DNA from: Actinomycetes bacterium
GTDB lineage: Bacteria; Actinomycetota; Acidimicrobiia; Acidimicrobiales; JAKAVM01
Assembly: GCA_021827485.1 (NCBI GenBank)
Contig: JAKAVM010000049.1
Coordinates: 1-34,426 of the forward strand
DNA: 34,426 nt
Reading direction: 5' to 3'
The notes beneath the pieces were generated by a model. The model saw only the letters and a list, made by a program, of their open reading frames with translations. It was not told the DNA's origin and did not search any database. The position numbers and the translations under genes were made by a program. The stretch's first letter is position 1. Each line of letters opens with the position of its first letter. This document shows positions 1 through 34,426 of the stretch, piece after piece.

Positions 1-1
1 G

Positions 2-1366
2 ATCGATGACGTACTTACTTCTATCCACATTGAAGAACACGAAGTGGATGCTCGCGATACCAAACTAGGTGCCGAGGAAATAACGAGAGATATCCCGAAC
101 CTTTCTGAAGATATTCTCGCGGATCTTGACGATCGGGGCATCATACGTGTTGGTGCTGAAGTGGGAGCCGGAGATGTTTTGGTTGGCAAAGTAACTCCCA
201 AGGGAGAGACAGAGCTAACTCCAGAAGAGCGACTGCTGCGAGCTATATTTGGAGAGAAAGCTCGAGAGGTTCGTGATACTTCACTTAAGGTACCTCACGG
301 TGAATCGGGCAAAGTGATCGACGTGAAGGTTTTCTCCAGAGACGACTCGCACGAGCTTCCTCCTGGGGTAAATGAGCTTGTACGTGTCTACGTTGCTCAG
401 AAAAGGAAAATCTCTGAAGGCGATAAATTAGCAGGCCGACATGGCAACAAGGGAGTTATCTCCAAGATTCTTCCCGTTGAGGACATGCCTCACTTGGCAG
501 ACGGCACTCCCGTGGACATTATTCTAAACCCACTTGGTGTGCCGAGCCGTATGAATGTTGGACAGGTACTTGAATCTCACCTAGGTTATGCTGCTCGCTG
601 GGGATGGATTGGCGATGGAGTTGATGCGAGGCAGGAAGGTGTTTATCGTAAAACGAGACCTAGGACGGAGCCGGAAGTTAGAATTGCAACTCCAGTTTTT
701 GACGGTGCCCACTGGGATGAGGAAGATAAATCAGGAGATAAGCCAACAATTAAGAGAATTTTTGAGACTCTGAAATCTGATTCTGCCCTAGACAAGAATG
801 TGAGGCAGATCCAAAACGATGGAAAGGTAACCCTTTACAATGGGAGAACTGGAGAGCCTTACGATCGTAATATCAGTGTCGGTTATGTATATATCCTCAA
901 ATTAGCTCACTTGGTTGACGATAAGATACACGCTCGGTCGACAGGGCCATATTCGATGATTACCCAACAGCCACTCGGGGGTAAGGCGCAGTTTGGCGGC
1001 CAACGCTTTGGCGAGATGGAAGTGTGGGCACTAGAAGCCTATGGTGCAGCATATGCCTTACAGGAGCTATTGACAATCAAATCCGATGACGTTCTGGGAA
1101 GGGTAAAAGTGTACGAGGCAATTGTCAAAGGAGACAACATCCCCGAGCCCGGTATACCTGAGAGTTTCAAGGTCTTGATCAAAGAGATGCAGGCCTTATG
1201 TTTGAACGTTGAGGTAATGTCCAAGTCTGGCGAAGAGATTGAAATGCGCGAACTCGACGAGGATGTTTATAGAACCGCTGAGGAGCTTGGTATTGATATA
1301 TCTCGTCCCGAGAGAGGTTCTGATGAAGAAGACGCACGTAGAATGAGTGAAAGGAGCTTCCGTTGA
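2..1366 (+). CDS. rpoB: RNA polymerase beta subunit, C-terminal part (5' truncated by window)
   Basis: This is the 3' portion of rpoB. The frame is open from base 2 ([20 protein letters not shown]), so the ORF-track start at 44 is only an internal GTG. The catalytic-core stretch [19 protein letters not shown] and the conserved C-terminal clamp region [19 protein letters not shown] are present. The protein ends with a short charged tail ([12 protein letters not shown]). The rifampicin-binding region lies upstream and outside the window. The stop TGA overlaps the TTG start of rpoC as TTGA, which fits translational coupling of the two large polymerase subunits. Confidence 0.98.
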
Positions 1367-4300
1367 TTGATGTAAATGACTTTGATCAGCTTCGTATAGG
1401 TTTGGCGACAGCCCATTCAATTAGGACGTGGTCTAATGGCGAGGTTAAGAAGCCAGAGACGATCAACTATCGCACATTGCGACCGGAAAAAGACGGACTT
1501 TTTTGCGAGAAGATTTTCGGACCCATGAAGGACTGGGAGTGCTATTGCGGAAAATATAAGAGGGTTCGTTTCAAGGGAATCATATGCGAGCGGTGCGGCG
1601 TTGAAGTAACGCGATCCAAAGTCCGAAGAGAGCGCATGGGCCATATTGAACTTGCGGCATCAGTTGTGCACATCTGGTATCTAAGAGGCACTCGAAGCTG
1701 GTTGGCGTATCTCTTGATGGGCACGCAGCCCCGAGAAGAGCTCAAGGCCAAGCAACTTGAGAAAGTGATCTACTTTGCGGCAAACCTTGTTACTTGGGTG
1801 GATGAGGAACGTCTGCATGAAGATTTGCCGAATTTAGAGGCTCAGATGCTCGAAGAGCTAGAAGAGATTGCCAAGCAGCGCGATCTCGATGTAGATCGTA
1901 AGTTCAAGATGCTGGAGAGCGAGATTGCTGAACTCGAGAAGGCGGGAGCAAAAGATACGGAAATCAAGGCCAAGCAACGTGCTTATGATAAAGAGATTTC
2001 GGCAATTCGCGATAGGGCTGAAGCTGAGATTGATCTAGCTCGCAAGGCTTTTGATGAGCTATCCGGACTCTTCCCACGCAAAATTATTGAAGATGAGCTT
2101 CTGTGGAGAGAACTCACCTTCCGCTATGAAGAGTACTTCAGTGGCGGGATGGGAGCTGAAGCCATCGCTTCACTAATCGAGAAGATTGATTTTGATGAAG
2201 AGGAAATTAAACTACGTGCAGCGATAGAACCGGGCGAAGGGGTAAGACCTTTGTCGGTTCAGCGCAAGCAGAAAGCAATTAAGCGACTCAAGATTGTATC
2301 TGCTTTCAATCGTCGTGATGAAAATGGACGCAGGGTAAATGATCCGAAAGCAATGATATTAGATGCAGTGCCAGTGATCCCACCTGATTTGCGCCCCATG
2401 GTCCAGCTCGATGGTGGACGATTCGCAACGTCTGACCTAAACGATCTGTATCGCCGAGTCATCAACAGGAACAATCGACTAAAGCGACTACTGGATCTGG
2501 GCGCTCCTGAGATCATTGTTAACAACGAGAAGAGAATGCTGCAAGAAGCTGTCGACGCGCTCTTTGATAATGGACGTCGTGGGCGGCCGGTTGCGGGTCC
2601 GGGCAATCGTCCACTCAAGTCTCTTGCCGACATGCTCAAAGGCAAGCAAGGTCGTTTTCGTCAAAACCTACTCGGAAAGCGTGTTGACTACTCGGGACGA
2701 TCGGTAATTGTCGTAGGGCCTAATCTCAAACTGCATCAATGCGGCTTACCCAAGCTGATGGCTTTAGAGCTATTCAAGCCTTTTGTGATGAAGAAATTGG
2801 TCGACCAAGAACTCGCTCAAAATATCAAGTCGGCAAAGCGCATGGTTGAGCGACGGAGGCCCCAGGTTTGGGATGTTTTAGAAGACGTGATTCACGAGCA
2901 TCCAGTTTTGTTGAATCGCGCCCCGACGTTGCACAGGTTGGGAATCCAAGCGTTCGAACCAGTCTTAGTTGAAGGTAAGGCAATTCAAATCCACCCACTG
3001 GTCTGCACAGCTTTCAATGCTGACTTTGATGGTGATCAGATGGCAGTGCATCTTCCGCTGTCAGCTGAGGCCCAAGCAGAGGCAAGAGTTCTCATGCTTT
3101 CAGCAAATAATGTACTCTCGCCCGCAACAGGTAGGCCGATTACGGTACCGACTCACGACATGGTCTTCGGCGCGTATTATCTGACTATTGTCAAAGACAA
3201 TGCCCGAGGTGAAGGCAGGTTATTTAGACATCTTCATGAGATAGAAAGAGCTTATGAAGCTGGCGAGTTGGATCTTCAAGCAAAGATTAAAGTACGTGTC
3301 ACGGATGGGATCACGCCAGCCTGGGAACAAGGCCGTCAAGAGATAGCGACTTCCGTTGCGGTGGATATCCCAGAGGGAACTCTCGGTAATATTGCGAGGG
3401 AAGAACTTGTGATGCCTGAGCATGGTGATTCCATTGACGTAGAAACAACCGCCGGTCGGGTTATCTTCAATACAGCACTGCCTCAGGGATTTAGGTTTGT
3501 AAATGAAATAGTTGGCCGACGTAACACTCCTATCGGAACCATCGTCGAAGAGATTGTCTCGCAATTTCCTAAGATCGTCGTAGCTCAAAGTTTGGATCGA
3601 ATCAAGGAGCTTGGCTTTAGATATGCGACCCAGTCAGGATTGACGATTTCTATTGACGATGTGAAGATTCCAGAGTCCAAGGCGGAAATTCTTGATCGCT
3701 ATGAGCAGGAAGCTGAGAAGGCAGAGGTTCAGTTCAAACGTGGAGTCATAACTGATGATGAACGACGACAAAAAGAAGTTGAAGTATGGACGTCTGCCAA
3801 CTCTGAAGTGGGTAAGGCCATGGAATCAGCATTGTCTGCTATAGAATTCAACCCACTTGACATGATGGTTGACTCGGGAGCACGAGGTAACTCGCAGCAG
3901 ATCCGCCAGATTGCAGGTATGAAGGGTTTGGTATCTAACCCTCGGGGTGAGATGATTCCCCGTCCTATCAAATCCTCTTTCCGTGAAGGTCTATCAGTTC
4001 TCGAATACTTCATCTCAACACACGGTGCCAGAAAGGGTCTAGCTGATACGGCACTTCGAACAGCTGACTCGGGATACCTAACCAGAAGGCTGGTTGACGT
4101 AGCGCAAGAATTGATCGTTCGTGAGGATGACTGCGAGACCACCAGGGGAATTTGGATTGATGATATCAAACCTGATGAAGCAAGCCATCGAAGCTACCTT
4201 GAGACTCGAATATACGGACGGATTCTTGCTGAGCCGGTTGAGCTTTCCGATGGGACGATATTTGAAGCCGGTACAGTCATTACAGATAGAGAACTCGCTG

Positions 4301-5637
4301 CAATGCGTGATGATCCAAGCGTCGAGAAAATTCGGGCAAGATCTGTATTGACCTGTGACGCTCGTTTTGGCGTTTGTAAGACTTGCTATGGACAGTCCCT
4401 CGCAACTGGAAAACTAATCGAGCTTGGTGAAGCTGTTGGAGTAATTGCAGCTCAGTCAATTGGTGAGCCGGGAACTCAGCTAACTATGCGTACCTTCCAC
4501 ACCGGAGGTGTTGCAGGTGAGGATATCACTCACGGTTTACCTAGAGTCGTAGAGCTTTTTGAGGCCAGAACGCCTAAAGGTGCTGCAATCCTAGTTCGTA
4601 AATCTGGAGTGGCTAGAGTGGTGCAAGCCGATGACGGTAGTCGTGAGGTGACAGTAGTCTCCGATGATGGAAGCGAAGAAGTATATTCCGTTGGACCACG
4701 TGCCCATATGGAAGTGAAAGATGGGCAGGAAATATCTGCTGGCGATTCTATCGTAGACGGTCCCAAGGACCCCAAGGAACTTGTTGACATCAAGGGTATT
4801 CGAGATACACAGCAGTACTTAGTCGAAGAAGTGCAGAAAGTTTACCGTGACCAAGGTGTATCTATACACGATAAGCATATCGAACTAATCGTTCGACAGA
4901 TGTTGCGTAGGGTTGCCGTTGTGGAACCCGGTGATTCGCTTTTCTTACCGGGAGAAAGAGTTGACTCTTATACCTATCAAGAGATCAATCGCGAGCTTGC
5001 CAAAGAGGGGAAGAAACCGGCTGAAGGTCGTCCGGAGTTGATGGGGATTACCAAGGCATCGTTGGCAACAGATTCTTGGCTTTCGGCTGCATCTTTCCAG
5101 GAAACAACCAGGGTACTGACCGAAGCGGCGATCGAGGGCAAATCTGATGGTTTGTTGGGCCTCAAGGAAAACATCATAATTGGAAAGCTGATTCCTGCTG
5201 GCTCTGGGATGGAGCGGTATCGTTCAATAGGAATGGATGCTCCGGAAGCAGAGAAGATGACCTTCTGGTCCTCATCTGATGCTGAAAGTGATGATTTGGC
5301 TGCATGGCTCAGAGATTCTGGCGGAACTAGTCAAGCAACACGTTCGATGGCCGAGATGATGAGCGACTCGTTCGGAAGTGCGCTTACCAGAGCCAAGGAG
5401 ACGGTTCTGGAAGCCGAGCAGGGCAGATCACAAGCAATGAGTTGGGATGAAGCGCAAGTTGTAGCCGACAATTGGAGCAGTCCTTCTTCAGACGAAGATG
5501 CTTGGCTGCAAGAGGAAGTTTTTGAAGGCGGGTTCGATCCTTCCCAGGCCGACGGATTCTTTGTAGAGGAGCTGAGCGAGGAGAGTTCTTCTCTTGGTGA
5601 CGAGCCTGAGATTTTTGGTGCTGGCGGACTAAACTAG
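1363..5637 (+). CDS. rpoC: RNA polymerase beta' subunit
   Basis: This is the catalytic beta' subunit of RNA polymerase, 1424 aa. The N-terminal zinc-binding cysteines are C60, C62, C75 and C78. A charged coiled insertion covers roughly residues 140-240, and the Mg-binding NADFDGD motif is at 552-558. The second zinc cluster is [13 protein letters not shown], and the trigger-loop region is [19 protein letters not shown]. The conserved core ends near [13 protein letters not shown] (about 1276-1288). It is followed by an acidic, Ser- and Trp-containing tail of about 135 residues, longer than the tails I know from other actinobacteria. The TTG start overlaps the rpoB stop, with AAAGGAG about 9 bases upstream. 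The propeller gene downstream begins after only 12 bases. Confidence 0.98.
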
Positions 5638-5649
5638 GAAAATCTGCTT

Positions 5650-7599
5650 TTGGCGAAACCATGGTTTAGAATAAGTTGCTACTTCACTGGCGTGTTACTA
5701 GTAGCCCAACTAGCGGTGGCTGCGCTTGGAGTAAGTGAGAGCTACGCGCTTGGTTCCTATGTGAATGCTCGAGGTTCCTCGCAACTTCTCCACGTCAAGG
5801 CCGGGGACTCTTCACCATTGACAAGTTCGAGTAACGATCCCTTGACCTGGTCGGCACCGTTGACAATAGACAATCAGCCCTCCAGTGCAAGGACAAGAAA
5901 TATCAATTCTATATCGTGTCCAACAATAGACCTTTGTGTAGCAGCTGATTCAAATGGACAGATACTCTACTCTACGACCCCATCTGTTGACGGTGCTTCA
6001 AGTTGGACTATTGTGAAAGTTGACTCAGGCAATTACATTTACGCTGTTACCTGTCCCTCTGCAACACTGTGTATCGCATCTGACGCAAATGGTAATTTCA
6101 TTACTTCAACTAATCCAACCGGTGGTGCGAGTGCATGGACAGTCGATAAAGTCGACGGAGGAAACGCAATATTTGATGTCTCCTGCCCTAGTTCAAACTT
6201 ATGTTTTGCAGCCGATATTGGTGGAAATGTCTTGTGGTCGTCTAATCCGGGAGCTTCATCACCATCATGGACAGTTATAAGCTTGGACCCAGCTAATGGA
6301 CTCTTTTCTATCGACTGCCCAAGTACTATTGTTTGTGTCGCTACTGATCCCAATGGAAACCTGTGGGTTTCAACCCAACCAACCGGCTCGTCTTCTTCTT
6401 GGTCTGAAAAAGATATAGATCAAACAAACTTTATTGTCGGCCTAGCGTGCCCGTCGACTGGACTATGTATTGCAGGTGATAGTTCGGGAAACTTGTTGAT
6501 TTCTGCCACGCAATATGTTCCGCTTTCAAGCTGGACAGTAATCTCAATCCCCGGAGCAGGATTTATAGCTTCGATCAGCTGTCCAAGTATTTCGCTATGT
6601 ATTGCTACTGACAGCAAAGGAAATGTCATTTATTCAACTGATCCGGCCGGTGGTCAGGCTAGTTGGCAGGTCGCAAGCGCCGACCCAGGAGAATCTATTT
6701 ATTCAATATCGTGTCCAAATACAAGTATCTGCTTGGCCGGTGATGGAAACAATTCGATTGTTATAGGTACTTCTACCTCTTCACAATCGCCGCCAGGTCA
6801 AAGCGGAACAAATGAGGGATATTGGATGCTTTCTCAAGCAGGTCAAGTTTACAATTTTGGAACTGCAAAAAACTACGGATATCCTACATATGGCCCCGGC
6901 CAGGCACAGGCAGGCGCAATTGCTGGAATCCCGGGCGGTGGAGGGTATTGGGTTGTATCGACCCAAGGCCAAGTAAGCGCGTATGGGTCTGCTCCTAGCT
7001 TGACTCCAAGTTCAAGCCCAACTACTAACGTTGTTACAATTGCTTCGACTCATGACGGGAAGGGCTACTGGCTTGCAACTGGCGGGGGTCAGATTCTCAC
7101 CGCTGGAGACGCTGTCAACTACGGTTCACCGTCTCAATCAGGAATTTCTCTCAACAAACCTATTGTGAATATGGTTCCAACTTCTGATGGTAAAGGATAC
7201 TGGTTACTTGCAGGCGATGGAGGAGTGTTTGCCTATGGGGATGCGGTGTTCTATGGGTCAATGGGAGCGACTGGGCTAATATATCCCGCAATTGCGATGT
7301 TCCCGACGCAAGACTCTAAAGGATATTGGTTCGCAGGGACAGATGGAAATGTCTACACCTTTGGAGACGCTGTTTTTTACGGCTCTTCCAAGCAGATTTT
7401 GCCGTCGCAGCCCCCCGGAGGTGCGAATTCCTTCGTGCCGAATAAACCCATCAATGGAATAGTGGCTACAAGCGATTCGCAGGGCTATTGGCTGGTAGCT
7501 CAAGACGGAGGCGTATTTGCCTTTGGGGATGCTGGATTTGTGGGTTCCCTTGGTGGCAACCCGCCAAATTCTCCAATTGTAGGTTTTGCTCCGGATTAG
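5650..7599 (+). CDS. Secreted beta-propeller-like repeat protein A
   Basis: Function unknown. The 649-aa product starts at a TTG with a weak AGGA upstream. Residues 8-35 look like a signal peptide (hydrophobic VLLVAQLAVAALGV, then SYALG). From about residue 85 to 380 there are seven repeats of the type SISCPSxxLCIAxDxxGNVxxST, each with two cysteines spaced C-x5-C and a Trp strand between repeats. Seven copies would suit one seven-bladed propeller with a disulfide per blade (inference). After a Ser/Gln/Gly linker, six repeats of the type GYWLxxxDGGVFxFGDAxFYGS fill residues 390-640. This repeat is common in secreted actinobacterial proteins. The gene begins 12 bases after rpoC, so it is probably co-transcribed with it. 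A likely paralogue lies at 26166-28850. Confidence 0.85.
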   Translation: MAKPWFRISCYFTGVLLVAQLAVAALGVSESYALGSYVNARGSSQLLHVKAGDSSPLTSSSNDPLTWSAPLTIDNQPSSARTRNINSISCPTIDLCVAADSNGQILYSTTPSVDGASSWTIVKVDSGNYIYAVTCPSATLCIASDANGNFITSTNPTGGASAWTVDKVDGGNAIFDVSCPSSNLCFAADIGGNVLWSSNPGASSPSWTVISLDPANGLFSIDCPSTIVCVATDPNGNLWVSTQPTGSSSSWSEKDIDQTNFIVGLACPSTGLCIAGDSSGNLLISATQYVPLSSWTVISIPGAGFIASISCPSISLCIATDSKGNVIYSTDPAGGQASWQVASADPGESIYSISCPNTSICLAGDGNNSIVIGTSTSSQSPPGQSGTNEGYWMLSQAGQVYNFGTAKNYGYPTYGPGQAQAGAIAGIPGGGGYWVVSTQGQVSAYGSAPSLTPSSSPTTNVVTIASTHDGKGYWLATGGGQILTAGDAVNYGSPSQSGISLNKPIVNMVPTSDGKGYWLLAGDGGVFAYGDAVFYGSMGATGLIYPAIAMFPTQDSKGYWFAGTDGNVYTFGDAVFYGSSKQILPSQPPGGANSFVPNKPINGIVATSDSQGYWLVAQDGGVFAFGDAGFVGSLGGNPPNSPIVGFAPD

Positions 7600-7656
7600 C
7601 AAATCTGGCCCAAGTCAGGAATGTGGACCTTTAGAATCAGCAAATCTGGCCCAAGT
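7598..7656 (+). repeat. Imperfect direct repeat, 41-bp period
   Basis: The 18-mer AGCAAATCTGGCCCAAGT occurs at 7598-7615 and again, identically, at 7639-7656. The intervening sequence is partly conserved after each copy (TGG.CCTTTTAGAA-like). The first copy starts on the stop codon of protein A. It looks like a local tandem duplication at the 3' end of the gene. Confidence 0.8.
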
Positions 7657-7919
7657 TATTGATATGGCCTTTTAGAACATGCATTTGCCCTGAGCCCACG
7701 AAATAACGTAACATTTTCCGACGCCGGAAATTCCGGTCTCTGCCCTGGCGGGCAGGGACACTCTGTTAGTTGAAGTTGGAACCCACGAAGACTTAGATGT
7801 CAGTTGCTCGCTGCGAGTAAATATCTCTGCGACGGGTTGTCGTGACTGACAAGCGAAGAGTTTGGGAGAGATGGATCTAGAGTATAGACGTTTTTAGAAA
7901 GGTTTTTGAAAGATATAAA
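7600..7919. other. Intergenic region between protein A and rpsL
   Basis: This 320-bp gap has no convincing ORF. It contains the 41-bp-period repeat, a cluster of adjoining or competing inverted repeats (7715-7759), a small CTCGC-T-GCGAG dyad (7807-7817), and a purine-rich stretch leading to rpsL. A promoter for the str genes is expected here, but no clean -35/-10 pair was found. TATAGA at 7883-7888 is a possible -10 with no good partner. Confidence 0.6.
7715..7759 (+). promoter_or_regulatory. Cluster of inverted repeats upstream of rpsL (possible terminator or attenuator)
   Basis: Three stems can be drawn. TTTCCG/CGGAAA (7715-7730, loop ACGC) competes with CCGGAA/TTCCGG (7724-7736) for the same bases. 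The third is a strong 10-bp stem, GTCTCTGCCC/GGGCAGGGAC, with loop TGGC (7736-7759), containing one G-T pair. No T-run follows the last stem, so it is not a standard intrinsic terminator. It may end the rpoBC-protein A transcript or regulate the str genes; both roles are inference. Confidence 0.45.
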
Positions 7920-8294
7920 GTGCCCACAATTTCTCAACTAGTGCGCAAAGGTCGCACCGACAAGCGGACTAAGTCCAAGACTCCCGCATTGAAGTCCTCG
8001 CCACAACGACGAGGAGTGTGCACTCGCGTTTACACAACTACGCCCAAGAAGCCTAACTCTGCGCTGCGTAAGATAGCCAGGGTCAGACTTTCCTCAGGGG
8101 CCGAAGTGACTGCATATATTCCGGGGGTGGGACACAATCTTCAAGAGCACTCAATAGTTTTAGTCCGAGGTGGAAGGGTGAAAGATGTTCCGGGGGTACG
8201 TTACAAGATAGTACGAGGAGCGCTTGATACAGCTGGCGTTGGCAATAGAAAGCAAGCGCGCAGCCGTTATGGGGCCAAGAAGGAAGGCTCTTAG
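7920..8294 (+). CDS. rpsL: 30S ribosomal protein S12 (uS12)
   Basis: S12 sits at the decoding centre of the 30S subunit. The 124-aa product matches the usual length and carries [12 protein letters not shown] and [12 protein letters not shown]. The lysines associated with streptomycin resistance when mutated are the wild-type K43 and K88. The start is GTG at 7920, with AGAAAGG upstream. It is the first gene of the str group after a 320-bp gap, so it probably has its own promoter. rpsG follows after 6 bases. Confidence 0.98.
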
Positions 8295-8300
8295 TAAGAT

Positions 8301-8771
8301 ATGCCTAGGAAAGGACCACCTGCTCGACGCGAACTGATTCCTGATCCAGTTTACAACTCAGTTCAAGTCACTCAACTGACCAACCGAGTTCTCTCGCGTG
8401 GCAAGAGAACTCTTGCCGAGCGAATTGTCTACGGAGCGATGGATATTATCCGCTCAAAGACAGAAGAAGATCCGTTGGCTGTCCTGAGGCGGGCAATTGA
8501 AAATACTCGTCCAGCTCTTGAGATAAGAAGTCGCAGGGTCGGTGGAGCAACCTATCAGGTTCCAATGGATGTGCGTCCAAAACGAGCTTCCACACTTTCA
8601 ATCCGATGGCTGGTAACACATTCCAAGCAACGCAAAGAAAAGACTATGGCCGAAAGACTAGCCAACGAAGTTCTGGATGCATCTAACGGTGTTGGTTCGG
8701 CAGTCAAGCGCAAAGAAGATATGCACAAGATGGCAGAATCCAATAGAGCTTTTGCCCATTATCGTTGGTAG
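8301..8771 (+). CDS. rpsG: 30S ribosomal protein S7 (uS7)
   Basis: S7 nucleates assembly of the 3' domain of 16S rRNA and lines the E site. The 156-aa length is standard. It begins [20 protein letters not shown] and includes the conserved [15 protein letters not shown] loop and the C-terminal AHYRW. ATG start at 8301. It lies between rpsL and fusA in the classic str order. In E. coli, S7 is the translational repressor of the str operon; no evidence for that is visible here. Confidence 0.98.
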
Positions 8772-8799
8772 TTTAGAAGTTTTTGTTTAGGAATAATCG

Positions 8800-10905
8800 A
8801 TGGGAGATATGAGCGCGCTTAGGGAATTTCCACTTGCCAAGACCCGAAACATTGGGATCATGGCCCATATCGACGCGGGAAAAACCACGACCACTGAGCG
8901 GATCCTGTTCTACACAGGCCGCAATTACAAGATCGGCGAAGTGCATGAGGGTGCCGCCACAATGGACTGGATGGCCCAAGAACAAGAGCGCGGAATAACG
9001 ATTACTTCCGCCGCGACAACTTGCAAGTGGCGCGACACCTGGATCAATATTATTGATACTCCGGGACACGTTGATTTTACCGTTGAGGTTGAGAGATCGC
9101 TTCGAGTCCTGGATGGAGCAGTTGCTGTATTCGATGCCGTTGCAGGGGTTGAGCCACAAACCGAGACCGTTTGGCGCCAAGCTAATAAGTATGCGGTTCC
9201 TCGCATTTGCTTTGTCAACAAGATGGATAGGGTTGGGGCCAACTTTGAACGTACTGTCGAGATGATTCGTGATCGTCTTCAAGGTAATGTAGCAATAATT
9301 CAGCTTCCGATTGGCTCAGAAGGCGACTTTCGAGGAGTTGTAGATCTCGTTGAGATGAAAGCTATCGTATGGTCAGACGATGAATCGAAAGGTTCGCAGT
9401 TCGATACCCTAGACATTCCCGGTGATCTTCAAGCACAAGCTGACGAGGCGCGTCACCAACTTATTGATGTCATTTCTAACTATGACGATAACGTGATGGA
9501 AAAGTATATATCGGAAGAAGAGATTACTGCTGATGATATTAGGAAGGCTTTGCGCAAAGCTACAATAGCGTCACAAATAGTACCGATTCTGTGTGGATCT
9601 GCTTTCAAGAATAAAGGTGTACAGCCACTCTTGGACTCTGTGAGTGATTTTCTTCCATCTCCTCTGGATATTCCTGCAACCAAGGGAACTAATCCTAAGA
9701 ATTCCGAGGAAGTGGTCGAGCGCCCCGCACAAGATGATGCTCCTTTTTCAGCACTTGCTTTCAAGATCATGACAGATCCTTACGTTGGCAAACTCACTTA
9801 TCTGCGTGTTTATTCAGGTTCTTTGGACAAAGGTGCAACTGTGCTCAATACAACCAAGGACAAGAAAGAACGTATTGGACGTGTCCTACAGATGCATGCC
9901 AACCACCGAGAAGATAGGGACGCAGTTTTTACGGGAGATATCATTGCCTGCGTTGGCCTCAAGTCGACTACAACTGGGGATACTCTTAGTGATCCAAGCC
10001 ATCCTATATTACTGGAGTCACTAACTTTCCCAGAGCCAGTTATCCACGTGGCAGTCGAGCCCAAAACCAAGGCAGATCAAGACAAGATGTCGAGAGCACT
10101 TTATGCTCTGTCAGAAGAAGATCCGACATTTCAGGTCCACTCTGACGAAGAGACCGGCCAAACTGTTATTTCAGGAATGGGAGAACTCCATCTTGAAGTT
10201 CTGGTGGACCGCATGCTTAGAGAGTTCTCCGTTGATGCAAACGTCGGCAAGCCTCAGGTAGCTTATCGTGAGACAATAAGATCAAATGCTCATAAAGTCG
10301 AAGGACGATATATTCGCCAAACAGGTGGACGTGGACAGTATGGACACGTATATCTTGACATTGAGCCGACTGGCCCTGGTGGAGGATATGAGTTCATCGA
10401 CAAGATCACAGGTGGTGTGATTCCCAAGGAATATATCTCCTCGGTCGATGCAGGAATTCAGGAAGCGCTTACATCTGGGGTACTAGCGGGGTATCCAACG
10501 GTAGATGTAAGGGTATCCCTAATTGATGGCTCCTACCATGACGTTGACTCTTCGGAAATGGCTTTCAAGATTGCTGGTTCAATGGCGGTCAAGGATGCCT
10601 GTAAGAAGGCCTCGCCTGTACTACTAGAGCCCATCATGGCAGTCGAGGTTGTTACCCCTGAAGACTACATGGGAGATGTTGTGGGTGACTTAAACAAGCG
10701 TCGAGGCAGGATAGAAGGGATGGAGCAACGTGGTTCCGACCAGGTAATTACCTCCCAAGTACCGCTGTCCGAAATGTTCGGCTACGCTACTGACCTGAGG
10801 TCGCGTACGCAAGGCCGAGCTACATATACAATGCAGTTCCATTCATATAATGAAGTTCCCGATTCGATCTCCAAGGAGATAGTCGCTCGGGTTCGGGGCG
10901 AATAA
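8800..10905 (+). CDS. fusA: Elongation factor G
   Basis: EF-G is the translocase GTPase of elongation and also acts in ribosome recycling. At 701 aa it is full length. The G1 motif [12 protein letters not shown] is near residue 22, followed by RGITITSA (G2), DTPGH (G3) and NKMD (G4). Domain IV carries [18 protein letters not shown] at 8800 follows AGGAAT. An in-frame ATG at 8809 preceded directly by GGGAG is an alternative start that would remove three residues. The gene sits 28 bases after rpsG and 36 bases before tuf. Confidence 0.98.
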
Positions 10906-10941
10906 AAGCGAAAAAACAATAGAAACGGAGTAATTGAACAA

Positions 10942-12129
10942 ATGGCGAAGCAAAAGTTTGAGAGGAATAAGCCACACCTCAACGTTGGTACCATGGGACA
11001 CATTGACCATGGTAAGACGACACTTACAGCGGCTATTACCAAGTCGTTGGCGGACAAGAACCCCAATGTACACTTCACGCCTTTCGAAGATATTGACAAG
11101 GCCCCCGAAGAGCGCCAGCGTGGTATTACGATCTCCATAGCACACGTGGAGTATGAGACTGATAACCGTCACTATGCGCACGTTGATATGCCGGGTCACG
11201 CTGACTACATCAAGAACATGATCACCGGAGCCGCTCAAGTTGATGGTGCAATTCTGGTAGTTGCTGCAACTGACGGTCCAATGGCGCAAACGCGTGAGCA
11301 CGTTCTCTTAGCTCGCCAGGTAGGTGTTCCAAGCATCGTCGTTGCGCTAAATAAGTGCGATGCAGTTGATGATCCTGAGCTTCTTGATCTGGTCGAGTTG
11401 GAAGTAAGAGAGCTTCTGAACTTCTATGAGTTTCCAGGCGATGACACGCCAGTCGTGAGGATTTCTGCGTTGAAAGCTCTCGAAGGAGACGAAGCAGCGA
11501 AGGGCTGGATTTATGAGCTAATGGATGCAATCGATAGCTACATTCCCGAGCCAAAGAGAGATATCGACAAGCCATTCCTGATGCCGATTGAAGATGTATT
11601 TTCTATCACGGGACGAGGCACAGTTGTTACTGGTAAAGTTGAGCAGGGCAAAGTAAACACTGGTGATGAAGTTGAAATAGTTGGCTTGCGCACGACCCAG
11701 AAGACAGTTTGCACGGGGGTTGAAATGTTTAGAAAGATTCTCGATGAAGGCCAAGCCGGTGACAACATCGGAGCGCTCCTTCGAGGAACCAAGAAGGAAG
11801 ATGTTGAGCGCGGTCAAGTACTTTGCAAGCCTGGTTCGATTACACCTCACACTAATTTTGAAGCAAATGTCTATATCTTGACTAAGGAAGAAGGAGGTCG
11901 ACACAAGCCTTTCTTCCCCAACTATCGTCCTCAGTTCTATTTTAGAACTACTGACGTAACAGGAACGATTACCTTGCCAGAAGGTACCGAGATGATTATG
12001 CCTGGTGATAACACTGAGATGACTGTAGAGCTAGGTAAGCCAATTGCAATGGATGAAGGTCTGCGATTTGCTATCCGTGAAGGTGGTCGTACAGTGGGTG
12101 CCGGTCGAGTCACCAAGATCATCAAGTAA
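10942..12129 (+). CDS. tuf: Elongation factor Tu
   Basis: EF-Tu delivers aminoacyl-tRNA to the ribosomal A site as a GTP complex. The 395-aa length is typical. Motifs are GHIDHGKT (19-26), [17 protein letters not shown] and ALNKCD. Domain 2 carries [15 protein letters not shown], and the C-terminus ends GRVTKIIK. The G3 motif reads DMPGH rather than the commoner DCPGH, which is within family variation. The RBS is CGGAG upstream of ATG. It is the only tuf in this window. Confidence 0.98.
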
Positions 12130-12136
12130 CCGATTC

Positions 12137-12159
12137 GATACTTTTTGAGAAAAGTTATC
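12137..12159 (+). other. AT-rich hairpin between tuf and rpsJ
   Basis: GATA-CTTTT pairs with AAAAG-T-TATC around a TGAG loop, giving a nine-pair stem with one bulged T. It lies in the 55-bp spacer between tuf and rpsJ. No T-run follows it, so termination is doubtful. It may be a processing or stability element. Confidence 0.3.
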
Positions 12160-12184
12160 AGGAAGAGATAGTAGATAGCAGATT

Positions 12185-12514
12185 ATGGCAGACAGCAACA
12201 GGCAAAAAATACGGATTCGTCTGAAAGCATACGATCACGAGATCATAGATCAGTCGACCCGCAAGATTGTCGAGACTGTTTTGCGTACGCAGGCCAAGGT
12301 GCACGGGCCGATTCCTCTTCCCACCGAAAAGCATCGTTACACGGTTATCAGGTCGCCGCACAAGTATAAAGACTCTCGGGAGCACTTTGAGATGCGGGTT
12401 CACAAGCGTCTTATCGACATAGTTGACCATACTCCTAAGACAGTGGACTCGCTTCAACGTCTTGACCTGCCAGCTGGCGTTGATATCGAGATTAAGCTCA
12501 AGGTAAACGGATAG
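12185..12514 (+). CDS. rpsJ: 30S ribosomal protein S10 (uS10)
   Basis: S10 is a 30S head protein that also serves as the NusE antitermination factor. The product is 109 aa, a little longer than the usual 100-105 because of a short N-terminal leader. The core has [31 protein letters not shown] and [15 protein letters not shown] start at 12185, with AGGAAGAG about 20 bases upstream. Unusually, it is separated from rplC by 478 bp and so groups spatially with tuf rather than with the other S10-operon genes. Confidence 0.97.
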
Positions 12515-12547
12515 TAAGTCGGGGTAGATTTTTTCGGTCTTTTCGAT

Positions 12548-12576
12548 GTGAAATTTTCGAAGAGGGCCGCTATAAT
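12548..12576 (+). promoter_or_regulatory. Sigma70-type promoter for rplC and downstream genes
   Basis: A perfect TATAAT lies at 12571-12576. GTGAAA (12548-12553) matches TTGACA at four of six positions, with the optimal 17-bp spacing. Transcription would begin near 12583, leaving a leader of about 410 nt before rplC. It is the best promoter match I noticed in the window. Confidence 0.65.
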
Positions 12577-12610
12577 ATCACCTCACAACCTTCAATTTGG
12601 TGGAGTATTT

Positions 12611-12670
12611 TTGCCAAAAGAAGGTAAAATTAGAACTCGTAGTCAGACTAGGGTTTTGTTGCCTTATTGA
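12611..12670 (+). CDS. Possible basic leader peptide (19 aa)
   Basis: A TTG start at 12611 has GGTGGAG at 12599-12605, a five-base spacer away, about 28 nt downstream of the predicted transcription start. It encodes MPKEGKIRTRSQTRVLLPY and stops with TGA at 12668-12670. Six of its 19 residues are Lys or Arg. The good ribosome-binding site and its position in a long leader are the only support. I know no homologue. It is too short for the ORF track and could be chance. Confidence 0.3.
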   Translation: MPKEGKIRTRSQTRVLLPY

Positions 12671-12835
12671 TAGGTGATCAAAGACGAGGCCCAATAATCT
12701 GGCTAACAGGATGTCTAGCATTGATGCAAGCCATCGAGATGTCCTTCATCGTCCGACAGGCCGATACGAATTTGCTGATTTGCAAGTTTGTTTTGAGGTG
12801 TTTTGGTCGGAGACATGAAGGCGCAACCTCGAAAG

Positions 12836-12865
12836 CGCTCCGCGCCGGGTTATCCGGGCGGAGCG
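12836..12865 (+). promoter_or_regulatory. GC-rich hairpin in the rplC leader
   Basis: CGCTCCGC (12836-12843) pairs with GCGGAGCG (12858-12865). Inside it, CCGG (12845-12848) pairs with CCGG (12854-12857) around the loop GTTAT. The result is a 12-pair stem with a single bulged G. No T-run follows. It is the most stable-looking structure in the leader, about 127 nt upstream of the rplC start. Confidence 0.5.
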
Positions 12866-12921
12866 TCTGCATGACTGAGCATCGATATTTCAGGCATCAA
12901 CAGAGTTGGGAGTTGTAGAAG

Positions 12922-12955
12922 TTGGATTGGTTCGGGCAAGTATGTCGGAATCCAA
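12922..12955 (+). promoter_or_regulatory. Inverted repeat just upstream of rplC
   Basis: TTGGATT (12922-12928) and AATCCAA (12949-12955) are perfect complements around a 20-nt loop. They end 37 bases before the rplC start. This could be part of a folded leader, but a 7-bp dyad can also arise by chance. Confidence 0.3.
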
Positions 12956-12992
12956 TCGTTAGTTAGAGATAAACGAGACTGAGGTTAGACCC

Positions 12993-13628
12993 GTGGCCGA
13001 GAAGGCAATTATCGGAGAAAAAATAGGAATGACGCAGATATGGGATGACCAAAATAGGGTCACCCCAGTAACAGTGCTTCGGGTGTCGCCGGTTCGGGTT
13101 GTATCGGTGAAAACCAATTCCACTGATGGCTATAGCGCCTTGCAGGTAACCTATGGAATTCGCAATGCTTCAAAGCTGACCAAGCCTGAGGCGGGTCACT
13201 TTGAGCGGGCTCAAGTTGAGCCAGGCAAGAAGTTGATGGAGCTACGGGTAGATGATATTTCGAACTATCAGGTAGGCCAAGAGATAGATGCGGGAATTTT
13301 TGAGAATGGTCAGAAAGTTGACGTTACTTCGATCTCGAAAGGCAAGGGTTTTGCTGGCGGGATGAAGCGACATAACTTCAAAGGGCAAGGCGCATCACAC
13401 GGTAATCACAAGAAACATCGGTCACCTGGTTCCATCGGAGCCTGTGCAACGCCCGCACGAGTATTCAAAGGCACGCGCATGGCTGGTCAACTTGGGTCAG
13501 CAAAGGTAACAACTTTAGGTCTCTCTGTAGTTCTATCGGATCCGGATCGCCAAATCGTTTTAGTAAAGGGTGCTGTGCCAGGTCCGAAGGGTGGCGTGGT
13601 TATGATTCGAAACGCGGTGAAGGCATAA
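12993..13628 (+). CDS. rplC: 50S ribosomal protein L3 (uL3)
   Basis: L3 is an early assembly protein of the 50S subunit; its loop reaches towards the peptidyl-transferase centre. The product is 211 aa, the normal size. It begins MAEKAIIGEKIGMTQIWDD and carries KGKGFAGGMKRHNFKGQ and the GSIGACATPARVFKGTRMAG loop. The start is GTG at 12993 with GAGG upstream. Its TAA shares one base with the ATG of rplD, suggesting coupled translation. Confidence 0.98.
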   Translation: MAEKAIIGEKIGMTQIWDDQNRVTPVTVLRVSPVRVVSVKTNSTDGYSALQVTYGIRNASKLTKPEAGHFERAQVEPGKKLMELRVDDISNYQVGQEIDAGIFENGQKVDVTSISKGKGFAGGMKRHNFKGQGASHGNHKKHRSPGSIGACATPARVFKGTRMAGQLGSAKVTTLGLSVVLSDPDRQIVLVKGAVPGPKGGVVMIRNAVKA

Positions 13629-14482
13629 TGGCAGTGGTCCAGGAGGCGTTCGAAAGCCAAACAGCTATGGAGATTGAACTGCGCAAGACGCGCAATGCTC
13701 AACGTATCTCTCACCAGGTCGCATTACGATCGATGAAAGGCCCTAAGCGAGGTAGTGTTGAACTAGATCCGGAGCTTTTTGGGGTGACCCCTAACATGGC
13801 TGTTCTACACCAAGTAGTTCAGGCACAAATGGCGGGGGCAAGATCTGGAACTCAATCTACTCTTACTCGGGCACAAGTCCGGGGAGGTGGCCGAAAGCCA
13901 TGGCGCCAGAAAGGTACCGGACGTGCCCGCCAAGGATCGATTCGTTCGCCTCAGTGGGTGGGTGGCGGAGTTGCACTGGGACCTAAGCCTAGAGACTATA
14001 GTCAAGATACCCCTAAGAAGATGGTTCGACTTGCTCTTGCAAGCGCACTTTCAGATCGCGCTAATTCAAAGCGGGTTGTAGTAATAACTGGCTGGGAATT
14101 TGAAAAGCCAAGTACTAAGGCAGCCTTGGCATTTCTCAAAGCTTTTAAACTTCGGGGGAACGTACTTATCGTTCTCGGGGGTGGGGACGGAGACAGTGAA
14201 GCTGATTTTGTTGCTTATAAGTCTTTTGCAAATCTCCCTAACGTCGGGTTAGTTCCAGCCGGGGAGTTGACGGCATGGGACGTGCTAAGAAGTGACTGGT
14301 TAGTTTTTACTACTGAGTCGCTTCCAGGTAATACAGCGACTCAGCTAAGTACTCCGCAAGTAACTGCTGAGCCAGCAGAGCTTGTTGAGCTGGCAGACGC
14401 TGATGCTCCGCAAGTAACTGATGAGCCAGCAGACACGGATGCAACTCCCATAACAGACGCCGAAGCTAGCGAGGAGAACTAA
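13628..14482 (+). CDS. rplD: 50S ribosomal protein L4 (uL4) with N- and C-terminal extensions
   Basis: L4 reaches into the peptide exit tunnel and in E. coli represses its own operon. The product is 284 aa, well above the usual 205-220. The conserved core starts near VELDPELFGV (residue 44) and includes the tunnel loop GGGRKPWRQKGTGRARQGS. About 40 basic residues precede the core. After residue 230 comes a Thr/Pro/Asp/Glu-rich tail of about 54 aa with an 18-residue repeat (PQVTAEPAE then PQVTDEPAD). The DNA shows a matching 54-bp tandem duplication. rplW follows after three bases. Confidence 0.97.
   Translation: MAVVQEAFESQTAMEIELRKTRNAQRISHQVALRSMKGPKRGSVELDPELFGVTPNMAVLHQVVQAQMAGARSGTQSTLTRAQVRGGGRKPWRQKGTGRARQGSIRSPQWVGGGVALGPKPRDYSQDTPKKMVRLALASALSDRANSKRVVVITGWEFEKPSTKAALAFLKAFKLRGNVLIVLGGGDGDSEADFVAYKSFANLPNVGLVPAGELTAWDVLRSDWLVFTTESLPGNTATQLSTPQVTAEPAELVELADADAPQVTDEPADTDATPITDAEASEEN
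14352..14432 (+). repeat. 54-bp-period direct repeat in the rplD tail
   Basis: CTCCGCAAGTAACTG occurs at 14352 and again at 14406. The match continues for about 27 bases with a single difference. The period is a multiple of three, so the reading frame is kept and an 18-aa acidic unit is partly duplicated. Confidence 0.7.
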
Positions 14483-14485
14483 TCT

Positions 14486-14776
14486 ATGGATGTACGACAG
14501 ATAATTTACCGTCCGGTCGTTTCGGAGAAATCCTATTCACGTACCGATCAAGGGGTTTACACTTTCATCGTGCACCCTGAGGCCTCCAAGATCCAAATCC
14601 GTCAAGCAATCGAAGAAATCTTCCACGTAAAGGTCGCTAAGGTCAATACGCTTAATCGAATAGGCAAGAAGCGCAATAATCGTCGTAACAATACAGTTGG
14701 ATCGAAACCTGATACCAAGCGAGCCATGGTGACCTTGGTTGGGGACGATCGCATAGAACTCTTCCAAGGATCATGA
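14486..14776 (+). CDS. rplW: 50S ribosomal protein L23 (uL23)
   Basis: L23 sits at the exit of the peptide tunnel and is the docking site for trigger factor and SRP. The 96-aa length is normal. It starts [18 protein letters not shown] and has [18 protein letters not shown] and the [13 protein letters not shown] loop. Unlike its neighbours uL4, uL22 and uL29, it has no added tail. ATG at 14486, three bases after rplD. Confidence 0.97.
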
Positions 14777-14786
14777 GGATTATCTA

Positions 14787-15623
14787 GTGGCACTAAGAAA
14801 AAGAAACCCAACTAGCGCCGGTCGACGTTTTCAAACATCGTCAGACTTTTCGGAGTTAACAACCGACAGACCAGAAAAATCGCTTTTGGTTTCCAAGCCA
14901 CGAACCGGTGGCCGCAACAGCTATGGTCGTAAGACCGCCAGGCATCGTGGTGGAGGTCATAAACAGCGCTATCGCCTTGTAGATTTCAAGCGAGACAAAG
15001 ACGGGATTCCGGCGAAAGTTGCTAGCATCGAATATGACCCTAATCGCAATGCCCGGATCGCACTTCTCAACTATTTCGATGGAGAGAAGCGCTATATTCT
15101 TGCACCTGAAGGCCTTGAAGTAGGCGACAAACTCCAATCGGGAAGAGGATCTGAAATCCGCGTCGGCAATTGCCTTCCATTGCGATATATGCCAGTTGGA
15201 TCGGTTATCCATAACGTCGAGCTCAAACCTGGTGCGGGTGGCAAACTAGGCCGCGGAGCAGGATCCTCAATCCAGTTGGTTGCCAAAGAAGGAGCATACG
15301 CAACTCTGCGGTTACCCTCTACCGAAATGCGCAAAGTCCCTATTGACTGCAAAGGAACTCTTGGCGAGGTTGGTAACAAAGAAGCCGAGCTGATCAAGAT
15401 TGGTAAAGCAGGTCGAAATCGTTGGAAGGGTGTTCGCCCGCAGACAAGAGGTGTTGCAATGAACCCGGTTGACCACCCCTTAGGTGGCGGTGAAGGCAAG
15501 TCCTCCGGTGGACGTCATCCAGTGTCGCCGTGGGGCAAACCCGAGGGCCGCACCAGAGATCGTAACAAGAAGTCTAACGATATGATAGTTCGTCGACGCA
15601 GGACTAGAGGTTCACGTCGATGA
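14787..15623 (+). CDS. rplB: 50S ribosomal protein L2 (uL2)
   Basis: L2 is needed for subunit joining and peptidyl-transferase centre assembly. At 278 aa it is full length. It contains [20 protein letters not shown] in the N-terminal domain and the conserved C-terminal loop [18 protein letters not shown]. The C-terminus is the usual basic [14 protein letters not shown] start at 14787, with TGAGGAT upstream overlapping the rplW end. The 85-bp gap to rpsS holds a small stem. Confidence 0.98.
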
Positions 15624-15643
15624 AAGTTCTACCTGTCAAGACC

Positions 15644-15663
15644 GGGCAAGTTGGGTTTTGCCC
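15644..15663 (+). other. Small hairpin between rplB and rpsS
   Basis: GGGCAA (15644-15649) pairs with TTGCCC (15658-15663) around an 8-nt loop. It lies in the 85-bp rplB-rpsS spacer, long for this packed operon. It is not followed by a clear T-run, so a processing site or weak terminator is only a possibility. Confidence 0.3.
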
Positions 15664-15708
15664 CACTAGTCCAATCTTTTCACTTATTTCAAGAAGGGTT
15701 CAGTTCTA

Positions 15709-15987
15709 ATGCCACGTAGCCTAAAGAAAGGTCCATTTGTTGATCAACACCTTCTCAAGAAGGTTGATGTTCTAAACGTGGCCAACGACAAGCGAGTCAT
15801 CAAGACATGGTCGAGACGCTCCACCATCATTCCAGATATGGTTGGCCACACTATTGCTGTTCATGATGGACGTAAGCACGTACCAGTTTTCATTACTGAG
15901 TCAATGGTTGGGCACAAACTTGGTGAGTTTGCTCCAACAAGGACTTTTCGTTATCACGCTGGGCAGGAGAAAGGTGCAAGACGATAG
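15709..15987 (+). CDS. rpsS: 30S ribosomal protein S19 (uS19)
   Basis: S19 is in the 30S head and contacts S13 and the A-site tRNA region. The 92-aa product begins [19 protein letters not shown] and includes [23 protein letters not shown] and [13 protein letters not shown], all family hallmarks. ATG start at 15709, with AAGGG upstream. rplV starts two bases after its stop. Confidence 0.98.
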
Positions 15988-15989
15988 TT

Positions 15990-16739
15990 ATGCCAAGACT
16001 TGCTGAGAAGACTAACGAACGACCTGGGACTCGTGCTGTTCTGCGAAATAGCCACATGTCACCTTACAAAGCTCGTGAGGTTCTTGGTCTCATTCGTAAT
16101 TTACCCGTTGGTGAAGCGCTAGAAGTACTACGGTTGTGTGGTCGTGATGCAGCAATTCCGATTGCCAAGCTCCTGGCTTCTGCGGTTGCCAACGCTAGCT
16201 ACAACGACCAACTCGATCCCGAAGAACTGTACGTAGCTAGTGCTTTTTGCGATGAGGCAACTACCATGAAGCGATGGAGACCACGAGCTAGGGGTCGTGC
16301 TACGAGGATTAGAAAGCGCGCAAGTCACGTGACGATTGTTGTTGCTCGCCTGCCTGAGGAGCAAATTTCCAGAATCGTTACTAAGCGCGAAACTATTGCA
16401 GCCCAGCGCAGATCGCGCAGAGTGAGTGCCTCAAGAAAGTCTTCAGAAAAGCAAGATTCACTAGCGGATGCCACTTTGTCTGAAGATGTGAACGACGATA
16501 ACCACCCAAGTGATCTAGCAGGTGGTGACGGGGCAAGTAACGAAGCCCTAGTTAGTGGCGACGAAGAGATTGATGAGGCCCTAGCCGGTGGCGACGAAGA
16601 AATTAGCGAGGTTAATGCCAGCGCTGACGAAGAAGGCAATGAGCAGACAAGTGCTACGTCAGAAACTAAAGACGAGGAAACTAGTCAGGAAGAAAGTAGC
16701 GAGGGTCAGACCAATGACGAAGAAGGAGACGAGTCCTAA
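15990..16739 (+). CDS. rplV: 50S ribosomal protein L22 (uL22) with a long acidic C-terminal tail
   Basis: L22 lines the exit tunnel, and its globular domain lies at the tunnel mouth. The product is 249 aa; the family is usually 110-130. Residues 1-125 are a normal core ([17 protein letters not shown], then [21 protein letters not shown]). From about residue 150 a strongly acidic Ser/Glu/Asp tail follows, with three 11-aa repeats ([33 protein letters not shown]). The tail has no cysteines or hydrophobic stretches, so it is probably disordered. The stop TAA overlaps the rpsC ATG by one base. Confidence 0.96.
16542..16640 (+). repeat. Three 33-bp imperfect tandem repeats in the rplV tail
   Basis: Units at 16542-16574, 16575-16607 and 16608-16640 each encode an 11-residue acidic unit with GDEE or ADEE. 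The first two are close in DNA sequence (GGCGACGAAGA shared), while the third has diverged. The period keeps the frame. Confidence 0.65.
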
Positions 16740-17698
16740 TGGGGCAGAAAGTTAATCCATACGGGTTTCGTCTAGGGATTACAACCGAATGGAAGTCTCG
16801 GTGGTTCGATGATCGCGACTATCAGTCTTCGGTCATTCAAGACTGGAAGATTAGAGACTTTCTAATGACGCAGCTCGAGAGGGCTGCAGTTAGCAGAATT
16901 GAAGTTGAGAGGACTAGGGACCGTCTTAGGGTTGATCTTCACACATCTCGTCCCGGAATAGTTATTGGCAGGCGAGGGGCTGAAGCAGACCGCCTTCGAC
17001 AAGAGCTTACTAAGATAACTGGCAATCCCAAGATTCAGCTAAACATTCAAGAGATAAAGCAGCCAGAGCTGGATGCTGCATTGATTGCACAAGGAATTGC
17101 CGATCAGCTAGCGGGGCGTGTGAGTTTTAGAAGGGCCATGAAGCGTGCATTGCAAACAGTTCAGAAGGCCGGTGGTTTAGGGATTAAAGTTCAGTGCTCT
17201 GGCCGACTTGGTGGAGCCGAAATGTCTCGGAGAGAGTCCTATCGCGAGGGAAGAGTTCCGTTGCACACTCTTAGAGCTGATATTGATTATGGTCAGCGCG
17301 AGGCCCGTACAACTTATGGTCGGATTGGCGTCAAGGTGTGGATTTACAAAGGCGACATCCTCCCATACAAAGTACAGCCTGAGGAAAAGACCACACGCGA
17401 CCCAGGAATGGCGCAAGGAGACGCATCTGGGCTTGGCCGTCCTCGCAAGATTATTGTCGCTGGAGGTGGACGACGCAGGCCGGAGATGGGTGATCCCGGA
17501 ACAGAAGGGGATTTCTCACTAATCCCAGGTGGTGAAGAGGACGTAGATCCAGAACTCGAGGAGTCAGTACCAGCGGTGATTTCTGCGCCTGAAGTAGATA
17601 CCGAGCTTGAACGGCTTCTCTCTGAAGAAGAGGATATTGAGAGGCGTACTCGGGGCTCACATCATGAAACCCCACACTTTCGCAAGGAGATCGACTAA
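16739..17698 (+). CDS. rpsC: 30S ribosomal protein S3 (uS3) with acidic C-terminal extension
   Basis: S3 binds at the mRNA entry channel and has helicase-linked residues. It begins [20 protein letters not shown]. The KH-domain loop GIVIGRRG is at residues 73-80, and the core ends with [17 protein letters not shown] near 209. About 110 further residues follow: a Gly/Arg-rich segment, then the acidic part [14 protein letters not shown] and [14 protein letters not shown]. At 319 aa it exceeds the usual 210-280. ATG at 16739 overlaps the rplV stop; rplP begins two bases after its own stop. Confidence 0.97.
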
Positions 17699-17700
17699 TT

Positions 17701-18138
17701 ATGTTAATGCCTCGTAAGGTAAAACATCGTAAACAACACCGAGGTCGAATGACCGGACAATCCAAGGGTGGCAACGATATAAATTTTGGAGACTACGCAA
17801 TACAGGCTCTTGAACCTGGGTGGATTACGGCGCGCCAGATTGAAGCTGCTCGTATTGCGATGACTCGTCACATACGAAGAGGTGGAAAGGTATGGATACG
17901 AATCTTTCCAGATAAGCCAGTTTCCCAGAAGCCTGCTGAGACTCGAATGGGATCCGGTAAGGGAAATCCAGAATTTTGGGTCGCGGTTGTAAAGCCCGGG
18001 AGGATTATGTTTGAACTTTCTGGTGTAGGTGAAGAACTTGCCAAACCTGCTCTGGAGAAAGCAATCCAGAAACTTCCGATTAAAGCTAAATTTGTTTCAC
18101 GAGCTTCTCTGGCTGATTTGTCCGAGGTATTGGTGTAA
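17701..18138 (+). CDS. rplP: 50S ribosomal protein L16 (uL16)
   Basis: L16 organises the A-site tRNA region of the 50S subunit. The product is 145 aa, slightly above the usual 136-140. It starts [17 protein letters not shown] and has the conserved [20 protein letters not shown] and [15 protein letters not shown] at 17701 is preferred over the ATG two codons later because the family usually begins ML-P. The TAA overlaps the rpmC ATG by one base. Confidence 0.98.
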
Positions 18139-18719
18139 TGACCAAGGCTTTGGAACTGCGCGAGCTGGAAGATACCGAATTAGACATGAGGCTAGATGAA
18201 TCCAAGAAAGAGTTATTTAACTTGAGATTCCAATCGGTTACGGGCAAATTAGATAGTTACACGCGCCTTCGCGAGCTTCGCCATGAAATAGCTCGTATCG
18301 CAACAGTTATTAGAGAGCGAGAAATTGCGGATATGGAAGGCCGTCAAGCAGATGCAAGACCTCATCACACCGAGCTAAGGCCATCTAAATACGGTCCAGG
18401 TACGCTCACTATAGATCATTCGGCTCGGTCAAGAAAAGGTAGTTCTGATGGCCAACTTGCTGAGGACTCTACGGACGGCGCCGAGGACTCCACGGACGAA
18501 TTCGATGAAAGTCAAGATGGTGAAGCTGATGATGCTAGCAAGGCTAATGTTGAGTTGAGTCCTGCTTCGCCCAGTTCGATTACGGAGTCAACCAGTGATT
18601 CCACCTCGAATTCGCCCAGTTCGATTACGGAGTCAACCAGTGATTCCACCTCGAATTCGCCCAGTTCGATTACGGAGTCAACCAGTGATTCCACCTCGCA
18701 AGAAGGAGAGGATAAGTAA
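18138..18719 (+). CDS. rpmC: 50S ribosomal protein L29 (uL29) with a long repetitive tail
   Basis: L29 lies beside L23 at the tunnel exit. Residues 1-70 are a standard L29 core ([27 protein letters not shown], then [17 protein letters not shown]). The family is normally 60-80 aa, but this product is 193. The added part is low-complexity and rich in Asp, Glu, Ser and Thr. It ends in three near-identical 15-residue units ([15 protein letters not shown]) encoded by a 45-bp DNA repeat. The ORF is intact through the repeats, and rpsQ starts on the next base, so operon structure is preserved. Confidence 0.95.
18567..18701 (+). repeat. 45-bp tandem repeat, three copies, in rpmC
   Basis: Units begin at 18567, 18612 and 18657. 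The first two copies are identical over all 45 bases, and the third differs only in its last few. Each unit can fold: GGAGTCA pairs with TGATTCC around ACCAG. Such identity points to a recent expansion. Confidence 0.92.
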
Positions 18720-19004
18720 ATGGACGATCAGCCAACCAAAGAGGTTAGTTCCCGGGTCAACCGACGTAAAGTCCGGGAAGGTACGGTAACATCAGTTTCC
18801 ATGGATAAGACTGCAGTCGTGGAAGTTGTTGATCATGTGCCGCACCGTAAGTATGGAAAGATTATTCGTCGTACAAAGAAACTGTACGTACATGACGAAA
18901 CTAATGATCTCAATCAAGGTGACAAGGTGAGAGTAACTGAAACTCGTCCCACGTCTAAGTTGAAGCGCTGGAGAGTTGAGCAAGTACTGGAGCGTGCAAA
19001 GTGA
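18720..19004 (+). CDS. rpsQ: 30S ribosomal protein S17 (uS17)
   Basis: S17 is a primary 16S rRNA-binding OB-fold protein. The 94-aa product has the core [18 protein letters not shown], then [10 protein letters not shown] and [19 protein letters not shown] short N-terminal extension of about 16 residues precedes the core. ATG at 18720 follows directly on the rpmC stop, with AGGAGAGG just upstream inside rpmC. Its stop overlaps the rplN start as GTGA. Confidence 0.97.
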
Positions 19005-19369
19005 TTCAGCAGGAAACGCGGCTCAAGGTAGCAGACAACTCGGGTGCAAAAGAAGTTCTGTGCATACGAGTACTCGGAGGATCCGGTAGGCGTTATGCAT
19101 CTATTGGAGATGTTTTCGTAGCAAGTGTCAAGGATGCCCTACCAGGCAGCGGTGTCAAAAAGGGTGATGTGGTCAAGTGCGTAGTCGTACGTACCAAGAA
19201 AGAGAAGCGTCGTCCAGATGGTAGTTATATACGGTTCGATGAAAATGCAGCAGTATTAGTCAATGATCAACAACAACCCCGTGGGACGCGCATCTTCGGT
19301 CCAGTGGGGCGTGAACTGCGTGACAAGAAATTTATGCGAATAGTTTCGTTGGCGCCAGAGGTTCTCTGA
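19001..19369 (+). CDS. rplN: 50S ribosomal protein L14 (uL14)
   Basis: L14 contributes to inter-subunit bridges and is the binding site for the silencing factor RsfS. The 122-aa length is exact for the family. It begins [20 protein letters not shown] and includes [24 protein letters not shown] and [18 protein letters not shown] start at 19001 in a four-base overlap with rpsQ. Confidence 0.98.
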
Positions 19370-19419
19370 TTCATGGATGGTCTATTCTTTGAAGCTATCA
19401 CTAGAGATTGCGAGGTAAA

Positions 19420-19725
19420 GTGAAAATTCAACGTGGTGATCGAGTCCGGGTCTTGACGGGTAAAGACCGTGGTAAGCAAGGTGAAGTAACTCGGGTTCTG
19501 CCTTCTAAGACCCAAGTCTTTGTTGACGGAGTAAATATTGCAAAGCGTCATACGAAACCACGCCAAGCAAATACCCAGGGAGGAATCATAGATAAGCGTA
19601 TGCCGATAAATGTCTCTAATGTTGCCATAATCTGTTCTCAGTGTGGCCCAACAAGGATTGGCTACTCGCACAATAGCGATGGAATTAAAATTCGCATTTG
19701 CCGTAAGTGTGGGGGCGATCTATGA
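19420..19725 (+). CDS. rplX: 50S ribosomal protein L24 (uL24), zinc-ribbon form
   Basis: L24 initiates 50S assembly and sits near the tunnel exit. I place the start at GTG 19420 ([18 protein letters not shown]) because the family begins this way and GAGG lies just upstream. The ORF-track TTG at 19408 would add four residues. The product is 101 aa. The C-terminal part keeps two CxxC pairs (CSQCGPTR and CRKCGG), which probably bind zinc. Its TGA overlaps the rplE start as ATGA. Confidence 0.96.
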
Positions 19726-20294
19726 GTGTGGCGAAGGTGGACTCCAAGAGATCGGAACGACTCAAAGCGCACTATGTTTCTACGGTACGTCCGCAGCTCA
19801 TGGAGCAACTGTCAATTACCAATGTCATGAGGGTGCCAACTCTTGAGAAAATCGTGATTAATATGGGTGTGGGACGGGCAACTCAGAGCCAGTCGCTTCT
19901 TGACGGAGCTGTTAGAGATCTACAAGTCATCTCAGGCCAGAAGCCAGTTGTAACTAAAGCCAAGAAATCTATAGCTGGATTCAAGTTGCGTGAGGGTAAC
20001 CCGATTGGGGCCATGGTCACGCTTCGAGGTGATCGGATGTGGGAGTTTTTTGATCGGCTGGTTGCGTTGGCTATACCCAGGATAAGGGACTTTAGAGGAT
20101 TGCCAGCAAATTCATTCGATGGGAAAGGCAACTATACCTTTGGGGTGTCAGAGCAACTTATATTTCCTGAGATTGATTATGACAAGATCGATTCAACCCG
20201 TGGAATGGACATCACAATTGTTACAAGCGCACAGAATAATGAAGAAGGTAGAGCACTTCTACTCGCCTTTGGGTTCCCATTCAGGCGCAATTAG
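19722..20294 (+). CDS. rplE: 50S ribosomal protein L5 (uL5)
   Basis: L5 binds 5S rRNA and contacts P-site tRNA. I choose ATG 19722 ([15 protein letters not shown]), which overlaps the rplX stop by four bases, over the upstream GTG 19707. The 190-aa product has [35 protein letters not shown] and [22 protein letters not shown]. Its length is typical. A 66-bp gap follows before rpsN; no structure was recognised there. Confidence 0.97.
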
Positions 20295-20360
20295 AAGCAT
20301 AGATTACGAAAATTTACAAGAAGTAAGTCATTTAGAGAGAAAGATAACCACTACCAAACA

Positions 20361-20546
20361 ATGGCCAAAAAAGCACTCATCCAAAAGCAACAACGAACTC
20401 CGAAATTTCGCGTTAGAGGCTATACGCGCTGTCAGCGCTGTGGACGTCCCAAGGCGGTATATCGTAAGTTTGGGCTTTGCCGTATTTGCCTTCGCAATAT
20501 GGTTCATGCAGGTGAGATCCCTGGTGTCACGAAGGCAAGTTGGTAA
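20361..20546 (+). CDS. rpsN: 30S ribosomal protein S14 type Z (uS14)
   Basis: This is the short zinc-binding form of S14, 61 aa, from the 30S head. It reads [20 protein letters not shown], followed by [20 protein letters not shown] with two CxxC pairs, then GVTKASW. It occupies the normal spc-operon position between rplE and rpsH. An overlapping 147-aa ORF at 20119-20562 is a shadow in another frame. Confidence 0.98.
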
Positions 20547-20561
20547 GGAGGTGGCAGTTTA

Positions 20562-20966
20562 ATGACAATGACTGACCCGGTTGCAGACATGCTTACTCGA
20601 ATTCGTAATGCAAATACTGCAATGCATACAACCGTGAGAGTTCCAGGTTCTAAGCTCAAAACCGAACTGGCAAAGATTCTTGAGCGCGAAGGCTATATTG
20701 AGTCTTTTACGGCAAATAACCTTGCTCCTAAGCCGGGAACCGAGCTAGAAATTCGGTTGAAGTATTCATCTGAGCGCGAGAGAACAATATCGGGTCTCCG
20801 GAGAATTTCAAAACCCGGTCGAAGAGTCTATTCAAGTTCAGAGAAACTACCGCGCGTACTCGGAGGTATGGGTATCGCAATAGTTTCCACCCCCAAAGGT
20901 CTTATGACCGATACTGAGGCCAAAAAGAAACGACTTGGCGGTGAGGTAATCTGCTATGTCTGGTGA
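20562..20966 (+). CDS. rpsH: 30S ribosomal protein S8 (uS8)
   Basis: S8 is a central-domain assembly protein and in E. coli the translational repressor of the spc operon. The 134-aa product has [15 protein letters not shown] near the N-terminus, [21 protein letters not shown] in the middle and [14 protein letters not shown] towards the end. A strong AAGGAGGT lies upstream. ATG 20562 is taken, though ATG 20568 is two codons inside. The 63-bp spacer to rplF contains GCGTA/TACGC around an AT-rich loop. Confidence 0.98.
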
Positions 20967-21029
20967 CCATAGGGGCTGCGTATATAAATTTACGCGCTTG
21001 TCAAGGTTGAATACGATAAGGAGAAGCCT

Positions 21030-21569
21030 GTGTCTAGAGTAGGTAATGCACCGATCCCTCTTCCCTCGAATGTCGACATAAACATTTCAGGTTCGCATGT
21101 GACAGTCAAGGGTCCCCAAGGGGTGCTTGAGCGTGACGTTCCATCCCCGATAAGCGTTATTACGGAAGAAGGAGTAATAAAAGTTGTGCGTCCGAACGAC
21201 GAGCGACGTAATAAAGCACTTCATGGGCTGGTACGCGCTCTCGTCAATAATATGGTTGTTGGAGTAACCAACGGATTTGTGAAAGAGCTGGAGATCGTAG
21301 GTGTTGGATACCGTGCTACCCCGCAAGGGCCGAATCAGATTCAGTTAGCTCTTGGTTTTAGCCATCCGGTGAATGTAACTGCTCCCGATGGCGTCACATT
21401 TGAAGTACCACAGCCAACCAGGATAAACATCAAAGGGATCGATAAGGAGAAAGTTGGCCAAGTAGCGGCAAACATTCGCAAGATACGAAAGCCCGAACCC
21501 TATAAAGGCAAAGGCGTTAAATACGTTGGTGAGAGAATCGTTCGCAAGGCAGGAAAGGCTGGCAAATGA
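21030..21569 (+). CDS. rplF: 50S ribosomal protein L6 (uL6)
   Basis: L6 lies at the base of the L7/L12 stalk near the factor-binding site. At 179 aa it is standard. It begins [17 protein letters not shown] and includes [19 protein letters not shown] and the C-terminal signature [18 protein letters not shown]. The start is GTG 21030, with AAGGAG upstream. It overlaps rplR by four bases (ATGA). Confidence 0.98.
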
Positions 21570-21931
21570 CGGACGCTAATAAGCACAAACGAGAGTTGCG
21601 GCTTCGTCGGCACTATCGCGTACGCAAGAAAGTTGCTGGTACCCCTGATAGGCCAAGGCTCACAGTGTTTCGTTCTAACAAGCACATCTCGGTTCAGATT
21701 ATTGATGATAGCGCTGGCCTCACCTTGGTCTCAGCATCAACAACTGAAAAGGAGCTCAAGAGTGCTAGTACTGCAACCGTAGATGCAGCGAAGACGGTTG
21801 GAAAACTAGTTGCCCAGCGAGCGATTGCCAAAGGGGTTAGTACAGTTGTGTTTGATAGATCGGGTTTTCGTTACCACGGCAGAGTGGCAGCGGTAGCCGA
21901 TGGAGCCCGTGAAGGAGGACTCGTTTTATGA
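21566..21931 (+). CDS. rplR: 50S ribosomal protein L18 (uL18)
   Basis: L18 binds 5S rRNA with L5. The 121-aa product has [32 protein letters not shown] and the ending [21 protein letters not shown], all diagnostic. Its length is typical. It is linked to rplF upstream and rpsE downstream by four-base ATGA overlaps, so the three are probably translated in a coupled way. Confidence 0.98.
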
Positions 21932-22554
21932 GTGAAGGACTAGACAGCTTTGAAGAGAGAACTATCAAAGTCAACCGAGTAGCTAAGGTGGTCCAAGGTG
22001 GCCGGCGGTTTTCATTTACTGCACTTATGGTGATTGGCGATGGAAATGGCCGCGTGGGTCTGGGTTATGGCAAAGCCAAAGAAGCTGGCTTAGCCGTCCA
22101 GAAAGGTATCGAAGCCGCAAAGAAAAACTTGATTGATGTTCCATTGACAGGATCGACTATTCCACATCCAACCATAGGTGAAGCGGGGGCAGGTAGAGTG
22201 CTTCTCAAGCCTGCAGCTCCCGGTACTGGAGTAATTGCCGGAGGAGCTGCTCGGGCTATTTTAGAGTTGGCAGGCATTCACGACATACTTGCCAAGTCCC
22301 TTGGCTCTTCGAATGGGATAAATGTTGCCCATGCAACAATTGCGGGGCTGAAGTCTCTACATAGACCCGATGATGTTGCACGACTACGTGGCAAGCCGGC
22401 AGATAGGGTAGTGCCCGCAAAGATCTTAGAGGCATACAATGCAAAAAGGGCAGAGAAGAAATTGGCTGCATTTACTTCTGGTGATGATTACTCCCTAGAA
22501 GACAATGTAGTTGAAGTAGAAGAAGCTGCTCCGTCTGGCGCAGGAGTCGCGTAG
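21928..22554 (+). CDS. rpsE: 30S ribosomal protein S5 (uS5)
   Basis: S5 contributes to decoding accuracy and mRNA unwinding at the entry channel. The 208-aa product includes [34 protein letters not shown] and the C-terminal [15 protein letters not shown]. After the core there are about 40 residues, ending in a modest acidic tail ([16 protein letters not shown]). ATG 21928 overlaps the end of rplR by four bases; GAAGGAGG lies upstream. Confidence 0.98.
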
Positions 22555-22557
22555 AAT

Positions 22558-22779
22558 ATGGCAACTAATAAAGCAATTGACAGTTCTAAGTACCCCGACG
22601 AAGTTTGTTTTAGGGTAACGCAAGTAAAGTCTCAGATTGGTTCTAAGCCAGTACATCGAGGTACTCTGAGGGCCCTTGGTTTGGGACGTATTGGCAAGTC
22701 TAGGGTACTTCCTGATCGACCCGAGATTAGGGGCATGCTCAATTTAGTTGCTCACCTGGTAGAGGTAGTACCTCTGTGA
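22558..22779 (+). CDS. rpmD: 50S ribosomal protein L30 (uL30)
   Basis: L30 is a small 50S protein that is not universal in bacteria. The 73-aa product has the core FRVTQVKSQIGSKPVHRGTL, then ALGLGRIGKSRVLPDRPEIRG and a hydrophobic end. About 16 N-terminal residues are extra compared with the usual 58-62 aa. ATG 22558, three bases after rpsE and 28 bases before rplO. Confidence 0.96.
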   Translation: MATNKAIDSSKYPDEVCFRVTQVKSQIGSKPVHRGTLRALGLGRIGKSRVLPDRPEIRGMLNLVAHLVEVVPL

Positions 22780-22807
22780 AACGTCAACAACTAGAAAAGG
22801 TCGTAAT

Positions 22808-23308
22808 ATGATAAAGTTACATGATCTGGTTCCACCACAAGGATCCAATAGAGATAGAAGACGTGTAGGACGCGGCATCGCTGGCAAGGGAGGTAAGACT
22901 GCTGGGCGTGGTACCAAGGGTCAAGGTGCCAGAGATACAATTCCAGCTGGCTTCGAAGGAGGCCAGCTGCCACTGACGCAACGAGTACCTAAGTTGCGCG
23001 GTTTTAAGAACCCTTTTCGTGTCGAGTATGTACCGATCAACCTGTCGCTTCTCAGCGATCTTGCTGAGGAAGGTAATAGTGCGATAACTCTAGAGTTATT
23101 ACGAGGAAAAGGAATCGTTGCCAAGAAGGAATTAGTCAAGATCCTTGGGAAGGGTACGATTTCTAAGTCCCTGAGAGTTGAAGCTCATGCTTTCTCCAAG
23201 TCAGCGGTTCAGGCGATTGAAGCGGCGGGAGGTACTGTAATTAGTGTGCCTATGCCATTTGGCAATGGTCGTCCTCCGGTACGCGGAAACGCTTTAGCAA
23301 ACAGGTAA
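22808..23308 (+). CDS. rplO: 50S ribosomal protein L15 (uL15)
   Basis: L15 is a late assembly protein in the core of the 50S subunit. The 166-aa product starts MIKLHDLVPPQGSNRDRRRV, with GRGIAGKGGKTAGRGTKGQ, GFEGGQLPLTQRVPKLRGF and a C-terminal FSKSAVQAIEAAGGTV. It is slightly longer than the usual 144-150. ATG 22808; secY follows after one base. Confidence 0.98.
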   Translation: MIKLHDLVPPQGSNRDRRRVGRGIAGKGGKTAGRGTKGQGARDTIPAGFEGGQLPLTQRVPKLRGFKNPFRVEYVPINLSLLSDLAEEGNSAITLELLRGKGIVAKKELVKILGKGTISKSLRVEAHAFSKSAVQAIEAAGGTVISVPMPFGNGRPPVRGNALANR

Positions 23309-23309
23309 A

Positions 23310-24611
23310 GTGTTCTCCGGTCTCAAAAACATTGTAAAAATTGCGGACCTTCGCAATAAGGTTCTGTTTACCTTTGCGATGATAGGGCTATATCTCTTTG
23401 GGACCAATATCCCGGGCCCAGGGGTCAACTATCATGTTGTCCAAAATCTCCTGTCAACTGCTAAGACATCTGGCGGCATACTTAGCTTTTTGAACTTGCT
23501 AACTGGTTCTGGGCTCTCTCGAATGGCTGTATTCGGGCTTGGGATCATGCCATATATCACCTCCACTATCATTGTTCAGCTGCTCGGTGTGGTGATACCT
23601 AAGTTCGAGGAGTGGCGCGACCAAGGTGCTGTCGGACAGAAGAAACTAACTCAGGCAAGCCGTTATCTCACTATAGCCTTGGCTATTATGCAGGCTACTG
23701 GCCTTGCGTTCTTGTTTCATGGAGGCGGTGGAGGACTTTTTGGCACTGGGAATAAGTACGATTTCATACCTGACTTCTCCGCTCCTCGGGTTATTTTCTT
23801 AGTGCTGACAATGACGGCCGGAACTGCAGTGGTTATGTGGTTAGCAGAACTGATAACCCAAAGAGGAATTGGTCAAGGAATGTCCATCTTGATTTTCGCA
23901 AGTGTCTTGGCTTCCATCCCGGGTTATGGAGCATCAGTCTTGTCGCAGGGAGGTAAGCTAAAACTCTTCATTATTATTCTAGTTGCAATTGCTATATTGA
24001 CGGCGATTGTTTTTGTTGAACAGGGCCAGCGGCGTATTCCTGTAACCTATGCAAAAAGAATCCAAGGCCGCAAAATGTACGGGGGCCAGACCAACTTCAT
24101 TCCGATGAAGGTAAATCAAGCTGGTGTCGTCCCAATAATATTTGCCTCTTCGATTCTGTACTTCCCGGCATTGCTCTCAAATATCATTCATTTCGGTGCA
24201 TTTCAGAGATTTGTTCAGAATGACTTACTTAAGCCCACAAGTGGAGTTTATATTGCTCTCTATGGGATATTTATCTTGTTGTTTGCTTTCTTCTATGTTT
24301 CAATCGTATTCGACCCTCATCAGCAAGCAGATATCATAAAGAAACAAGGGGGATTCATCCCTGGAATTCGACCAGGCGTACAGACAGAGCGCTATCTTGC
24401 TAAGACTCTTAACAGGATTACTGGATTTGGCGCTGTGTTCTTGACATTTGTTGCGCTTCTTCCGTCAATAATTTTTGCTGCATGGGGAATAACTGGTTAT
24501 CCATACGCTGGTACTACATTGCTAATTGCCGTGGGTGTCTTAATGGACACGCTGCGTCAAATTGATAGCCAACTTGCCATGCGTAACTATGAGGGTTTCC
24601 TCAAGCAGTAG
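23310..24611 (+). CDS. secY: Protein translocase subunit SecY
   Basis: SecY is the channel of the Sec translocon in the cytoplasmic membrane. The 433-aa product has about ten hydrophobic segments. Family signatures include GLGIMPYITSTIIVQLLGVV, the cytosolic loop VEQGQRRIPVTYAKR, and the conserved KKQGGFIPGIRPG. GTG start at 23310, with ACAGGTAAA upstream in the end of rplO. It is the natural export route for the three signal-peptide proteins encoded in this window (inference). adk follows after two bases. Confidence 0.98.
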   Translation: MFSGLKNIVKIADLRNKVLFTFAMIGLYLFGTNIPGPGVNYHVVQNLLSTAKTSGGILSFLNLLTGSGLSRMAVFGLGIMPYITSTIIVQLLGVVIPKFEEWRDQGAVGQKKLTQASRYLTIALAIMQATGLAFLFHGGGGGLFGTGNKYDFIPDFSAPRVIFLVLTMTAGTAVVMWLAELITQRGIGQGMSILIFASVLASIPGYGASVLSQGGKLKLFIIILVAIAILTAIVFVEQGQRRIPVTYAKRIQGRKMYGGQTNFIPMKVNQAGVVPIIFASSILYFPALLSNIIHFGAFQRFVQNDLLKPTSGVYIALYGIFILLFAFFYVSIVFDPHQQADIIKKQGGFIPGIRPGVQTERYLAKTLNRITGFGAVFLTFVALLPSIIFAAWGITGYPYAGTTLLIAVGVLMDTLRQIDSQLAMRNYEGFLKQ

Positions 24612-24613
24612 GT

Positions 24614-25306
24614 TTGAGAGCGAGCAATAAGGTGATTCCAGGCGCCAGGCTCGTGATGTTAGGCAAACAAGGTGCGGGGAAAGGCACCCAATGTGTTCGC
24701 CTATCTCGTCACTATGTCGTTCCACATATCTCAACGGGAGATATGTTTAGAGCGTCCGTGCGCTCGGGAACGCAGTTGGGTAACAAAGTTCAAAGCTATA
24801 TCGATGAAGGCAACTTGATACCTGATGATCTTGTAATCTCTGTAATTTCTGAGAGACTTTCCCATCCAGATACAGCTGGTAGAGGCTTCGTTCTTGATGG
24901 GTTTCCTCGTACTGTTCCACAAGCCGATCGTCTAAACGAGATCGTCAAACCTCACAAACTCGACCTAGTAGTAAATATTACAGTGCCTACTGATCTAGTA
25001 CTCGAGAGATTGGCAACTCGGATGGTTTGTGTCGATTGTCAAACTAACTATTCGCCACAGCAAACGCCTAAGGTTCAAGGTGTTTGCGATGTATGTGGTG
25101 GCGAAGTTATTCATCGCAAAGATGATAATGAAGAGGCGATCCGCAGAAGGCTCAATCTCTACGATACTCAAACTCGACCGTTAATTGACTACTATCAGGA
25201 GCGCGGCATCCTTCTAGAGGTAGATGGTGTCGGTCCGGTCGATGATGTAACTTTACGCTTGATTCAAAGTGTAGACGAATTTCTATCGAAAATGGGGCAA
25301 CTATGA
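24614..25306 (+). CDS. adk: Adenylate kinase
   Basis: Adenylate kinase converts ATP + AMP to 2 ADP in the cytoplasm. The P-loop GKQGAGKGT is at residues 17-25. The AMP-binding part has STGDMFRA and LDGFPRTVPQ. The LID carries four cysteines (CVDC, then CDVC), so it is the zinc-type long form; total 230 aa. About 10 residues precede the usual family start. The TTG start has only a weak ribosome-binding site, and an in-frame GTG at 24632 is an alternative. The P-loop has KQ where PP is most common. It sits between secY and map, a widespread order. Confidence 0.96.
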   Translation: MRASNKVIPGARLVMLGKQGAGKGTQCVRLSRHYVVPHISTGDMFRASVRSGTQLGNKVQSYIDEGNLIPDDLVISVISERLSHPDTAGRGFVLDGFPRTVPQADRLNEIVKPHKLDLVVNITVPTDLVLERLATRMVCVDCQTNYSPQQTPKVQGVCDVCGGEVIHRKDDNEEAIRRRLNLYDTQTRPLIDYYQERGILLEVDGVGPVDDVTLRLIQSVDEFLSKMGQL

Positions 25307-25323
25307 ACGGATGCTCAAGCAGT

Positions 25324-25397
25324 ATTAGAGCTAGGTTAGTGAAGGCACTTGGCAAAGGAAGATTAGAGCTAGGTTAGTGAAGGCACTTGGCAAAGGA
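25324..25397 (+). repeat. 38-bp tandem duplication upstream of map
   Basis: ATTAGAGCTAGGTTAGTG and the following GGCACTTGGCAAAGGA occur at 25324-25359 and again at 25362-25397. Both copies include an AAAGGA ribosome-binding-type site. Only the second is followed by an ATG, which is the map start; the first reads GGAAGATT where the second reads GGATGATT. Confidence 0.9.
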
Positions 25398-26155
25398 TGA
25401 TTAGAACAAAGTCAGAAATCGACAAAATGCGTAAAGCTGGCAAAGTTGTGGCTGAGATTATGTCTGAGGTACGAGCAGCCATCAAGCCAGGAGTGACAAC
25501 CAAGGCACTTGATTCAATCGCACGAGAGGTAATTAGTCGTCGGGGGGCTACGTCAAACTTTTTGAATTATCCAGGTGCCCGAGGCCCTTTCCCTGCAGTG
25601 ATATGTGCATCGCCAAACGACATGATAGTCCACGGGATCCCTGGATCCTATGTACTGAAGGACGGAGATATTATTTCGATTGATTGTGGAGCAATAGTTG
25701 AAGGTTATCATGGTGATGCTGCTTTCACTGCTCCCGTCGGCCACGTATCACCACTGGCTACGAAACTTATCGAAGTAACCGAGAAGTCACTTTGGGCTGG
25801 GATCGATCAGCTGGTTCGTGGCAACCACCTTTATGAGGTTGGCAGGGAGATACAGAAAGTAGCCGAAAAGGCTGGCTTCTCAGTTGTGAGAGAGTATGTT
25901 GGCCATGCCATCGGTACTCAAATGCACGAGGAACCCCAGGTGCCCAACTACTGGCCAGGTCACAAAGGGCCGAAGCTTCAAGTCGGAAATGTCTTCGCAA
26001 TTGAACCCATGGTCAACGTAGGGGGCCCGGAGACCAAGACATTGTCCGACGGTTGGAGCGTGGTAACACAAGATGGTAAGTTATCCGCCCATTTTGAGCA
26101 CACAATTGCAATTACTGACAGTGGGCCTGAAGTGCTGACCCAGATTGATATATAG
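25397..26155 (+). CDS. map: Methionine aminopeptidase, type I
   Basis: This enzyme removes the initiator methionine from nascent proteins as they leave the ribosome. The 252-aa product has the expected metal ligands D96, D107, H170, E203 and E234 and the substrate-binding H79 in IVHGIP. No N-terminal zinc finger is present. ATG 25397 has AAAGG upstream from the duplicated segment. It follows adk by 90 bp. The next gene is not infA, as is common, but a secreted protein starting 10 bases after the map stop. Confidence 0.97.
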   Translation: MIRTKSEIDKMRKAGKVVAEIMSEVRAAIKPGVTTKALDSIAREVISRRGATSNFLNYPGARGPFPAVICASPNDMIVHGIPGSYVLKDGDIISIDCGAIVEGYHGDAAFTAPVGHVSPLATKLIEVTEKSLWAGIDQLVRGNHLYEVGREIQKVAEKAGFSVVREYVGHAIGTQMHEEPQVPNYWPGHKGPKLQVGNVFAIEPMVNVGGPETKTLSDGWSVVTQDGKLSAHFEHTIAITDSGPEVLTQIDI

Positions 26156-26165
26156 GAGAGTACAT

Positions 26166-28850
26166 ATGATTCAATCCACGAAGTTCGCTAGGACATGTGT
26201 CGCCGCTGTGTTTTGTTTTACCTGCATTCTTGCTTGGGCTAACATGCCGATTAGTTCTTGGGCGAAAACCCTGAGTGCGAGCACCGCTAACTCGAATGGA
26301 AGTCTCTCGCCTCGGTCAGTGGAAGTTGGGTGGAGCACATCTAAGCTGCAATCTCCGACATTCAATGAAGAGTTGACGTCCATTTCATGTATTTCTAGTA
26401 CTTTTTGCATGGCGATTGATTTGACTGGTGACGCCTTTGAGTTTACCGGCAGTTCATGGATTGCGTTTCATGGGATAGATCCTGGGGACCGATTGAATTC
26501 GGTTTCATGCTCTTCTGCAAGTTTTTGTGTAGCAGTTGATGAGCGAGGAGATGAGGTTACTTACAATGGGTCTAGTTGGTCTGCCCCTGTAGCTGTCGCG
26601 GCCGGCATTTGGCTTAACTCAGTTTCTTGTGTTTCCCAGACCTTCTGCATTATTGCTCCCAGTGAAGGCCAGTATGATGTCTACAATGGCTCCAAATGGA
26701 GTTCCTACTCTATTACATCAAGTCTTCCGCTCAACTCTTTCGTATATATATCGTGCTATTCTGCAAATGACTGCGAAGCAGTGAGTGGGTACGGAGCTAT
26801 TACTTTCAATGGTTCCACTTGGTCGCAGTTCTCTCCAGTTGATTCTAATGTTGCAGATACTTCTGTTGGAGGGTTGGTAGGCGTTTCATGTCCAAGTGCA
26901 ACAACTTGCTTTGCGGTTTCATCGAGTGGGTTGGCATATGAGTTGAATAATTCTACCTGGTCATCACCTAACCGGATCGACACTTATGATTTTGTTACAG
27001 AAATTGAGTCGCTTTCTTGTGGTTCTGTTGGCTATTGCGTAGCTGTCGACAGTTCCAATAGGGCGGTTATATTCCAGGGAAAGAGTTGGTCTCAGCCTGT
27101 GCATGTCGATGGTGCCGGATCTAGTCTACAGTCAACTTTACCAGGTGGACCTCTTGATGGGGTTTCGTGCAGCTCAGCCAATACCTGTATGGCAATTGAC
27201 GGATCAGGTAACTCAATCGAGTTAGTCAATGGGGCGTGGGAAGCTGCAATGCCAGTAGGACTATCGCACGCACTCGGCATATCATGCGCGTCTGCTTCAT
27301 TTTGTATGGCCTTGAACTACGAAGGCCAATACTATACATATAGCCCATCTAACGGCTGGAGTGGACAAGAACCAATAATGTCTTCGTCTACAAATTCAAA
27401 TGGGTTTAACACAATTGAATGCGTACCGAGCCAAATAAGTCAGCTTTGCTTTACCGGTAATAATAGTGGAGAGATATTCACCTACAGTTCCAACCATTGG
27501 AGTAGTCCAACCGCTGTGGATTCTACCGGAGCGATTATGGCGATTTCATGTCCCAGCGCGGATTTTTGTGGTCTCGTTGATAGTAACGGTGGGTCAATGT
27601 TCTTCAATGGATCGACTTGGACAGCTCTTCAAGTTATAAACGCTAGTGACCCTTTCATTAGTATTGATTGCGTGTCTAACAACTTTTGCATAGCACTAGA
27701 TAATCGTGGTAATATATCGCAATACAATGGAATAAGTTGGAGTTCGATGAAGGTGGTTGACGTAAATTTTGCACTTACATCACTTTCGTGTGCATCACCG
27801 ACGATGTGTATGGCAGTTGATTCCGGCGGCTATGCTTTTGAATATAACGGAACATCTTGGATTAGCCCGATTAAGATAGATTCGACAGGCTTAACATCAA
27901 TATCATGTTCAACTTCGACTTCGTGTTTAGCTGTAGATGGGCTTGGTCATACGATTCAGTTTTCAAACTCTCTGTGGGCACAGTATGGAACTATCCAATG
28001 GGAAGGTGCCGAGATCTATCAGGTTAGTTGCCCAACGGAACAATTTTGCGCTGTAGTCGATTCCAGTGGCGAAGCTCAAATAAACACTACCGTTTCATCT
28101 CAGGGATACTGGACAGTATCATCGACAGGAGGAGTATATTCCTATGGGGATGCGTTGTTCTATGGCAGTTTGGGGGAATCGACCAATAATGCTCCCATAG
28201 TGGCCATCGCAAGCACTTCAGATGGCAATGGCTATTGGCTGGCAGATTCTAAGGGCGATGTCTATTCTTACGGTGACGCAGCCTTTTGGGGATCTCTGGG
28301 AAATCAACTAATTCAATATCCAGTCGTGGGCTTTTCAGTAGTTCCTGATGGACAAGGTTATTTTATGGTTGACTCGGTTGGGGATATATTTGTTTTCGAT
28401 TCATCTGGGACTCTCGCTTCAACAGTTGGGGTATCTTTCAATGCACCTATAGTAGGGATTGCGATTAGCGCGGACGATAGGGGGTTTTGGGAAGTTTCGG
28501 CTGACGGAGGAATTTTTGCATTTGGCGATGCGAAGTATTACGGTTCGGTGGAGCCATTACATCCCATATCTCCAGTAGTGGGGATGGCGGCGACTTCAGA
28601 TGGTAAAGGGTACTGGGAAGTTTCGGCTGACGGAGGTGTTTTCCCATTTGGCGATGCGACGTACCTTGGATCATTAGGGGGCAAGCATCTAAATACTCCC
28701 GTAGCCGGGATGACTGTTACTCCTGATGCACGAGGCTATTGGCTAGTATCGTCCGACGGGGGGATTTTTGCATTTGGCGATGCTCGTTTTTATGGGTCGA
28801 CATCAGGAATTGCCTTTAACGCCCCAATTGTTGGAGTGGCAGGTCGCTAG
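26166..28850 (+). CDS. Secreted beta-propeller-like repeat protein B
   Basis: Function unknown; related in layout to protein A. I take ATG 26166, with GGAG 8-10 bases upstream, rather than the ORF-track TTG inside map. The 894-aa product has a signal peptide (CVAAVFCFTCILAWANM, then SSWA). From about residue 70 to 640 there are fourteen repeats of the type SVSCSSASFCVAVDxxGxxxxYNGSSW. Thirteen have cysteines spaced C-x5-C and one has a wider spacing. Fourteen would make two seven-bladed propellers (inference). Six repeats of the type GYWEVSADGGIFAFGDAxFYGS follow (647-880). No sortase motif or C-terminal anchor was seen. It is probably co-transcribed with map. Confidence 0.86.
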   Translation: MIQSTKFARTCVAAVFCFTCILAWANMPISSWAKTLSASTANSNGSLSPRSVEVGWSTSKLQSPTFNEELTSISCISSTFCMAIDLTGDAFEFTGSSWIAFHGIDPGDRLNSVSCSSASFCVAVDERGDEVTYNGSSWSAPVAVAAGIWLNSVSCVSQTFCIIAPSEGQYDVYNGSKWSSYSITSSLPLNSFVYISCYSANDCEAVSGYGAITFNGSTWSQFSPVDSNVADTSVGGLVGVSCPSATTCFAVSSSGLAYELNNSTWSSPNRIDTYDFVTEIESLSCGSVGYCVAVDSSNRAVIFQGKSWSQPVHVDGAGSSLQSTLPGGPLDGVSCSSANTCMAIDGSGNSIELVNGAWEAAMPVGLSHALGISCASASFCMALNYEGQYYTYSPSNGWSGQEPIMSSSTNSNGFNTIECVPSQISQLCFTGNNSGEIFTYSSNHWSSPTAVDSTGAIMAISCPSADFCGLVDSNGGSMFFNGSTWTALQVINASDPFISIDCVSNNFCIALDNRGNISQYNGISWSSMKVVDVNFALTSLSCASPTMCMAVDSGGYAFEYNGTSWISPIKIDSTGLTSISCSTSTSCLAVDGLGHTIQFSNSLWAQYGTIQWEGAEIYQVSCPTEQFCAVVDSSGEAQINTTVSSQGYWTVSSTGGVYSYGDALFYGSLGESTNNAPIVAIASTSDGNGYWLADSKGDVYSYGDAAFWGSLGNQLIQYPVVGFSVVPDGQGYFMVDSVGDIFVFDSSGTLASTVGVSFNAPIVGIAISADDRGFWEVSADGGIFAFGDAKYYGSVEPLHPISPVVGMAATSDGKGYWEVSADGGVFPFGDATYLGSLGGKHLNTPVAGMTVTPDARGYWLVSSDGGIFAFGDARFYGSTSGIAFNAPIVGVAGR

Positions 28851-29122
28851 ATCGTGATGGAAGAAATTGGAAGAATAATTCTTCCGCGGAAGAATTTTCA
28901 TGAATCCTCCAATAGGCGTTGCCTGGCGAGACAGATAATGCTTCACCTGGCCAAAGATTATTCTCAAGTAGCTATTTTCTGGAGTGCAAGCTAAAATATC
29001 ACGTTGGTTCGTGTCGCTTCGCGCGCTACGATGCCAGCTCACGTGGCAGGCCCAAACGATCTGGTTAGTCCAAGGACTTTACTTCGCTAGCTTTATCATA
29101 GCTTGCTCGATCGGTTCTCCAC
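28851..29122. other. Intergenic region between protein B and infA
   Basis: This 272-bp gap has no supported gene. It begins with nested palindromes (28869-28896). A promoter for the alpha genes is expected here. TATCAT (29094-29099) could be a -10, but no convincing -35 lies at the right distance. Confidence 0.5.
28869..28896 (+). terminator. Nested palindromes after protein B, possible terminator
   Basis: GGAAGAAT-A-ATTCTTCC (28869-28885) overlaps the perfect 20-bp palindrome AATTCTTCCGCGGAAGAATT (28877-28896). The central ATTCTTCC can pair with either flank. A short T-run (TTTT, 28895-28898) follows the second stem. It starts 19 bases after the protein B stop. A terminator is the simplest reading, though a perfect DNA palindrome could also be a protein-binding site. 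Confidence 0.5.
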
Positions 29123-29389
29123 GTGATTTTTGTAAAAAAGTTAAATTTTTTTGAAGGAGAAGTAGCGCCAAAGCCCAGAGATGACGCAATAGTGATGGAG
29201 GGAACGGTGGTAGAGCCACTTCCAAACGCGATGTTCAAAGTAGAACTCGAAAATGGACATAAGGTTCTAGCCCATAGTTCAGGGAAGATGAGAATGCACA
29301 GGATTCGAATTCTTCCCGGAGACAAAGTCCAAGTCGAGATAACTCCATATGACCTTACCCGCGGCAGAATTACTTACCGATATAGATAA
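29123..29389 (+). CDS. infA: Translation initiation factor IF-1
   Basis: IF-1 blocks the A site of the 30S subunit during initiation. The core [34 protein letters not shown] and [16 protein letters not shown] is unmistakable. The start is uncertain. Relatives begin just before the DDAI motif, where this frame has no ATG, GTG or TTG. The only upstream candidate is GTG 29123, which adds about 14 residues and has no ribosome-binding site. A good GAAGGAG (29153-29159) instead sits just before a GTA codon at 29162. Downstream GTG 29192 and ATG 29195 would truncate the protein. A6 and T7 runs lie nearby. Confidence 0.92.
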
Positions 29390-29413
29390 TAAAGTGAGCC
29401 AGACAAACAAGAA

Positions 29414-29527
29414 ATGAAAGTAAAGGCAAGCGTTAAGAAGATTTGCGATAAATGCCGAGTGATACGACGCGAGGGTCGTGTAATGGTTATTTGTCAGAAT
29501 CCGAGACATAAGCAGAGGCAGGGCTAG
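29414..29527 (+). CDS. rpmJ: 50S ribosomal protein L36 (bL36)
   Basis: This gene is too short for the ORF track. ATG 29414 begins [19 protein letters not shown] and the 37-aa product ends NPRHKQRQG. The zinc ligands CDKC, a later Cys and His are present, so it is the zinc-binding form. It lies between infA and rpsM, its standard position, with 24 bp and 3 bp spacers. Confidence 0.97.
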
Positions 29528-29530
29528 AAG

Positions 29531-29908
29531 TTGGCAAGAATTGCAGGAGTGGATATTCCACGCGAAAAGCGCTTAGAGATATCTCTTACCTATATATTTG
29601 GGATTGGACTGACAAGTTCTCAACAAATCTGTCAAGCAACCGGAATCAATCCTAGCTCACGAGTCAGGGAGCTGACTGATGATGAAGTTACTAGGCTCAG
29701 GAACTATATCGACGCCAATTTCAAGGTGGAAGGCGATCTTCGACGAGATATCTCCGGAGATGTAAAGCGCAAGATGGAAATTGGCTGCTATCAAGGGGTG
29801 CGTCATCGTAAAGGCCTTCCGGTTCACGGACAGAGAACGCACACTAATGCTCGAACTCGTAAGGGTCCGAAGAAGACAGTAGCTGGCAAGAAGAAGGTGA
29901 GGAAGTAG
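29531..29908 (+). CDS. rpsM: 30S ribosomal protein S13 (uS13)
   Basis: S13 is in the 30S head and bridges to the 50S subunit. The 125-aa product begins [21 protein letters not shown], with the helix-hairpin-helix [16 protein letters not shown] and the ending [22 protein letters not shown] plus a Lys-rich tail. TTG start at 29531, with the rpmJ end GGCAGGG as the only ribosome-binding candidate. The stop overlaps the rpsK start by one base. Confidence 0.98.
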
Positions 29909-30300
29909 TGGCCAAAGCTGGTCAGCGTCGTACGCGGCGTAAAGAGAAGAAGAATGTCCCTCACGGAGTTGCTCATATCAAGAGTTCCTTCAATAACACC
30001 ATTATATCGATTACGGATAGGGAAGGAAATGTTATTGCATGGGCCTCAGCTGGAAATGTAGGTTTCAAAGGTTCACGTAAGTCGACTCCGTTTGCTGCTC
30101 AGATGGCTGCAGAAACTTGCGCCAAGCGAGCGGCAGAGCATGGCGTACGCCGAGTGGACGTACTTGTCAAGGGTCCAGGATCGGGTCGAGAGACGGCGAT
30201 TAGGTCACTTTCGGCTGCAGGAATTGAGGTAACAGGAATTAAAGATGTAACGCCAATTCCGCACAATGGTTGTCGTCCCAAGAAGCGCCGCAGGGTATAA
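29908..30300 (+). CDS. rpsK: 30S ribosomal protein S11 (uS11)
   Basis: S11 lies on the 30S platform by the mRNA exit. The 130-aa product has [39 protein letters not shown] and the C-terminal [23 protein letters not shown] start at 29908, overlapping the rpsM stop by one base. Its length matches the family. Confidence 0.98.
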
Positions 30301-30308
30301 GGAAAGTC

Positions 30309-30935
30309 ATGGCAAGATACACAGATGCAGTTTGTCGACTATGTCGACGTGAGAAAATGAAGCTCTATCTCAAAGGCGCAAAGTGCGATACCTTGAAGTG
30401 CCCGGTAGAGCGTAAACCGTATCCTCCAGGAGAGCATGGGAGAGACAGGTCAAGACAAGGTTCAGAGTACTTAGTACAGCTTCGCGAGAAACAGAAGACC
30501 CGTCGTATCTATGGTCTCATGGAGAAGCGATTTCAGAATCTGTATGAAGTTGCTTCACGAACTCCCGGCATTACAGGTGAGAATCTGCTGCAAATGCTTG
30601 AAATGCGACTTGATAACGTCGTATTTCGTACCTCTTGGGGCGCATCAAGATCTCAAGCTCGTCAATGGGTGCGTCATGGACACATCATGGTAAATGGTAA
30701 GCGAGTAACAATTCCAAGTTATCGAGTCTCAGTTGGTGATGTAGTTACTCTGTCAGCCAAGGCACGAGCTTTTATCGTGGTCCGTCACAATATGGACACT
30801 CTCGACCGTCAGTTGGTTCCATGGTTAGAGACCTCGGATGGCGGTTTTGAAGTGAAAATTCTTAACAAACCTTTGCGTGATCACATTGACATTCCCGTTC
30901 GCGAACAACTCATTGTTGAGTTGTATTCCAAGTAG
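30309..30935 (+). CDS. rpsD: 30S ribosomal protein S4 (uS4), zinc-type
   Basis: S4 initiates 30S assembly and in E. coli represses the alpha operon. I place the start at ATG 30309 (MARYTDAVCRLCRREKMKLY), with AAGGAAAG upstream. The ORF-track TTG at 30270 lies inside rpsK. The product is 208 aa. The N-terminus keeps the cysteines CRLC, KCDTLKC that bind zinc in C+ forms. The S4 RNA-binding domain shows MRLDNVVFRTSWGASRSQARQ and RHGHIMVNGKRV. Confidence 0.97.
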   Translation: MARYTDAVCRLCRREKMKLYLKGAKCDTLKCPVERKPYPPGEHGRDRSRQGSEYLVQLREKQKTRRIYGLMEKRFQNLYEVASRTPGITGENLLQMLEMRLDNVVFRTSWGASRSQARQWVRHGHIMVNGKRVTIPSYRVSVGDVVTLSAKARAFIVVRHNMDTLDRQLVPWLETSDGGFEVKILNKPLRDHIDIPVREQLIVELYSK

Positions 30936-30962
30936 CCCGGCAAAGAAAGGTATCTATTCGAA

Positions 30963-31910
30963 ATGCTAATTATTCAAAGACCTAATGTAGAGGCTCTCGG
31001 AACAGAAGAAAATAATCGACAATCTTTTGCGATTTCGCCACTTGAGCCTGGATTTGGTCATACGCTAGGAAACTCTCTACGTAGGACCTTGCTTTCTTCG
31101 ATTCCTGGAGCCGCAATCACCCAGGTTCGTTTTGATGATGCTCTCCATGAATTCACTACGATTCCTGGGATCAAGGAAGATGTAAGTGACATTATCTTGA
31201 ACTTCAAAGACGTGGTGTTGAGGTCTGAGTCGGATGAGGGGATCATAATGAGGCTCGATGTCAGGGGTCCTGCTACGGTTACCGCCGCAGATTTTCAGCA
31301 TTCGGCTGATATCGAGATCCTCAATCCCGAACTCCCAATAGCAACCATCAATGATAAAGGTCGCCTTGCCGCTGACGTTACCGTTGAAAGGGGCAGGGGG
31401 TACGTATCTGCGGAGATGAACAAGAGATCTTCAATTATCGGGGTTATTCCGATTGACTCGATCTTCTCTCCCGTAAGACGCGTCGCTTATACCGTTGAGC
31501 AAACGCGAGTCGAACAGTCAACTAATTTTGATCGCCTAATCCTTGATATTGAAACCGACAGCTCAATTAGCCCGCGCGAAGCCCTTGCCTCGGCAGGCGA
31601 TACATTGCGCTCACTAGTTGGACTTGTAGCAGACATGAGCGACCAGCCTCTAGGGTTAGAACTTGGTGATATTGGAGTGACTTCATCGGGCTCTCCTGAC
31701 CTTGATCTTCCTATCGAAGATCTTGATCTATCAGAACGTCCGAGAAACTGTCTGAAGCGTGCTCAGGTAAACACGATTGGTGAGCTCTTACAGCGCACCG
31801 AAGCAGAGTTGCTCAATATTACTAACTTTGGTCAGAAGTCGCTCGATGAGGTAATCGAAAGGCTTGACGAAAGAGGTCTAACGCTTAGAGGAAGAGGAGG
31901 CGTTCTTTAG
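30963..31910 (+). CDS. rpoA: RNA polymerase alpha subunit
   Basis: Alpha dimerises to start RNA polymerase assembly, and its C-terminal domain contacts promoters and activators. The 315-aa product has EPGFGHTLGNSLRRTLLSSIPG in the N-terminal domain. After an acidic linker (PDLDLPIEDLDLSERP), the C-terminal domain reads NCLKRAQVNTIGELLQRTEA. ATG 30963, with AGAAAGG upstream. It completes the core polymerase set of the window (beta in part, beta', alpha). rplQ starts one base after its stop. Confidence 0.98.
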   Translation: MLIIQRPNVEALGTEENNRQSFAISPLEPGFGHTLGNSLRRTLLSSIPGAAITQVRFDDALHEFTTIPGIKEDVSDIILNFKDVVLRSESDEGIIMRLDVRGPATVTAADFQHSADIEILNPELPIATINDKGRLAADVTVERGRGYVSAEMNKRSSIIGVIPIDSIFSPVRRVAYTVEQTRVEQSTNFDRLILDIETDSSISPREALASAGDTLRSLVGLVADMSDQPLGLELGDIGVTSSGSPDLDLPIEDLDLSERPRNCLKRAQVNTIGELLQRTEAELLNITNFGQKSLDEVIERLDERGLTLRGRGGVL

Positions 31911-31911
31911 A

Positions 31912-32265
31912 ATGCCCGGTGCACCTAAGAAAGGTAAGCGTTTTGGAGGGAGCGCTTCGCATTCAAAAGCAATGATGGGGAATATGGTGGCTTCACTCAT
32001 TGCAGCTGAAGCAATTGTGACTACCGAAGCTAGAGCAAAAGCTCTTAGGCCCATTGTCGAGAAGATGATTACCAAGGCGGTCAAAGGGGGTCTATCCAAT
32101 CAGCGCCAAGTGATTGGTTATATACGTGACCCCGACATGGCTCACAAGCTCTTTAGCGAAATCGGCCCCCGCTATAGTGATCGTCCGGGGGGATATACAC
32201 GCATCTTGAAGCTTGGACCGCGTCATGGTGATAATGCTCCCATGGCTAGGATCGAATTACTCTAA
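31912..32265 (+). CDS. rplQ: 50S ribosomal protein L17 (bL17)
   Basis: L17 lies on the solvent face of the 50S subunit near the tunnel exit. The 117-aa product begins MPGAPKKGKRFGGSASHSKAM and has IVTTEARAKALRPIVEKMI and the C-terminal RPGGYTRILKLGPRHGDNAPMARIEL. ATG 31912. The length is typical and no added tail is present. Confidence 0.98.
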   Translation: MPGAPKKGKRFGGSASHSKAMMGNMVASLIAAEAIVTTEARAKALRPIVEKMITKAVKGGLSNQRQVIGYIRDPDMAHKLFSEIGPRYSDRPGGYTRILKLGPRHGDNAPMARIELL

Positions 32266-32377
32266 AAATCTAGGCCATCTGACTAGGAAACAAGGAATCC
32301 AGCTCCCTGGCTTTGATCTAGGAGAGGATGGGCCAAGGGAAGGCGCCAGGCTTTTCGATCCGTCAGAACAAGCTTCC

Positions 32378-33277
32378 GTGAAGTCTCTTTCGAGGCTGAG
32401 GTTACTCATTGCTTACGATGGCTCGGAGTTCCACGGTTTTGCCGACCAACCCGGTATTCGCACAGTTGCCGGTGAGCTAAAAAAAGCTATTAGGCAGATT
32501 TATGGTACAGAGATTGATTTAGTCTGTGCTGGCAGGACCGACAGAGGGGTTCATGCCCTAGGCCAAGTTGTCCACTTTGACCTGCCTGCAGAGTTAATAT
32601 CGCGAACTCGATCATCAGAGCTAGTTCGATTTGCCAAGTCTCTCAATAGTCTGCTCAATCCAGAAATAGCCATTCGGGAAATATCAATAGTTGGTAACGA
32701 CTTCGATGCTCGCCATAGTGCAAAATCACGGAAGTATCTTTACACTATTGTCAATAGTGATATTCGATCTCCGTTTATATATCGATATGCGTGGTATGTT
32801 GAAAAGCCGCTTGATATACGGGCGATGGTTCTGGGATGTGATGCTCTGATCGGTGAGCACGATTTTTCATCTTTCTGTCGACGACCTCCAGGGACTGGGT
32901 CCGAAGAGCCATTAGTTAGAAGAATCATTGATGCACGTTGGCACCAAGTATCGCAGGCGCTATCTCTAAGTCCGGTGGGGGCGGCTCCTTTTAGCCCGGT
33001 GGGTGCAGTCCCTCTAAGTCCGGTGGGGGCGGCTCCTTTTAGCCCGGTGGGTGCAACCCCTTGGTTTGCCAGCCAAGCCAACGTCATGCAATTTGAAATC
33101 GTTGCTGTAGCTTTCTGCCATCAGATGGTTAGATCGATTGTCGGGACACTTGTCGCAATGGGAATGGGCAAGCGTAAACCTGGTGAAATGGCTAGTATCC
33201 TTAGAGCTAGAGACCGATCTGTAGCTGAACCACCTGCTCCGCCAAATGGACTTTCGTTGGTCGAAGTAGTTTACTGA
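32378..33277 (+). CDS. truA: tRNA pseudouridine synthase TruA, with a repeat insertion
   Basis: TruA makes pseudouridines at positions 38-40 of the tRNA anticodon stem. Catalytic Asp is in CAGRTDRGVHALGQVVHFD. Other signatures are IAYDGSEFHGFADQPG, DFDARHSAKSRKYLY and FCHQMVRSIVGTLVAMG. I choose GTG 32378 (MKSLSRLRLLIAYDG), since homology begins there; the ORF runs back to TTG 32213 inside rplQ, so the start is uncertain. Before the segment VMQFEIVAVAF lies an inserted repeat of four octapeptides (SPVGAAPF, SPVGAVPL, SPVGAAPF, SPVGATPW), absent from homologues I know. It falls where a surface loop joins two core strands, so activity may be retained. Confidence 0.92.
   Translation: MKSLSRLRLLIAYDGSEFHGFADQPGIRTVAGELKKAIRQIYGTEIDLVCAGRTDRGVHALGQVVHFDLPAELISRTRSSELVRFAKSLNSLLNPEIAIREISIVGNDFDARHSAKSRKYLYTIVNSDIRSPFIYRYAWYVEKPLDIRAMVLGCDALIGEHDFSSFCRRPPGTGSEEPLVRRIIDARWHQVSQALSLSPVGAAPFSPVGAVPLSPVGAAPFSPVGATPWFASQANVMQFEIVAVAFCHQMVRSIVGTLVAMGMGKRKPGEMASILRARDRSVAEPPAPPNGLSLVEVVY
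32969..33064 (+). repeat. Tandem repeat inside truA (four 24-bp units, two 48-bp copies)
   Basis: AGTCCGGTGGGGGCGGCTCC and AGCCCGGTGGGTGCA alternate, so the 24-bp unit is present four times and the 48-bp pair twice. The two 48-bp copies are identical except in the last few bases. The frame is kept. Confidence 0.92.
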
Positions 33278-33292
33278 CTGGCATTCCCAGTC
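33276..33292 (+). terminator. Possible terminator at the truA stop
   Basis: GACTGG (33276-33281) pairs with CCAGTC (33287-33292) around CATTC, followed by TTTCG. The stem begins within the truA stop codon. The stem is short and the T-run is only three bases, so it would be weak. Confidence 0.35.
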
Positions 33293-33381
33293 TTTCGAAT
33301 GGTAGTTTACGTGGGTTGGGCTCGGATGGGGAATATTCTGTCTGAGTTGCTGCAAGCGGAATGCAGGAGTGAGGCAGAATC

Positions 33382-34426
33382 ATGAATAAGGTTTTGGGTT
33401 GGATTGTAGTTGGTATTATGGGTGTGACTTGCGTTGCAGCTAGTTTAGGGGTGATGCTGGGGGTATTCGAAGGGACCGCCCAAGCTGTTACCACTTGTAC
33501 GTGGACTGGTGCGAGTGCAACTAGTTCGTATTTCAGTGATTCAGCAAACTGGAGTGGTTGTGGTGGTGCCCCGACATCTGGTGATGCCCTGGTCTTCCCA
33601 ACTACAACGCATATTAGGCAACCAGTTGATAATTTGGGGACTTTTGCCTTTTATTCTGCTTCAATTACCGGCCTGGTAGCTGGTAGCACCCCCTATGATA
33701 TCACCGCATCAGGAGCGAGTGTAGTTTACCTTACGGCTCCAGCGCCACAATTGGCCTTGAGTTTGAGCGGCGCTACTTCTGCAAAATGGGGAATACAAAC
33801 GACGCCATTACTATCTTCTGGAACAAACTTTGAGATAGCCGCCGCAAGTGGTGACACTCTGACACTAACATCGACTGTTAGGCTGGGTACGGGTTTTGCC
33901 GATACCATCACTTTTGGAGACGGAACGAATACGGGAAACGTAGCCGATAATTCCGTAAATACTTATACTGAGCCAACTGCAGTTTCGGGTGGCACACTGG
34001 CTCTCGGCGCAACCAACGCAGTTCCATCGGGATCGGCGCTTTCGATAGCCTCGGGAGCAACTTTTGACATGGCGGGTTACAGCGACACAGTTGGCGGGTT
34101 GTCTGGTGCTGGAACAGTAGACAACTCAAGCGCCACCTCCGCAACTCTCACCGTAGGGGGGAGCACTTCATCAACTTTCTCTGGGGTGATCGAGAACACT
34201 GGTGGTGGAGGATTATCACTAACAGAGACTGATTCAGGGACACTTACTCTCTCGGGCGCAAACACCTACTCTGGGACAACCACGGTTTCTTCGGGCACAC
34301 TGACTCTAGCCAATTCATCCGCTGCTGGAACAAGTGCGATTACAGATGATGCAGCACTATCTCTGACAGCGACTTCGGGCACATATTCTAATGTCATTTC
34401 GGGAACCGGTACTGTTACAGCCAGAT
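33382..34426 (+). CDS. Secreted protein with autotransporter-type beta-strand repeats (3' truncated by window)
   Basis: The ORF is open to the end of the window, at least 348 codons, and is missing from the ORF track because it has no stop. ATG 33382 has GGAGTGAGG upstream. A signal peptide is clear (VLGWIVVGIMGVTCVAASLGV, then GTAQA). The mature start has CTWTGASATSSYFSDSANWSG and PTSGDALVFP, typical of secreted repeat proteins. Further on come LTLSGANTYSGTTTVSSGTL and similar Gly/Ser/Thr strands, matching the autotransporter-associated beta-strand repeat, which forms right-handed beta-helices. Function unknown. Whether a membrane or wall anchor exists cannot be seen. Confidence 0.85.
   Translation, partial: MNKVLGWIVVGIMGVTCVAASLGVMLGVFEGTAQAVTTCTWTGASATSSYFSDSANWSGCGGAPTSGDALVFPTTTHIRQPVDNLGTFAFYSASITGLVAGSTPYDITASGASVVYLTAPAPQLALSLSGATSAKWGIQTTPLLSSGTNFEIAAASGDTLTLTSTVRLGTGFADTITFGDGTNTGNVADNSVNTYTEPTAVSGGTLALGATNAVPSGSALSIASGATFDMAGYSDTVGGLSGAGTVDNSSATSATLTVGGSTSSTFSGVIENTGGGGLSLTETDSGTLTLSGANTYSGTTTVSSGTLTLANSSAAGTSAITDDAALSLTATSGTYSNVISGTGTVTAR

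Follow-up and report, generated by a model that had tools for sequence, protein, structure and literature searches.

The gap of 478 nt between rpsJ and rplC in a member of the Acidimicrobiales (Actinomycetota) carries a conserved RNA, which we interpret, with a probability of about 0.72, as the cis-acting ribosomal-protein leader of the rplC-rplD-rplW-rplB operon, belonging to a previously undescribed family and most likely responding to L4. The RNA would probably act as a sensor that restrains ribosomal-protein production when the supply is sufficient. In the proposed mechanism, transcription would start at a promoter behind rpsJ, and the 5′ untranslated region would fold into a hairpin P1, a conserved linker, a second hairpin P2 and a single-stranded tail. 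A ribosomal protein of the operon, most likely L4, would bind this RNA when present in excess over rRNA, and binding would shut down rplC-rplD-rplW-rplB and the genes that follow. The analysed stretch of DNA, referred to as the window, comprises 34,426 nt. Its closest named records are Acidimicrobiales or Actinomycetes metagenome-assembled genomes (MAGs) whose rplC is 73-83% identical, and further S10/spc genes follow rplB on the + strand. The features of the locus are compiled in Table 1.

Table 1 Genes and predicted RNA features around the rpsJ-rplC gap (window positions)
Feature	Position	Strand	Remarks
tuf	10942-12129	+	Upstream neighbour of rpsJ
rpsJ (S10)	12185-12514	+	TIGR01049; starts 55 nt after tuf, apart from rplC
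Predicted promoter	12548-12576	+	GTGAAA (12548-12553; 4/6 match to -35), 17-nt spacer, TATAAT (12571-12576); predicted transcription start near 12583
5′ extension of leader	12583-12729	+	Window's family only; mostly variable
Hairpin P1	12734-12832	+	Minimum-free-energy (MFE) fold; covariation in 93 relatives
P1 basal stem	12734-12738 with 12828-12832	+	UCGAG/CUCGA; window's family only
P1 main stem	12740-12749 with 12815-12825	+	UGUCCUUCAU / AUGAAGGcGCA; 6/6 pairs with double-sided changes
P1 internal loop	12750-12751 / 12812-12814	+	CG/GAC; conserved
P1 inner stem	12752-12758 with its partner	+	Bears lineage-specific extension
Hairpin P2	12835-12866	+	GCGCUCCGC-g-CCGG-guuau-CCGG-GCGGAGCGU; 12 pairs; possible terminator
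Single-stranded tail	12866-12873	+	UYNGCRUG (window: UCUGCAUG); conserved
Probable Shine-Dalgarno of rplC	12981-12984	+	GAGG, 8 nt before GTG
rplC (L3)	12993-13628	+	TIGR03625, 278 bits; first gene of proposed regulated operon
rplD (L4)	13628-14482	+	TIGR03953, 220.6 bits; proposed autoregulator
rplW (L23) and rplB (L2)	14486-15623	+	Next genes of operon

A covarying two-hairpin RNA upstream of rplC

Whole genomes and named contigs of relatives supplied 99 distinct rplC loci, and a covariance model (R1) was built from 31 of them with the window left out. R1 recovered the element in 94 of the 99 loci, always in the sense orientation and just upstream of rplC, and it also recovered the window at 40.7 bits. 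With a refined model, a single copy was found in the window's genome, at 12730-12878 (68.5 bits, E 2.7e-16). The functional core is narrower than the leader of the original prediction; it consists of P1 with its conserved internal loop, followed by P2 and the UYNGCRUG tail, and folds with a z score of -5.8 when taken alone. The predicted 12-pair hairpin was found again as P2, while P1, the main structure, and the conserved tail had escaped the original prediction. Three of the five loci missed by R1 (L084, L082 and L110) hold a diverged but still recognisable element in unfiltered scoring. In one of these, from Ferrimicrobium (L110, 4892-4975), a P1-like hairpin is retained upstream of rplC and the P2 sequence is lost, a state that hints at P1 as the recognition element.

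Across 93 aligned sequences, double-sided changes were observed in 19 of the 24 pairs, a count reached in none of 500 shuffles. Cells with double-sided changes numbered 309, compared with 96 in the shuffles, and 92.7% of cells paired, compared with 31-45% when the partners were slid. Since this alignment had been fitted to the structure, the unfitted MAFFT seed alignment was counted as well; here 92.0% of cells paired, and double changes numbered 106, compared with 34. Half of the P2 pairs are invariant in the seed alignment. Furthermore, the pairs with the highest mutual information, computed without reference to any structure, coincided with P1 pairs, while mutual information lent no support to extra helices or to a pseudoknot pairing the tail. 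The covariation in these alignments demonstrates the structure of both P1 and P2, with very strong support for P1. Lack of stem conservation among close relatives had been named as grounds for rejecting the leader; the stems proved to be conserved.

The two hairpins differ in what has been kept. In P1 the sequence varies and the shape is maintained, one G-C pair is invariant and the internal loop keeps its RA bulge, whereas the P2 stem sequence is nearly invariant across the order. The spacing between P1 and P2 is fixed and short. In the tail, the conserved positions are U (88 of 93 sequences), G (85), C (76), U (86) and G (88). The consensus before rplC in nearly all loci begins with GAYGUCC - stem - GCC..GGRAC - stem and continues with GGCACAACC .. 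CGCUCCGC-(C)GGG..CCCG-GCGGAGCG - UYNGCRUG.

Predicted promoter and 5′ part of the proposed leader

The perfect TATAAT with its 4/6 -35 element, part of the original prediction, was confirmed. A promoter scan by itself stood at chance level (three sites, 2.2 expected). The promoter block (GATGTGAAATT ... TATAAT/TATACT) is kept in the genus-mate and in a further genus of the family, that is, in two to three genera. Moreover, 41 of 77 relatives have a -10-like hexamer at 20-60 nt upstream of P1, compared with 5 of 77 in an equal-length stretch farther upstream, a rough control that includes coding sequence in some loci. From the conservation of the promoter we infer that transcription of the rplC leader starts behind rpsJ. 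In the window's family this promoter is more distant from P1 than in the other relatives, the -10 hexamer being 165 nt upstream of P1 in both the window and the genus-mate, and the leader has a 5′ extension, of which the last ~18 nt (from 12712) are conserved within the genus. The predicted leader length of about 410 nt held up, and a leader of this length folds far better than its shuffled versions (z = -5.4, 0 of 100 shuffles).

Identity of the gap to that of the genus-mate is 49% overall, with conserved islands at the promoter block (60-68%), at 12712-12761 (68-84%) and at 12812-12886 (68-88%). Two further elements of the original prediction lie outside these islands, each at a background identity of 24-28%. 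The first, a 19-aa peptide, does correspond to an ORF at 12611-12670 with a TTG start and a GGTGGAG ribosome-binding site, but its sequence is unconserved, and ORFs of 15 aa or more with a Shine-Dalgarno-like site turn up in about 10% of shuffled segments; the peptide was discarded. The second, a dyad near rplC, is indeed present at 12922-12956 but is missing from the genus-mate, and was likewise discarded as a part of the leader. Separately, a Shine-Dalgarno-like GGTGGA or GGAGG was observed ahead of a start codon plus proline codon (TTG CCA, ATG CCG, GTG CCG) in the window (12599-12620) and in the corresponding gaps of two other loci (L003 and L005). Its position behind the promoter is comparable across the three genera, although the encoded peptides bear no relation to one another; an upstream ORF of small size is still just conceivable.

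Distribution and the separation of rpsJ from rplC

The RNA was found in 121 of 148 genomes in a sample of the order and in 45 of 100 in a sample of the class, the latter including other orders and being patchy by family. A record labelled Ferrithrix thermotolerans (L100), a cultured member, is among the carriers. All hits above 38 bits in order and class whose locus was checked adjoin rplC. Elsewhere in the phylum, hits stayed at 27-37 bits, and none of those checked adjoins rplC. As second copies of the RNA, such 27-37-bit hits were rejected: they are mainly P2-like hairpins, one of them located behind a tRNA-like sequence, and none is near rplC. Judged by these searches, the RNA is restricted to the Acidimicrobiia and kept across most of the Acidimicrobiales.

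In the 62 loci of relatives that yielded rpsJ, rplC and a candidate hairpin, the two genes are 161-486 nt apart, except for ten loci in which the distance exceeds 1 kb, and the RNA remains directly before rplC even where rpsJ is 1.1-4.5 kb away. The intervening genes are in some cases glutamate-dehydrogenase-like, adenylate-cyclase/AAA or methyltransferase genes. By comparison, in 28 genomes of the class or phylum that lack the RNA, the two genes mostly overlap or are at most 64 nt apart, with L336 (195 nt), L357 (98), L360 (388) and L362 (134) as exceptions. Since the RNA stays with rplC and the genomes lacking it mostly keep the two genes together, the RNA belongs to rplC and accompanies the separation of rpsJ. 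The claim that a regulatory leader precedes rplC-rplD and not rpsJ is thus strongly supported by covariation, by location and by the correlation with the uncoupling of rpsJ and rplC. In a record labelled Bifidobacterium breve (L089, MAG MH-09jul19-118), rpsJ is followed at a distance of 2.1 kb by an rplC of Acidimicrobiia type (65% identical); the label looks wrong.

Mode of control, candidate ligand and related leaders

The E. coli S10 leader requires two hairpins, a terminator and another one upstream of it. By analogy, P2 together with UYNGCRUG may constitute a weak, U-poor terminator that would be aided by a protein bound to the upstream P1. We regard such premature termination at P2 as the likelier level of control, while giving it slightly less than even odds. 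The protein ligand would probably be L4, again by analogy with E. coli, where uL4 binds the S10 leader and, together with NusA, is believed to bring about termination at the attenuator hairpin; it represses translation of the S10 operon as well (PMC10931766). The tail of P2 resembles those of terminators in GC-rich relatives; these are U-poor hairpins, and (T)TCGCGTCC is an example of their tails. In one relative (G005), TTCGCGTCC comes after a hairpin downstream of the 5S rRNA, and tails of this type stand behind strong hairpins in G090, G049, G010 and G008. Transcript ends lacking U have also been reported in Streptomyces (PMC8269248). The further idea of a new attenuator class, with a terminator free of a U-run (hairpin plus UYNGCRUG), that arose when rpsJ split off in Acidimicrobiia and control moved to a new leader before rplC, is speculative and rather unlikely. 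No alternative antiterminator fold was found in the leader.

Other terminators of the group were noted in passing. The rRNA terminators of the order (L304, 4741-4817; 5S 3′ flanks of L306-L335) form long GC hairpins whose tails differ with base composition: GC-rich members show short, U-poor tails (CGCGTCC, GTCGTTTTCGG, TTCGCGTCC), and GC-poor members show U-runs. At L184 (3132-3229, - strand), a terminator-like hairpin that directly follows a tRNA-like sequence bears the tail UUUUGCGUGAAAG, almost the same as that of P2. Two other surveys were abandoned: tRNA 3′ flanks were uninformative, and automatic gene calling for 3′-end hairpins in a relative with 72% GC was too crude.

The same leader might instead control translation or mRNA stability, with a protein on P1/P2 hindering ribosome loading or exposing the mRNA, and with P2 serving as a recognition element. 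This is a serious contender, although we would not bet on it. The conservation of the P2 stem and tail exceeds what a plain terminator needs and looks more like that of a binding site, as does the invariance of half of the P2 pairs in the seed alignment. P2 of the window also lacks a U-run, whereas the terminators of its own genome have them (TTTTTTCGT after 5S, and CTTTTTACG). However, the distance between P2 and the start codon ranges from 24 to 205 nt, which excludes a regular overlap with the ribosome-binding site.

With regard to the ligand, another protein of the operon (L3, L23 or L2), or a ligand that is no ribosomal protein of this operon, could take the place of L4, an alternative that is tenable but on balance improbable. 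The first gene is always rplC, L3 is an early-assembly protein (PMC10931766), and an Alphaproteobacteria rplB leader has been assigned to L2 from the nearest gene (PMC7247131). Nevertheless, the first gene is often not that of the ligand in multi-gene operons (PMC7247131), and in E. coli the known controller of the operon is L4 (PMC10931766). Mimicry of 23S rRNA was considered and rejected: the RNA and 23S rRNA share one 9-mer, GCGGAGCGT, which is a single conserved word of which about 0.35 would be expected by chance by our own estimate, and searching rRNA with the structure model gave no convincing hit inside it.

It is very improbable that P2 does no more than terminate the tuf-rpsJ operon, within an otherwise ordinary untranslated region free of regulation. 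P2 does look like the terminators of GC-rich relatives, and no other terminator-like site exists on the + strand between rpsJ and rplC. However, P1 covaries at its constant distance from P2, the -10-like element upstream of P1 places P2 inside the rplC transcript, and the element keeps to rplC even where rpsJ lies kilobases away. Chance structure in spacer DNA, for which only the promoter scan at chance level would speak, is refuted by covariation and clade-wide conservation.

Feedback control is classic for the ribosomal operon of L3, L4, L23 and L2, and its regulation in actinobacteria is little described. The original prediction had suggested a search with ribosomal leader covariance models, and none matched: Rfam 15 gave no hit at gathering score for the window or eight relatives, and what scored below threshold (Streptomyces-metH in the wrong orientation, a Pseudomonas P17 hairpin and unrelated short sRNAs) looks like chance. 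A literature search found the RNA nowhere described, which is no proof of absence as subscription papers were mostly outside its reach. For Actinobacteria, the survey of Eckert and Weinberg (2020) lists new leaders of L17 and L31, and none of S10 or L4 (PMC7247131). Like the E. coli S10 leader, the present RNA is a long structured 5′ UTR for L3, L4, L23 and L2 in which one hairpin precedes a second, possibly terminating one; unlike it, the RNA stands before rplC instead of rpsJ, has no detectable sequence relation to it (no Rfam hit) and has no clear U-run after P2, and its attenuation and ligand are predictions only. The position before rplC, which the original prediction had called a different arrangement, does depart from that in E. 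coli but is not unprecedented. The nearest published arrangement is the predicted L4 leader of Archaeoglobi (PMC7247131), which also lies directly before rplC-rplD-rplW-rplB with rpsJ outside the unit; that leader is archaeal and borderline according to its authors, whereas the present RNA covaries strongly and has no Rfam match. The Firmicutes S10 leader and the Peptostreptococcaceae rpsJ motif (PMC7247131, PMC11109978) are likewise predicted ribosomal-protein leaders of the same operon, but they lie upstream of rpsJ and in other phyla, whereas the present RNA occurs in Acidimicrobiia only. The RNA is thus a new family of the ribosomal-leader kind, unusual in that control is placed before rplC with rpsJ left out. 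Strongly covarying and easily recognised in more than 100 sampled genomes, it offers a testable sensor, an instance of an operon split and a new regulator occurring together, and a possible example of how GC-rich bacteria terminate transcription at U-poor sites.

Several ribosomal proteins encoded in the window are much above their usual length, namely L4 (13628-14482, 284 aa), L22 (15990-16739, 249 aa), S3 (16739-17698, 319 aa) and L29 (18138-18719, 193 aa). The family models span only part of each of them; long C-terminal tails remain uncovered, as do 43 aa at the N-terminus of L4. In addition, L4 shows similarity to the NCBIfam 'sunset domain variant', at a score below the cut-off of that model.
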